64,000 nucleotides of DNA from an uncultured Pelagibacteraceae bacterium (lineage in GTDB: Bacteria > Pseudomonadota > Alphaproteobacteria > Pelagibacterales > Pelagibacteraceae): NCBI GenBank assembly GCA_902623495.1, contig CACNTW010000004.1, forward strand, positions 26,679 to 90,678, written 5' to 3'. The number at the start of each line of letters is the position of its first letter. Positions within the stretch are counted from its first letter, which is position 1. The translations under genes were made by a program, and so were the position numbers. Shown piece by piece: positions 1 to 64,000 of this stretch. The notes below the pieces were generated by a model. The model was not told the DNA's origin and did no database searches. It worked only from the letters and a program-made list of their open reading frames with translations.

Positions 1-290
<290 letters not shown>

Positions 291-291
<1 letters not shown>

Positions 292-689
292 TGAGTAATC
301 TCTTTAATATAGATATTGTAAATCCAGAACAATCTTTTCTTTCTAAAGATAATGTATTTGAGGTTGTAATACCCGCTGTAGAAGGAGAGATTGGTATTCT
401 TAAAGACCATATTCCAATTATCTCTTTTTTAAAACCAGGTATAATTAGAGTATTCTCTGAGTCTGAGGAACAAAGTTTCTATGTTGAAGATGGTATTGTC
501 GAATTTAAAGACAATACATTATCTGTATTAACTAGTTCAATTTTTGATTTAAAAGATGCTGATAAAAATTTTGTATCTGAGTCGATAAGCAGTGCTGAAG
601 CAGAATTATCAAAAGATAATATTGATGATCAAAAAAGATTTCTTTTAAACCACAAAGTCGAAGTTTTAAAATCTATAAGTATTAATTAA
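291..689 (+). CDS. atpC: F0F1 ATP synthase subunit epsilon
   Basis: Epsilon N-domain pattern (VVIPAVEGEIGILKDHIPIISFLKPG), overlaps atpD stop. Confidence 0.95.
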
Positions 690-1158
690 CCACTTTTTCT
701 AGTTCTTTTTGAATTTCTTGGTAAACATGAAGTTTAAAATCTACAACTTTAGTTGTTAAATCTTTAATATCTATCCATTTCCAATCTAAAAATTCAGGAT
801 GTTTAGTTTTAATGTTAATCTCATTTTCCTCTCCATTAAACTTTACAATAAACCACTTTTGCTTTTGGCCTTTATATTTTCCTTTCCAAATAATTCCTAA
901 AAGGCGATCAGGAAGATCGTAAGTTGTGTATTTGCTTATTTCTTTAACTAGTTCTACTGACTTTATACTTGTTTCTTCTTTAAGTTCCCTCAACGCTGCA
1001 TCAAAATAATTTTCACCTTCATCAATACCGCCCTGAGGCATCTGCCAAAAATCAGCAGGATTATCAATTCTTTTTGCAACAAATATCTTATTTTTTTTAT
1101 TTAGGACTGCGATACCAACACCATTTCTTAATGGAAGTTTTTGAAATTTTTCTTTCAT
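682..1158 (-). CDS. rppH: RNA pyrophosphohydrolase (Nudix)
   Basis: Nudix box GGIDEGENYFDAALRELKEETS and MPQGGID motif of RppH. Confidence 0.93.
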   Translation of the reverse strand: MKEKFQKLPLRNGVGIAVLNKKNKIFVAKRIDNPADFWQMPQGGIDEGENYFDAALRELKEETSIKSVELVKEISKYTTYDLPDRLLGIIWKGKYKGQKQKWFIVKFNGEENEINIKTKHPEFLDWKWIDIKDLTTKVVDFKLHVYQEIQKELEKVVN

Positions 1159-1160
1159 TC

Positions 1161-2294
1161 TTAACCATTTAATAATTTAAGAGCAAATTCCAACTGGTTA
1201 TCAGTATCTGTATTTATTCTAAATTCATCTGAACCTTCAGCAATAACTATATCTGGATTCACACCTACTCTTGAAATCGATTTACCCGATGGGAGATAGT
1301 ATTTAGAAACAGTAAGTCTTATGGCACCTTCATTTTCTAAAGGAATAATTGATTGGACTGACCCTTTTCCATATGTACTCTCTCCTACTAATATTGCTCT
1401 TTTGTGATCTTGTAGTGCTCCTGCAACAATTTCAGATGCTGATGCAGACCCATAATTAATCAAAATAATCATTGTTTCTCCATCAATAATATCTCCTTTT
1501 TTTGCAAACCATTTTCTGTTTTCATACTTCCTTTTACTTTTTGTAGAAACTATTTCTCCATTTTCTAAAAAATAATCTGAAATTTTTATTGCTTGAGATA
1601 ACAATCCACCAGGATTGTTTCTTAAATCTAATATGTAATTTTTAATTTTCTTATTTTTTTTAAATTCTTTGATTTTATTTTTTATTTGTTTACTACTATT
1701 CTCATTGAATGATGTTAATCTTATATAAGCTGTTTGATCATCTTTAATTTCTGACTTTACAGATGCAACTTGTATAATTTCTCTTGTAATTGTAAATATA
1801 AGTGCTTTTCTTTCTCCCCTTCTTCTAACGGTAATCTCTATATCAGATCCAACTGGACCTCTCATTAATTCTACAGCTTCAGAAAGAGTTTTTCCTTGAA
1901 CTTGAACATCATCAATTTTAACGATGTAATCTCCGGCTTTGACACCAACCTCCTCAGCTGGCGAGTTATCAATTGGAGAAATTACTTTTACGACACCAGC
2001 CTCCATACTGACTTCAATGCCCAATCCTCCAAATTCTCCGCTAGTTTCAGTTTGCATATTTTTAAACGAGTCCGGAGACATATATGCTGAATAAGGATCC
2101 AAAGATTGCAAAACGCCGTTTATAGCAGCATCCATTGCTTCACTCTGGTTTACTTCATCAACATATTCTTTATTAATTTTATCTAAGACTTCGCTGAATA
2201 AATCAATTTTTTTGTAAATATCGTTTTCATTACTCAAAATTGGATTTGTAAATAAGAAAAAAAATAATGAAGCTATAAGGTATACTTTTTTCAT
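1161..2294 (-). CDS. ctpA: S41 family carboxyl-terminal processing peptidase with PDZ domain
   Basis: PDZ (GLGIEVSMEAGVVKVISPIDNSPAEEVGVKAGDYI) and S41 catalytic region NYGSASASEIVAGALQDHKRAILVGESTYGKGSVQ; signal peptide. Confidence 0.94.
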   Translation of the reverse strand: MKKVYLIASLFFFLFTNPILSNENDIYKKIDLFSEVLDKINKEYVDEVNQSEAMDAAINGVLQSLDPYSAYMSPDSFKNMQTETSGEFGGLGIEVSMEAGVVKVISPIDNSPAEEVGVKAGDYIVKIDDVQVQGKTLSEAVELMRGPVGSDIEITVRRRGERKALIFTITREIIQVASVKSEIKDDQTAYIRLTSFNENSSKQIKNKIKEFKKNKKIKNYILDLRNNPGGLLSQAIKISDYFLENGEIVSTKSKRKYENRKWFAKKGDIIDGETMIILINYGSASASEIVAGALQDHKRAILVGESTYGKGSVQSIIPLENEGAIRLTVSKYYLPSGKSISRVGVNPDIVIAEGSDEFRINTDTDNQLEFALKLLNG

Positions 2295-2641
2295 ATGATC
2301 AGTTTTTCTTTAGGAATTAATTCTGACCACATTTTTTCTAATTCGTAAAATTTTCTTTTTTCAGGATTGAAAATATGAACAACTAAGTCTATTCCATCTA
2401 CAAGCTTCCAATCATTGCTATCCTTTCCTTCAATTTTACAATTGTTCACACCATTAATTTTTAATTTTTCAAAAACTTGTTCGGATAAAGCTTGAATATG
2501 TCTTGATGATGTACCACTAGCTATAATCATGAAGTCCGCAACTGATGACTTTCCTTCGAGATCTATTGAAACTATGTCTAAGGCTTTATTAATATCAAGC
2601 GTTCTGATTATTTCATCTTTAAGAGCTGATATTTTTTCCAT
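2291..2641 (-). CDS. rsfS: ribosomal silencing factor
   Basis: RsfS pattern DFMIIASGTSSRHIQALSEQV...W.L.DGIDLVVHIF. Confidence 0.93.
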   Translation of the reverse strand: MEKISALKDEIIRTLDINKALDIVSIDLEGKSSVADFMIIASGTSSRHIQALSEQVFEKLKINGVNNCKIEGKDSNDWKLVDGIDLVVHIFNPEKRKFYELEKMWSELIPKEKLII

Positions 2642-2658
2642 TAATTAAATTAAGAGTA

Positions 2659-3201
2659 TCAAATTTTTCTTAATTGAGAAGATGAAATATTGACTTTATT
2701 AAACCTTACAAATTCAACTGCTTTTTTATTATATTTCTTAAATGATTTAGATCTAAAAGCCTTTGATTTGTATCCATTTCGATCAAATACCAATATTTTG
2801 CACATTTTAGTTATTGAATTGTACCCTTTCCATTTATGAAAATTTATGAGGTTATCTGCCCCCATTAAAAAAAATATTTCTGAACGTTTAAATTTTTTTT
2901 TTAAATATTTAATTAAATCTACTGTACGATTAGATTTTATTATTTCTTCAAAACATTTAACTTTTATAAATTTATTATTTTTATTAATTTTTTTTGCATA
3001 AGCTGTTCTTTTATATAGATCATTTGGATTATTTTTTTTAAATGGATTTTGTTTTGTTATAGCCCATATAACTTGGTTCAAATTATAATTTTTTTTTGCT
3101 AATTTAGAAATTCTTACATGACCAACATGTGCTGGATCAAACGATCCACCGAGTATACCAATCTTTTTATTTTCTAATTTGCCCTGAACCATAAACTTCA
3201 T
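2659..3201 (-). CDS. nadD: nicotinate-nucleotide adenylyltransferase
   Basis: GILGGSFDPAHVGHVRIS nucleotidyltransferase motif and SSSQLR C-terminal motif. Confidence 0.92.
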   Translation of the reverse strand: MKFMVQGKLENKKIGILGGSFDPAHVGHVRISKLAKKNYNLNQVIWAITKQNPFKKNNPNDLYKRTAYAKKINKNNKFIKVKCFEEIIKSNRTVDLIKYLKKKFKRSEIFFLMGADNLINFHKWKGYNSITKMCKILVFDRNGYKSKAFRSKSFKKYNKKAVEFVRFNKVNISSSQLRKI

Positions 3202-4414
3202 ATTTATAACTTACTAACTGATTTAGACCGACAGGACCTCTTGGTGGTAAGGTGTTTGTTGAAATTCCAACCTCTCCACCAAAACCAAATTCTCCTCCGT
3301 CAGCAAATTGTGTTGATGAATTTTGAATAGCAATTGAGCTTTTTACATTCTTAATAAAGAATTTTGCTGTATTTTTGTTTTTGGTTACTATTGCATCTGT
3401 ATGCATAGTTCCATATTTATTGATATGTGTAACTGCTTCTTTGACATCATTCACTAATTTAACTGAAATAATGGGTGAAAGATGTTCTTTTGACCAAGTA
3501 TTATTATTTGCAGGATATGTTTTGCCTTTAAATAATTTTCTTATTTTTCTATCAGCTAAAATTTTACAACCACTTTCAGCTAGTGAATTTAAAATTAAAT
3601 TTACTGATTTTGATTTACTTTTATGTATTAAGAGAGTTTCAGTTGCACCACATATACTAGTATTTCTCAACTTAGCATTTAATACTATTTTGTTTGCCAT
3701 ATTATTTTCTGCCTCTTTATCAATATATGTATGACAAATTCCTTCCAAATGACCAATAACTGGTACCTTTGAAAGTTGTTTAACTTTTTTTACTAAATTT
3801 TTTCCGCCTCGTGGTATTACAACATCAATGGAGTTTTCCATTTTTGATAATAAATAATCTACGAGTTTTCTGCTTTTATTGTTTATAAACTGGACGTAAT
3901 TTTCGTTTACTTTATTTTTTTTTAGAGCTTTCCTAAATAAATTTACTAAAATTTTATTACTATTGTAGGCTTCCGAACCACCTCTTAATATAACAGCATT
4001 TCCAGATTTAAAACATAGTGCTGATACATCCGAAGTAACATTGGGTCTACTCTCAAATATTACACCTATAACTCCTATTGGTATTGTAACTCTTCTAATT
4101 TCAAGTCCATTTGGCCTTTTCCATTTTGAAGTTACTTGATTAACTGGATCTTTAAAAGAAGTAATAGTTTTAATAGAGTCAATTATACTTTTTAATTTAT
4201 TATTATTAAGAGCAAGCCTTTGAATTAAGTTTTCTTTTAATTTTTTTCCTCTTGCATAAAAAATATCTTTATTATTTTCACTAATAATTTTATTCTTATT
4301 AATCTCAATTAATTTTACAAAATCTTTTAAAACTTTATTTTTTTTTTTTGGACTAATACTTGAATTCAAAGCTTTTCTAGAATTTAATCCAATTTTTTTT
4401 AGTAGTTTACTCAT
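3167..4414 (-). CDS. proA: glutamate-5-semialdehyde dehydrogenase (gamma-glutamyl phosphate reductase)
   Basis: IGVIFESRPNVTSDVSALCFKSGNAVILRGGSEA and PRGGKNLV motifs; adjacent to proB. Confidence 0.96.
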   Translation of the reverse strand: MSKLLKKIGLNSRKALNSSISPKKKNKVLKDFVKLIEINKNKIISENNKDIFYARGKKLKENLIQRLALNNNKLKSIIDSIKTITSFKDPVNQVTSKWKRPNGLEIRRVTIPIGVIGVIFESRPNVTSDVSALCFKSGNAVILRGGSEAYNSNKILVNLFRKALKKNKVNENYVQFINNKSRKLVDYLLSKMENSIDVVIPRGGKNLVKKVKQLSKVPVIGHLEGICHTYIDKEAENNMANKIVLNAKLRNTSICGATETLLIHKSKSKSVNLILNSLAESGCKILADRKIRKLFKGKTYPANNNTWSKEHLSPIISVKLVNDVKEAVTHINKYGTMHTDAIVTKNKNTAKFFIKNVKSSIAIQNSSTQFADGGEFGFGGEVGISTNTLPPRGPVGLNQLVSYKYEVYGSGQIRK

Positions 4415-5520
4415 TAAATTTTAACCATATCATCTTTATGTATAACTTCAGACTTTGTAACATAGCCTAAAAGATTACTAATTTTGTTAGAATGTTCTCC
4501 TTTTATTTTAGATATCTCATCAGATGTAAAACTGCTCAACCCTCTAGCAAATTCTTTGTTATTTTTATCTAAAATTCTAACATGATCACCTTTAACAAAT
4601 TTTCCTGAAACTTTTCTAATACCTGCAGCTAATAAACTTTTTCCATTTTTTAAAGCACTTAAAGCGCCATCATCTATAATAATCTCTCCTTTTGGAGATA
4701 TAGAGCTGATTATCCATTTTTTTCTTGCATCTAATTTAGATACTTTTGGTAAAAACCATGTCCCAGAATTATGTTCCAGTATATTTTTAATTGGTCTTTT
4801 AATTAAACCATTTGCAATAGCCATATAGCAACCCGAGACTTGACATACTTTTGCAGCATCAATTTTCGTTTTCATTCCACCAGTACCATACTCACTTGTG
4901 CTTTTACTTGAAAAATTTTCAATTTTAGAATCAATATTTTTTATTTCTTTAATCAGTTTAGCATTTTTATGAATTTTTGGGTTTTTAGAATACAATCCAT
5001 CAACATCAGACAATAATATTAAGCAATCTGCACCTGATATTTGTGCAACTCTTGATGCTAATCTATCATTATCTCCGTATTTAATTTCAGAAGTTGCAAT
5101 ACTATCATTTTCATTAACAACAGGTATAAAATTAAGCTCAAATAAGTTTTCGAAAGTTCTTTTAGCATTTATAGCTCTTCTTCTTTGTTCAGTATCTTCT
5201 AAAGTAATTAGAATTTGAGAAATATTTATTTTATTTGAGCCAAATGTCTTTTTAAAAAGATTCATTAATTCTATTTGTCCAATTGATGCAACAGCTTGGC
5301 TTTTATCAAGCTTTAAAGTTTTTTTATTTAATTGTAATTTTTTACACCCTAAAGCAATTGCTCCAGAACTTACTATAACAATATTCTTTTTAAGTTTTTG
5401 TAACTCTTTAATATCTTTAGCAAATTCCAAAAGCCATTTTTCTCTAATAATTTTATTGTCATTTATTAATAAAGATGAACCTATTTTTATTACTACAGTT
5501 TTGGAGTCTTTAAGATACAT
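4414..5520 (-). CDS. proB: glutamate 5-kinase with PUA domain
   Basis: VVIKIGSSLL, VSSGAIALG, YGDNDRLASRVA and GTGGMKTKIDAA motifs. Confidence 0.96.
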   Translation of the reverse strand: MYLKDSKTVVIKIGSSLLINDNKIIREKWLLEFAKDIKELQKLKKNIVIVSSGAIALGCKKLQLNKKTLKLDKSQAVASIGQIELMNLFKKTFGSNKINISQILITLEDTEQRRRAINAKRTFENLFELNFIPVVNENDSIATSEIKYGDNDRLASRVAQISGADCLILLSDVDGLYSKNPKIHKNAKLIKEIKNIDSKIENFSSKSTSEYGTGGMKTKIDAAKVCQVSGCYMAIANGLIKRPIKNILEHNSGTWFLPKVSKLDARKKWIISSISPKGEIIIDDGALSALKNGKSLLAAGIRKVSGKFVKGDHVRILDKNNKEFARGLSSFTSDEISKIKGEHSNKISNLLGYVTKSEVIHKDDMVKI

Positions 5521-6493
5521 AGTTTACCAACTTTGACTTTATATCTGATACTGATTTTTTATCCATTGTTGACATGAAAAAGATATTTTTTTTTAATTTA
5601 TTCTTGAGTTTTTTTATCTTCTCTTTTTTTTCCTCTTCATCTATTAAGTCAGTTTTATTTAAAACTACTATTTCTTTTTTTTTAACTAAATCTTTACTGT
5701 ATTTTGATAATTCTTTTCTGACTTGGTTGTAAGAAATAAATAAATCATCTTCAGTTATATCTATTAAATGTAGCAAAGTTTTGCACCTTTCTATATGTTT
5801 TAAAAATTTTATCCCAAGACCAGTTCCAGTATGAGCACCCTCAATTAAGCCTGGTATATCTGCTAAAGTAACTTCTTTGTCGTCATAACTAGCAACCCCA
5901 AGATTTGGATTAATTGTAGTAAATTTATAGTTTGCTATTTTTGGATTTGCACTCGTCATTGATGCAAGCAAGCTTGATTTCCCAGCATTGGGCAATCCTA
6001 TGATACCGATATCAGCAATTGTTTTTAGTTGAAGCCAAATCCAAAATTCCTCTCCTTGACCTCCTTTTGTAAATTTCTTTGGGGCTCTATTGGTTGAGGA
6101 CTTAAACCTTGTATTTCCAAATCCTCCTTTACCTCCGCTTGCTACTAAAAATTCCTCTTTCTGACTTTTAAAATCATAAATAAGTGTTTTATTATCTTCT
6201 TCAAATACTTGTGTTCCTAAAGGTACTTTTAAATATAAATCTTCACCACCTTTCCCAGTTTTGTTTTTTCCGCTGCCATCCTTTCCTCTTTCAGCTTTGA
6301 AGTGTTGTTGATACCTGTAATCAATCAAAGTATTAAGATTTCTTTCACTTATAAGAATTACAGATCCTCCTTTCCCTCCATCGCCGCCATCAGGGCCACC
6401 AAACTCTACAAATTTTTCTCTACGAAAACTTGGAGATCCTGACCCTCCGTTGCCAGCTTTTACATATATCTTAACTTGATCTAGAAATTTCAT
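5510..6493 (-). CDS. obgE: GTPase Obg/CgtA
   Basis: Gly-rich Obg fold (AGNGGSGSPSFRREKFVEFGGPDGGDGGKGG), GLPNAGKSSLL and DIPGLIEGAHTGTGLG. Confidence 0.97.
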   Translation of the reverse strand: MKFLDQVKIYVKAGNGGSGSPSFRREKFVEFGGPDGGDGGKGGSVILISERNLNTLIDYRYQQHFKAERGKDGSGKNKTGKGGEDLYLKVPLGTQVFEEDNKTLIYDFKSQKEEFLVASGGKGGFGNTRFKSSTNRAPKKFTKGGQGEEFWIWLQLKTIADIGIIGLPNAGKSSLLASMTSANPKIANYKFTTINPNLGVASYDDKEVTLADIPGLIEGAHTGTGLGIKFLKHIERCKTLLHLIDITEDDLFISYNQVRKELSKYSKDLVKKKEIVVLNKTDLIDEEEKKEKIKKLKNKLKKNIFFMSTMDKKSVSDIKSKLVNYVS

Positions 6494-6520
6494 ATAACAA
6501 CTATGTGAGTGTTGTATCTA

Positions 6521-6775
6521 TTAATTGGGCTTTACAGAAACGTAAGTTCTATCAGATTTTGATTTTTTAAATTCTACTTTACCTTTAACAACTGAAAAAA
6601 TCGAATGGTCTTTACCCATGCCAACATTTTCTCCAGGAAATATTTTAGTTCCCCTTTGTCTTACAATAATGTTGCCAGGCACAACCATCTCGCCACCATA
6701 TTTTTTCACACCCAGTCTACGACCTGCACTGTCTCTTCCGTTTCTTGACGATCCACCTGCTTTTTTCGTTGCCAT
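6521..6775 (-). CDS. rpmA: 50S ribosomal protein L27
   Basis: [29 protein letters not shown]. Confidence 0.98.
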
Positions 6776-6785
6776 AAATTACTTT

Positions 6786-7187
6786 TTATTTAGCTGCTTC
6801 CTTAGTTTCAACTGTTTTTTTTGATGGTATTTCTTTTCTTTTTTCTGCTTCAGAAATAACTTTTCCATCTTTTGAATAGATTTTACTTATTCTTACCATT
6901 GTAAATTTTTGTCTATGACCATTTTTTCTTCTCGAATTTTGCCTTCTTCTTTTTTTAAAAATAAGAACTGTTCTATTTTTTCCATTTTTTATTAATTCAG
7001 CTTCAACTTTAGCTCCACTAATAGTCGGCTCTCCTAACTCTAAATTTTTGTCATCTCCGTAAGCTAGTATTTCATTAAACTCTATTTTTGAATTTTCTTT
7101 TGAATCTTCGAGTTTTTCAACTTTAAGAATCTCTCCAGCTTTAACTTTATATTGTTTACCACCTGTTTGAATTACTGCGAATGACAT
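6786..7187 (-). CDS. rplU: 50S ribosomal protein L21 (start set to MSFAVIQTGGKQYKV, downstream of the ORF-track start at 7214)
   Basis: FAVIQTGGKQYKV N-terminus and FKKRRRQNSRRKNGHRQKFT motif; a consensus promoter -10 overlaps the longer start. Confidence 0.93.
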   Translation of the reverse strand: MSFAVIQTGGKQYKVKAGEILKVEKLEDSKENSKIEFNEILAYGDDKNLELGEPTISGAKVEAELIKNGKNRTVLIFKKRRRQNSRRKNGHRQKFTMVRISKIYSKDGKVISEAEKRKEIPSKKTVETKEAAK

Positions 7188-7212
7188 AGTTAGCCCTAAT
7201 TTTATAGGGAGC

Positions 7213-7240
7213 AATATAGTCCGGGTTGTGTTATAGTCAA
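7213..7240 (-). promoter_or_regulatory. sigma70-like promoter for rplU-rpmA
   Basis: Minus strand TTGACT (7240..7235), 16-nt spacer, TATATT (7218..7213). Confidence 0.7.
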
Positions 7241-7250
7241 GTTTAATAAC

Positions 7251-7970
7251 TTAAAAATTATCCTTTAAATCCCGCAATTTTTTGAAATTTTCTAGATCGT
7301 TTGACTTAAGAAAAATGTTACAATTAAGTTCCTCACCAATCGTCGATGGCATACTAGTTTTGCCTTGTTTAATTTTTTCTTTAATTTCTTTAATTTTGTT
7401 TAGTAATTCATTGTTATTGGAATCTTGTGCTAAACAAAATTCAGAATTCTTTAAAGTATACTCATGTCCACAATAAATTTTTGTATCTTTATCTAAATTT
7501 TTTAAAACTCGTAGTGAGTTGTACATTTGCTCATAACTCCCTTCAAAAATTCTTCCGCATCCCAAAGAGAATAAAGTATCTCCTGTAAAAATTAACTTAT
7601 TTTTAAAAAAATGAAAACAGATATGACCTATTGTATGGCCAGGGACATGATATATTTTTGCTTCAAAAATATCTTTCTTCCAAATTTCACCATCACTTAA
7701 GCAAATATCAATTTGAGGTATTCTGTTTTTATCTCCAACATAACCTACTACTTCTGCATTAAATTTTTTTTTTAATTCCTCATTCCCGCCAACATGGTCA
7801 TGATGATGATGTGTATTTAATATATATTTTAAATTTAATTTATTTTTCTCTAAATAATTTATAATTGGATCTGCTTCACCAGGATCAACAACACAACAAT
7901 TTCTATTAGCTTCATTAATTAAAATGTAAGAAAAATTATCTTCCAGACACTTAATAATTTCTACTTTCAT
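7251..7970 (-). CDS. gloB: hydroxyacylglutathione hydrolase (glyoxalase II)
   Basis: Metallo-beta-lactamase THHHHDHVGGN motif, GDTLFSLGCGRIFEG. Confidence 0.94.
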   Translation of the reverse strand: MKVEIIKCLEDNFSYILINEANRNCCVVDPGEADPIINYLEKNKLNLKYILNTHHHHDHVGGNEELKKKFNAEVVGYVGDKNRIPQIDICLSDGEIWKKDIFEAKIYHVPGHTIGHICFHFFKNKLIFTGDTLFSLGCGRIFEGSYEQMYNSLRVLKNLDKDTKIYCGHEYTLKNSEFCLAQDSNNNELLNKIKEIKEKIKQGKTSMPSTIGEELNCNIFLKSNDLENFKKLRDLKDNF

Positions 7971-8567
7971 TTAACTTTCTATTAAAAATATACCTAAGTG
8001 AGAGTCAAGATTTTTATAATTTAAATTTGATTTATTTATTTCTGAAATTCGACTTTTTTTTAAAGCGATAGACTTAAATATTTTAATATTCTTACTACTG
8101 CAAAAATTATAAAAATCTTTAATTGTGCACATATGTAAATTTGGTGTATTGTACCATTCATGAGGTAAATTTTCTGTTACAGGCATTGTACCTTTAAACA
8201 ATAATTGTAGTCTAACTCTCCAGTAACCAAAATTAGGTATTGTAACAATTACTTTTTTTCCTACTTTAAGTAATTCATTAATTACTAATTCAGGATTAAG
8301 AAAAGCTTGTAATGTTTGGCTTAAAATAACGTAATCAAAAGACGATTTAGGAAATTGTTTTAAATCGCTTTCAGCATTACCCTCTATAACAGTTAATCCT
8401 TTTGATAAACAATTTTGAACTTTTTCTTTAGAAATTTCTAATCCACGAATATCTTTAGTTTTGTTTTCTTGTAAAAATTTCATCAAGTCACCATTGCCAC
8501 AACCGACATCTAGAACTCTAGTATTTTCCTCTATCAAATTAGATATAATGTTAAATTCTTCTTTCAT
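7971..8567 (-). CDS. metW: methionine biosynthesis protein MetW
   Basis: [11 protein letters not shown] motif and MetW pattern [49 protein letters not shown]; adjacent to metX. Confidence 0.95.
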
Positions 8568-9684
8568 TTATAACTTTGTAGGTTGAATTAATATAATCGC
8601 CAAGTGTCTTTAGGAAACTTGGAACATCAAGCAAAAAAGAGTCATGCCCCTTATCAGATTCTATTTCAACAAATCCGACATCTGCACCAATAGAATTTAG
8701 TGCCATAACTATTTCTCTATTCTCCGATGTTGGATACAACCAATCTGATGTAAATGATATTACGAAAAATTTTGTTTTGGTTTTTTTGAATGCATCAGAT
8801 AAATTTCCTTTGTGCTGTTTGGATAAGTCAAAATAATCCATTGCACGAGTTATATATAGATAACTATTAGCATCAAATCTATCAACAAATACAGATCCTT
8901 GGTATCTAAGATAACTCTCAATTTGAAAATCTGCCTCAAATCCATATCTTAGGCTATCCCTATCTTGCAATTTTCTTCCAAATTTTTCCTGCAATCCTTT
9001 TTCAGAAAGATAAGTAATATGTGCTGCCATTCTTGCTACTGCTAAACCTTTGTCAGGATTTAATTTGTAATTACTATAAAATCCATTTTCCCACTTACTG
9101 TCAGCCATAATTGCTTGTCTTCCTAATTCATTAAACGCTATGTTTTGTGCCGAGTGACTAGATGTGCAAGCAATCGGTATTGCGAGTTTTGCTTTATCTG
9201 GAAAATTGGAAACAAATTGTAGCACTTGCATTCCACCCATTGAACCACCTACTACAGCAAAAAGTTTTTCAATTTCTAAATATTTAATTAGCTCATATTG
9301 AGCGTTAACCATGTCGTTAATAGTTATAATGGGAAAATCAGTTCCTATTTGTTTGCCAGTGGACTCATTTATTGTGCTAGGTCCATAAGATCCCATGCAG
9401 CCTCCAATAACGTTTGCACAAATCACAAAAAATTTATTTGTATCTATTGGCTTATTTTTTCCAACAACATAACTCCACCAACCATCTTTATTAGTTATTG
9501 GGTTTTTTCCAGAAACATATTGATCTCCAGTTAAAGCATGAAAAACTAATATCGCATTACTTTTTTCACTGTTTAATTCCCCATATGTCTCATATGCTAT
9601 TGGAAAGCTATTAATTTCCTTGCCACAATCCAATTTTAGGGGATTTGATATAATTATTTTTTTTGTATCAATATTCTTATTCAT
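8551..9684 (-). CDS. metX: homoserine O-acetyltransferase
   Basis: [34 protein letters not shown] catalytic Ser, D and H of triad ([15 protein letters not shown]). Confidence 0.96.
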
Positions 9685-9717
9685 AATAATTGTACTGATT
9701 GAATTGTGAGAAAAAAA

Positions 9718-9770
9718 ACATTTTAGCGGTTTTTTTATAGCGCTCGCAATTCAGTATAAATCAGCGCATG
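9718..9770 (-). ncRNA. SAM-II riboswitch aptamer upstream of metX
   Basis: Minus-strand AUGCGCUGAUUUAUACUGAAUUGCGAGCGCUAUAAAAAAACCGCUAAAAUG. P1 GCGCU/AGCGC; pseudoknot UUGCG with CGC-U-AA leaving the bulged U; conserved CUGAUUUA and GCUAAAA blocks match the known marine metX SAM-II sequence as I remember it. Confidence 0.92.
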
Positions 9771-9773
9771 CAG

Positions 9774-9802
9774 CTTTTACTTCAAAGGAATTTATATGTC
9801 AA
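9774..9802 (-). promoter_or_regulatory. putative metX promoter ahead of the SAM-II aptamer
   Basis: TTGACA (9802..9797), 17-nt spacer, TAAAAG (9779..9774); predicted start falls at the aptamer 5' end. Confidence 0.6.
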
Positions 9803-9864
9803 ATATTGCTCAATTATTTATTGTTTTATCTAGTTAAAAGACTATTTATAGTGAAATATTTACT

Positions 9865-10947
9865 ATGACATTGCCAAGATTTAAAAACATAAAATTACAG
9901 AGTTACAAACCAGGAAAATCCTTATTGGCTGGTAATAAAAATATTATTAAGTTATCCGCAAATGAGTCTGCTTTAGGTGTCAGTAAAAATGTCGAAAAAA
10001 TTGTTAAGTCTAAATTTGATATATCAAAATATCCAGATAGTAAATTTTCGGAGTTAACACAAAAAATATCAAAGAAGTATGGTTGTGATAAATCCAAGAT
10101 AATTTGTGGCTCTGGTTCTGACGAAGTAATTCAAATGCTTTGTCAATTGTTCCTTAGAGAAAATGATGAAGTTGTTGTTCCTCAGTACAGTTTCCTCATG
10201 TATAGGATATATTCCAAAATCGTTGGAGCAAATGTAAAATTAGCTAAAGAAATTAATTTTAAAGTTTCAGTTAAAGAAATTCTTAAAAAGACATCAAAAA
10301 AAACAAAAATTGTTTTTATTGCAAATCCAAATAATCCAACAGGAACTTATTTAACAAAAAACGAGCTATTAGACTTAAGGAGAAGATTAAATAAAACTAT
10401 TTTATTGGTTGTTGATGATGCATATTTTGAATATATGAAGAATAAGGATTACAAATCTGGAATTGAATTATTTAAAAACTCTAAAAATGTATTTATTTTA
10501 AGAACATTTTCAAAAATCTATGGTCTAGCTTCATTAAGGATAGGCTGGGGATACGGTGATAAATCTATAATTAAAGAATTATATAAAATTAAACCACCTT
10601 TTAACGTAAATAAATTTGCTCAAATTTGTGCTGTTGAATCACTTAAAGACAATAAATTTGTTAAAAAGTCAGTAATACATAATCTTAAATGGTGCAAAAA
10701 AATTAAAAATGAGATGTTAAAATTTAATATTGGTACAAACAAAATATCTGGAAATTTCTTTTTATTAGATTTCAAAAAAGCAAAATTTAACGCAGACACA
10801 ACTTTAAAAAAATTACAGAAATATGGAATTATACTAAGAGAAATGAATTCCTATGGCATAAAAAATTGTTTAAGACTTACAATTGGCAACACAAAAGAAA
10901 ACCAAATATTCCTCAAAAGAATGAATACTATTTTTAAAAATGTTTAA
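9865..10947 (+). CDS. hisC: histidinol-phosphate aminotransferase
   Basis: Class II aminotransferase; KLSANES, ANPNNPTGT, RTFSKIYGLASLRIGWG PLP-lysine motif. Confidence 0.93.
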   Translation: MTLPRFKNIKLQSYKPGKSLLAGNKNIIKLSANESALGVSKNVEKIVKSKFDISKYPDSKFSELTQKISKKYGCDKSKIICGSGSDEVIQMLCQLFLRENDEVVVPQYSFLMYRIYSKIVGANVKLAKEINFKVSVKEILKKTSKKTKIVFIANPNNPTGTYLTKNELLDLRRRLNKTILLVVDDAYFEYMKNKDYKSGIELFKNSKNVFILRTFSKIYGLASLRIGWGYGDKSIIKELYKIKPPFNVNKFAQICAVESLKDNKFVKKSVIHNLKWCKKIKNEMLKFNIGTNKISGNFFLLDFKKAKFNADTTLKKLQKYGIILREMNSYGIKNCLRLTIGNTKENQIFLKRMNTIFKNV

Positions 10948-11833
10948 TAATATTCTTATTATTGGTTGTGGATTGATAGGCTCATCAATATTAAAGGCTT
11001 CAATACAAAAAAAAATTTCTAAAAATTTTTTTGTATTTGAAAAATCTAAAAAAAATAAATCTATTATTAAAAAATTTAACAAAAAAATTAAATTTTTAAC
11101 AAGGTTAGATAAAAATTTAAATAAAATTGATCTTGTGATTTTAAGCACTCCTATGAGTGAATATCCTAAATTTTTTTTGTCATTTAATAAAAATCTCAAT
11201 CATAATTCAATTATAACTGACGTTGGTTCAACAAAAAAAAATCTTATTTCTTTAAAAAAAAAAAAGTTATCAAAAAATCTTGATTGGGTGATGAGCCATC
11301 CTATCTCAGGATCCGAAGTTAGTGGGCCCGAATATGGTAATGCTAATTTGTTCAAAAACAAATGGTGCATAATAATAAAAGATAAAAATGTTCTAAAACA
11401 AAAAAAAGTAGAGAGATTTTGGAAATCTTTAGGATCTAAAATAATTATTATGAACCCTGATGAACATGATAAAATTTTTTCAGTCACTAGCCATCTACCT
11501 CACTTGATTGCTTACAATTTAATAAAAACTGCTCAGGATTTTCAGAAAAAAAAGAATAAAAATTTGATTAAATTTAGTGCAGGTGGATTAAGAGATTTCT
11601 CAAGAATTGCTGCATCCAACGAAATAATGTGGAGAGATATATTTTTTGAGAATAAAACTAATATGATTGAAGCAATAAATCTTTTTTTGAAAAATTTAAA
11701 AGATTTTAAGAAGAATATAAGCAAGAAAGAAAATTCGAAGATAATAAAAAAATTAATCAATTCGAAAGTCGTAAGAAAACAAATAATTTCTCAAAAACAA
11801 GACATTTCTAAACCTGATTTTGGTCGAGAATAA
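10940..11833 (+). CDS. tyrA: prephenate/arogenate dehydrogenase
   Basis: Rossmann IIGCGLIGSSIL, DVGSTK, HPISGSEVSGPEYG motif. Confidence 0.93.
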   Translation: MFNNILIIGCGLIGSSILKASIQKKISKNFFVFEKSKKNKSIIKKFNKKIKFLTRLDKNLNKIDLVILSTPMSEYPKFFLSFNKNLNHNSIITDVGSTKKNLISLKKKKLSKNLDWVMSHPISGSEVSGPEYGNANLFKNKWCIIIKDKNVLKQKKVERFWKSLGSKIIIMNPDEHDKIFSVTSHLPHLIAYNLIKTAQDFQKKKNKNLIKFSAGGLRDFSRIAASNEIMWRDIFFENKTNMIEAINLFLKNLKDFKKNISKKENSKIIKKLINSKVVRKQIISQKQDISKPDFGRE

Positions 11834-11834
11834 C

Positions 11835-12581
11835 TCAGACCCTTGTTATTTTTTTTACGTCTAATTTTGCAGTTTGTTTAATTAGTTTTATAGTTTTTTT
11901 TATTGGCATTATAATCACTCTTTTTTTTGGACCATAAGCATGAATAAGTTCATTTGTATTGATGCATATAGCAACATGTCCTTTCCAAAAAATAATATCA
12001 CCTTTTTTAAATTTTTTTTTGGATTCTACACCTTTTTTTAATTTAACTTGATCAATCGTATCTCTTGGAAAAAAATTATTATTAAATTTATAAAATATCT
12101 GCAATAGGGCTGAACAATCAATTCCTTCGAATGTTTTTCCACCCCATTTATATTTACAATTTAGAAATTTTTTAAATATCTTTACAAAATCAGAATTTTT
12201 TTTTTGGATTGGAAATATGTCTTTTGATCTTAGCCATTTATCTTTTTTATACATAATGAAATTTTGATCCCTTTTTAAAATTTGAATCTTGCTCATAAAT
12301 GGTAAAAACTTTTTCGATTTCTCTTTTTTATTACCTAAATAAATTCTAGCTTTTAAAATTCCAACTTTGTGAGTTGGATTGAATTTTTTGTAGCTATCAA
12401 TTTTTTTTATAAAGCCTGAATATTTGTCATATGAAGTCTTTATTTTAAAATAATTATTTTTTTTACTAATTATTTTAAAACTCTCACCGTAGATAAGTTG
12501 AGAGCTAATATTAGAGTTCTTCCTTGGTTCCTCTAATATATCGACAATAGGCTCTTTTAAAAAAAAACTATTTTGCACCAA
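11835..12581 (-). CDS. NlpC/P60 family peptidase with SH3-like region
   Basis: YKWGGKTFEGIDCSALLQ (Cys) and GHVAIC (His) motifs. Confidence 0.88.
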   Translation of the reverse strand: MVQNSFFLKEPIVDILEEPRKNSNISSQLIYGESFKIISKKNNYFKIKTSYDKYSGFIKKIDSYKKFNPTHKVGILKARIYLGNKKEKSKKFLPFMSKIQILKRDQNFIMYKKDKWLRSKDIFPIQKKNSDFVKIFKKFLNCKYKWGGKTFEGIDCSALLQIFYKFNNNFFPRDTIDQVKLKKGVESKKKFKKGDIIFWKGHVAICINTNELIHAYGPKKRVIIMPIKKTIKLIKQTAKLDVKKITRV

Positions 12582-13941
12582 TTTTAATTTTATTCCTTAT
12601 AAACCATAAACAAATTAAAGATGGGATAACCATTAAAGTGGTAATTATAAAAAAGGTTCCCCAGTCTCCATTTAGCCAATCAACTAAAGCACCCGATGAA
12701 GAAGCAAGTGTCGTTCTTCCTGCAGTTCCAATCGAAGCTAAAAGTGCATACTGAGTAGCGGTATACGTCCTATCAACTAAAAGAGAGATAAAGGCCACGA
12801 AAGCAACAGTTGCGAATGCTGCAGATATATCATCAGCGATAACCGCTAAAGCAAACAACCATTCAGATTTTCCTGACCACGCGAGAGCAGCAAATAATAA
12901 ATTTGTTGCTGCCATAAATCCACCGGCAACAAACATTGTTTTTATTGTGCCAGCTCTCATAGCAAATATTCCACCTAATAATGTAAATACAACTGTAGTT
13001 ATCCAGCCTAGAGTTTTAGAGTATATCGCTATTTCGCCTTTTGAAAATCCAACCTCTTTATAAAAAACTATGGACATTCTTCCAAGAAAGGCTTCTCCAA
13101 TTTTAAAAAGAAAAACAAAGCCCAGGATTCCAACTGCAATTGAGAAACCATTTTTTTTGAAGAAACTAATTATTGGACCTCCTATTGTACCAGTAATATA
13201 AGCAATAAATTTTGTTATTACATTATTTGATCCAAGTTTTGATTGTATTATTTCGTCTGTTTCTTTTTGTTTGTTTTGCCTATCTGTTGTTACAGGCTCG
13301 TGTATGAACATTAAACCTATATTCATCAGGATTACGACAACACCAAGAACTAAAAAAGTAGTTTGCCAGTAATCTTCAATTCCAATGTTTTGAAAAAATT
13401 CGGCAGTAAACAATGCTATAACACCACCTAACTTATATCCGGTCCACCAACCAACTACAGCCATAGCAGCACCTGCTGCCATAGATTTTCCTTCATCAGC
13501 ATTGATTTGTTCAATTCTCAACGCATCAACTGTAATATCTTGTGTAGCCGAAGCAATTGCTATAACTAATCCAACACTAATTAGTAACGCCAAATTTTCT
13601 GTAGGGTTAATAAAACTCCAAACAATTAAACTAAATAAAATTATAATTTGCATAAGGACAATCCAGCCTCGTCGATGCCCTAATCTTTTTGTTAAAAATG
13701 GAATTTGTATTCTATCAATTATTGGTGCCCACAAATAATTAAAGGCGTACACTCCAAAAATTAAACCTGCCCATCCAATAGTCGATCTACTTAAACCTTC
13801 TTCTTTTAGCCAAAGGCTTAAACTGCTGGCAATTAAAACCCAAGGAAATCCACTAATTGCACCAAGAAGTAATATTCTTAGCATTCGAATATCCTTGTAA
13901 ACTAAAATAGATTCTGACCAGGTTTGTTTTTTTTCAAACAT
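12568..13941 (-). CDS. ampG: AmpG-like MFS permease (muropeptide transporter family); start at MFEKKQTW, not the ORF-track start at 14031
   Basis: AmpG pattern LLLGAISGFPWVLIASSLSLWLKEEGLSRSTIGW and QDITVDALRIE; TAATG overlap with the upstream trkH stop. Confidence 0.85.
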   Translation of the reverse strand: MFEKKQTWSESILVYKDIRMLRILLLGAISGFPWVLIASSLSLWLKEEGLSRSTIGWAGLIFGVYAFNYLWAPIIDRIQIPFLTKRLGHRRGWIVLMQIIILFSLIVWSFINPTENLALLISVGLVIAIASATQDITVDALRIEQINADEGKSMAAGAAMAVVGWWTGYKLGGVIALFTAEFFQNIGIEDYWQTTFLVLGVVVILMNIGLMFIHEPVTTDRQNKQKETDEIIQSKLGSNNVITKFIAYITGTIGGPIISFFKKNGFSIAVGILGFVFLFKIGEAFLGRMSIVFYKEVGFSKGEIAIYSKTLGWITTVVFTLLGGIFAMRAGTIKTMFVAGGFMAATNLLFAALAWSGKSEWLFALAVIADDISAAFATVAFVAFISLLVDRTYTATQYALLASIGTAGRTTLASSSGALVDWLNGDWGTFFIITTLMVIPSLICLWFIRNKIKIGAK

Positions 13942-15389
13942 TAATATTTTCTCCAAAAAGATGGAATAAATAATACTAGAATTGCAAATAATTCCAACCT
14001 TCCAAGTATCATTGCAGCACTGAGGACCCATTTAGAAAAATCAGACAGGCTTGAAAAACTTCCATTTGGACCAATAATATCACCTAAACCTGGACCAACA
14101 TTTGAAATTGACGTGGCGGCTGCTGAAATTGCTGTAATAAAATTTAATCCATCAAGCGACAAAAGCGCAGTCACAACAAAAAATATTAATATATAAAGGA
14201 ATATAAAAGAAATAATTGAGTCCATAAATTTTTCATCCACATTATTATTTTGATATTTAATTTTGAAAATTCCTCGAGGATAAATTATTTTTTTCAGCTG
14301 GTTTGATATAAATTGATACAAAATTTGAACTCTAAAAATCTTTATTCCACAAGTTGTAGAGCCCGCACACCCTCCAATGAACATTAAAATTATAAAATAT
14401 ACTAATGGAAATTGACCCCAATTACTAAAATTTTCTGTAGCATATCCTGTTCCAGTTAAAATAGAAATTATATTAAAGCTAACAGATAAAAAACTTATCT
14501 CAGTTAAGCTTTTATTTATAACAGATAAATAAAAAAACATTAAAAGAATTGAAATAATAACCAAAATTATAAAAGTTTTTATTTGTGTGTCTTTGAAAAA
14601 TATTTTCTTATCTCCAGCTAAGTATTTGATGTAACTAATAAAAGGTATACTTCCAAGAATAATAAATATTATTGCATTAATTTCTATTAAAGAGCTGTTA
14701 AAATAACCTATAGATTCGTTATAATTTGCAAAGCCTCCAGTTGCTATTGTTGTCATAGCATGCACGATGCTATCAAAAAAACTCATCCCAAATATAAAAT
14801 AAAAAAATGCACAAGTTAGAGTTAATAAGGAATATATAAACAATAATCTCAAAGAAACTTCTTTAGTTTTAGGAAAAATTTTTTCAGAAGTATCATTAGA
14901 TGAAATATTAAAAAGTTGCATACCCCCTATATTCATTAAAGGCATTAAAGTGATTGCCATTACGATAATTCCAATACCACCAAACCACTGCAACATTCCT
15001 CTCCAAAGTAATATCGCTTTAGATGTTTCATTTAAATTCGTGATAATTGTAGATCCTGTTGTTGTAATACCAGACATGCTCTCAAAAAACGCATCTGTAA
15101 AACTCAAATCAGTACTAGAAAAAATTAAAGGCAAAGAACCAAATATAGCAATACTTAACCATGAAAGTGCTGTGAGCAAAAAAGCTTGAGGCAAACTTAT
15201 CTTTTTATCATGATCATAATTAGAAATGAAAAATAAAAATCCAAAAACAATAGTAACAATCATTGATCCGATAAATCCTGCATCAATTTGATCAAATATT
15301 AATTGAACCAAAATAGGTACAATCATTGAAAGACCTAAAATAATTTGCAAAACCCCTAATGTAAAAAAGACAGTTTTATAATTGGACAT
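13941..15389 (-). CDS. trkH: Trk-type potassium uptake protein TrkH
   Basis: FESMSGITTTGSTI pore loop, WRGMLQWFGGIGIIV, GGCAGSTTCGIK. Confidence 0.95.
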   Translation of the reverse strand: MSNYKTVFFTLGVLQIILGLSMIVPILVQLIFDQIDAGFIGSMIVTIVFGFLFFISNYDHDKKISLPQAFLLTALSWLSIAIFGSLPLIFSSTDLSFTDAFFESMSGITTTGSTIITNLNETSKAILLWRGMLQWFGGIGIIVMAITLMPLMNIGGMQLFNISSNDTSEKIFPKTKEVSLRLLFIYSLLTLTCAFFYFIFGMSFFDSIVHAMTTIATGGFANYNESIGYFNSSLIEINAIIFIILGSIPFISYIKYLAGDKKIFFKDTQIKTFIILVIISILLMFFYLSVINKSLTEISFLSVSFNIISILTGTGYATENFSNWGQFPLVYFIILMFIGGCAGSTTCGIKIFRVQILYQFISNQLKKIIYPRGIFKIKYQNNNVDEKFMDSIISFIFLYILIFFVVTALLSLDGLNFITAISAAATSISNVGPGLGDIIGPNGSFSSLSDFSKWVLSAAMILGRLELFAILVLFIPSFWRKY

Positions 15390-15475
15390 TTTGAATGGAC
15401 ATTATTTTATGGTAAATAAATTTCAACTCTATATGAATTATTAAAAAGGCTGATATTAAGGATATTTAAGTAGTT

Positions 15476-17044
15476 GTGATAGACAAAACAAATTTTGACA
15501 AAACAAACGCCTGGCCATTTGTTGAGGCTAAAAAGCTATTAAGAGAGAGAAAATCGAACATAGAAAAAAAAAATAAAATAGTTTTACAAACTGGTTATGG
15601 CCCTAGTGGTCTACCTCATATAGGTACATTTGGAGAAGTTGCAAGGACAACAATGATTGTCAACGCCCTTAATCATTTAACAGATGTTCCAAAGGAAATT
15701 ATTACATTTTCTGATGATATGGATGGTCTTAGAAAAGTACCTGAAAATGTTCCAAATCAAGAAAAGCTCAAAAATAATCTTCACAGACCTTTAACGGATG
15801 TCCCTGATCCATTTGAAAAGTTTAGTAGTTTTGGAGAACATAATAATAATATGTTGAAACAATTTCTTGATAATTTTAAATTTCAATATTCATTTAAAAG
15901 TTCTACAGAACTCTACAAGTCTGGTTATTTTAATGACACCCTAAAATTAGTTCTAGAAAATTATGTAAAAATTATGGAAATAATTCTTCCAACTTTAGGT
16001 AAAGAAAGACAGAAGACTTATTCGCCCTTTTTACCAATATGCCCAGAGACTGGAAAAGTTCTTGAAATACCTGTTTTAGAAATTGACTCTAAATCTTCTA
16101 AAATCATATTTGACAATAATGGGTCAAAATTGGAAAAAAGTATTTTAGACGGGAACTGCAAATTGCAATGGAAAGTTGATTGGGCAATGAGATGGTACGC
16201 TTTAGATGTTGATTTTGAAATGTATGGAAAGGATTTAATTGAGAGTGCAATTCTTTCAACTAAGATTATTAAAACATTAGGTAAATCTAACCCATCTGGT
16301 TTTGCTTATGAACTTTTTTTGGACGAAAAAGGTGAAAAAATATCTAAATCAAAAGGTAATGGAGTAACTATAGATGAATGGCTGAATTATGCATCTCCTC
16401 AAAGTCTATCTCTTTACATGTATCAAAATCCAAAAAGAGCAAAAAAATTGTACAGAGAAGTTGTTCCAAAAGCTGTTGATGAATACTTAGATTTTATAGA
16501 AAAAGGAAAAACTCAAAATGATTTACAGAAGTTAATGAATCCAGTTTGGCATGTACATAATGGATCAATGCCAGAGGAAAATACAATTATGACTTTTTCA
16601 ATGCTTTTAAATTTAGTTGAAACAAGTAATGCGGACAGCAAACAATTACTTTGGAAATTTGTAAAAAAATACAAGACAGAAATTAATGAAAATGATCATC
16701 CAATTTTTGATAATTTAATTGAATATGCAATAAAATATTTCAATGATGTTATAAAAACAAAAAAAATTTACAAAACCCCAAATGAAAAAGAGAAAGTTGC
16801 ACTGAAAGCATTAATTAAGTCTTTAGATAATTGTAATGATAAAATGGCTCCTGAAGATATTCAGACAAATATTTTTACCGTAGGAAAAGAAAATGGTTAT
16901 AAAGAAAATTTAAGAGAATGGTTTAAGCTTATCTATGAGGTTGTATTTGGTGACGAAAATGGACCTAGAATGGGCTTCTTCATTAGTTTTTTTGGAGTAA
17001 ATGAAACCAAAGAATTGATAAGAAAAAAGGTTGAAAATGTTTAA
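15476..17044 (+). CDS. lysK: class I lysyl-tRNA synthetase (GTG start)
   Basis: Class I HIGH-type (GPSGLPHIGTF) and KISKSKGN signatures; archaeal-type LysRS found in alphaproteobacteria. Confidence 0.93.
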   Translation: MIDKTNFDKTNAWPFVEAKKLLRERKSNIEKKNKIVLQTGYGPSGLPHIGTFGEVARTTMIVNALNHLTDVPKEIITFSDDMDGLRKVPENVPNQEKLKNNLHRPLTDVPDPFEKFSSFGEHNNNMLKQFLDNFKFQYSFKSSTELYKSGYFNDTLKLVLENYVKIMEIILPTLGKERQKTYSPFLPICPETGKVLEIPVLEIDSKSSKIIFDNNGSKLEKSILDGNCKLQWKVDWAMRWYALDVDFEMYGKDLIESAILSTKIIKTLGKSNPSGFAYELFLDEKGEKISKSKGNGVTIDEWLNYASPQSLSLYMYQNPKRAKKLYREVVPKAVDEYLDFIEKGKTQNDLQKLMNPVWHVHNGSMPEENTIMTFSMLLNLVETSNADSKQLLWKFVKKYKTEINENDHPIFDNLIEYAIKYFNDVIKTKKIYKTPNEKEKVALKALIKSLDNCNDKMAPEDIQTNIFTVGKENGYKENLREWFKLIYEVVFGDENGPRMGFFISFFGVNETKELIRKKVENV

Positions 17045-18077
17045 TCTTATAAGACCTTTTATATTTAAATTTAGCCCTGAAGTTGCACACTCACTAGCAA
17101 TAAAGGCTTTAAAGCTAAATCAGATACCAGCTATAGATAAAACAACCAGAGTTACTATCCAAACTAAATTTTTAAACAAAACCTTAAATTCTCCTCTAGG
17201 TGTTGCTGCTGGATTTGATAAAAATGCAGAAGTTTACAATCCTCTATACAAACTAGGATTTGGTTTTGTTGAGGTAGGTACAATTACACCTAAACCACAA
17301 ATAGGAAATCCGAAGCCAAGAGTGTTCAGATTGGAAGAAGATGAGGCTTTAATTAATAGACTTGGATTTAACAATATTGGATCAGAAGAAAGTAAAAAAA
17401 ATATTGAAAATAATTCACCTAATGGATTACTTGGTATTAATATAGGACCTAATAAAGATACCGAAAACAGAGTTGAAGATTATTTAATTTGTTTCAGAAA
17501 ATTTCATAATTTAGCAGACTATATTACAATTAATATCTCTTCTCCTAACACAGAAAATTTAAGAAACTTTCACAAAAATGAAGAGTTAGATAATCTTTTA
17601 AAATGCATAAATGAAGAAAAGAAAAATTTAAATTCAAATGTGCCAATAGCAGTCAAAGTATCTCCTGATATTGATGAAAAAAGTATTGATGAAATCTCAG
17701 AAATTTTTTTAAAATATAATGTTCAAATAGTTATAGTTTCAAATACGACAGATAAAAATAGAGAAAATATATCTAATATAAATAAATTAGAGAAAGGCGG
17801 TTTATCTGGAAAACCACTTGAAAATATCTCTAACGAATTAATTAATAAATTTTTTAAATTAGTTGGAAAAAAAATCTTAATAATTGGAGTTGGAGGCGTT
17901 GACTCTGCCGATGGTGTTTTTAATAAAATTGTAAGCGGTGCAACTCTTGTGCAATTGTATACAGGTATGGTTTATAAAGGGCCAACTATTGCTTCAAAGA
18001 TTAATAAAGATCTCGACGAAATTGTAAAAAGAGAAGGTTTTAAAAATATTTCTGAAGCTATCGGAACAAAAAATTAA
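17031..18077 (+). CDS. pyrD: dihydroorotate dehydrogenase (class 2)
   Basis: SPLGVAAGFDKNAEVYNPLYKLGFGFVEVGTITPKPQIGNPKPRVFRL; NISSPNT. Confidence 0.96.
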   Translation: MKMFNLIRPFIFKFSPEVAHSLAIKALKLNQIPAIDKTTRVTIQTKFLNKTLNSPLGVAAGFDKNAEVYNPLYKLGFGFVEVGTITPKPQIGNPKPRVFRLEEDEALINRLGFNNIGSEESKKNIENNSPNGLLGINIGPNKDTENRVEDYLICFRKFHNLADYITINISSPNTENLRNFHKNEELDNLLKCINEEKKNLNSNVPIAVKVSPDIDEKSIDEISEIFLKYNVQIVIVSNTTDKNRENISNINKLEKGGLSGKPLENISNELINKFFKLVGKKILIIGVGGVDSADGVFNKIVSGATLVQLYTGMVYKGPTIASKINKDLDEIVKREGFKNISEAIGTKN

Positions 18078-18079
18078 TC

Positions 18080-18108
18080 TTGACTGGTATTCTTTAAGAC
18101 CATATACA
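18080..18108 (+). promoter_or_regulatory. strong sigma70-like promoter for rpmB
   Basis: TTGACT (18080-18085), 17-nt spacer, TATACA (18103-18108), 12 nt before the ATG. Confidence 0.75.
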
Positions 18109-18120
18109 TCTTGAAAATTT

Positions 18121-18402
18121 ATGTCTAAAAAATGCGAACTTACCGGTAAAATCCCTCTAAAAGGCCATAATGTTAGTCACGCTAACAATAAAACTAAGAG
18201 AAGATTTCTTCCAAATTTAAAGAAAGTAAAATTTAAAAGTGAACTTTTAAAAAAATCTCTGAGATTAACAGTTTCAAATGCAGGTGTTAGATCTGTAGAT
18301 AAAAAAGGTAGCTTTGATAATTTCTTAAAATCTGCAAAATCAAGAGATTTATCGTTAAGATTAAAAAAGCTTAAAAAATCAATAATTGCAAAAACAGCAT
18401 AA
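18121..18402 (+). CDS. rpmB: 50S ribosomal protein L28
   Basis: [29 protein letters not shown]. Confidence 0.97.
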
Positions 18403-18950
18403 TGAATAAAGTTTTCCTTACTCTCTCATTTTTAATGGGATTGGTTGTGCTAGCATCTAATTATTTAGTTCAATTTCCTATAAAATATTACCGTTTAGAG
18501 GAAATTTTAACTTACGGTGCTTTTAGTTATCCAATTGCATTTTTAATTACAGATTTAGCCAACAGATCCTTTGGAAAATTAGTAGCTAGAAAAATTGTTT
18601 ATATAGGCTTCACAATTGGAATTTTGTTTACTTTAATATTTTCAACTAATTTTACTGATCTTATTTCTATAAGAATAGCAATTGGTTCAGGAACTGCTTT
18701 TATAATTGCTCAACTTTTAGATGTTCAGATATTTGATCAATTAAGACAAAAAAAGTGGTTTATAGCACCTTTAACATCTTCTTTGATAGGTTCAACAGTT
18801 GATACTTTTTTATTTTTCTCAATATCATTCTATGGAACGGGAATTCCTTGGGTAACTTTATCGTTAGGAGATCTTGCGGTAAAAATATTTGTTGCTCTTG
18901 TAATGTTGATACCTTTTAGATTATTACTCGGTACACTAAAAGCAGCATAA
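18402..18950 (+). CDS. queuosine precursor transporter family (YhhQ/VUT) membrane protein
   Basis: Family pattern YGAFSYPIAFLITDLANRSFGK and GSTVDTFLFFSISFYGT. Confidence 0.85.
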   Translation: MNKVFLTLSFLMGLVVLASNYLVQFPIKYYRLEEILTYGAFSYPIAFLITDLANRSFGKLVARKIVYIGFTIGILFTLIFSTNFTDLISIRIAIGSGTAFIIAQLLDVQIFDQLRQKKWFIAPLTSSLIGSTVDTFLFFSISFYGTGIPWVTLSLGDLAVKIFVALVMLIPFRLLLGTLKAA

Positions 18951-20003
18951 TTAAATTTTAGGTTCTTGTTGGGTCATGCAATGTATTGCACCAAATCCCC
19001 ATATCAATTTGCTACAGTCAACTGTTTCGATTTTTCTATTTCTAAAGTAATTTTTGAAAATTTTAATTGCAATATTGTCTTCTTTTACTTTGAATATTGG
19101 AAGAATTATTTTTTTATTACAAATATAAAAATTCATATAACTTGCAGGAACTCTTGTATTCTCAATATAAATTGGTGAAGGCATAGGAACTTTTATAATT
19201 TTGAATTTCTTTCCTTTCTCACATTTACTTTCTTTCAATATATTTAAATTCTTATTTAAGTTTTTGTAATTTATATCTTTCTTATTATTTTCAACCGCAG
19301 TCATAATCGCATTTCTTGAAACAAATCTTGTTATGTCATCTACATGTCCATGTGTATCATCGCCTGCAATTCCTTTTTTAAGCCATATAAAGTTTTTTAT
19401 ATTTAAGTATTTATTAAACATTTTTTCGTAGTCTTTTTTTTTAAAATTTTTATTTCTTTCTTGAACTTTGCTTAACAAACATTCTTCAGTTAATAGAATT
19501 GTACCTGAGCCATTTACATCAAACGCCCCTCCTTCCATGATTATTTTTCTAATTCTGCCTTTTTTTTTGATTATTGGATCAATCTTTTTAAAATTGGCAA
19601 TTTTACTAATACTATTATTGATTTTATTGTCATTTTTATAATTATTATATTTTGACCATCCGTTAAAAGCAAAATTTAGTATTACTTTTTTCTTTTCAAC
19701 TTTATTTGTTATAAATATGGGTCCAGAATCTCTTAACCATATTCTATCAGTTTTAATATAGTGGAAGTTGATATTTTTAATTTTATTAAGTTTTATTAAT
19801 TTTTTTATATTTTTTATATTTTTGCTAACGATTAAGTTAACTTTCTGATTTTTTGAAATTTTTTTTATAATCTTTAAAATTACTTCAGGAATAAATTGAT
19901 ATAATCCAGGCCAATCATTTTTATTATAAGGCCAAGCAATCCAAACTGAATTTTGAGGCTCCCATTCAGCCGGCATTCTAAATCCATTAAAGTTTTCATT
20001 CAT
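18951..20003 (-). CDS. aguA: agmatine deiminase (peptidyl-arginine deiminase family)
   Basis: FRMPAEWEPQNSVWIAWP, DRIWLRDSGPIF, GGAFDVNGSGTILLTEECLL, GDDTHGHVDDITRFV. Confidence 0.93.
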   Translation of the reverse strand: MNENFNGFRMPAEWEPQNSVWIAWPYNKNDWPGLYQFIPEVILKIIKKISKNQKVNLIVSKNIKNIKKLIKLNKIKNINFHYIKTDRIWLRDSGPIFITNKVEKKKVILNFAFNGWSKYNNYKNDNKINNSISKIANFKKIDPIIKKKGRIRKIIMEGGAFDVNGSGTILLTEECLLSKVQERNKNFKKKDYEKMFNKYLNIKNFIWLKKGIAGDDTHGHVDDITRFVSRNAIMTAVENNKKDINYKNLNKNLNILKESKCEKGKKFKIIKVPMPSPIYIENTRVPASYMNFYICNKKIILPIFKVKEDNIAIKIFKNYFRNRKIETVDCSKLIWGFGAIHCMTQQEPKI

Positions 20004-20880
20004 CTGCAGGATTTTTTAGTATGCCTTTATAAAAATCGATTCTTCTATCTCTTAAAAAAGGCCAATGCTCTCTGGCTGAATCAATTTTTTTATAGTTTAT
20101 TTCACGAATTAAAATTTCTTCTTTTTTATTCCCAAGTTTTCCAATTATTTGCCCACTAGGATCTATAATCATTGAGTTTCCCCAGAATTCTATTTTCTTC
20201 TTACCTTTTTTTTCTGTTCCAACTCTATTTATAGCAACCACATAAATACCATTTGCGATTGCGTGAGATTTTTGCATTGTTATCCAAGAGTCTAGTTGAG
20301 ATTTTCCAAATTTTTTTTTCTCTTTAGGATGCCATCCAATAGCAGTAGGGTAAAAAATTATTTGTGCACCTTTAAGTGCAGTCAATCTTGCAGCTTCTGG
20401 GAACCATTGATCCCAACAAATTAAAGATCCAATTTTACCAAATTTTGTTTTAACAGATTTAAAACCTAAATCTCCAGGAGTAAAATAAAATTTTTCATAA
20501 TAACCAGGATCATCTGGTATATGCATTTTTCTATATTTCGATAAAATTTTACCTTTCTCGCTAATAACGATACTAGTATTATGATAGAAGCCATGTGTTT
20601 TTTTTTCAAATAATGAAATCATTAATACTATTTGTAAATCTTTGGCTAATTCACAAAATATTTTTGTAGTTCTGCCAGGTATTTTTTCCGCTAGCTTAAA
20701 GTTGGAATGACTTTCTGTTTGACAAAAATAATTTGATAAAAATAGTTCCGGCACACAAATTATTTTAGCTTTTTTTGATGCTGCTTTTTTTATATTTTTA
20801 ACAGCTGAGTTTATATTTTTTTGAATATTATCTGAAATTTTACTTTGAATAATTCCAATTTTTACTTTTTTGATCATCAA
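19996..20880 (-). CDS. aguB: N-carbamoylputrescine amidase (nitrilase superfamily)
   Basis: E-K-C nitrilase triad: CVPELFL, KYRKMHIPD, LICWDQWFPEAAR. Confidence 0.93.
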   Translation of the reverse strand: MMIKKVKIGIIQSKISDNIQKNINSAVKNIKKAASKKAKIICVPELFLSNYFCQTESHSNFKLAEKIPGRTTKIFCELAKDLQIVLMISLFEKKTHGFYHNTSIVISEKGKILSKYRKMHIPDDPGYYEKFYFTPGDLGFKSVKTKFGKIGSLICWDQWFPEAARLTALKGAQIIFYPTAIGWHPKEKKKFGKSQLDSWITMQKSHAIANGIYVVAINRVGTEKKGKKKIEFWGNSMIIDPSGQIIGKLGNKKEEILIREINYKKIDSAREHWPFLRDRRIDFYKGILKNPADE

Positions 20881-21921
20881 TCAAAATATTTTAGAAAAGT
20901 TTTTTCTGTCTCTATTTTTCCATTCTCCAGTATGATAGGCGTCACTTGCTATTAACGGTAAAACACTGGTAGCTTCAGCAAATACCATTTGTTCTTTAGT
21001 AGTATCAACCTTACCCCATGAACTTGCTTCTTTTAATGTTGAACTACTGCAAGCTCCATCTCTTGAGTCAGCAACAGTAATTTGTATTGCATATTTGTGC
21101 ATATCTACATTTTTTCCTAAAAGTTCAGCACAAATTACCGTGTCTTGTATAAAGTTTTTAGGAACTCCACCACCAATCATGAATAATCCCGAACCTTTAG
21201 ATTTAATTTTAATCTCTGTTAATTCTCTAAATTCTCTAATTGAGTCTATTGTAATATGATTTTTTGGATTTCTCTCTTGATGCATGACTAATCCAAAACC
21301 TGCACTTGAGTCTGTAAATGCAGGACAGAATATAGGTACATCGTTATCAAAAGCTGTTTCAATTAAAGAACCTTTCTTTTTAGAATTAGTTTTTAGATAT
21401 TTACCAATCTCTTTAATGAATTCTCTCGATGTGTAAGACTTCGGCTCAAGTTTGTCAGCTATTTCTCCTATTGTTTTATCACAAACCTGGAGCTCCTCTT
21501 CATCGATGTAAGTATCATAAATCCTATCTATATAATTGTCTCTAAGTTCATTATCATTTTGATATTGTGATCCTTGGTAATGTTTAAATCCAAGCGCTTC
21601 AAAAAAATCCATATCTATTATAGATGCTCCAGTTGCTACAATTGCATCTACCATGTTGTATTTAACCATATCTCTATAAATATGCATACATCCAGCGGCA
21701 GAAGTAGATCCTGCAAGAGTTAAGAATATTGTACAATCTTTATCTTTAAGCATTTCATTATATATCTTGGATGCATTAGCAGTTTCTCTTGAAACAAAAG
21801 ACATTTTTTCCATAGAAGATATAATTTTTCTAGAGTCAAAAGATGTAATATCAATATGCTCAACTTCTTTACTTAAAAAGTCTTTTTTTCTGTTATGATT
21901 AAGATTTTTTGTATCTGACAT
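20881..21921 (-). CDS. deoxyhypusine synthase-like protein
   Basis: DHS fold features (LTLAGSTSAAGCMHIYRDMVKYNMVDAIVATGA, SAGFGLVMHQE) and retained SSWGK lysine motif. Confidence 0.88.
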   Translation of the reverse strand: MSDTKNLNHNRKKDFLSKEVEHIDITSFDSRKIISSMEKMSFVSRETANASKIYNEMLKDKDCTIFLTLAGSTSAAGCMHIYRDMVKYNMVDAIVATGASIIDMDFFEALGFKHYQGSQYQNDNELRDNYIDRIYDTYIDEEELQVCDKTIGEIADKLEPKSYTSREFIKEIGKYLKTNSKKKGSLIETAFDNDVPIFCPAFTDSSAGFGLVMHQERNPKNHITIDSIREFRELTEIKIKSKGSGLFMIGGGVPKNFIQDTVICAELLGKNVDMHKYAIQITVADSRDGACSSSTLKEASSWGKVDTTKEQMVFAEATSVLPLIASDAYHTGEWKNRDRKNFSKIF

Positions 21922-23099
21922 TATGCAACAAGAAACTCTTTATTTGTTTCTTTGTCATACATCGTCATTATTGGATTATCACATACTTCGTAAATACTAT
22001 CAGAATAATATCCATTAAATTGAGTTCTAAATGTCAATCCGTATGCTCCTAATTGACCTAATTCAATGTAATCACCTTCTTTAATATTATTAGGTAGAAT
22101 AAAAGGTCCCTTCATATAATCCATGCTATCACATGTTGGTCCATAAAAATCAAATGAAGTCAATTTTTTTGATATAATTCTTCCACTTGTAATTATCCTT
22201 GATGGATAAACTATATTAGGCACACCTGCATCAAATAAAGTTCCGTATGTTCCATCATTGATATATAGCTTTTGTTTTTTTCTTAAGTTTACTCTCACAA
22301 TTGTCGAACCACTTTCTGCAACAATTGCTCGACCTGGCTCACATATAATTTCTGGTTTTTTTTCTAATTTTAATTTATTTAACGAATTTTTTATTTCCTC
22401 AAAATAAGAGTCTAATGATTGAGGAACTAAGTCAGGATAGATTGTTGGAAATCCTCCACCTATATTTATAACATCTGGAACTATTTTTGTTTTTTTTATT
22501 ATATATTTAATTTCATTAATCCCTTTTGAATAGGATATTGGATGCATACATTGCGAACCCACATGAAAACTTAATCCTATTTTTTTTGCATACTGTTTTG
22601 TTAATCTATAAAGCCCTATTGCTTCTGAAGTTTGTGCGCCAAATTTTTTAGATAAATCTATTTCTGCGTGTTCATTAGAAACTGCAACTCTCACAAATAA
22701 CTCTAAATCCTTAGCTTGATTAGTGCTATTAAGAATTTTTATTAATTCATCTTTTGTATCTATTGAAAAAGTCTTAATATTATATTTGAAATATGCTTCG
22801 TTTATACTTTCCTTGCTTTTTACAGTATGCATGTAGGAGCATTTTGCATCTGGGCTAACACTTCTAATTGCCTCAACTTCTTTAATTGAAGCGATATCAA
22901 AATCATTAATTCCACTTTCCACGATAGTTTTTAATACTAATGGATGCGGGTTAGTTTTAACTGCATATAGGATTTTACCAGGAAATTTATTCTGAAAAAA
23001 TTTAGAAGCTATGTTTATAGAATCTCTTCTAATACAATAAACAGGTTCTGTTGGTCTCAGTTGATTTACTAATTTATCAACTGATTTAAATTTTTGCAT
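21921..23099 (-). CDS. ornithine/diamino-acid decarboxylase, PLP fold III
   Basis: YAVKTNPHPLVL PLP-lysine motif, HVGSQC, CEPGRAIVAESG, GPTCDSMDYMKGP. Confidence 0.92.
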   Translation of the reverse strand: MQKFKSVDKLVNQLRPTEPVYCIRRDSINIASKFFQNKFPGKILYAVKTNPHPLVLKTIVESGINDFDIASIKEVEAIRSVSPDAKCSYMHTVKSKESINEAYFKYNIKTFSIDTKDELIKILNSTNQAKDLELFVRVAVSNEHAEIDLSKKFGAQTSEAIGLYRLTKQYAKKIGLSFHVGSQCMHPISYSKGINEIKYIIKKTKIVPDVINIGGGFPTIYPDLVPQSLDSYFEEIKNSLNKLKLEKKPEIICEPGRAIVAESGSTIVRVNLRKKQKLYINDGTYGTLFDAGVPNIVYPSRIITSGRIISKKLTSFDFYGPTCDSMDYMKGPFILPNNIKEGDYIELGQLGAYGLTFRTQFNGYYSDSIYEVCDNPIMTMYDKETNKEFLVA

Positions 23100-23121
23100 T
23101 TAAAGCTCCAAAAAAAATTTA

Positions 23122-23152
23122 ACAAAAAAAACCGGCATAACTGCTATGCAAG
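23122..23152 (-). promoter_or_regulatory. leader hairpin followed by U-tract in the 5' UTR of the polyamine operon (attenuator-like)
   Basis: Minus strand UUGCAUAGCAGUUAUGCCGGUUUUUUUUGUU: 5-6 bp stem then U8, about 25-30 nt before the decarboxylase ATG. Confidence 0.55.
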
Positions 23153-23244
23153 TTTATATAAAACGAGCATTTATGCAGAAAATGAGCCAATGTAAAGTAA
23201 AAATGTACCCTTGAAATAATTTAGAATGTTTCCATATAAGGTCC

Positions 23245-23808
23245 ATGCCAGAGGCAGAAGTATTAAAAAAAATAACAGAATTTGAGGATAAATCTCTACT
23301 TATAGTAGATGATGATAACCCTTTTAGAGAAAGACTAGCTCGAGCAATGGAGAAAAAGGGCTTTTCTGTTTCACAAGCAGAGGGTGTAAAAATTGGAATA
23401 GAGTCTGTGAAATCAAAAAAACCTGCTTTCGCAGTTGTTGATTTGAGACTAAACGATGGAAACGGACTAGAAGTTGTAAAAGAAATCCAGAAAAATAACT
23501 CAGAAAGTAGAATAGTGATGCTTACTGGTTATGGAAATATACCAACTGCAGTTGCAGCCATTAAAGAGGGTGCAATAGACTATTTAGCTAAACCAGCAGA
23601 TGCAGATGACGTAGAAAAAGCACTTTTAGCTGATCCAAATAAAAAAGCTGCTCCACCAGAAAATCCAATGTCTGCTGATAGAGTAAAATGGGAACATATT
23701 CACAGAGTCTTTGAGCTATGTAACAGAAATGTATCTGAGACTGCAAGAAGACTTAAAATGCATCGAAGAACTCTTCAAAGAATTCTATCAAAAAGATCTC
23801 CAAGATAA
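23245..23808 (+). CDS. regA: RegA/ActR/PrrA-family response regulator with Fis-type HTH
   Basis: Receiver LLIVDDDNPFRERLARAMEKKGF...VVDLRLNDGNGLEV and C-terminal SETARRLKMHRRTLQRIL HTH. Confidence 0.92.
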   Translation: MPEAEVLKKITEFEDKSLLIVDDDNPFRERLARAMEKKGFSVSQAEGVKIGIESVKSKKPAFAVVDLRLNDGNGLEVVKEIQKNNSESRIVMLTGYGNIPTAVAAIKEGAIDYLAKPADADDVEKALLADPNKKAAPPENPMSADRVKWEHIHRVFELCNRNVSETARRLKMHRRTLQRILSKRSPR

Positions 23809-23810
23809 TA

Positions 23811-24362
23811 CTAAATATATTTTCTAAGTTTAATAATTTTATTAACTAAAGCTGTTAGTAATAACATCTTAAATAATTCAGCATAAAGAAATGGGTAAAC
23901 GCCAAATTCTAATATTGGTTTATCCCAACCGATTAAATTTCCAAGCCACAAAATACCCAAAATATATATTACCGATGTTGCTATTATAATTTTTAAAAAA
24001 TTTAATATATGGTTTTTATCGTATGTAAATATGCCTGCTATCAGACATGCAAATATAAAACCTATTAAATATCCCATTGTTGGACCAACAAAATAAGCTA
24101 ATCCTATTCCTTTCTCTGGTGAGTTAGAAAATACCGGTAATCCCATAATTCCTTCTATCAAATAAAAAACTACCGAAAGTACCCCGACTTTATATCCAAA
24201 GGAAATTCCTAAAAACAAAACTATAAATGTTTGCATAGTCATAGGAACTGGATAAAAAGGTATTTTAATTTTTGCAGATATTGTCAATAAAATAGAACCT
24301 ATTAATGCAAATATTATGATTTTAATTATTTTATTATTAGAAATTGAATTTACTAATTCCAT
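23811..24362 (-). CDS. bioY: BioY biotin transporter substrate-binding subunit
   Basis: IPFYPVPMTMQTFIVLFLG and GPTMGYLIGFIFACLIAG. Confidence 0.93.
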   Translation of the reverse strand: MELVNSISNNKIIKIIIFALIGSILLTISAKIKIPFYPVPMTMQTFIVLFLGISFGYKVGVLSVVFYLIEGIMGLPVFSNSPEKGIGLAYFVGPTMGYLIGFIFACLIAGIFTYDKNHILNFLKIIIATSVIYILGILWLGNLIGWDKPILEFGVYPFLYAELFKMLLLTALVNKIIKLRKYI

Positions 24363-24408
24363 TAGCTTTAAATTACTATTTTAATAAAGTTTAATCCACT
24401 AATATTTA

Positions 24409-24437
24409 TTAACAGGATGTTTTATTCTTACTATAAT
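24409..24437 (+). promoter_or_regulatory. sigma70-like promoter for polA
   Basis: TTAACA (24409-24414), 17-nt spacer, TATAAT (24432-24437). Confidence 0.65.
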
Positions 24438-24462
24438 ACGTCAATTTATTATAAATTAAATT

Positions 24463-27228
24463 ATGGGTAAAATTAAAAAAACAGATCATTTCTATCTTAT
24501 TGATGGGTCCGGATACATATTTAGAGCCTATTATGCATTGCCACCATTAACACGAAAAAGTGATGGTTTGCCAGTAGGAGCAGTAAGTGGATTTTGTAAC
24601 ATGCTGTTTAAATTATTAGAGGACTCTAAATCTAGCGAAAATTTAGAAAAACCAACTCATTTCGCAGTAATCTTTGACTCTGCAAGAAAGAATTTTCGAA
24701 ACGAAATATATTCAGATTATAAAGGAAATAGGTCTGATGCTCCCGATGATCTAATTCCACAATTCGATTATATTAGAAAGTCAGTATTAGCATTCAATTT
24801 ACCCTCTATAGAAATGTTAAATTACGAGGCTGATGATTTGATAGCCACTTATGTAGAGCAAATATTAGACGAAGGTGCAAAGGTTACAATTGTATCATCT
24901 GATAAAGATTTAATGCAACTTTTCAAAAAAAAGGTTCGTATATACGATCCAATGAAGAATAAATTTATATCTAATGACGATGTAATAAATAAATTTGGGG
25001 TTGGTCCGGATAAAGTAATTGATGTTCAATCACTAGCAGGGGATAGTACAGATAATGTACCTGGCGTTCCAGGTATTGGAGTAAAAACAGCAGCAGAATT
25101 AATTAAGGAATATGGAAATTTAGAAAACCTTCTCAAAAACGCAAATAAAATAAAACAGAATAAAAGAAGAGAAACACTTTTAGAAAATAAAGATAAGGCT
25201 CTGGTAAGTAAAAAACTAGTCACATTAAAAAATGATGTTCCGGTGAAAGACAAATTAACTGACTTTGTTCTAAAAAAAGTAGACGTAGACAAGTTATACA
25301 ATTTTTTGAGAGAAATGGAATTTAACAGGTTATTGAGTTCAGCAATTTCGACGTATGGTCAATCTAAATTTAGTGATGAAATAGAAGTCAAAAAAGAAAC
25401 ATCTAAAATATCAAAAGATAAATATGTTTTGATAAAAAATTTATCTGAAATAAAAGATTGGATGCAAGAAGCCGAAGAAGCTGGTGAATTTTCTATTGAT
25501 ACTGAAACAGATTCTCTTGACCCACATCAGGCAAATTTAGTTGGTATATCAATTTCTAGCAAAATAGGTAAAGCTTGTTACATTCCAACAGGTCATATTG
25601 ATAAAAATAATCTAAATGAAAATGATGTTTTGAGAATTTTAAAACCATATTTAGAGGATAAAAGTTTAAAAAAAATTGGGCAAAATATTAAATTCGATTA
25701 CATAATATTTCGTAAAAGGGATATAGATATTCAAAGCATGGAAGATACAATGTTGATGTCATACGTTTTAGATGCTGGGAAAAATAGACATAATATGGAT
25801 ACTCTTTCAGATATTCATCTTGGTCACAAAACAATTAAATATAAAGATCTTGTTGGATCTGGAAAAAAAGAAATTAAATTCAGCCAAGTAGAGTTAAATA
25901 TTGCAAAAGATTATGCGGCAGAAGATGCTGATATAACTTACCGTTTATATAAAATATTTTTGAAATCGCTTAAATCAGAAAAATTACTAAATATTTATGA
26001 AATTTTCGAAAAACCTTTAATTAAAATTTTAGCATCAATGGAAATCAATGGCATAAAATTGGATAATAATTTTCTTAAAAAACTATCTGTTAAGTTTGAA
26101 AAAAAACTTCAAGATTTAGAAAAACAAATTTTTAAAATTTCAAAAAAAAAATTTAATATTGCATCGACTAAACAGTTGGGTGAAATAATGTATAATGACC
26201 TCAAAATTGCATCGCTAAAAAAGACTAAAAAAGGTAGTTTTGCAACTGGTGCAGCAGTTCTAGAGGATTTAGCTTACAAAGGGAATGAATTTCCTAAATT
26301 GGTTTTAGAATGGAGGCAATCTAGTAAATTGAAAAATACATATTCAGATTCTTTGCCAGAGCATTTAAATCCCAATACAAAAAGAGTGCATACATCTTTT
26401 CTGTTAGCAGCAACTACAACGGGTAGACTTGCATCCAGTGATCCAAATTTACAAAATATTCCTATTAAAACTGAGGAGGGCAAAGATATTCGAAAAGCCT
26501 TTATATCAGAAAAAAATAAAAAACTTATATCAGCAGACTATAATCAGATCGAAATGAGAATTTTGGCTGATCTAGCTGATGTAAAAGAACTAAAAAAAGC
26601 TTTTAAAAATAATGAGGATATTCACTCATTAACCGCTAGCCAGGTTTTTGGTGCAGACATAAAAAAAATTGATGCTGATATGAGGAGAAAAGCGAAAGCT
26701 ATTAATTTTGGAATAATTTATGGAATATCTCAATATGGTTTGGCCAAACAAATTGGTGTATCAAATAATGAAGCCGAAGAATTTCTAAATTCATATTTTA
26801 TTAAATTTCCAGAAATTAAAGAATACATGAATAACACAATTAAATTCTGTAGAAAAAGTGGATATGTAAGAAATATTTTTGGTCGAAAAACTCATATTCC
26901 AGGAATCAATGACAAAAATTTTAATGTTAGAAATTTTCAAGAAAGGGCAGCTATAAATGCACCTATCCAAGGATCTGCATCAGAAATAATGCGACTTGCT
27001 ATGATTAGAATCAACGATGAGCTAGATACTAAAAAAACAAATGAATTTAATATGTTACTTCAAATTCACGATGAATTGATTTTTGAGGTAATTGATAATG
27101 GTACTAAATCTGCTTCTAAAAAGATTAAAGATATTATGACAAGTGTGAAAGATAGTGATTTGCATTCATTTTCAATACCATTATCGGTAGATGTAAACAT
27201 AGGTGATAACTGGGGAGAGCTTCATTAA
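24463..27228 (+). CDS. polA: DNA polymerase I
   Basis: 5' nuclease (LIDGSGYIFRAYYALPP), 3'-5' exo Asp/Glu motif (FSIDTETDSL), pol motifs (SADYNQIEMRILA, RRKAKAINFGIIYGIS, QIHDELIFEV). Confidence 0.98.
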   Translation: MGKIKKTDHFYLIDGSGYIFRAYYALPPLTRKSDGLPVGAVSGFCNMLFKLLEDSKSSENLEKPTHFAVIFDSARKNFRNEIYSDYKGNRSDAPDDLIPQFDYIRKSVLAFNLPSIEMLNYEADDLIATYVEQILDEGAKVTIVSSDKDLMQLFKKKVRIYDPMKNKFISNDDVINKFGVGPDKVIDVQSLAGDSTDNVPGVPGIGVKTAAELIKEYGNLENLLKNANKIKQNKRRETLLENKDKALVSKKLVTLKNDVPVKDKLTDFVLKKVDVDKLYNFLREMEFNRLLSSAISTYGQSKFSDEIEVKKETSKISKDKYVLIKNLSEIKDWMQEAEEAGEFSIDTETDSLDPHQANLVGISISSKIGKACYIPTGHIDKNNLNENDVLRILKPYLEDKSLKKIGQNIKFDYIIFRKRDIDIQSMEDTMLMSYVLDAGKNRHNMDTLSDIHLGHKTIKYKDLVGSGKKEIKFSQVELNIAKDYAAEDADITYRLYKIFLKSLKSEKLLNIYEIFEKPLIKILASMEINGIKLDNNFLKKLSVKFEKKLQDLEKQIFKISKKKFNIASTKQLGEIMYNDLKIASLKKTKKGSFATGAAVLEDLAYKGNEFPKLVLEWRQSSKLKNTYSDSLPEHLNPNTKRVHTSFLLAATTTGRLASSDPNLQNIPIKTEEGKDIRKAFISEKNKKLISADYNQIEMRILADLADVKELKKAFKNNEDIHSLTASQVFGADIKKIDADMRRKAKAINFGIIYGISQYGLAKQIGVSNNEAEEFLNSYFIKFPEIKEYMNNTIKFCRKSGYVRNIFGRKTHIPGINDKNFNVRNFQERAAINAPIQGSASEIMRLAMIRINDELDTKKTNEFNMLLQIHDELIFEVIDNGTKSASKKIKDIMTSVKDSDLHSFSIPLSVDVNIGDNWGELH

Positions 27229-27279
27229 TAAACATTTAATTGCCCAATTTTAAACATTTTAGTATTTTTATAGTTAAAC

Positions 27280-27978
27280 ATGAAACAAACAATTGCCCTT
27301 GTTGATGATGATAGAAATATATTAACTAGTTTAAGTATTGCTCTAGAGAAAGAGGGTTTTAATATTCAAACTTATTTGGATGGAGAAAGTGCCTTAATAG
27401 GTTTGTCAAGAAATCCCCCAGACCTTGCGGTTATAGATATTAAAATGCCAAGAATGGATGGAGAAGAATTGTTAAAAAAATTGAGAAAAAAAACATCTAT
27501 GCCCGTTATCTTTTTAACTTCAAAAGATGAAGAGGTGGATGAGCTCTTAGGACTAAAACTAGGGGCTGATGATTTTGTAAAAAAATCAGGTGGCTTTTCA
27601 ACTAAAGTTCTTATTGAAAGAATTCGTGTCCAACTTAGAAAAAAAGATAATAATTTAGAGGATAATAGAAATATAATTTCACATGGAAAATTAAAACTTG
27701 ACCCTTCACAGCTAGAGTGTGAATGGGATGGCAAGCAATTACCAGATAAATTAACAACAACAGAATTCTTAATTGTAAAGGAATTAGCAAAAAGACCTGG
27801 AATTATTAAAGAAAGATCTCAATTAATGGATGTTGCTTACAGAGAAGACACAGATATTGAAGATAGAACAATAGATAGTCACGTAAAAAGGATTAGAAAA
27901 AAGTTTAAAAAAGTAGATAATAACTTTTCAGCGATAGAAACCAGATATGGTAGTGGTTATCGTTGGAATGTTAAATAA
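27280..27978 (+). CDS. chvI: ChvI-like OmpR-family response regulator
   Basis: IALVDDDRNILTSLSIALEKEGF receiver; winged-helix DRTIDSHVKRIRKKF..GSGYRW; paired with sensor kinase. Confidence 0.9.
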   Translation: MKQTIALVDDDRNILTSLSIALEKEGFNIQTYLDGESALIGLSRNPPDLAVIDIKMPRMDGEELLKKLRKKTSMPVIFLTSKDEEVDELLGLKLGADDFVKKSGGFSTKVLIERIRVQLRKKDNNLEDNRNIISHGKLKLDPSQLECEWDGKQLPDKLTTTEFLIVKELAKRPGIIKERSQLMDVAYREDTDIEDRTIDSHVKRIRKKFKKVDNNFSAIETRYGSGYRWNVK

Positions 27979-29510
27979 TGGCTACTTCAAGATCTAATAA
28001 TCAATCTATTTTAAAAAAATTCTTAGTTATCAACTTTATTGTTTTTTTAGTGATAGGTGTATTAACATTATTTTACCTTAACACAGTAAAACCTACGCTC
28101 ATTAAAAATAAAACTGCCTCGCACATAAAAATTATTGATAATACAACAGAAAATATTGATCGTTTAAAAATAAATTTCTCATCTGAAGATATTAGAGAGT
28201 TTCTGTTTTCCACTAAATTTTTATTTCAAAGTATAGATAGAGTACAGATATTTGATAGTGAATTTAATCTATTAGGAGATACCGACACATTAGACTTAGA
28301 TCCAAATGCTTTCTCAAGAAGTCTAAACATAATTGAAATGAGTGACTTAAATAATCAAAGTATTCAAAATAAGAATTTGGAAGAGAGTAATAAAAGCTTT
28401 GAAAGTAAAGAAATATTTGAAGATTTAAAAAAGTACTCATATTCATCAGATTATGGAAAACCGTTAACTTACTCTAAAGAAAACTATGATCAATTTTTAC
28501 TAGTAACTGTTAAAAATGTAGTCAGTGAAAACAAAACAATAGGCTATTTAGCTATTACTGAAAATGCCAATGAAATAAAGGTTGCAATAGATGAAAGAAG
28601 AAATTTTATAATCAGAACTGCTTTGCTTGTAGCATTAGTAATTTTAATTTTTTCATATGTATTAAATAGATACTTCTTAAAACCAATTAAAAATTTGGTT
28701 CAATATACAAATATTATAAAAAACAAAAGTAAGGAAAAGACCAATATTGGAAATATAAAAAAAAGAAATGACGAATTGGGAAAATTATCAAATTCTCTTG
28801 ATGAAATGACTAATGAATTAAACAAAAGAATTACTACAGCAGAAAATTATTCAACAGATCTTTTGCATGAAATCAGAAATCCTTTAGCATCTCTAAAAAG
28901 TGCCTCTGAGATAATTTCTGAAACAAATGATAAATCTCAAAGAAACAAATTAATTAATATTGTATCACATGACGTAGAGAGAATTGAAAGATTAATAACT
29001 GATTACTCTCAAATGCTAAGAGATGAGGCTGCAATTTCCTCTGAGAAAATGCAAAAATTAAATTTAAAAGAGATTGCTCAATCTGTTGTTGACGATTTTA
29101 ACAGTATCTATGAAACAAAAAAATCGATTGGAATTAAATTGAAATCTAATGGAATTAAAAATTATAGTATCTTAGGGATAGAAAATAGAATTGAACAAAT
29201 TATTGCAAACTTATTAGAAAACTCAATTTCTTTTAGTGAAAATAATCAAGAAATTACCGTTGAAATATCAAAAGATAAAAATGATAAAATTAAATTAGTT
29301 GTCGTTGATCAGGGATCTGGATTTACTGAAAAGGATACAAATAAGATATTTAATAGATTTTATAGCAATAGACCTGAAAACTTTGGAGAACATTCGGGTT
29401 TGGGATTAAATATTGTCAAAAATTTAGTTGAAATTCATGGTGGTGAAATCAACGCATCTAATAATAAAGATAAAGGGGCAAGAATTGAAATAATTTTCCC
29501 AGAAGCATAA
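27978..29510 (+). CDS. chvG: ChvG-like sensor histidine kinase
   Basis: Two TM helices, HAMP, LLHEIRNPLASLKSASE H-box, GLGLNIVKNLVEIHGG ATPase motifs. Confidence 0.9.
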   Translation: MATSRSNNQSILKKFLVINFIVFLVIGVLTLFYLNTVKPTLIKNKTASHIKIIDNTTENIDRLKINFSSEDIREFLFSTKFLFQSIDRVQIFDSEFNLLGDTDTLDLDPNAFSRSLNIIEMSDLNNQSIQNKNLEESNKSFESKEIFEDLKKYSYSSDYGKPLTYSKENYDQFLLVTVKNVVSENKTIGYLAITENANEIKVAIDERRNFIIRTALLVALVILIFSYVLNRYFLKPIKNLVQYTNIIKNKSKEKTNIGNIKKRNDELGKLSNSLDEMTNELNKRITTAENYSTDLLHEIRNPLASLKSASEIISETNDKSQRNKLINIVSHDVERIERLITDYSQMLRDEAAISSEKMQKLNLKEIAQSVVDDFNSIYETKKSIGIKLKSNGIKNYSILGIENRIEQIIANLLENSISFSENNQEITVEISKDKNDKIKLVVVDQGSGFTEKDTNKIFNRFYSNRPENFGEHSGLGLNIVKNLVEIHGGEINASNNKDKGARIEIIFPEA

Positions 29511-29554
29511 ATCTTTGTTGATATATTAAGTGAAATTGTTAAAAGCCTCTTTCT

Positions 29555-30841
29555 ATGGAAGATTTTAAAGTAAAAGATATATCCCAAGCAGAATTTGGAA
29601 GAAAAGAAATTTCACTGGCTGAAACTGAAATGCCAGGATTAATGGCTCTTAGAGAAGAATATAAGGGTAAAAAACCTTTAAATGGAGCTCGGATTGTTGG
29701 TTGTTTACACATGACAATACAAACAGCCGTCTTAATAGAAACTTTAGTTGAGTTAGGAGCCGAAGTAAGATGGTCCTCATGTAATATTTTTTCGACACAA
29801 GACCATGCAGCGGCAGCGATTGCAAAAGCTGGCATTCCTGTATTTGCTTGGAAAGGCGAAACAGAAGAAGAATATTGGTGGTGTGTAAAGCAAACTATTG
29901 AAGGAAAAGATGGCTGGAAACCAAATATGATACTTGATGATGGTGGCGATCTTACAGCATTGATGCACAAAGATTATAAAGAATTATTAAATGATGTTAA
30001 AGGTTTATCAGAAGAGACAACTACAGGAGTTTTAGCATTAAAAAAAATGGAAAGTGAAGGCAATTTACTTGTCCCAGCAATAAATGTTAATGACTCAGTA
30101 ACAAAATCTAAGTTCGACAATTTATATGGTTGCAGAGAAAGTTTAGTTGATGGAATTAAAAGAGCTACTGACGTCATGATGTCAGGTAAGGTAGCTATTG
30201 TAGCTGGATTTGGAGATGTTGGAAAGGGTAGCGCTGCTTCTCTTCGTCAAAGCGGTGCAAGAGTTATGGTTACAGAAACAGACCCAATTTGTGCTCTGCA
30301 AGCTGCAATGGAAGGTTATGAAGTAGTTTTAATGGATGAGATGATAAAAGAAGCTGACATTGTTGTTACAGCAACAGGAAATAAAGATATTGTGACAGCT
30401 GACCATATGAGAGAAATGAAAGATAGAGCAATTCTATGTAATATTGGTCACTTTGATAATGAGATCCAAGTAGATGCTCTTAAAAATTATAAATGGGATG
30501 AAATAAAACCACAAGTTCACGAAATTACATTGCCGGATGGAAAAAGAATTATTTTATTAGCAGAAGGTAGATTAGTTAATCTTGGATGTGCAACAGGACA
30601 CCCAAGTTTTGTAATGAGTGCTTCTTTTACAAATCAAGTAACAGCTCAGATAGAATTATGGAATAACTCAGATAAATACGAGAAGAAAGTATATGTTTTA
30701 CCTAAACATTTAGATGAGAAAGTAGCTAGACTTCATTTAGAAAAAGTTGGAGCTAAATTAACCAAATTATCAGATGATCAAGCAAAATATATAAGTGTAA
30801 CACCAGAAGGACCTTATAAACCAGATGCCTATCGCTACTAA
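29555..30841 (+). CDS. ahcY: S-adenosylhomocysteine hydrolase
   Basis: [54 protein letters not shown]-type [21 protein letters not shown]-terminus [10 protein letters not shown]. Confidence 0.98.
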
Positions 30842-31307
30842 AAGTAGCAAAATAGATATTTCAAAAGAAATTATCACACAAAAAATTGCTGAAAAAATTG
30901 CAAGTAAAGTTAGCAAAAATACAACTTTGCTTTTTTATGGAAACATCGGAGTAGGTAAGACTACATTTATTAGGTATCTAATCAATTATCTTCAAATAAA
31001 AAATGGTTTAGAAACAACAGAAATACCTAGTCCAACTTTTAATATTATAAATGAATATGAGATCAATTCTTTGATTGTTAGACATTTTGATCTTTACAGA
31101 ATTAAAGATAAAAAAGAATTAAATAATTTAGGAATTAATGAAAACTTAGAAGATTATGCTAGATTAATTGAATGGCCTGAAATCTTAGGTAAAAATATAG
31201 AAAGTACTTTTACATTAAAATTTGAATATGATGAAAAGCTTGAAAATAGGTACTTAATTATATCTAATAATATTGATTTTGATTTTAATGAATTTGAAAA
31301 AATTTAA
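30825..31307 (+). CDS. tsaE: tRNA threonylcarbamoyladenosine biosynthesis ATPase TsaE
   Basis: Walker [35 protein letters not shown]. Confidence 0.93.
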
Positions 31308-32220
31308 AAAACTATCAGGAGATGCATCTTTTAGACAATTTTATAGAACAAATAATTCAGTATTAGTTTATAGCAAAATTCAAAAGCGATCAAACCTGTT
31401 AAATTATGATGCAGTTAACAAAATATTGATTAAAAATAAAATATTAGCCCCAGGTTTAATTAGTCAAAATTATAAAAAAAACTTTATAGAAATTGAGGAT
31501 TTCGGTAATAAAAACATGTTGTATAAAATTAAATCCTCCAAAAATAAATTAAATGAATACAAAAAAATACTAAAAATTCTATATCAAATTCAAAAAATTA
31601 AAAATTTTAAAACTCAAAATTTTCTTAAAAAAAAATTTAATTTATCAAACTATTCAAAAGGTAAAATACTTAAAGAGTCATACCTTTTTTTGGATTGGTA
31701 CTTAGCAGCAAATAAATTAATTATTCAAAAAGGATATTTAAAAAAAAATCTCAAAAAAATAATAGATAATTTGTATTTAAATTTAAAAATCAAACACAAA
31801 GTGTTTGTACATAGAGATTTTCACGTCTCAAACATGATGTTTTATAAAAATAAAATTGCTTTAATAGATAGTCAAGATGCTGTCTTGGGTAATCCAGCAT
31901 ATGATTTGGCCTCACTTATAGATGATGTAAGAATTAAAACTTCAAATAGTTTTAAGTCAAATATTTTAAAAGTATTTCTAAGTAAATTTAAATATAAAAA
32001 TGAATCTCAATTTATTAATGATTTTGAAATTTTATCTGTTTTAAGAAATCTAAAAATAATTGGTATATTCACAAGACTTGCAAAAAGAGATAAAAAAAGA
32101 AAATATCTAAAATTAATACCTTACGCTTGGAAATTAATCGATAATCGTATCAAAAATAATACAAATTTTCATGATTTAAAAAATTTTCTACAAAAAAACC
32201 CAAGAATAAAAAAAATATGA
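31273..32220 (+). CDS. amgK: aminoglycoside phosphotransferase family kinase, AmgK-like (probable start at 31288, [12 protein letters not shown])
   Basis: GDASFRQFYR N-terminus, VHRDFHVSNMM catalytic loop, IDSQDA; followed by MurU-like gene. Confidence 0.8.
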   Translation: MILILMNLKKFKKLSGDASFRQFYRTNNSVLVYSKIQKRSNLLNYDAVNKILIKNKILAPGLISQNYKKNFIEIEDFGNKNMLYKIKSSKNKLNEYKKILKILYQIQKIKNFKTQNFLKKKFNLSNYSKGKILKESYLFLDWYLAANKLIIQKGYLKKNLKKIIDNLYLNLKIKHKVFVHRDFHVSNMMFYKNKIALIDSQDAVLGNPAYDLASLIDDVRIKTSNSFKSNILKVFLSKFKYKNESQFINDFEILSVLRNLKIIGIFTRLAKRDKKRKYLKLIPYAWKLIDNRIKNNTNFHDLKNFLQKNPRIKKI

Positions 32221-32909
32221 AAGTTAAAACAGCAATAATTTTATGTGCAGGATTTGGAAAAAGATTAATGCCATTAACTGAGAAAACACCAAAACCACTT
32301 TTAAAAATTAATGAGATTAGCTTATTAGAAAATACTATAAACTTAATAAAATTATTAGAAATAAAATCTTTAAAAATTAATACTTTCTATTTAAGTGATA
32401 AAATAAAAGATTTCATTTTTTCAAATAATTTTGGTTTAGAAATTCAAATTATAGAAGATGGTAAGGAAATATTAGATACAGGGGGTGGTATTTTAAATGT
32501 AGTAAATAATTCAGTTGAAACAGATTTCGTAGTTTTTAATCCTGATACAATTTGGAACGCTCAATATGCAAATGAAATCAACCAGATGGAAAATATATAT
32601 TTTAAAAATAACTTAGAAAATATTTTAATGGTTGTAAAAAAAGATTTAAGTTTTGATAAAAGATTTAAAGGCGATTTTTCTCTGGATGGCAATAATTTAA
32701 AAAAGAACCATGATAAGAATTATATTTATACAGGGTGTCAAATTATAAATAAAAAAATATTTAAAAATTTATCAAAAAAAATATTTTCAATGAATGAGAT
32801 TTGGGATAATTACATCAAAAAAGAAAATTTGTATGGTTTCGAGAGTAGTATTGAGTTTCTTCATTTAACAGATAAAGATATTTACGAAAAACTTCTTCAA
32901 AAAGGTTAG
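32217..32909 (+). CDS. murU: nucleotidyltransferase, MurU-like (NDP-sugar pyrophosphorylase family)
   Basis: AIILCAGFGKRLMPLTEKTPKPLLKI; DTGGGI; adjacent to amgK-like kinase. Confidence 0.82.
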   Translation: MKVKTAIILCAGFGKRLMPLTEKTPKPLLKINEISLLENTINLIKLLEIKSLKINTFYLSDKIKDFIFSNNFGLEIQIIEDGKEILDTGGGILNVVNNSVETDFVVFNPDTIWNAQYANEINQMENIYFKNNLENILMVVKKDLSFDKRFKGDFSLDGNNLKKNHDKNYIYTGCQIINKKIFKNLSKKIFSMNEIWDNYIKKENLYGFESSIEFLHLTDKDIYEKLLQKG

Positions 32910-33616
32910 AATTTAATTAAATCCTTAGATCTACTCTGATCTAGGTATTTAGCTTCTTTTATATTCTTTTTTTCAAATTTCAAAAGTAGAGGATTTCCGG
33001 TTGGTATTTCAAGTTTAGAAATTTCATTGTCATCAATTTTAAATAAATATTTCAAAAGCGATCTAATAGAATTTCCATGAGCAGATATAATTGTGTTATC
33101 GTGCAAATTTTTCTCTATGTTTTCAACAAAATAGGGCACAACTCTATCATAAGTATCTTTTAAGGACTCTGTATCTGGAATTAAGTTACGCGGTATATCA
33201 TTATAAATACTTATATTTTTTGGATGATATGGACTATTTGTGTTCAATGGTTTTGGCGGATTATCCCAAGATCTTCTGAATTTGTGAACTTCTTCTTCTC
33301 CTAATTTTTTTCTCATTTCATCTTTATTTAATCCTGTAAGTGACCCGTAGTGCCTTTCATTTAATTGCCAGGCCTTAATTATATTATTTGGTTTTACTCT
33401 GATCGTATTTAAAATGAGCTTCAAGGTATCAATCGATCTTTGTTGATATGAAGTATAAAAATGTTTTATTTCTAAATTTAATTTTTTTATAAACTCACCA
33501 GCTTTACAGGCTTCCAATTTACCTTGTGGTGCGAGCTCAACGTCGACCCATCCTGTAAATTTATTTTCTAAATTCCATTCGCTTTGACCATGTCTAACAA
33601 GTATTAAGTGACTCAT
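32906..33616 (-). CDS. gpmA: 2,3-bisphosphoglycerate-dependent phosphoglycerate mutase
   Basis: LILVRHGQSEWNLENKFTGWVDVELAPQG; NERHYGSLTGLNK; SAHGNSIRSLLKYL. Confidence 0.97.
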   Translation of the reverse strand: MSHLILVRHGQSEWNLENKFTGWVDVELAPQGKLEACKAGEFIKKLNLEIKHFYTSYQQRSIDTLKLILNTIRVKPNNIIKAWQLNERHYGSLTGLNKDEMRKKLGEEEVHKFRRSWDNPPKPLNTNSPYHPKNISIYNDIPRNLIPDTESLKDTYDRVVPYFVENIEKNLHDNTIISAHGNSIRSLLKYLFKIDDNEISKLEIPTGNPLLLKFEKKNIKEAKYLDQSRSKDLIKF

Positions 33617-33642
33617 TTGTGAAAATTTAATATAGATTAACT

Positions 33643-34014
33643 ATGAATTACTTAAAGCAGTTTTTTTATCTGTCTAACGTAGTTTTATTTATTTTTTACT
33701 TATATCCCGGTAGTATTTTTGGATGTTTTATTTATAGTGATTGTAAAATTCAACCACAATTAACAAGAGATTTTTTAGTATCTTCAAATCACGTTTATGT
33801 TTTCTTTATTATATCAATTCTAGGATTAATTGTTTTTAAACATAAATTAAAAAATATATTTATTTATCTTATTTGTATTTCTATTGTTTTAGAAATTCTG
33901 CACTTAATAATTCCAGAAAGAGGATTTGAATTAGGTGATTTGTTTGGTAATATAATAGGTGTATTTTTATCGTTTTTAGTTTTTAAAATAATTTATAAAG
34001 GTAGATTGCAATGA
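33643..34014 (+). CDS. VanZ-like small membrane protein
   Basis: Four predicted TM segments; C-terminal LEILHLIIPERGFELGDLFGNIIGVFL is VanZ-like. Confidence 0.6.
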   Translation: MNYLKQFFYLSNVVLFIFYLYPGSIFGCFIYSDCKIQPQLTRDFLVSSNHVYVFFIISILGLIVFKHKLKNIFIYLICISIVLEILHLIIPERGFELGDLFGNIIGVFLSFLVFKIIYKGRLQ

Positions 34015-34319
34015 GTTCATTCGATGAAAGAAAAAAAGGTTTTGAAAAAAAATTTGCTCATGATGAGGAAAAACAATTTAAAATTAATGCAAGAAAAAAT
34101 AAATATTTAGGGGAGTGGGCCTCACAAATTCTTGGATATGATGAAGAAAAAAAAAATCAATATATTCAAGATGTAATTAAAGCAGATTTTGCTGAGGCAG
34201 GTGATGAAGATGTGTATAGAAAGCTTTATGGAGATTTAAAAGATAAAAATATATCCGAAGATCAAATTAGAAAAAAAATGCTAGAATGCAATGAAAAAGC
34301 AACTACTGAAGTTAGTTAG
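34011..34319 (+). CDS. DUF1476 protein, F1-ATPase inhibitor zeta subunit-like
   Basis: SSFDERKKGFEKKFAHDEEKQFKINARKNKYLGEWA matches alphaproteobacterial DUF1476/zeta. Confidence 0.9.
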   Translation: MSSFDERKKGFEKKFAHDEEKQFKINARKNKYLGEWASQILGYDEEKKNQYIQDVIKADFAEAGDEDVYRKLYGDLKDKNISEDQIRKKMLECNEKATTEVS

Positions 34320-34803
34320 TTTTCTATTTTTATTTACATTTGCAGCAACTAATTACTTACTATCAGAAACAATCCTAATTTCAGATAAGATTAAAATAAT
34401 TGATGGTGATACAATTTTATTAGATAATAAAAAAATTCGTTTTTCAGGTATAGATGCTCCAGAAACTAAATTTAAAGGGAAGCAACAGTTTTGCCTAAAA
34501 AATAAAAAAAAAATTAATTGTGGAAAAATTTCAAAAAATTCTCTTTCAGAAAAAATTATAAATAAAAAATTAAAATGTCTAATCGAGCCACAAAAGGACT
34601 ATTTTGGTAGGTATTTAGGTGAGTGTTTTATAAATAATGAAAGTGTTTCAGCTTACATGGTAAGAAATGGATTAGCCTTCGACTATCCAAAATATTCGAA
34701 AAAAAAATATTCTAAAGATCAAATTTATGCAAAAAACAATAAGTTAGGTTTATGGAGTATGGAATTTGATTACCCATGGATATGGAGAAAAAATAATAGA
34801 TAA
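34291..34803 (+). CDS. secreted thermonuclease (SNase) family protein
   Basis: Signal peptide; IIDGDTILLDNKKIRFSGIDAPE, GRYLGECFINN, VRNGLAFDY, K..GLW. Confidence 0.88.
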   Translation: MKKQLLKLVSFLFLFTFAATNYLLSETILISDKIKIIDGDTILLDNKKIRFSGIDAPETKFKGKQQFCLKNKKKINCGKISKNSLSEKIINKKLKCLIEPQKDYFGRYLGECFINNESVSAYMVRNGLAFDYPKYSKKKYSKDQIYAKNNKLGLWSMEFDYPWIWRKNNR

Positions 34804-34816
34804 TTTATATTAAACT

Positions 34817-35416
34817 GTGATTCTTTTTAGAAAGTATTTTTTATTTTTTGGTCTATTATTTTTAACTGCTTGCTCATCGATACCACAAAATACAGCAGAT
34901 GGCTGTTCAATATTTTCTGAGAGATATCTTTGGTATAAACACGCGAAAAAAACTGAAAAAAAGTGGGGAACACCAATTAACTTACAATTAGCAATAATAA
35001 AAATGGAATCTGATTTTGACTGGCTCGCTAAGCCCGCACGTCAAAAATTATTTAAAGTTATACCTTATAAAAGACCTTCAAGTTCATTTGGATACTCACA
35101 AGCTATTAAAGGTACTTGGAAACAATATAAAGATGAGACTGGAAATAAATATGCTTTAAGATCTAGATTTAAAGATAGTGTTGATTTTATTGGCTGGTAT
35201 ACAAACAAAACGGAAAAAATTTTAAAGGTTTCAAAAAAAGATGCTTTCAGACAATATATTGCTTATCATGAAGGCTGGGGAAATTATAAAAATTATAAAA
35301 ACAATCAGAAAGTTATAGTATTGGCAAAAAAAGTAGAGGGTTATTCAAACAAATTCAAGAAGCAGCTTAATAAATGTAGTAAATCTTTGACTACTAGAAA
35401 ATATATTATTTTTTAA
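34817..35416 (+). CDS. lipoprotein with lytic transglycosylase (SLT)-like domain (GTG start)
   Basis: Lipobox LTAC; AIIKMESDFDW, SSFGYSQAIKGTWKQY, AYHEGWGNY. Confidence 0.8.
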   Translation: MILFRKYFLFFGLLFLTACSSIPQNTADGCSIFSERYLWYKHAKKTEKKWGTPINLQLAIIKMESDFDWLAKPARQKLFKVIPYKRPSSSFGYSQAIKGTWKQYKDETGNKYALRSRFKDSVDFIGWYTNKTEKILKVSKKDAFRQYIAYHEGWGNYKNYKNNQKVIVLAKKVEGYSNKFKKQLNKCSKSLTTRKYIIF

Positions 35417-38400
35417 TCAGCTGTTTTTCTAGCTCCAGATCTACTGCATCTATTCTCTTTGTATTTTTTGCTAGTGTTAAGTACATAGTTGGCGTCACAT
35501 ATAATGTAAAGAATGTTGAAATAATCATTCCACCAAAGATTGTTGATCCAACTGCTAATCTAGACGCCTCACCTGCGCCTGGACCTATGTTACCTACTAT
35601 AAGAGGTAACATTGCAATCATGGTACTTAATGAAGTCATTATGATTGGTCTTATTCTTAATTTGCAAGCTTCCATCAATGCTTCCTCAATTTTTGCACCT
35701 GTTGTTCGAATTTGATTAGTATAGTCGACGATTAAAATACTATTTTTAGTGGATATACCGATTAATATAATCAAGGCGATTTGTGAAAATATATTTATCG
35801 AACTATTTAGAAATAAAATGAATACAAGGCCTCCAAAAACTGCAAGAGGTACAGTCAATATTATAATAAAAGGATGGACAAACGAGTTAAAAGTAGCAGC
35901 CATTACTAAATATGCAGTTATTAATGCTAAAGCGAAAATAAGAAATATTTCGTTACTAGTCTCTTTTAGTTCTTCGGACTTACCTTTCCAAGTTATTTGA
36001 TTTTGAGGAGCAACTCTCAACATTACGTCTTCTAAATATTTTATAGCTTCAGACAATGTGTATTCTTCAGATAAAGCTGCCGATATAGTTACTGCTCGTT
36101 GTCTATTATATCTAGGTAATGATTCAGCAGTTCCTTTCTCTTCAAATTCTACCAAACTTGCAACAGATACTAATTTTCCAGTAGTTTCAGATCTTACAAA
36201 AATCTTTGATAAGCCATCTTTATCTCGTCTATCTGCTAAATATTGCTGAAGAATTATGGGATATTCTCTTCCTTCTTTATTATATGTTGTAACCCTCTTT
36301 CCACCGTATAATGTTTCGAGAGTTCTACCAATATTTTCTATTGACACTCCTAAATCATTTGCTCTATTTTTGTTAGTAATTAATTTTACCTCAGGTTTAT
36401 TTTTTGTGTAATCACTTTCAATTCTAAACATATTTCTATTTCTTCTTAGTTCTCTTAAAACTTGACTTTGAATTTGTTCTAACTCTTCATAACTTGTTCC
36501 ATAAATCACCATTTGAACTGGTTTATTATAGCTAGAAACTCTTATAGATTGAGGTGATATAGGAAACGCAAACGTTTCAGGCACACTAACAACTTGTCCA
36601 ATAGCTTCTCTTAAAACAACTTGTGTACTCTTTTCTCTATTTTTCCATTCATCTAAAAGTGCAATTATAATAAAGGTATTATATGAAGTTGCGGACTTAC
36701 CAAAACCAGGTACCCTCATAATTAATCTTTGGTAAGGGCTGTCTTCTGCTTGTAACAATTTTAATATTCTTCCCTCAATTATTTGGGCTTTTTCTTGTGT
36801 GTACTCGAATGAACTTCCTTCATCTGTAGAACCAATTATTAAATAAGCCCCTCTATCTTCTAATGGTATCAATTCTTTTTTTGTGAAATTAAATAAATAA
36901 ATAGATGCTGCAATTAATAAAATTATAAATATTGAAATTGTTTTCTGTTTATTAATCCAAAATTTTAAGGTGTCGGCATAAAATTCTGTAAAAGATTTAA
37001 ATCCATTATTGAATTTTTTTACAAAAAAATTAATTTTTTCTTTTTTATTTAAAAACTTACTTCCTAACATTGGTGAAAGTGTTAAAGCCACAAATGAAGA
37101 AACAACTATTGAGAAAGATAGTGCTATTGCAGTTTCTTTAAACAAGGTACCAGCTATTCCCTCAATAAAAATTAAAGGTAAAAAAACTGCAACTAAAATT
37201 AAAGTTGTAGCTATTATCGCAAATGTTATTTGTCTTGAGCCTTTATAAGCAGCTACAAGCGGCGTTTCTCCTTTTTCAATTCTTGTATAAATTGCATCTG
37301 TCATTATTACAGAATCATCAGTTATTATTCCAATTGCTAAAATAAAACTTAGGAGGACAAATATATTTATAGAAAGATCAAATATATATAAACCTAAAAA
37401 CGAACCAATTAAACTTACTGGCAAAGCTACAGCTGGTACAATTACAGCTTTTAGGTTTCCTAAAAATAAGTAAATTATTACCACGACCAAAATAAAAGCA
37501 ATAATTAAACTTTTATAAACTTCCTGTATTGCAGTTCCTACGTAAGTTGCTCTATTAAATGCTATTTCTAACTTTAAACCATCTGGTAAAGATTGATTTA
37601 AAATGTTTATTTTCTCTTTAATTTGATTTGAAAGTTCGACAGTTGATGCTCCACTTTTTGCGTATATTCCAATCCCAACTGTTTTTAAATTAGCTGCATT
37701 TTTTCTTTGAGCTTTAAATAAAGTTTTCTCAGAAACTGGACCAAGCTCAACATTTGCAATATCAGAAAGGGTTGTGACTTTATCTTTGTTTTTCTTAAGA
37801 GGAAGCTGCTTGATTGTTTCAATGTTAGAGTAAGACTTATCAATATTAAGAGTTAAATCTTTATTACTAGCTTCCAAAGTTCCAGCGGGGATGTTTATAT
37901 TTTCATTTCTTAATGCTCTCTCGACTTCCTGAATAGTAAGATTATTGGCTGCTAATTTGATGGGATCTACCCAAACTCTTACACTTAGCTCTCTTAATCC
38001 ACCGACTAAAATTCTACCAACATTTGGTACACTCGAAAAGGCATCTATAAGATATCTTTCAGCATAGTCACCCAAATCTAAATCATTCCAAGTTGGTGAC
38101 GATAGAGCAACCCACATTGTAGTTGTAAAACCTGCTGCTTGTTTCAAAATTTGAGGCGGGTTTGCTTGATCTGGCAAATTGTCCGCAACTCTTGATACTC
38201 TTTCTCTTATGTCATTTGCCGCATCATCTAAATCTATATCTGTATTAAAATAAATATTTATTCTACTTCTTCCATTAAGCGAACTAGAATCAATGTTCTT
38301 AATTCCTTCCGCTCCTCCTATAACATCTTCTATTTTTTGTGTTATCTCTTCATCAACAATTTGAGCTGAAGCAGATTTATAATCGGTTTGTACCTGTACC

Positions 38401-38534
38401 ACTGGAGGCTGAATACCATCTGGTAATTCCCTAACAGGTAATTCCCAAAATACAAAAATTCCAAAAATAATTAGTATCATTGACATTACCCATGCAACGA
38501 CAGGTCTTTTAATACTAACTTCAGTTATATACAT
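35406..38534 (-). CDS. RND efflux transporter permease (AcrB/hydrophobe-amphiphile family)
   Basis: 1042 aa; ISIKRPVVAWVMSMILIIFGI start, internal duplication, AIGIITDDSVIMTDAIYTRIEKG. Confidence 0.95.
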   Translation of the reverse strand: MYITEVSIKRPVVAWVMSMILIIFGIFVFWELPVRELPDGIQPPVVQVQTDYKSASAQIVDEEITQKIEDVIGGAEGIKNIDSSSLNGRSRINIYFNTDIDLDDAANDIRERVSRVADNLPDQANPPQILKQAAGFTTTMWVALSSPTWNDLDLGDYAERYLIDAFSSVPNVGRILVGGLRELSVRVWVDPIKLAANNLTIQEVERALRNENINIPAGTLEASNKDLTLNIDKSYSNIETIKQLPLKKNKDKVTTLSDIANVELGPVSEKTLFKAQRKNAANLKTVGIGIYAKSGASTVELSNQIKEKINILNQSLPDGLKLEIAFNRATYVGTAIQEVYKSLIIAFILVVVIIYLFLGNLKAVIVPAVALPVSLIGSFLGLYIFDLSINIFVLLSFILAIGIITDDSVIMTDAIYTRIEKGETPLVAAYKGSRQITFAIIATTLILVAVFLPLIFIEGIAGTLFKETAIALSFSIVVSSFVALTLSPMLGSKFLNKKEKINFFVKKFNNGFKSFTEFYADTLKFWINKQKTISIFIILLIAASIYLFNFTKKELIPLEDRGAYLIIGSTDEGSSFEYTQEKAQIIEGRILKLLQAEDSPYQRLIMRVPGFGKSATSYNTFIIIALLDEWKNREKSTQVVLREAIGQVVSVPETFAFPISPQSIRVSSYNKPVQMVIYGTSYEELEQIQSQVLRELRRNRNMFRIESDYTKNKPEVKLITNKNRANDLGVSIENIGRTLETLYGGKRVTTYNKEGREYPIILQQYLADRRDKDGLSKIFVRSETTGKLVSVASLVEFEEKGTAESLPRYNRQRAVTISAALSEEYTLSEAIKYLEDVMLRVAPQNQITWKGKSEELKETSNEIFLIFALALITAYLVMAATFNSFVHPFIIILTVPLAVFGGLVFILFLNSSINIFSQIALIILIGISTKNSILIVDYTNQIRTTGAKIEEALMEACKLRIRPIIMTSLSTMIAMLPLIVGNIGPGAGEASRLAVGSTIFGGMIISTFFTLYVTPTMYLTLAKNTKRIDAVDLELEKQLIKK

Positions 38535-38541
38535 GTATTAA

Positions 38542-39558
38542 TTATTTTTTATTTTCTTGTTTTTCAGAGTCAGACTTTTTAAATATATTTAATTTTTGTA
38601 ACCACGCAAACATACCATTCTTGTTTTCTTTAGTATCTTTTTTCTTTTTTCCACCCCAACTAGATTTGTTTTGATTAGCTACTTTAGCACCTTTTTTTAT
38701 AGGTCTTATTATTAAATTTGGTCTGACCTTTTTTGTACCCTCTGCAACAACTTTGTCTCCAACTTTTAGACCATTTAAAACTTCAACAAAACCCAGGTAT
38801 CTATCGCCGGTATCAATATTTGTTTTTAATACTTTATTTTTTTCGTCAACTTTATAGATAAATATATTATCACCTTCCACTATTGTGCTGGTATCTGGGA
38901 TACTTAAGCTTTCTCTTGTATCATATTTTATTGAAATTTCTAAAAATGAGCCAGGCAAAATTTCACCAGATGTATTGTCCATTTTTATCCTTGTTGGTAA
39001 TGATCTAGTATCCTCACTAATTCGACTAGCTAACGAGTCAACTTGACCTTTATATGTTTTATCTTTGTATCCAGAAAATTTTATATCAACAGGTAAACCA
39101 ACCTTAATAAATGGTACAAACATTTCAGGTATATCTACATCACAATAGATAATACTGGTATTTTCGAGATTAACTAAGATTGAAGATTTTGAAACTTCGA
39201 TGTCTTCTGAAAATTCTCTTTTTCCAATTGTTCCATCAAACTGAGCAGTAATTTTTCTATTTTTAAGTTCTGCAATTACATCACCTTTTTTTACTTTTTG
39301 ATTAAAGTTGATAGGTTTAAGTATTTCATACTTTTCAATTTTATAGGATTGTGTTTTAAATGGTCTTGCTGTTCCGTATGTGCTTATTAAATTTTCAAAA
39401 ACTCTATTTTCAGCTGCAGTAACAATTATTCCTGGAGGTGGTCTTTTACTAAATTTCTTCTTAAAATGATTTCCAATCATTGTTCTACCAACAATCACTG
39501 TAGCTATAATTAAAAAGAAAATTATTATTATGCTTGTAATTTTTGTTGATCTTTTCAT
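38542..39558 (-). CDS. RND periplasmic adaptor (membrane fusion) protein
   Basis: N-terminal TM, HlyD/MFP half-barrels, upstream of the RND permease. Confidence 0.9.
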   Translation of the reverse strand: MKRSTKITSIIIIFFLIIATVIVGRTMIGNHFKKKFSKRPPPGIIVTAAENRVFENLISTYGTARPFKTQSYKIEKYEILKPINFNQKVKKGDVIAELKNRKITAQFDGTIGKREFSEDIEVSKSSILVNLENTSIIYCDVDIPEMFVPFIKVGLPVDIKFSGYKDKTYKGQVDSLASRISEDTRSLPTRIKMDNTSGEILPGSFLEISIKYDTRESLSIPDTSTIVEGDNIFIYKVDEKNKVLKTNIDTGDRYLGFVEVLNGLKVGDKVVAEGTKKVRPNLIIRPIKKGAKVANQNKSSWGGKKKKDTKENKNGMFAWLQKLNIFKKSDSEKQENKK

Positions 39559-39561
39559 ATT

Positions 39562-40374
39562 TTATATTTTACCATATTCAGCCCATGAACCATCATAAAT
39601 GACTGGAAGATACTTATTATTTACTTGAGAATATGCAAGTGCCAAAACACATGCTGTGATCCCAGAACCGCACGAAAACACTACATTTACTGGGTCATTT
39701 AAAGATAAATCTTTAAAATAAGAAGAAATTTCAGATTTACTTTTAAAAGTAAAATCGTCATTGATAAGGGTTTTAAACGGTAAGCAAATTGAATTAGGTA
39801 TTGAACCACTTCTTACATTTTTTCTTGGGTCTGGAGTTGTGCCATTAAAACGATCTTTGCTTCTCGCATCAACTAAATCAAATTTTTTTTTAATTATATT
39901 TTGGTCAATCTGATCTTTGCCCTTAACCATTCCATTATTTTCTTTTGCTTTATAGCTAGTTGTTTGAATAATTATATTATTAGCAGAAGTTATTCTTTTT
40001 TCTTTTCTCCATTTATTAAAACCTCCATCTAAAACATGTACTTTCTTTTTATCATGGCCAAAGTAAATTAAATTAAACCATACTCTACAAGCACTTAAAA
40101 CATCAGAATTATCATAAATCACAATTTCGTCTTCGTTAGATATGCCCATAGATGATAGTATATTTTCCCACGAACTCATGTCCGTTAACATATGTGGTAA
40201 GTCGGTTGATTTATTACAATTTTTATCGATATCAAAAAAAATTGCATTTGGTATATGCTCTTTGTTAAATTCTTCTTTACCACTTCTATTTGTTGCAGGC
40301 ATATGCCAAGAGCCATCAATTATTTTTACATTTGAGAGATTTTTTTCTAGCCACTCAGTTGATATAAGTGACAT
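39562..40374 (-). CDS. sseA: sulfurtransferase (3-mercaptopyruvate sulfurtransferase/rhodanese)
   Basis: ISTEWLEKNLSNVKIIDGSW; HVLDGGFNKW; catalytic VFSCGSGITACVLALA. Confidence 0.92.
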   Translation of the reverse strand: MSLISTEWLEKNLSNVKIIDGSWHMPATNRSGKEEFNKEHIPNAIFFDIDKNCNKSTDLPHMLTDMSSWENILSSMGISNEDEIVIYDNSDVLSACRVWFNLIYFGHDKKKVHVLDGGFNKWRKEKRITSANNIIIQTTSYKAKENNGMVKGKDQIDQNIIKKKFDLVDARSKDRFNGTTPDPRKNVRSGSIPNSICLPFKTLINDDFTFKSKSEISSYFKDLSLNDPVNVVFSCGSGITACVLALAYSQVNNKYLPVIYDGSWAEYGKI

Positions 40375-40820
40375 TAGAAACTCTTTTCCAAATATTTCTG
40401 ATGATAATCTTCGGCTTTGTTATAATTTTTTGATTTTGATATTTTGGTAACGATTTTACCCTTAAATTTTTCATTAATTTCTTTCAATACTTTGTTAGCG
40501 ATTTTATTTTGATTTTCATCATGAACAAATATTTCACTTCTATACTGAGTACCTACATCTGGACCTTGCCGGTTTAAAGTAGTTGGATCATGAAATTCAA
40601 AAAAGTTTCTTATTATTTCCTCATAAGAAATTTTAGTATTGTCAAATTCAACTTTAACTACTTCTGCATGATTGGTGTCACCATAACATACTTCTTTATA
40701 AGATGTCTTCTCAGTATTACCTCCACAATATCCAACCTCTGTATTTATTACTCCATCTAACTTGCTAAATTTTATTTCAGGTCCCCAAAAACATCCAAGT
40801 GCTAAAGTTGCTATTTCCAT
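40374..40820 (-). CDS. msrA: peptide-methionine (S)-S-oxide reductase
   Basis: LALGCFWGPEIKF, TEVGYCGG, FFEFHDPTTLNRQGPDVGTQYRS. Confidence 0.97.
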   Translation of the reverse strand: MEIATLALGCFWGPEIKFSKLDGVINTEVGYCGGNTEKTSYKEVCYGDTNHAEVVKVEFDNTKISYEEIIRNFFEFHDPTTLNRQGPDVGTQYRSEIFVHDENQNKIANKVLKEINEKFKGKIVTKISKSKNYNKAEDYHQKYLEKSF

Positions 40821-40854
40821 TGCTAAAAATTTTAATTAATCTAAAGTTATTATC

Positions 40855-41736
40855 ATGCTTTCCAAAAATCAATTAGGCTTTTTTTACATGTTTTTATCAA
40901 TATGTGCCTTTTCATTTATGGATGTAATAGTCAAGTGGTCATCAGATTATCCAATTGGACAGGTAATGTTCTTTAGAGGTCTATTTGGTATTTTGCCAAT
41001 AATTTTTTTAGTTCCTAAGACAAGATTTAGAGATTTTTACAAAACAAATAGACCAGGATTACATTTAATTAGATGTTGTTCAGGACTGATAGCTTTAGCT
41101 GCAATATTTTTGGCACTAAGAAACCTACCACTTGCAACAGTGACAAGTATTTCATTTGCTGCACCTATATTTACAACTTTGCTATCAATATTTTTACTAA
41201 GTGAGAAAGTAGGAGTATATAGATGGGCCGCAGTATTTGTTGGTTTTATTGGTGTTTTAGTAATTACCCAACCAGGATTTTCTAGCTTAAATATTTATTA
41301 TTTATTTCCAATAATCTTTTGTATTGGAATGTCTTACGTTGCAATTACAATTAGAAAACTTTCATCCACAGAACCAGTCTGGTTGATCTCATTCTTTTTT
41401 TCTTTTGCAATTACAATTGTTGGAGTTTTATCAATACCATTTGGGTGGATCATGCCAACTTTCAATGATTTCTTACTATTATGTACAATTGGCTTGTTGG
41501 GAGGAACAGCTAATTTATTATTAAGTCAATCATATAAATTATCCGAGGTTTCTCTGGTTACACCTCTAAAATATTTAGGATTAATATTTGCAATATCTTT
41601 TGGATATTTTATTTGGGATGAAATTCCCACAATTAAAACATTGATGGGCGCTTCACTGGTAATAATATCATCAATCATTATATTTCGAAGAGAAATATAT
41701 TTAAATAAACAAGTAACGGTAAGTAGAAATGAGTAA
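40855..41736 (+). CDS. EamA/DMT superfamily transporter
   Basis: 10-TM pattern, two EamA repeats, GMLYMFLSICAFSFMDVIVKW-like start and GLLGGTANLLLSQSY. Confidence 0.88.
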   Translation: MLSKNQLGFFYMFLSICAFSFMDVIVKWSSDYPIGQVMFFRGLFGILPIIFLVPKTRFRDFYKTNRPGLHLIRCCSGLIALAAIFLALRNLPLATVTSISFAAPIFTTLLSIFLLSEKVGVYRWAAVFVGFIGVLVITQPGFSSLNIYYLFPIIFCIGMSYVAITIRKLSSTEPVWLISFFFSFAITIVGVLSIPFGWIMPTFNDFLLLCTIGLLGGTANLLLSQSYKLSEVSLVTPLKYLGLIFAISFGYFIWDEIPTIKTLMGASLVIISSIIIFRREIYLNKQVTVSRNE

Positions 41737-42355
41737 GGCACCGACATATTGGAAAAAAGCTAGAACATATCTTTCAAAAAAAGATAGTATTATGAGATCA
41801 TTGATTAAAAAATATAAAGATAATAATTTAACTACTAGAAAAGATGTCTTTTATTCTTTATGCAAAAGTATAATAGGACAACAAATAAGTGTTGCTGCCG
41901 CAGACTCTGTCTTCAAAAAATTTGAATTGGCATGTAAAAAAAAAATTAATCCAAAAATTGTTTCAAAGCTTAAAACATCACAACTTAAAAAATGTGGTCT
42001 TAGTCGACAAAAAATAAGGGGTATCTTGGAAATGTCTCAAAAATTTAAAGATAAAAGTTTTAATCCAAGATTAATTTCGAAAATGAGCGATGAAGAAGCA
42101 ATTATATACCTATCAACTTTAAGACAAATTGGAAGATGGTCAGCAGAGATGATTTTGTTATTTACTTATAATAGGTCTAATATCTGGCCAGTTCAGGATA
42201 TTGGATTATTAAGAGCAATATCAAACAACTATAAAAAAAAATATTTTCCACCTGAAATTTTTGTAAAAAAGCTTCAAAAAAGATTTTCTCCATACTGCTC
42301 TGTTGCCACTTGGTATTTGTGGCGTTCAATTGATGACGATACTATTCAGTATTAG
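41729..42355 (+). CDS. alkA: DNA-3-methyladenine glycosylase, HhH-GPD
   Basis: SIIGQQISVAAADSVFKKF, LRQIGRWSAEMILLF..RSNIWPVQDIGL. Confidence 0.9.
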   Translation: MSKAPTYWKKARTYLSKKDSIMRSLIKKYKDNNLTTRKDVFYSLCKSIIGQQISVAAADSVFKKFELACKKKINPKIVSKLKTSQLKKCGLSRQKIRGILEMSQKFKDKSFNPRLISKMSDEEAIIYLSTLRQIGRWSAEMILLFTYNRSNIWPVQDIGLLRAISNNYKKKYFPPEIFVKKLQKRFSPYCSVATWYLWRSIDDDTIQY

Positions 42356-42638
42356 CACCCTCCACAATAAACATATGTCTTTTTGTAGTTTGTTCTGCAT
42401 AAGACCAAGCTTTTAAATAATCTTCAGAGTCATGACAAGATATGGCCATGTCATAACTGGGAAATTCCCATATGACGGTCCTTAATATTTTGTCACCACT
42501 ATAATATTTTAGTTTGCCTCCTCTAACTACAGGAGTACCACCAAATTTTTTTATAACTGGTATTGCATTTTCACCATATTTTTTTAGGTTATCTTGGTTT
42601 GAAATCTCTGTGTACAAACTCACCCAATATGCCTTCAT
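42342..42638 (-). CDS. DUF1330 family protein (copy 1)
   Basis: MKAYWVSLYTEISNQDNLKKYGENAIPVIKKFGG; paralog of next gene. Confidence 0.85.
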   Translation of the reverse strand: MKAYWVSLYTEISNQDNLKKYGENAIPVIKKFGGTPVVRGGKLKYYSGDKILRTVIWEFPSYDMAISCHDSEDYLKAWSYAEQTTKRHMFIVEGANTE

Positions 42639-42656
42639 ATTTGCCCCTTTTCTAAG

Positions 42657-42947
42657 TTATTCCATTCCTTCAAATATCATATGTTCTCTAATTACATTAT
42701 CTTTAAGATATGTTCTTGCCTCAACATATTCTTCAGAATCGTAGCATTTTTTAGCAGTTTCCACGTCTGGGAATTCTGCAAGTGCTATTCTAACCATTTC
42801 TCTACCCTCAAGTGCAATGTTATTAGCACTTCGAGCTAAAATTTTTCCAGAATGTTTTAATACAGCTTCCTTTGCTTTATCTGCATATTTTTTCATTCTT
42901 TCAGGGTCTTTAATTTCACTGTAAGTTGCAATCCAGTAACCTTTCAT
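42657..42947 (-). CDS. DUF1330 family protein (copy 2)
   Basis: MKGYWIATYSEIKDPERMKKYADKAKEAVLKHSGKILARS. Confidence 0.85.
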   Translation of the reverse strand: MKGYWIATYSEIKDPERMKKYADKAKEAVLKHSGKILARSANNIALEGREMVRIALAEFPDVETAKKCYDSEEYVEARTYLKDNVIREHMIFEGME

Positions 42948-42974
42948 AATTCTCCTTTTTAATTTTTTTTTTTT

Positions 42975-43511
42975 ATGTTACCAAATTTTATGGCAGAAAA
43001 ATTAATAATCAATTATGAAGATTATAAATTAGCAGTTGAAAAGTTAGCTCTTACAATTGAAAAAAATTACAAACCATCTGTTTTAGTCGGAATAATGAGG
43101 GGTGCAGCACCTATAATTGATATGCTATCAAGAATATTTAAATTGCCCACTGCTTATGTTGTTATTCAAAGTTATTCTGGGGAAACTGTAGAAAATAAAC
43201 AGGGCGAACTTATTTTTGCAAGAGACATAAGCTCAATTGCTAAAAATGAAGACTTTAAAAATGTTTTGTTAGTTGATGATTTATCTGATACTGGACTTAC
43301 ATTAAATGAAAGTATTAAATGGTTAAAAAATTACGCTCCAGTGAAAAACTATATTAAAGAAATAAAAACAGCTTGTCTTTGGAAAAAAAAATCTTCTTCT
43401 TTTACTCCAGATTTTTGTCCAATTTTACTAGACGGAGATCCTTGGATAGTTCAACCTTCAGAATATTATGATGAAATAGATATTAACGGCTTAAAGAAAA
43501 AACACTCATAA
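42975..43511 (+). CDS. phosphoribosyltransferase, xanthine/hypoxanthine PRTase-like (start probably 42990, MAEKLIIN)
   Basis: PRTase motif VLLVDDLSDTGLTL; VGIMRGAAPIIDML. Confidence 0.85.
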   Translation: MLPNFMAEKLIINYEDYKLAVEKLALTIEKNYKPSVLVGIMRGAAPIIDMLSRIFKLPTAYVVIQSYSGETVENKQGELIFARDISSIAKNEDFKNVLLVDDLSDTGLTLNESIKWLKNYAPVKNYIKEIKTACLWKKKSSSFTPDFCPILLDGDPWIVQPSEYYDEIDINGLKKKHS

Positions 43512-43512
43512 A

Positions 43513-43543
43513 AAAAAGGCCAACTTATATAGTTGGCCTTTTT
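43513..43543. terminator. bidirectional intrinsic terminator between convergent genes
   Basis: Perfect 13-bp inverted repeat AAAAAGGCCAACT-TATAT-AGTTGGCCTTTTT. Confidence 0.93.
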
Positions 43544-43559
43544 AATTTTTTTTTAAAAA

Positions 43560-44672
43560 TTATTTTGGAATATCTCCTTCAACACCTTTTACATAAACAC
43601 TCATTCCAGCTAACATTCCATCATCAGCAACTTTTCCTTCGGCAACTAATATATTACCTTTTTGGTCGTATATAGGACCTGTGAACGAATGAACTTTTCC
43701 TGATGCTAGATCTTTTTGAAGCTGCTCTACTTCTTTAACTAAGTCAGCACCCATTGCAGAATTATATGGTCCCATAGCAACCATACCTTCCTTTAATCCA
43801 TGCCATGTATCTTGTTGATTCCATGTACCGTCTCTTGCAGCAATTGCTCTTTCAACATAATATGGTGCCCAATCATCAATAATTGAAGTCAAGATTGATT
43901 TAGGAGCAAATCTCTGCATGTCACTTGCTTGACCAAATGACCAAACACCTGCTTTCTCTGCTGTTTGAACTGGTGCAGTACTATCTGTATGTTGCATAAT
44001 TACATCTGCACCTTGATCGATTAAAGCTTGCGCTGCTTCAGCTTCTTTACCTGGATCGTACCAAGTAAACACCCATACAATCTTAGTTTTAATATTTGGA
44101 TTGACCTTTTGCGCAGCAAGAGTCATTGCGTTAATTCCTCTTATTACTTCAGGAATTGGAAAAGATGCAATATAGCCAATCGTGTTAGTTTTAGTCATTT
44201 TTCCAGCAATATGACCTAAAAGAGTTCTTCCTTCGTAAAATCTTGCAGAATAAGTAGAAACATTTGAGTGTTCTCTCTTATAACCCGTTGCGTGTTCAAA
44301 TTTTACATTTGGAAAATCTTTTGCAACTTTGTTAGTTGGATCCATATATCCAAAACTAGTTGTAAAAATTAAGTCGTGGCCAGATTGAGCCAGTTGTCTT
44401 ATCACTCTTTCTGCATCAGCACCTTCTGGAACACTTTCAACAAATGTTGTTTTTATTCCAGCTGCCTCTACAGCGTTTCTACCTTCGTGATGTTGAAATG
44501 TCCATCCATGGTCACCAGTTGGGCCAACATAGACAAAACCAACTTTAAAATCCGCATTTGAGTTTACACTAAACCCAAGTAGAAAAATTGCAGAAATTAA
44601 ATATCTAAAAAAGTTTTTATACATTTTGAATTTCCCCTCTAAATTTTTTTTGTGAAACTTTAAGTTAATCAA
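43560..44672 (-). CDS. BMP-family ABC transporter substrate-binding protein
   Basis: Signal peptide; KVGFVYVGPTGDHGWTFQHHEGRNA; GYIASFPIPEVIRGINAM (Med/PnrA-like). Confidence 0.94.
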   Translation of the reverse strand: MINLKFHKKNLEGKFKMYKNFFRYLISAIFLLGFSVNSNADFKVGFVYVGPTGDHGWTFQHHEGRNAVEAAGIKTTFVESVPEGADAERVIRQLAQSGHDLIFTTSFGYMDPTNKVAKDFPNVKFEHATGYKREHSNVSTYSARFYEGRTLLGHIAGKMTKTNTIGYIASFPIPEVIRGINAMTLAAQKVNPNIKTKIVWVFTWYDPGKEAEAAQALIDQGADVIMQHTDSTAPVQTAEKAGVWSFGQASDMQRFAPKSILTSIIDDWAPYYVERAIAARDGTWNQQDTWHGLKEGMVAMGPYNSAMGADLVKEVEQLQKDLASGKVHSFTGPIYDQKGNILVAEGKVADDGMLAGMSVYVKGVEGDIPK

Positions 44673-44712
44673 AATTCAAAAAAAAAAAATAATTATTTTC
44701 GAATAGCTAACA

Positions 44713-45645
44713 TTACTTTTCCTTATAGAATATTCTTCCTAAGGAGGTTGGGGTATTAAGTTTTATTTTTCTACTGTCACGAGAGATTACAACTAAAACT
44801 ATTATTGTCATCAGATAAGGTAATGCACTTAAGAATTGAACTGGTATTCTAAACCCAATTGCTTGCATATGTAATTGAAGAATTGTAATCCCTCCAAAAA
44901 TTAAAGCACCAATTAAAACTTTTATAGGACTCCAGGTTGCAAATACAACCAAAGCCAAAGCTATCCATCCTCTTCCAGCTGTCATATTTTCAATCCACTG
45001 TGGAGTGTATATTAAAGATAAATATGCACCTGCTAAGCCACACATAGCTCCTCCATAAAGAATACAACAGTATCTAACTAGAATAACATTTATACCTTGA
45101 TTAGATGCCGAAACAGGCGAATCACCAACAGCTCTAACAATTAAACCTAACTTAGTTTTTTTCAAAAAATAATTAGTTAAAAATGGTAAAGCAAAAGCAA
45201 AATATAAAACTATAGAGTGTCCAAATAATATTGGACCAAAAAACGGAATACTTTCTTTTAAACTTGAAAATAAAATTGGAAATTCTTTTCCAGGGATACC
45301 AACAAAATTTTTTCCTAACATTGCGGATAAACCGATGCCAAAAATAGTTAATGCCAAACCCGTTGCAACATGGTTTGTAAGAAGAGATTGCGTTAAAAAT
45401 CCAAAGATTAGTGAAATTATAACCCCTGATAACATAGAGCCTACGATTGCTATAAAAAGGTTATCTGTTATTACCATTAAAGCAAAACCAGATATTGCTC
45501 CGATTATCATCATTCCTTCGACACCTAAATTTAAAACCCCCGATCTTTCAGTAATCAATTCACCTGAAGCCGCAAGTATTAATGGCACTGATGAAGCCAT
45601 TATTGATCCTATCAGAATTCCTATAAAACTAATATCTAAGCTCAT
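44713..45645 (-). CDS. ABC transporter permease (BMP-type nucleoside/purine importer)
   Basis: Permease with ASGELITERSGVLNLGVEGMMIIGA motif. Confidence 0.93.
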   Translation of the reverse strand: MSLDISFIGILIGSIMASSVPLILAASGELITERSGVLNLGVEGMMIIGAISGFALMVITDNLFIAIVGSMLSGVIISLIFGFLTQSLLTNHVATGLALTIFGIGLSAMLGKNFVGIPGKEFPILFSSLKESIPFFGPILFGHSIVLYFAFALPFLTNYFLKKTKLGLIVRAVGDSPVSASNQGINVILVRYCCILYGGAMCGLAGAYLSLIYTPQWIENMTAGRGWIALALVVFATWSPIKVLIGALIFGGITILQLHMQAIGFRIPVQFLSALPYLMTIIVLVVISRDSRKIKLNTPTSLGRIFYKEK

Positions 45646-46708
45646 TTTTTTTTAAATTTAAAATTTTAACTTTGAAAAAAAGCAAATAATCAGATGCGAG
45701 TAAAAAAAATAAGATCATACCCTGAAAGACTTGGCCGGTATATTTTGGTATTTGTAAAAAAATTTGAGCCGTTTCAGCACCAAGGTATGTCAAAGCAACA
45801 ACCAAAGACGCAAAAATTATGCCAAAAGGATTAAGACGACCTAAAAAAGCAACAATAATTGCTGTAAAACCGTAATCGGGGGATATCATTCTATGCAGCT
45901 GTCCAATAGGTCCAGTAATTTCACCAACTCCAGCTAATCCCGCACAAGCACCACTAATCATAAAAACAACCAAAATCATAGTTTTTCCTTTAAACCCAGC
46001 ATACTTAGCAGTTTTTAAACTTAGACCAGATACTTTAATCTGAAAGCCTAAATAGGTTTTATAAAGAACAAACCAACTCAGCATAACTGCTGCAAGAGCT
46101 AAAAAAATACCAGCATGAATTCTCAAACCTTCAAATAATAATGGCATTCTAGATGAGTCACTAAATTGTCTTGTTTCAGGAAAATTAAAACCTTCAGGAT
46201 TACTCCATGGCCCAACTACTAAGTAATCTAAGAGTAGCTTTGAAACGTAAACCAACATAAGACTAACTAAAATCTCATTTGTATTAAAATATGTTTTAAG
46301 GATTGCTGGGATAAGTGCAAAGATCATTCCCCCGATTGCTCCAGCAATTATAACTAAAGGCAATATATAAAAACCTTCTTGATTATAAAATAAAAGAGCA
46401 ACTCCACCTCCTACAATTGCACCAAAAGTTAATTGCCCTTCTGCACCAATATTCCAATTATTACTTTTAAAACAAAATGATAAACCAATAGCAATTAAGC
46501 AAAGGGGGGTTGCTTTGAGTAGCAATTCACTGAGGCCATATAAATTTGAAATAGGAGTTATAAAGTAAAACTTAAGTGCTTCTATTGGATTAAAGCCTAA
46601 AATATAAAAAATTATACCGCCACCTAAAATTGTAAGTATGATTGCAATAAAAGGAGTAAAAAAATATAATGCCATTGGTACATCATTTCTTTTTTCAATT
46701 TTAATCAA
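45629..46708 (-). CDS. ABC transporter permease (BMP-type importer)
   Basis: CFKSNNWNIGAEGQLTFGAI motif; paired permease. Confidence 0.93.
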   Translation of the reverse strand: MIKIEKRNDVPMALYFFTPFIAIILTILGGGIIFYILGFNPIEALKFYFITPISNLYGLSELLLKATPLCLIAIGLSFCFKSNNWNIGAEGQLTFGAIVGGGVALLFYNQEGFYILPLVIIAGAIGGMIFALIPAILKTYFNTNEILVSLMLVYVSKLLLDYLVVGPWSNPEGFNFPETRQFSDSSRMPLLFEGLRIHAGIFLALAAVMLSWFVLYKTYLGFQIKVSGLSLKTAKYAGFKGKTMILVVFMISGACAGLAGVGEITGPIGQLHRMISPDYGFTAIIVAFLGRLNPFGIIFASLVVALTYLGAETAQIFLQIPKYTGQVFQGMILFFLLASDYLLFFKVKILNLKKNELRY

Positions 46709-48200
46709 TGGAACCTCCTCCCATTAGAAGTCCTAATTTTTCTGGAGTGACTTCCTCTGAAGGCATTATTTTTGAAAGCTTGCCTTTGTAAATAACTGCA
46801 ATTCTATCACTGAGTTTTAATAACTCCTCCGTATCTGTAGAAATTAAAATCGTTGATTTTTCTTGATCGTTAATTTTTATAAGTGTTTCATGAATATAAT
46901 TGATTGCACCCACATCGAGCCCCCATGTTGGATTGTAACAAATTAATAATTCCGGAGCTGTAATTAACTCTCTCCCTAAAATAAGTTTTTGTAAATTTCC
47001 ACCCGATAGAAATTGACTTTTTAATTCAACATTGTCTGTATTTACTGAGAAGTCAGATAATATTTTCTTTGAATGCTCTTTAATTTTTTTTTCATTTACC
47101 AAACCTTTTTCAAAAAAATTTGATGACTTAAAATTATTTAATGCTACATTTTCATATATTTTTAATTCAGGTACAGCCGCTTGAGATATTCTATCTTCAG
47201 GAGAAAAAGCCATTAAATACTCTCGTCTTTGCTTTGGATTTAATTTAGCAATTTCCTTATTTCGAAAAATGATTGATGTATCTGGTGTAATTATTTCCCC
47301 ACTCAAAATTTGAAAGAGTTCGTTTTGACCATTGCCAGAAATACCCGCTATACCTAAACATTCTCCTTTCTTTACAGAAAAATTTAGATTAACTAAATTT
47401 GTTTCAAAAGGATCATCGCTATAAAAATTTAAATGTTTTACTTTAAATATCTCATCTTTATTTTTGGAAATATTAATTTTTTTCTTAATTTTCGCTAGTT
47501 TTTGACCAACCATCTTATTTGCGAGAGTTTCAACTCTTTCATTTTGTGTTTGGCTAACCGATACAACCTTACCTTTTCGCATTACAGCAACCTCGTCACA
47601 TAAAGACAAAACTTCTTTTAACTTGTGAGTTATGTAAATAATTAATATTCCTTCATCACAGAATTTTTTTAAAGATATAAATAATTCCTCTGTTTCCTGC
47701 TCAGTCAAAACAGATGTGGGCTCGTCCATGATTAGAACTTTAGGGCTTCTTAAAAGACATCTTATAATCTCAACTTTTTGCTTTTGACCTGCTGATAAAT
47801 TTAATACAGGAACGTCAAGGTCAATACTAAAGTTATATTTTTTTAATATTTCATTTACTCTTACCCTTAAACTTTCGTTATCTTCAGTTGCATCTATACT
47901 TAAGTTTTCAAATACTGATAAAGTTTCAAATAAATTGAAATGCTGAAAAACCATTCCAATTTTATTTTTCTTGGCATCGAGTGGAGAACTTAATTTTAAA
48001 TTTTTTTCATTTAAAAAAACCTCACCATTATCTGGGCTCACTACACCAGACAAAATTTTTACCAATGTAGATTTTCCAGCTCCGTTCTCTCCTAATAATG
48101 CGTATATTTTTCCACTTTTAAATTGAAGAGATACATTATCATTAGCTATACACCCTGGATATATTTTTGATATATTTGATATTCGTAAGTCTGTTGCCAT
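46701..48200 (-). CDS. ABC transporter ATP-binding protein, two fused ATPase domains
   Basis: Walker A LGENGAGKSTLVKIL, LSAGQKQKVEIIR, LSGGNLQKLILGREL. Confidence 0.95.
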   Translation of the reverse strand: MATDLRISNISKIYPGCIANDNVSLQFKSGKIYALLGENGAGKSTLVKILSGVVSPDNGEVFLNEKNLKLSSPLDAKKNKIGMVFQHFNLFETLSVFENLSIDATEDNESLRVRVNEILKKYNFSIDLDVPVLNLSAGQKQKVEIIRCLLRSPKVLIMDEPTSVLTEQETEELFISLKKFCDEGILIIYITHKLKEVLSLCDEVAVMRKGKVVSVSQTQNERVETLANKMVGQKLAKIKKKINISKNKDEIFKVKHLNFYSDDPFETNLVNLNFSVKKGECLGIAGISGNGQNELFQILSGEIITPDTSIIFRNKEIAKLNPKQRREYLMAFSPEDRISQAAVPELKIYENVALNNFKSSNFFEKGLVNEKKIKEHSKKILSDFSVNTDNVELKSQFLSGGNLQKLILGRELITAPELLICYNPTWGLDVGAINYIHETLIKINDQEKSTILISTDTEELLKLSDRIAVIYKGKLSKIMPSEEVTPEKLGLLMGGGSID

Positions 48201-48338
48201 AGCATTTCTTTAATACAATAAATCAATAACTCAATAATCTTTAAAATTTCCTATATTTTCAAATTTGTATTAAATTCAAACAATTTAATGAAAGTTTTGA
48301 ACAAATTGTTAACATAATTCAACTTTAGGTATGTATTA

Positions 48339-48671
48339 ATGATTATTGCTTTTAAAAATAATACTTTATCAAAAAAATTTATTGCTCTGTTTATCACATT
48401 AACAATAATTTTTTTAACTGGATGCCAAACAATTAAAAAGAAATCTGATGAAGTGGCTGAAAAAGAGAATGAAAAATTCGGTCAATTCGTTGGAAAAGAA
48501 GTTAATGAGATGAGATTAGAATTAGGCTCACCTTCAGAAGATTTTGTCAATGAACTTGGAAATGAAATGCTTATCTACAAAACAAAAAAATATGGAATTC
48601 CTTGTGAAAGAAAATTTGAGGTGAATGCATCAGGGGTTATTATCGGATTTAGCTCTAGTGGATGTATTTAG
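48339..48671 (+). CDS. small lipoprotein (SmpA/OmlA-like)
   Basis: Signal peptide with lipobox LTGC; single short domain. Confidence 0.55.
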   Translation: MIIAFKNNTLSKKFIALFITLTIIFLTGCQTIKKKSDEVAEKENEKFGQFVGKEVNEMRLELGSPSEDFVNELGNEMLIYKTKKYGIPCERKFEVNASGVIIGFSSSGCI

Positions 48672-48672
48672 T

Positions 48673-48695
48673 CTTGTGGGGACTAGCCCCACAAG
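48673..48695. terminator. GC-rich hairpin between convergent genes
   Basis: Perfect 9-bp inverted repeat CTTGTGGGG-ACTAG-CCCCACAAG, no adjacent long U-tract. Confidence 0.7.
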
Positions 48696-48703
48696 CAAGG
48701 TAC

Positions 48704-49150
48704 TTATTTAATTTCAATAAGTTTCTTTTTTTTATGTTCCGGGATAATCCTTTCACATGCAATTGTTAAAAGACCATCTTTTAACTCTGCACCATTCACT
48801 TTTACATCATCTGCAATTGTAAATGATCTCGCAAATTGTCTTTGTGATATACCTTTGTGGATTATCTCTCCATCTTGGTTTTTGTTTTCACTTCTATCAA
48901 CTTGTTTAGTTCTTACAGTTAATAGATTATCTTCAAACTCTACCTCAACATCTTTTTTGCTAAAACCAGCTAAAGCAACCTCAATTGAGTAGTTATCTTT
49001 GCCAGTTCTTCTTATGTTGTAAGGCGGGTAGTTTGATTGCATACTTAAACCACCATTGCCCAACATGCTTTCGAATTGGTCAAACATATCGTCAAATCCA
49101 ATTGAGAAAGGCCGAAGTGAGTTGAAAATTGATAGATCCTTACTTGTCAT
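48704..49150 (-). CDS. Hsp20 / small heat shock protein (IbpA-like)
   Basis: SNYPPYNIRRTGKDNYSIEVALAGFSKKDVEVEFEDNLLTV...GISQRQFARSFTIADDV...LKDGLLTIACER. Confidence 0.95.
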   Translation of the reverse strand: MTSKDLSIFNSLRPFSIGFDDMFDQFESMLGNGGLSMQSNYPPYNIRRTGKDNYSIEVALAGFSKKDVEVEFEDNLLTVRTKQVDRSENKNQDGEIIHKGISQRQFARSFTIADDVKVNGAELKDGLLTIACERIIPEHKKKKLIEIK

Positions 49151-49214
49151 ATTATCCTCCTTTAATTAAGCAAGTTTATTTATTGCTAGCCCCATTAGGC
49201 GACTAACAAAATTA

Positions 49215-49242
49215 ATATGGTAATTAATTTTGATAATTCAAG
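49215..49242 (-). promoter_or_regulatory. sigma32 (RpoH)-like promoter of hsp20
   Basis: Minus strand CTTGAA (49242..49237), 16-nt spacer, CCATAT (49220..49215), resembling CTTGAA..CCCCATNT. Confidence 0.6.
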
Positions 49243-49243
49243 A

Positions 49244-51325
49244 TCAAGTGTTTAATTTTCCAGCTATTTTCAAAGCGAATGCGTAGTCAATTGCAATCTC
49301 CTCAATTGCTCCATCTCTTCCAGATTTTCCTCCATGACCTGCATTCATTTCTGTTTTTAATAAAAGTAAATTGTTATCTGTTTTGTAATCCCTTAATTTT
49401 GCAGTAAATTTTGCTGGCTCATCAAATAATACCCTGTTATCACTTAGACTTGTTGTTATCAGAATGTTTGGGTAATCCATCTTTTTAATATTGTTATAAG
49501 GTGCATATGAAAATATGTAATCAAAGTGTTCTTTTTTATCTTTAGCATTTCCAAATTCATCAAATTCGCCGACTGTTAATGGTAACGAATGGTCTAAATT
49601 CGTGGTCAACGAGTCAACGAAAGGAACAGCCATAACAATACCCAAAAATAAATCAGGCGCTTGGTTAACAGCTGCACCCATTAAAAGACCTCCAGCAGAT
49701 CCACCCATTCCAATAATATTACCTTTAGACGTAAACTTTTTTTCAATTAAAAATTTTGCAGAAGCAATGTAATCTTCAAATGTATTTTTCTTGTTTAATA
49801 ATTTTCCTTCTTTCCACCATTTCATTCCTTTTTCCATACCGCCTCTAATATGAGAAGTTACCCATATAATATCTCGCTCAATTAAACTTATTCTGGTTGA
49901 GGAAAAACTTGGTGACATAGAACTTCCGTATGATCCGTATCCATATAATAATAATTTTGCAGTTCCATCTAATTTAGTTTTTTTATGTCTTGTTATGGTA
50001 ATAGGAACCATTCTTCCATCATGAGAGGCACACTCTAATCTTTCAACTATGTAGTCATCAGAATTGTGGCCACTAGGAATCTCTTGTTCTTTAACTAATT
50101 TTTTCTCTTTTGTTTTAAGATTGTATAGGTAAGTCCTTCCAGGAGTTTTTGGTGATGAATATGATAAATAAACGGTATCAGTATTTCTATTTCTTTGGGT
50201 TAACGAAACACCAGGTACTATAACTTTTTCATCTGAAAAAAATATTTCTTCTTCTTCGTTATTTTTTGGATTTCTTAATATTAATTTCGATAATGCATTA
50301 GAAGTTTCAGATCTTATAATCCAATCATTTAAGAAAATTAATCCACCAATTAAAACCTCTTCTCGTGCAGGTATAAATGTTTCCCATTCCTTTTTTTCTA
50401 AATCATTTGTCTTTTCGATCTTAAAATCTTCTGCATCTTCATTTGTATGTTTATAGAAATTATCATTCCATGAATTGACCGAATATATTATCCCTCTTTT
50501 TCTTTTATCAATTAGTTTTGGTTTAGGAATTATTTCATCTGCTTTAAAATAATACTGTTCGGATGTATTATGATCAGATGAGGTAATAAAAAAATACTTT
50601 TCATCAGAGCTAAGACCTATTCCTACAGTAAATGCTTCACTTTCTTCTTTAAATATAAGAATATCTTTACTAGCAGGAGTTCCAATTTCATGCCTGTAAA
50701 TTTCCCTTGGTCTGTGATTGTCATCAAGCTTAGAGTAAAAAATATATTTGTCATCTAAGCTAAATGTTATTCCACCACTTGTATTTTCAATTTTTTCACC
50801 AACTTGCTCTTTACTATTAATATCTCTTATATGTATGGTGTAATATTCAGATCCTTTTAAATCTAATGAATAAGCTAGTAATTTATCATTATAGCTAACT
50901 TCTAAGTCTCCAAGCCCAAAATATTCTGTTTTAAGCTTTTCTTTTTCTAAATCACCATTCCAAATTTCTTCAATTTCTCCAGAGTCAATTTTTTTTCTTA
51001 ACTTTATAGAATAATTTCCTTTTGTTGTTGTTTTTGTCCAGTAACTATATCTTACATCTTTAAATGGAAGAGACTCATCATCAAGTTTAATTCTACCTTT
51101 AATCTCATCAAATAAAACTTTTTGAATTTCCTTTGTATCTGACATTTGATGACTAAAATAATCATTTTCATCCTCAAGATATTTTCTAACCTCTGGTAAC
51201 AATTTTGAACTATCTTTCAATACCTCAAGTATGTTTTTCTGATGTATCCAACTATAATCGTCTTCCCAGGTTACGTTGTGACAAGATTTTAATTCTGGTT
51301 TTTTTTTAAGCTGTGGTATTTTCAT
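49244..51325 (-). CDS. ptrB: oligopeptidase B (S9 prolyl oligopeptidase family)
   Basis: GGSAGGLLMG nucleophile elbow, SHIRGGMEKGMKWW, AGHGGKSGR. Confidence 0.94.
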   Translation of the reverse strand: MKIPQLKKKPELKSCHNVTWEDDYSWIHQKNILEVLKDSSKLLPEVRKYLEDENDYFSHQMSDTKEIQKVLFDEIKGRIKLDDESLPFKDVRYSYWTKTTTKGNYSIKLRKKIDSGEIEEIWNGDLEKEKLKTEYFGLGDLEVSYNDKLLAYSLDLKGSEYYTIHIRDINSKEQVGEKIENTSGGITFSLDDKYIFYSKLDDNHRPREIYRHEIGTPASKDILIFKEESEAFTVGIGLSSDEKYFFITSSDHNTSEQYYFKADEIIPKPKLIDKRKRGIIYSVNSWNDNFYKHTNEDAEDFKIEKTNDLEKKEWETFIPAREEVLIGGLIFLNDWIIRSETSNALSKLILRNPKNNEEEEIFFSDEKVIVPGVSLTQRNRNTDTVYLSYSSPKTPGRTYLYNLKTKEKKLVKEQEIPSGHNSDDYIVERLECASHDGRMVPITITRHKKTKLDGTAKLLLYGYGSYGSSMSPSFSSTRISLIERDIIWVTSHIRGGMEKGMKWWKEGKLLNKKNTFEDYIASAKFLIEKKFTSKGNIIGMGGSAGGLLMGAAVNQAPDLFLGIVMAVPFVDSLTTNLDHSLPLTVGEFDEFGNAKDKKEHFDYIFSYAPYNNIKKMDYPNILITTSLSDNRVLFDEPAKFTAKLRDYKTDNNLLLLKTEMNAGHGGKSGRDGAIEEIAIDYAFALKIAGKLNT

Positions 51326-51342
51326 TTAAATTTAATTAATTT

Positions 51343-51852
51343 ATGAATATTTTTTTTGCAATACTAATTATCTTTATTATTCTTTATATTTTACTCAATT
51401 GGTTTGCCAAAACTTCAACAAAAAAAATATCAAAATTTGTAAGAACATTTATTATAATTTCTTCAATATTGTTAGCGGTAATAATGGCATATGCAGGAAG
51501 ATATATATTTTCCTTACCATTTATGTTGGCTATTTTGCCTTTAATTAAAACAAAAGCAGGCATTTCTTTATTTCAACTATTTAGATTATGGGGGCTTTTT
51601 AGAGTATTGAAAAACTCTGGAAGGTTTAATTTTAACCAATTTAACCAAAACGTTTCATCTCAAGCAATGTCTATTGATGAATCTTATAAAATTTTAAATT
51701 TAGATCCCAAAAAAAAATATACAAAAGCTGAAGTTATGAATTCTTACAAAAAAATCATGAAAAAAATTCATCCTGATCGAAGTCCTGAATTAAATAATAT
51801 TGCCACTCTAGTAAATCAAGCAAAAGATAATATAATTAGAGATATTAGCTAA
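51343..51852 (+). CDS. membrane-anchored DnaJ-domain protein
   Basis: N-terminal TM segments; C-terminal J-domain EVMNSYKKIMKKIHPDRSPE with HPD. Confidence 0.88.
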   Translation: MNIFFAILIIFIILYILLNWFAKTSTKKISKFVRTFIIISSILLAVIMAYAGRYIFSLPFMLAILPLIKTKAGISLFQLFRLWGLFRVLKNSGRFNFNQFNQNVSSQAMSIDESYKILNLDPKKKYTKAEVMNSYKKIMKKIHPDRSPELNNIATLVNQAKDNIIRDIS

Positions 51853-52804
51853 GTATTTTTGTCAATTTTTCAAAAATTTTATTAGGGTTAATTAATTCTT
51901 TACCGTTTGTGCCATGACTAACTTCATCAATACCGTCTGGTATAATAGGGTGCATTTTAGAACTATAACTGCCGTATAATAAAGGTGTATCTGCCATTAA
52001 AACTATTGTTGATTTCCCTAATCCTGCTGATAAATGACTAAAACTTGAATCATTGCAAATAGATAAATCACAACTTTTAATAATAGGTAAAGTTTCTGAA
52101 ATGCTCATTTCATTTAGTGGTATACATTTGTCTTTATGTGTATCTAGTATTTCTCTCATGATTTCCATTTCCCCTGGTTTATTACCAGTAGCTAAAAAAA
52201 ATTTACAATTGTAATTTTTTATACACAAGCTAATCAATTCTATAAATTTTTTTGCTGGAATTCTCTTTGTTGGCCCAGATCCACCTATACCTAACAATAT
52301 ATTTTTTGAATGGTTATTCATTTTAAATTTTTTTTTTACATTCTCTATCTCTTTTTCATTTACTTGAATGGTTGGATCATTATTTACATTTAAATCAAAA
52401 TTTTTTTTAAGCAAATCTTTAGCAGCCATAATTATATTTTGGTTTTTTTTTTTTAGTAATGGATACTGGTAAACTTTTTTAATACCTGCAAATTTGCAAA
52501 TAAGATTAAATCTTAATGATGAATTAAATATAATTACTTTATCAAAATTATATTTTTTTATTTCTTTGACTAATCTAAAGAAACCAATTGCTCCATCATG
52601 ATAATCTTTTTTTATATTACTTCTTTTTAGAAGAATTATTTCTCTAATAAATTCATTGTTTTTAATTAACTGATCTGCTTTTGAATTTTCTTTAACCAGT
52701 AAAGTTATTTGAGAATTGAATTTTTTTGCTACAGCTTCTATGTATGGTAGAAAAATTACCATATCTCCAATTCCCATTCTATTTTGAATTGCTAAGATTT
52801 TCAT
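51845..52804 (-). CDS. glycosyltransferase family 9 (heptosyltransferase-like)
   Basis: RMGIGDMVIFLPYIEAV; GIGGSGPTKRIPAKKF; CNDSSFSHLSAGL. Confidence 0.88.
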   Translation of the reverse strand: MKILAIQNRMGIGDMVIFLPYIEAVAKKFNSQITLLVKENSKADQLIKNNEFIREIILLKRSNIKKDYHDGAIGFFRLVKEIKKYNFDKVIIFNSSLRFNLICKFAGIKKVYQYPLLKKKNQNIIMAAKDLLKKNFDLNVNNDPTIQVNEKEIENVKKKFKMNNHSKNILLGIGGSGPTKRIPAKKFIELISLCIKNYNCKFFLATGNKPGEMEIMREILDTHKDKCIPLNEMSISETLPIIKSCDLSICNDSSFSHLSAGLGKSTIVLMADTPLLYGSYSSKMHPIIPDGIDEVSHGTNGKELINPNKIFEKLTKILS

Positions 52805-52852
52805 GTGTTTTTAAAACCTTTACTATTTTATATTTTTATATAAATTTTTGGT

Positions 52853-53737
52853 ATGGGATATTTCAATGGAATTTATGCAGCAAGCCTTTCAATTCTTGAT
52901 AATAATTTACAGTTAAACTGTGAAAAAACCTTAAAACATGCTGAAAATCTAGTTGAAAAAGGGTGTCATGGCGTAATATTTTTTGGCAGTACGGGCCAAT
53001 CTCAATTAATTTCGTTAAGTGAGAAAATTAAACTTATTAACATTTTACCTAAAAGCAAGCATAAAGATAAATTTATAATTGGAACTGGACTAAATTCGTT
53101 GGGAGATAATATTAGTCTAATAAATATTTCAAAATCAATTGGATTTGAAAATTTTTTAGTTATGCCGCCAGCATACTATAAGTATAATGAAAATGATGTT
53201 TTTAATTTTTATTCTAAACTAATCGATAACGTCAAAGAATGTAGAATAATATTATATAATTTTGAAAAATTATCTGGTTATAAATTTAGTATCGAATGTG
53301 TTTCAAAATTGGTTGAAAATTTTCCTAAACATATTATGGGAGTTAAGGATAGTAGTTATAATTTATATGAAAAATTAAAGATTAAAAATTTTTCTGTTAT
53401 GCCAGGATCTGAGAGTAAATTGCTCAAAGGCTTAGAATTAGGTTGCTCAGGAATAATTACAGCAACAACAAATGTTACGTCAATTTTGGCAAGAGATGTT
53501 TATGATAAATTTCAAAATGGATCAGATCAATCCTCAAATGAAAAATTATGTTTAGTAAGAGGTATTTTCGATAAATTTAATTTGATCTCAGGATTACATA
53601 CTTTCATGTCACAAATTGATCAGGACTACCAGAATTTAATTCCGCCATTGAAACTTTTAAATGAAGACGAAAAAAAAATATTTTTTGATGAACTTCAAAA
53701 AATTGATTTTGACTTTAAGCACTTAAAAGCCGCATAA
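52853..53737 (+). CDS. dihydrodipicolinate synthase/N-acetylneuraminate lyase family protein
   Basis: GVIFFGSTGQSQLISLSEK, catalytic YNFEKLSG and GVKDSSYN lysine. Confidence 0.87.
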   Translation: MGYFNGIYAASLSILDNNLQLNCEKTLKHAENLVEKGCHGVIFFGSTGQSQLISLSEKIKLINILPKSKHKDKFIIGTGLNSLGDNISLINISKSIGFENFLVMPPAYYKYNENDVFNFYSKLIDNVKECRIILYNFEKLSGYKFSIECVSKLVENFPKHIMGVKDSSYNLYEKLKIKNFSVMPGSESKLLKGLELGCSGIITATTNVTSILARDVYDKFQNGSDQSSNEKLCLVRGIFDKFNLISGLHTFMSQIDQDYQNLIPPLKLLNEDEKKIFFDELQKIDFDFKHLKAA

Positions 53738-54924
53738 TGAAACTCGTAAATTTTTTAAATAATTTATTCAAAGAAGATGGCTTTATATTAATAGATTATA
53801 ATTCTAACAGGTATGTTATAGGAAAGCCTTTGAAAGAAATTCCTATAGAATTACAGTTGTTAGATAAAAGTTTGCATAAAAAACTACTTTTCCATCCAGA
53901 TCTATATTTTGGTGAGGCATATACAAATGGTTCTTTAAGATTAAGAAATGGAAATTTAACAGAATTTCTTGATATAGCTTTTAAAAATATTGGAAGAGCA
54001 GATATTAATATTTATGGAAAGACATTAAATAAAATAAAGGGGACTTTAAAATACTTAACAAGTTTTAATAAAATTGTTAAATCTAAACAAAATGTTGCGC
54101 ATCATTATGATATTTCAGAAAAATTATATGATTTATTTCTTGATAAAAAAAGACAATATTCATGCGCATACTTCAAAAATGAAAATGACACTTTAGAAAC
54201 TGCTCAAGAAAATAAAATCAATCATATAATCAAAAAACTTCATATACAACCTAACCAAAAAGTTTTGGATATTGGATCTGGTTGGGGAACACTTGCAATT
54301 GACATTGCAAAAAAAACAAAAGCTTCAGTTACTGGAATTACACTTTCAGAAAATCAATTAAAATATAGCCAAGAAAAAGCTAAAGAATTAAATTTAGATA
54401 ATCAAGTTGAATTTAAATTAATAGATTACAGACAATTGAATGAAAAATTTGATAGGATAGTTAGCGTTGGAATGTTTGAACACGTTGGAAAAAAATTCTA
54501 TCAAACCTATTTTAATAGAGTGTCTCAAATGTTAAAACAGGATGGAGTAGCTTTGATACACACAATTGGATCGAATTTACCACCCAGAGACCCACAGCCT
54601 TGGATAACAAAATATATATTTCCTGGTGGATATACCCCTAGTTTAAGCGAAATAGCAAGGCCAATAGAGGATTCTGGACTTATAGCTACAGATATAGAGA
54701 TTTTAAGGATGCACTATGCTCATACTTTAAGAAATTGGAAAGAGAGATTTCTATCAAAAAAAGATCAAGTTTTAGAAATGTTTGACGAAAAATTTTTAAG
54801 GATGTGGGAATTTTATCTTACAAGTTGTGAAATGGCTTTTAAATGGGGAGATCAAGTTGTATTTCAACTGCAGCTAACTAAAGATATAAGATCTGTTCCT
54901 AATACTAGAGACTATATTTATTAA
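53737..54924 (+). CDS. cfa: cyclopropane-fatty-acyl-phospholipid synthase family
   Basis: HHYDISEKLYDLFLDKKRQYSCAYF, VLDIGSGWGTLAI, VSVGMFEHVGKKFYQTYF. Confidence 0.95.
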   Translation: MKLVNFLNNLFKEDGFILIDYNSNRYVIGKPLKEIPIELQLLDKSLHKKLLFHPDLYFGEAYTNGSLRLRNGNLTEFLDIAFKNIGRADINIYGKTLNKIKGTLKYLTSFNKIVKSKQNVAHHYDISEKLYDLFLDKKRQYSCAYFKNENDTLETAQENKINHIIKKLHIQPNQKVLDIGSGWGTLAIDIAKKTKASVTGITLSENQLKYSQEKAKELNLDNQVEFKLIDYRQLNEKFDRIVSVGMFEHVGKKFYQTYFNRVSQMLKQDGVALIHTIGSNLPPRDPQPWITKYIFPGGYTPSLSEIARPIEDSGLIATDIEILRMHYAHTLRNWKERFLSKKDQVLEMFDEKFLRMWEFYLTSCEMAFKWGDQVVFQLQLTKDIRSVPNTRDYIY

Positions 54925-54953
54925 AAATTAGCTGATAAAGCTGTATTTCTTAA

Positions 54954-56132
54954 ATGAAAAAAAAGAAAAAAAAACCCAAAAAAAAAAATTTAAAAACAAA
55001 GATTAAAAAATCAAAAAATAAATCCAAGTCAAAAATAAAGAAAAAAAGACCAAAATTAAAAAAAAAAATAACAAAAAGATTAAATCGAAGAAAAAAAATA
55101 AAAAAAGTTAAGTTAAAGACAAGTACTGAAAAGGGTATTATTTCAAGAACGGTCAGACTTGAGGAAGATTTAAAAAATAAGTTTTCTTTCAAATTTAGTT
55201 TTAATTTATTAGCAATTGATAAATTAATACAAAAATTTTTTCAAAGTATAGAATTTAGATTAATTCGTTTTAAAGAAATAAGAGCTGAGGAAAAAAGGCA
55301 AATTAAACTTGAGAAAATTGAGCAAGCAGAAAAGGAAAAAATCGAAATTGAAAAACAAAAGAAAGCAGATGAGTTAGCTTTTTTAAAAGAAAAAGAAATC
55401 CAGTTAAAACAAGAACAAAAATTAGAAAGAGAAAGAGCAAAAGATATAAAATTATTTTTAAGAAAAGAACAGGCCATACTGAGAAAAGAGCAGGCTGAGA
55501 GACAAAAGAAATTTTTACAAGAATTAAAATTAGAAAAGCAAATAGAAAAGTTTAGAATAAGAGAGGTAAAAGAATTAGAACAACTAGAAAAATTAGCGTT
55601 AAGAGAAAAGAGAGAGGATTATTCAGGATTACAAGAGCGTATCGAAAAACTAAAATTAAAATATCAACAAATAAGAGATCAGAAAATAAGAGAACGAGTC
55701 GAGGCGCTAGGTGTAGAAACACAAGAAGGAGACGATAGAGCAAAATTACTTCAAAGAGAAAGGGAGTATACTTTAGCTAGGCAAAAAATTGAGTTTGCAC
55801 TTGAAAGCTTCTACAGAAGTGCGAATAGTTTAGTTTTTCAACTTAACAAAAGATATATAACTAAACATATGTCTATCTTGAGATGCATAGACAGAAGATT
55901 CGAAACTGGAGAGATATTTATAAAATGGGATGAGACAATTGATGATGAGTGGTTGATACTAATTTATATTAAAAATAATTCTCCAGATGAAGGTATAGTA
56001 ATTGAAGATAAAACAAATGAAGAAAAAAATATTTCACATGAATTTAAACCAAGTGAAATTTTTAAAGCCTCAGATTTAATGGTAGATTCATTAACCCAGC
56101 TGATTGCAAAAAAAAGATCTAAGAATAATTAA
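54954..56132 (+). CDS. uncharacterised protein: poly-Lys N-tail, long coiled coil, C-terminal globular region
   Basis: Long intact ORF 30 nt after cfa; 31 Lys + 4 Arg in first 55 residues, then charged heptad-like helix. Confidence 0.8.
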   Translation: MKKKKKKPKKKNLKTKIKKSKNKSKSKIKKKRPKLKKKITKRLNRRKKIKKVKLKTSTEKGIISRTVRLEEDLKNKFSFKFSFNLLAIDKLIQKFFQSIEFRLIRFKEIRAEEKRQIKLEKIEQAEKEKIEIEKQKKADELAFLKEKEIQLKQEQKLERERAKDIKLFLRKEQAILRKEQAERQKKFLQELKLEKQIEKFRIREVKELEQLEKLALREKREDYSGLQERIEKLKLKYQQIRDQKIRERVEALGVETQEGDDRAKLLQREREYTLARQKIEFALESFYRSANSLVFQLNKRYITKHMSILRCIDRRFETGEIFIKWDETIDDEWLILIYIKNNSPDEGIVIEDKTNEEKNISHEFKPSEIFKASDLMVDSLTQLIAKKRSKNN

Positions 56133-56677
56133 ATTTGTTGGTCTTTGATAATTTTTTCTATTAACTTTATATTTTCTCCACTTTTGATTAATGGATAAAT
56201 AGATTTTGCTTTTCTCAAGTCATCAACTGCTTTTTCATATTCCTTTAAGCCTAAGTATATTTGCGCTCGTCCTGATAATGCTCCAAAATGTCTTGGCTCT
56301 AGATCTAAAACTTTTTCAATATCATCTAACGATTTCTCATAATCACCCAATATAAATAGTAATGTTGCTCTCTTATTCCAACCCTCCGCCCATTTTGGGT
56401 CCTCATTAATTACGTCTGTAAATAGTTTTAATGCCATTCTATACTGCTGATGATACATGGAATAAGTTCCGTTTTCTAATTTGTTCGTCAGATAATCATT
56501 GTTTGGGTGTCTTGTCCATTTATTCCAAATTTGATCCTCTAGTTTTTCTGCTTGTTGTAAATTTTTTGCGTTAAGCAATTCTTTAAACAATATATTTAAA
56601 TTGTCTGAATATACATTATTTGTACTGACAAATAAAAATATAATTATAAAACTTATGTGTTTTTTAATCACTGACAT
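56129..56677 (-). CDS. TPR-repeat secreted protein
   Basis: Signal peptide; TPR units (WAEGWNKRATLLFILGDYEKSLDDIEKVLDLEPRHFGALSGRAQIYLGLKEYEKAVDDL). Confidence 0.88.
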   Translation of the reverse strand: MSVIKKHISFIIIFLFVSTNNVYSDNLNILFKELLNAKNLQQAEKLEDQIWNKWTRHPNNDYLTNKLENGTYSMYHQQYRMALKLFTDVINEDPKWAEGWNKRATLLFILGDYEKSLDDIEKVLDLEPRHFGALSGRAQIYLGLKEYEKAVDDLRKAKSIYPLIKSGENIKLIEKIIKDQQI

Positions 56678-58088
56678 ATACAGATACTCCTCTAGAATTA
56701 ATGTCTACATCAAACTTTTTATGTAATGGGGGAAAAGCTCTTTGAGAACAATCCAGTCTATCACAAGTTCTACATGAAACCCCAACAGGTATCTCTGATT
56801 TTTTATCATTCAAATCTAAGTTTTCCGTATAAACAAAATCTCTTGCATATTTGGCTTCACATCCAAGCCCAATAGATAACATACTTTTTTTTTGTCCATA
56901 TCTTCCTATACCTTTTTCAACAGTTCTTGCGATACATACATACTTTTCACCATTAGTCATTTTACTTACTGCAGCCTGAATAACACCAGGTCTAGAAAAA
57001 GCTGAATACACATTCCATCGAGGACAAGCACCGCCATAACGCGGTATTTCAATGCCTGACAATGAAAATCTTTTTGAAATATTACCAGCGACATCAACTC
57101 TCAAAAAATGGAAAGGAACTCCAGGTAATTTTGGATCATTCAAACATGTTACTCTATGTGTGACTTGTTCAAATGAAGTTGCAAAAGTATTTTGCAACAA
57201 CTCTAAATCATATTTAAGCTTTTTACATTCTGAGTGAAATAATTTATAGGGCATTAAAATTGCTGCACCACAATAATTTAATAAAGCAACTTTTGTTAAT
57301 TTTTTCGATTCTTCATTTGGATAATTAAAAGTATCAAGATAAGAATTTATTATATCGCTGGCTCCCTCTTGTACAATTTGAGCTGCAGCATGTAATTTCT
57401 TTGTTTCCAAAGACAAATAATCAGACAACAGCAACTTTCTATTTTTTTTATCATAAATTTTTGAAAATGGTTTTCCTTCTTCAGGAATTATATCTTGTAC
57501 TTCAATTTTATACTCTGATTTTAAATAATCACATAAAGCAATATATCTTGTTCTATTATTTTGTTTTATTTGTTCAAAGATTTGATTTGCAAATTCTTCT
57601 AGTTTTGGAAAAAAATTTCTATTTTCTTGCAAAAAATCTGAAATTACTTCTCCAGGAAAAGAATTTTTTCTATTATCTACAATTTTTCCGGAAAGTTTTT
57701 CAATTTTGTTAACCAATTCATGATCTTTTTTTTTCAAAATGTCTCCTAATCTTATTAGAGCTTTACCAATTTTTGGATTACTATTTGCTAAATCTTTAAC
57801 TTCTGGACCAACTATATCCAAATCTTCAAAAAGTTGATCATCAAGCAATTCTGAAATTGTGTTGACCATATTGATATCTGATTTATTTGTTAGATCGCTA
57901 ATGTTGATGCTTAACTCATCACAAATTTTTAAAAGTAATTCCCCGTCAATTTTTCTTTTACCTCCCTCGATTAAAGCTAAATAACTTGGTGAAATGTTAA
58001 GTTGTGAAGCTAGTTTATTTGCCTGCATACCTAGCTGTCTTCTAAAAGCTTTTATTTTTGGACCAATATTTAATTCTACTTGACTCAT
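56664..58088 (-). CDS. XRE-family regulator with ImmA/IrrE-like and DUF2083 domains (ScfR/RamB-like)
   Basis: HTH GPKIKAFRRQLGMQANKLASQLNISPSYLALIEGGKR; C-terminal Cys-rich CRTCDRLDCSQRAFPPL; divergent to aceA. Confidence 0.9.
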   Translation of the reverse strand: MSQVELNIGPKIKAFRRQLGMQANKLASQLNISPSYLALIEGGKRKIDGELLLKICDELSINISDLTNKSDINMVNTISELLDDQLFEDLDIVGPEVKDLANSNPKIGKALIRLGDILKKKDHELVNKIEKLSGKIVDNRKNSFPGEVISDFLQENRNFFPKLEEFANQIFEQIKQNNRTRYIALCDYLKSEYKIEVQDIIPEEGKPFSKIYDKKNRKLLLSDYLSLETKKLHAAAQIVQEGASDIINSYLDTFNYPNEESKKLTKVALLNYCGAAILMPYKLFHSECKKLKYDLELLQNTFATSFEQVTHRVTCLNDPKLPGVPFHFLRVDVAGNISKRFSLSGIEIPRYGGACPRWNVYSAFSRPGVIQAAVSKMTNGEKYVCIARTVEKGIGRYGQKKSMLSIGLGCEAKYARDFVYTENLDLNDKKSEIPVGVSCRTCDRLDCSQRAFPPLHKKFDVDINSRGVSVYVSD

Positions 58089-58094
58089 TTACTA

Positions 58095-58188
58095 TTTGTA
58101 AACTTTGTAAATTATTATTTACAAAAAATTTATTGTATTTACTAGACTTTTAACATTTTTTATAGATTTTGTAAATATTGTAAATTAT
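58095..58188. promoter_or_regulatory. two 21-nt near-identical operator-like repeats between the ScfR-like gene and the aceA locus
   Basis: TTTGTAAACTTTGTAAATTAT (58095-58115) and TTTGTAAATATTGTAAATTAT (58168-58188), 19/21 identical. Confidence 0.7.
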
Positions 58189-58197
58189 AAACTTTAC

Positions 58198-58359
58198 ATG
58201 GATAAAAATACTTTAAAAAACACTGAAACTAGTTCTCAAACTACAAATCACCAAGAGCATCAAGAGCATAGAAGCAGAGGGGTTTATATAAGAGATGACC
58301 ACTGCGATTGGGGATCAAGTGGAATGAATGAGTTTACTGAAGAATATAGCGAAAAGTAA
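58198..58359 (+). CDS. 53-aa small protein of unknown function upstream of aceA
   Basis: Not in ORF track. ATG...TAA translates to [53 protein letters not shown]; lies just after the operator-like repeats and 26 nt before the aceA ATG. Confidence 0.6.
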
Positions 58360-58385
58360 AAAGAATTAGTTTTAAAGGAGAAATA

Positions 58386-59660
58386 ATGTCAGCAGAGAAA
58401 ATCTCGTACGAGTTGAAAAGATTTGCAGGAATACAAAGGGATTATAAGCCAGAAGAAGTTGAAAGGTTAAGAGGATCCATTAAAATTGAGTATTCAATGT
58501 GCAAACAGCAATCTCAAAAACTTTGGGGATTGTTAAATACAGAGCCATATGTAAACACACTTGGGTCTTTGTCGGGAAATCAAGCTGTTCAACATGCAAA
58601 AGCAGGTTTAAAAGCAATTTATTTAAGTGGTTGGCAAGTTGCAGCAGACGCAAACAGTGCTGGTGAAATGTACCCTGATCAATCTTTATATCCTTACGAC
58701 AGCGCACCTAAATTAGTTGAGACTATGAATAATTCTTTAATTAGAGCTGATCAAATTCAACATATGGAAATAGCAGATGGAGATATGAAAAGCAGCGAAA
58801 GAACTGATTACATGTTGCCAATTATTGCAGATGGCGAAGCAGGATTTGGCGGGCCGTTAAATGTATTTGAGCTAACAAAAAAATTTATAAAAGCTGGCGC
58901 AGCCGGAGTTCATTTTGAAGACCAACTAGCTAGTGAAAAAAAATGTGGACATATGGGTGGTAAGGTACTTGTTCCTACTGGAACCATGGTCCGAAATCTA
59001 AAAGCAGCAAGATTGGCAGCTGATATTGCCGACGTTCCTCTCATTATTCTTGCAAGAACAGATGCCAACGCTGCGAAACTAATAACAAACGATTTTGATG
59101 AAAATGACAAACCGTTTTTAACAGGAGGAAGATCACCTGAAGGTTTTTATTATGTAAAAGATGGTATTGATCAAGCAATCTCAAGAGGGTTAGCTTATGC
59201 ACCTTACGCGGATCTAATATGGTGTGAAACTGCAACACCTAATTTAGAAGAAGCAAAAAAGTTTGCTGATGCAATACATGCAAAATTTCCTGGTAAGATG
59301 TTAGCTTATAATTGTTCTCCATCATTTAATTGGAAGAAACATTTATCTGATGATGAGATTGCAACATTTCAAACTAAAATTGGAATGATGGGATATAAAT
59401 TTCAATTTATAACTTTAGCAGGTTTCCATACGCAAAATATTGCTATTTTCGAGCTTGCAGAGAAATATAAAAAGGAAGGTATGACTGCTTACTCTAGAAT
59501 ACAACAAAATGAATTTGCTAGAGAAAAAGATGGATATACCAGTGTTAAACATCAACGAGAAGTTGGAACTTCTTATTTTGATGCAGTTTCCAATACAATA
59601 AGTTCTGGAAAGAGCTCTACAACAGCAATGGAAGGCTCAACAGAATCTGAGCAATTTTAA
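58386..59660 (+). CDS. aceA: isocitrate lyase
   Basis: [14 protein letters not shown] catalytic Cys motif, [39 protein letters not shown]. Confidence 0.98.
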
Positions 59661-60376
59661 TTACTTTTTAGCTTTTGAATTTGATCCCAGGCTGAATTAA
59701 TAGCTCTCATTTTCTTTTTACTTTCCTCAATAACTTCTTGAGGAACTCCTTTACTTAGAAGTAAGTCAGGATGATGTTCTTTACTTAATTTTAAATATCT
59801 TTTTCTAATATCTGTAAGATTATCATCAGGTTTGCTCTCTAATACCACATATGGATTGAGTTTATCTGATGATTTCCTACCCTCAACTATTCCATTGAAC
59901 TGGGCATCACTAAGACCAAATAGTTGAGAAACATGTTGTATCATCCTAAATTCTTGATCACTTATATTTCCATCAGCTTCTGCAATATAAAATAATATAT
60001 TAATGACTTCCTCCAACACATTTATATTTCCCTGATAGATCTGAGCTATTTGTTTTGCATATGGTTCGTAACCAGTGCTTTCTTCTTTAGCTTTATTAAA
60101 AATTTTTCCAACTTGATCTAATTCATGTTCTGGAATTTTTAGTTTATCTTTTACCGCTATTAGTTCCTCTCTACTAACCTGACCGTCTGCTTTACTTAGT
60201 TTAGCTGATAAAACTATAAGAGCTAATGCAAAAACTTGTTGAGGTTGCGCAAAAGATTTAAATGACGATCTTGATCTTGATACTTTTCCACCAATTAAGG
60301 AACCTAATAGCATCCCAAAAGGTCCTCCTAAAGAAAAACCGATCATCCCACCAATTAAACTTCCCCAGATAGACAT
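59657..60376 (-). CDS. DjlA-like protein: TM glycine zipper, TerB domain, C-terminal J-domain
   Basis: [20 protein letters not shown]; TerB region [38 protein letters not shown]. Confidence 0.9.
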
Positions 60377-60408
60377 ATAAAAAAAATTTAATATAATTTA
60401 ATATATTT

Positions 60409-60702
60409 ATGTTCTCAACTTTTTTAACTTTAACATTTTTATTTTTAATGTTTATGTGGTCATTGGCCTGGGTAAATTATTACAATAAGCTAGATAAAAG
60501 ATTTGGTTCATCTTTATGGAGATGGAGTTATGATTATCCAGTGCCAGGTGATAGAGACATTTCTTTTCTTGATGATAAAAAATTTGTTATTTTAAGAAGA
60601 AAGAGAAATAGAGCAGTTACAGTTATGTATTTTATTTTATTTTTCTCTTTTTTTATATTTTTATCTTTTGTAACCCAGATTTTATACGCTATTCAACATT
60701 AG
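60409..60702 (+). CDS. small two-TM membrane protein, unknown function
   Basis: Intact 97-aa ORF with hydrophobic N- and C-terminal segments. Confidence 0.65.
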   Translation: MFSTFLTLTFLFLMFMWSLAWVNYYNKLDKRFGSSLWRWSYDYPVPGDRDISFLDDKKFVILRRKRNRAVTVMYFILFFSFFIFLSFVTQILYAIQH

Positions 60703-61049
60703 TTTAGTTGGTGTCTATTTTTTAAATACAAAAAGAACGCTACAATTTCATATCCGACATAAAATAATTGGTAAATGACTGGGACTTTAAAAAATTTATA
60801 AAGAAACTTGTATTTTGGAATATTTTTCCAAATAAGTAAAAAAGCATCAATACCCACATAGATTTTTCCATCTTGTTCTACATGTAGTCGTCTTAGAAGC
60901 TCTTTATCAGTTTTTTTTGTTTCTAGTTCAGCATTTTTATTTTTAGTAATGTCTATCCAATTCAAATTTTCTATTTTTTCTTTTTTATAAATATTAATTT
61001 CTGCTCTGCAGATTTTGCATGAATTGTTAAAAAAAACCTTCATAATCAA
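60699..61049 (-). CDS. DUF393 (DCC family thiol-disulfide oxidoreductase-like) protein
   Basis: VFFNNSCKICRAEINIYKK; CxxC near N-terminus; GIDAFLLIWKNIPKYKFLYKF. Confidence 0.85.
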   Translation of the reverse strand: MIMKVFFNNSCKICRAEINIYKKEKIENLNWIDITKNKNAELETKKTDKELLRRLHVEQDGKIYVGIDAFLLIWKNIPKYKFLYKFFKVPVIYQLFYVGYEIVAFFLYLKNRHQLN

Positions 61050-61128
61050 ACTATATTTGAATATTTTATTTTTACAAATGTGCCAAATAAGCAGTTGATA
61101 TATTAATAATCACTACTACATTCTTCAA

Positions 61129-62541
61129 ATGTCAAATTTCTTCAAAGATACAGATATAGATACATCACAAGCTGAAGCAATTGTTACCGAAACCTTAAAA
61201 AATTGTGACGACGGAGAATTATATTTAGAAAATCATAAATCAGAGTCTATTGTTTTAGATGATAATAAAATAAAGAGCTCAACTTATAACTCTGATCAAG
61301 GATATGGTTTCAGAGCTGTAACAGGAGAAGTTGTTGCATACTCTCATTCTAATGATATTTCAAAGGAATCATTAAGAAAATCAAGCGAGAATTTAAAAGA
61401 TACGTTAAAGTCAAAAAAAGGAACCTATAATCATGAAATTCCTAAAACTAATAGCAAATATTACGAAAACATTAATCCTATTGAAAGCAAGACCTTCGAC
61501 TCAAAGATAGATTTACTGAACAGTGTTAATAACTATTTAAGATCAAAAGGCTCAATTGTAAATCAAGTAACTGCAAATTTTTTAGGTGAACATAAATCAA
61601 TAGAAATTATTAGGTCTGATAATCAAGTTTTGAAAGATGATAGACCATTAGTCAGATTCAACGTTTCTGTAGTATTAGAGAAAGATGGAAAAAAAGAAAC
61701 AGGTGTTTATGGAGTTGGAGGAAGACAAAGTTATGATGATTATCTAAAAGAAGGAAGCTGGAAAGATGTTTGTGATGAAGCTTTTAGAATCGCAAATGTG
61801 AATTTAGAAAGCAAACCAGCTCCAGCAGGAGAAATGAAAGTTGTTTTAGGTCCTGGATGGCCGGCAATTTTAATTCACGAAGCGATTGGACATGGTCTTG
61901 AGGGAGATTTTAATAGAAAAAAAACTTCAGCTTTTCATAATTTAATGGGGCAGCAAGTAGCTAGCGAAGGAGTTACGATTGTAGATGACGGCACCTTACA
62001 TCAAAGAAGAGGAAGTTTAACGATAGATGATGAAGGAACGCCTACTGAAAATACAGTTTTAATAGAAAATGGAATTTTAAAAAACTATATGCAAGACCGT
62101 TTAAACGCTCGTTTGATGGGAACTAAGTCAACAGGTAGTGGAAGAAGAGAAAGTTATAAACATGTGGTTTTACCAAGAATGAGAAATACAATGATGTTGT
62201 CAGGTAAATATTCGCAAGATGAAATGATAAGTTCAGTTGATAAAGGTATTTTCGCTGTAAGTTTTGGGGGAGGACAAGTAGACATAACTTCAGGAAAATT
62301 TGTATTTAATTGCACAGAAGCATACGAAATCAATAATGGTAAAATTGGATCACCAATCAAAGGTGCTACATTAATTGGAGATGGACCGTCAATTTTAAAA
62401 GAAGTTTCGTTAGTTGGTAATGATATGAAATTAGATCCAGGTATAGGGACATGCGGGAAAGCTGGACAAGGTGTTCCAGTAGGAGTAGCCCAGCCATCAA
62501 TTCTTATAAATAAGATGACCGTTGGTGGGACAAAACTTTAA
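61129..62541 (+). CDS. tldD: metalloprotease TldD
   Basis: LIHEAIGHGLEGDFNRK (HExxxH) motif; GTCGKAGQGVPVGVAQPSILI. Confidence 0.97.
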   Translation: MSNFFKDTDIDTSQAEAIVTETLKNCDDGELYLENHKSESIVLDDNKIKSSTYNSDQGYGFRAVTGEVVAYSHSNDISKESLRKSSENLKDTLKSKKGTYNHEIPKTNSKYYENINPIESKTFDSKIDLLNSVNNYLRSKGSIVNQVTANFLGEHKSIEIIRSDNQVLKDDRPLVRFNVSVVLEKDGKKETGVYGVGGRQSYDDYLKEGSWKDVCDEAFRIANVNLESKPAPAGEMKVVLGPGWPAILIHEAIGHGLEGDFNRKKTSAFHNLMGQQVASEGVTIVDDGTLHQRRGSLTIDDEGTPTENTVLIENGILKNYMQDRLNARLMGTKSTGSGRRESYKHVVLPRMRNTMMLSGKYSQDEMISSVDKGIFAVSFGGGQVDITSGKFVFNCTEAYEINNGKIGSPIKGATLIGDGPSILKEVSLVGNDMKLDPGIGTCGKAGQGVPVGVAQPSILINKMTVGGTKL

Positions 62542-62546
62542 TATAA

Positions 62547-63863
62547 ATGATAAAGGATCAGGAATTTTTAAAAGATATAGCGTCTTTCTGTATTGAAAAC
62601 TCTAAAAAACTAGGAGCCACAGATGTGGGTGTAAAAGTGATTCACTCAGTCTCAGAAAATGTTAGCTTTAGAAATAAAAAATTAGACGAGTCAAATAGAG
62701 CAGATAGTTTTGCTGTCAATTTAACTACTTATATAGAGAAAAAAAAATCAAGCATTAATTCATCAGATTTATCTAAATCAAACTTAGAAAAACTAATAGA
62801 ACGTTGTATTGATGCTACAAAAATCACTCCATCAGATGAAAATAATTCGTTACCAGATAAAGATTTAATGTCTAAAGAGATAAGAGACCTTAATCTCTAT
62901 GATGAAACACATTATCCAAATGATAAAAAGATTGAATTTTTAAAAAAAGTTGAAGAGACAGCATCAACGGACGAAAAAATAGTTAATACCGAAGCTGGTT
63001 TTACAGAAAATAAAAATAATTTTATACTCGCAAACAGCAATGGTTTTTTAGGTGGATACAAAACCTCAAATTTTTCATCTTCATGTGTAGCTGTATCAAG
63101 AATTAATGGTGCAATGGAAAGAGATTATGAGTTTGGTAGTGCAAGATTCTTGCAAGATATGATGAAACCAGAAGAAATTGGAAAAATAGCTGCCGACAAA
63201 GCAATAAAGAAGTTAGGTCCAAAAAAAATTAAGAGTGAAAAAATTGGAGTTATATTCGATAAAAGAATTTCCAAAGGTATATTAAGTACCCTAGCAAGTG
63301 CAATTAGTGCGAGTGCTATTGCAAGAGGAACTTCTTTTTTAAAAGATCAAATCAATTCTGAAGTTTTTCCAAATTCAATAAATATCATTGATGATCCAAA
63401 AATTGAAAAAGGATTAGGTTCTCAAAATTTTGATAGTGAGGGCGTTGAAACCAATTCTTTGAAACTAGTTGAGAATGGTATTTTAAAAAATTATTTAATT
63501 GATACTTATAATGGTAAAAAGTTAAATTTAAAATCTAATGGTAGGTCTGGAGGAACAACAAACTTATATTTTGAAAACGGTACCTTAAGTTTTAAGGATT
63601 TGCTAAATTCAGAAAAAAAGTTTCTATATATAACAGAGACTATAGGCCATGGAGGCAATATTATTACAGGAGATTACTCAGTTGGAGCGTCAGGATTTAT
63701 GGTTGAGGATGGAGAATTAACTTACCCAGTAAGTGAAATAACTATAGCTGGAAATTTTAAGGAAATTTTTAAGAATATTACTTTGGCAAATGATTTAGAG
63801 ATGAAGTACTCTACAAATGCACCTACACTTTTGATTAATCAAATGACAGTAGCGGGAAAATAA
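62547..63863 (+). CDS. pmbA: metalloprotease subunit TldE/PmbA
   Basis: TldE/PmbA pattern DSEGVETNSLKLVENGILKNYLIDTYNGKKLNLKSNGR; adjacent to tldD. Confidence 0.96.
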   Translation: MIKDQEFLKDIASFCIENSKKLGATDVGVKVIHSVSENVSFRNKKLDESNRADSFAVNLTTYIEKKKSSINSSDLSKSNLEKLIERCIDATKITPSDENNSLPDKDLMSKEIRDLNLYDETHYPNDKKIEFLKKVEETASTDEKIVNTEAGFTENKNNFILANSNGFLGGYKTSNFSSSCVAVSRINGAMERDYEFGSARFLQDMMKPEEIGKIAADKAIKKLGPKKIKSEKIGVIFDKRISKGILSTLASAISASAIARGTSFLKDQINSEVFPNSINIIDDPKIEKGLGSQNFDSEGVETNSLKLVENGILKNYLIDTYNGKKLNLKSNGRSGGTTNLYFENGTLSFKDLLNSEKKFLYITETIGHGGNIITGDYSVGASGFMVEDGELTYPVSEITIAGNFKEIFKNITLANDLEMKYSTNAPTLLINQMTVAGK

Positions 63864-64000
63864 TTATTGAATTTCTTTTAGCCTATATTCCCATAGACCC
63901 AATCTCTTATAAGCTACTTTTATAATCAATGCTTTTTTCTTATCGTACCAAATTTCAAAATTTAATTTTTTATCATCCGGTAGATTTGGGTTGGTAGAAA
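63864..64000 (-). CDS. C-terminal fragment of a DUF6134-like protein (runs off the window)
   Basis: Open minus frame to window edge: ...STNPNLPDDKKLNFEIWYDKKKALIIKVAYKRLGLWEYRLKEIQ*; not in ORF track. Confidence 0.6.
   Translation of the reverse strand, partial: STNPNLPDDKKLNFEIWYDKKKALIIKVAYKRLGLWEYRLKEIQ

Follow-up and report, generated by a model that had tools for sequence, protein, structure and literature searches.

A conserved small open reading frame between a ScfR-type regulator gene and the isocitrate lyase gene of SAR11 bacteria

The isocitrate branch point is controlled post-translationally in Escherichia coli by AceK, an isocitrate dehydrogenase kinase/phosphatase encoded together with aceA. 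The glyoxylate shunt that opens at this point amounts to a choice between burning and keeping carbon, and SAR11 bacteria, which count among the ocean's most abundant cells, carry few regulators. Isocitrate lyase is patchy within SAR11 subclade IIIa (PMC10030771); an LD12 isolate has it (PMC6018831). The isocitrate lyase operon ms-icl of Paracoccus denitrificans lies divergent to the gene of RamB, an ScfR protein that controls the operon via two boxes (PMC10370305), and in cyanobacteria short regulatory proteins bind metabolic enzymes (PMC7760959).

We analysed 64,000 nucleotides of an uncultured Pelagibacteraceae bacterium (GenBank assembly GCA_902623495.1, contig CACNTW010000004.1, positions 26,679 to 90,678 of the forward strand), hereafter the window, in which all coordinates below are given. 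As at ramB // ms-icl (PMC10370305), a divergent ScfR-family regulator here stands beside an isocitrate lyase operon with paired intergenic boxes, but where Paracoccus has malate synthase between regulator and icl the SAR11 locus has a small ORF, which we call smORF1. The SAR11 boxes are TTTGTAAA-like, unlike those of Paracoccus, and are putative ScfR operators known here from sequence.

The small ORF and its family

Beginning at an ATG and ending at a TAA, smORF1 (P0001; 58198..58359, + strand) is an uninterrupted frame of 53 codons plus stop, encoding 53 residues, between the gene of the divergent ScfR/RamB-type regulator (PF09856) and aceA (58386..59660, +), which encodes a 424 residue isocitrate lyase (NCBIfam NF011645, above cut-off). 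The 26 nt spacer before the aceA ATG at 58386 (58360..58385, +) contains the aceA Shine-Dalgarno sequence (AAAGGAG). Frame inspection bears out a preliminary description of this DNA, made from its letters, which had reported an intact ATG-to-TAA ORF 26 nt ahead of aceA; the start lies 12 nt past the nearest operator-like repeat, rather than the 10 nt given there.

No family in Pfam, NCBIfam or PHROGs matches smORF1 at E<=10, and against the PDB it returned no chain by sequence and only chance-level stretches by profile. In genome contigs, scanned at one genome per species, the related stretches number at least 430; the top 80 all lie in Pelagibacteraceae/Pelagibacterales records. Among 197 Pelagibacterales genomes aceA occurs in 102 and smORF1 in 100, none of them with smORF1 in the absence of aceA, and in the fetched loci showing both genes smORF1 is always between scfR and aceA. 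Where aceA has no smORF1 match, the contig either ends 108 nt before aceA, with a remaining stretch that encodes IKSLDDNN and a stop, the smORF1 tail as found in G393 (G476), or a different 78-aa ORF fills the slot and overlaps aceA (G389). Except at contig breaks and for partial regulator matches in two genomes, G494 and G542, scfR, smORF1 and aceA are present or absent together. A search among relatives of G389 located members in four more genera (g285, g286, g288, g289), and in all at least seven Pelagibacteraceae genera have the family. By these searches smORF1 is a previously undescribed small-protein family, found nearly everywhere that SAR11 has isocitrate lyase.

Beyond this range, 385 genomes of the class yielded no convincing member outside family f1, the flanks examined at 20 other alphaproteobacterial aceA loci contain no small ORF with DWG, and viral contigs gave no relatives. 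Two matches were set aside as chance: one in G050 that overlaps ABC-transporter genes in a genome lacking aceA, and one in G252 (E 0.004 among 385 genomes) beside an SbcC-like gene. An 82-aa ORF of another alphaproteobacterial family (L138:1405-1653, - strand) carries a core-like GYFFMSDEDDWGGSG; it is apparently unrelated and, at E 0.004 in 385 genomes, was taken as chance.

Selection was estimated from 93 distinct same-genus sequences (4278 pairs), for which the whole of smORF1 gives a pN/pS of 0.28 and a JC dN/dS of 0.13, ratios that are approximate since this wide set is near synonymous saturation; 28 close relatives give a dN/dS of 0.108. Constraint is concentrated in a 16-residue core, residues 28-43 (58279..58326, +), with a pN/pS of 0.053 (JC 0.018), compared to 0.43 for residues 2-27 and 0.29 for the tail. 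At about 0.02, the core is tighter than its companion enzyme (aceA dN/dS 0.049). Such constraint, in a protein present almost throughout the SAR11 bacteria that retain the shunt, suggests a control step of which we found no description. In outline the core reads G-(I/V/L)-Y-x-R-(D/E)-D-x-(C/Q)-D-W-G-x-S-G-M between two variable protein ends; across genera it is retained at 23-35% overall identity as G-(I/V/L/T)-(Y/F)-x-(R/K/N)-(D/E)-D-(H/D/N/Y)-(C/Q)-D-W-G-(S/G/N)-(S/A)-G-(M/I/L). In a 15-row alignment of the sampled genera, D34, D37, W38, G39 and G42 never vary. Synonymous sites of the core change freely: residues such as G28, Y30, D33, D34, D37, S41 and G42, and His as well, stay fixed as their codons vary.

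The preliminary description had singled out a distinctive C-terminal half, where residues 28-43 are indeed conserved, and an HQEHQEH run, which is not; of the residues it noted in that half, Asp and Trp are invariant (D34, D37, W38), but other genera have Q in place of Cys36 and D/N in place of His35, for which reason metal binding was rejected as a general function of this Cys/His pair. That description had also named loss of conservation and a dN/dS near 1 as grounds for discarding the ORF; it is conserved, with a dN/dS far from 1. Because at least 430 related stretches exist and purifying selection acts at the protein level, we judge smORF1 to be a real gene, well beyond chance.

A second family, smORF2 (MTHREKHNIESNCVSYNDDCYNETN...), occupies the position before aceA and after the same regulator in genus g277 and in G098 (L166:2818-3051, +; L127:3719-3886, +; L174, L176, L177, L178). 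It is a small acidic protein with no real match in Pfam or NCBIfam, and its core, NIESNCVS(Y/F)(N/D)D-C-ETN, differs from that of smORF1, to which it has no clear relation. In G098 the two are in tandem. The small proteins of G477 and G489 (L125, L126) begin with a helix-like FTKYLEEKL that resembles FINYLEAKL at the C-terminus of L166:2818-3051, perhaps a shuffled segment.

The divergent regulator, operator-like repeats and expression signals

The regulator (474 aa; 56664..58088, - strand) matches PF09856 (E 3e-59) and HTH_3 (E 4e-9) and has an IrrE-like domain. It scores 357.8 against the NCBIfam RamB equivalog, below the cut-off of 700, and is therefore classed as ScfR-type, not as RamB proper. 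Repeats of TTTGTAAA type are conserved upstream of smORF1, and two are present between regulator and operon: the direct repeat TTTGTAAATATTGTAAAT by the smORF1 start (about 58168..58185, +), conserved upstream of the ORF and the sole exact match in its own genome, and TTTGTAAACTTTGTAAAT near the regulator start (58095..58112, +; coordinates converted from G000:C4), the sole one-mismatch match. In a genome-wide pattern search, TTTGTAAATNTTGTAAAT at one mismatch or fewer has 2 sites, both between scfR and smORF1, and at two mismatches 16 remaining matches, versus 10 for a control pattern. This confinement of the operator pattern, at one mismatch or fewer, to a single locus suggests a regulator and putative operator dedicated to smORF1-aceA. 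A duplicated N-terminal helix-turn-helix is apparent in the regulator at 12 of 132 loci (L134, L131, L039, L046 and eight more), and was read directly in four; the longer distance from regulator to smORF1 in those 12 was rejected as a real separation, the regulator itself being longer.

Ahead of smORF1, an AT-rich stretch without a Shine-Dalgarno sequence (58179..58197, +) reaches the ATG and looks promoter-like, judging by Shine-Dalgarno counts and a TTATAA box. A Shine-Dalgarno-like motif occurs in 4 of 27 distinct smORF1 upstream stretches versus 61 of 66 aceA starts, and a TTATAA-like box is conserved 8-13 nt ahead of the smORF1 ATG; because of these two features, we infer that the smORF1 mRNA is likely leaderless or nearly so. 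G098 and G477 have smORF1 with a good Shine-Dalgarno sequence. The smORF1-aceA intergenic length is mostly 25-82 nt within the genus, its sequence is not conserved, and the smORF1-aceA stretch has no unusual RNA fold (z -0.5) and no Rfam match. In G477 and G591 smORF1 overlaps the aceA start, an arrangement that fits translational coupling.

In strain HTCC1062, a study of iron limitation marks aceA (SAR11_1240) and the neighbouring regulator (SAR11_1242) as contiguous loci, each raised about 1.6-fold (p values 0.091 and 0.054, respectively; PMC2864753). Judging by the skipped tag, the smORF1 slot in this strain is probably SAR11_1241, and for this reason the protein may already be annotated there as one of unknown function; a literature search found no paper on the smORF1 protein or SAR11_1241. 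In the same strain aceA and the regulator adjoin the iron transporter genes sfuABC (SAR11_1236-1242; PMC2864753, Table 1), a neighbourhood that, along with the modest rise under iron limitation, raises the possibility that iron stress and the shunt are connected.

Possible roles of the small protein

Structure prediction by AF2 for smORF1 alone (26 aligned sequences) reached a mean pLDDT of 61 and a pTM of 0.14, with no confident fold, a result compatible with disorder. For docking, loci carrying smORF1 and aceA in one frame were modelled as read-through fusions (intervening stops read as glycine; an alignment of 42 rows; one AceA subunit). In this one-subunit setting AceA folded (blocks mostly 70-95) and smORF1 stayed at a pLDDT of about 30-45, its core at about 33, with no docking, an outcome that weighs neither for nor against binding to the AceA tetramer.

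A short fixed core between variable polar ends resembles a docking peptide, and the reading we tentatively favour, with confidence somewhat short of even, is that smORF1 is a genuine gene acting through its protein product, stands first in a two-gene unit with aceA, and has a core that docks on AceA or another enzyme of the isocitrate branch. The unit would be transcribed as one and smORF1 translated as its first gene, under the divergent ScfR/RamB-type regulator and its seemingly dedicated operator. The ends, polar and predicted to be mostly disordered in the cell, would flank the core, which may dock on a conserved partner. The likeliest partner would be AceA itself, with a tuning of its activity or assembly as the effect, and next another isocitrate-branch enzyme, e.g. 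isocitrate dehydrogenase. On this genomic evidence smORF1 probably helps control the glyoxylate shunt. Against the favoured reading, other alphaproteobacteria operate aceA without smORF1. The preliminary description had proposed a small protein, so far unrecognised, with a tie to isocitrate lyase; conservation, co-occurrence and selection strongly uphold this. The accessory or regulatory role that it added would fit the context.

That smORF1 is instead a chance, non-coding or decaying ORF is scarcely credible: its start lacks a Shine-Dalgarno sequence in most of the genus, as such an ORF might, but it has a good one in G477 and G098, the frame is intact in 132 relatives extracted, and the core dN/dS of 0.018 holds over 4278 pairs, conservation by which we consider this reading already refuted. 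The protein could also bind ScfR and thereby exert feedback on its operon's transcription, which we consider unlikely. Since scfR, smORF1 and aceA co-occur as one unit, the phylogenetic profile does not discriminate between AceA and ScfR as partner, and choice of partner by profile was dropped on that account; the seemingly dedicated operator and the smORF1 start about 12 nt past it are also as expected for a partner of the regulator. Yet for one ScfR relative, direct binding of CoA thioesters and action with no such protein are reported (PMC10370305), and it is with aceA, not scfR, that smORF1 is co-oriented and in places overlapping.

A leader or arrest peptide, whose translation, perhaps with pausing at the acidic core, would set that of aceA in cis before the peptide is discarded, is a rather improbable account, less likely than a partner-binding small protein. 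It would suit the place of smORF1 directly upstream of aceA, their overlap in some genera, the presence of D33, D34 and D37 in the conserved core, and the pausing at early acidic residues of E. coli aceB-aceA that EttA relieves (PMC11282234). The EttA effect, however, requires acidic residues within the first 30, and the smORF1 core stands some 9 codons or more ahead of the stop, shows no conservation of codons, and precedes an intergenic stretch of variable length and unconserved sequence, with no significant RNA structure (z -0.5) or Rfam match, and an aceA with its own Shine-Dalgarno sequence. The translated leader that the preliminary description offered as its alternative is weakened by this variable intergenic sequence, the lack of RNA structure and the free synonymous change in the core. 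It is improbable, too, that smORF1 acts on a partner outside the glyoxylate shunt and merely shares a promoter with aceA; a family with no known relatives and no identified partner would allow this, but smORF1 never occurs without aceA in the 197 genomes of the order.

A wider form of the docking proposal is more doubtful than the proposal itself: the core may serve for docking in a new, SAR11-specific class of small proteins, which would control the isocitrate branch point post-translationally in AceK's role, and a second small protein, unrelated to the first, would do likewise in a sister genus. At 16 residues the core is short enough for a synthetic peptide.

Relation to described systems

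AceK was detected in none of 41 relatives' genomes by a search in which the E. coli control was positive, an absence in line with the favoured reading but weak evidence, because Paracoccus is also reported to be without it (PMC10370305). AceK is moreover a large enzyme with no sequence relation to smORF1. The pausing that EttA relieves on aceB-aceA is alike in that aceA is controlled through translation of an upstream ORF and acidic residues matter (PMC11282234), but what smORF1 conserves is the residues of its core rather than codons or RNA structure, and its acidic core lies beyond residue 30. For IF7/IF17, CP12 and PirC/CfrA, which have no known sequence relation to smORF1, we draw an analogy only, enzyme binding being hypothetical here: the likeness is in the mode of action, a short protein controlling a central metabolic enzyme through binding (PMC7760959).
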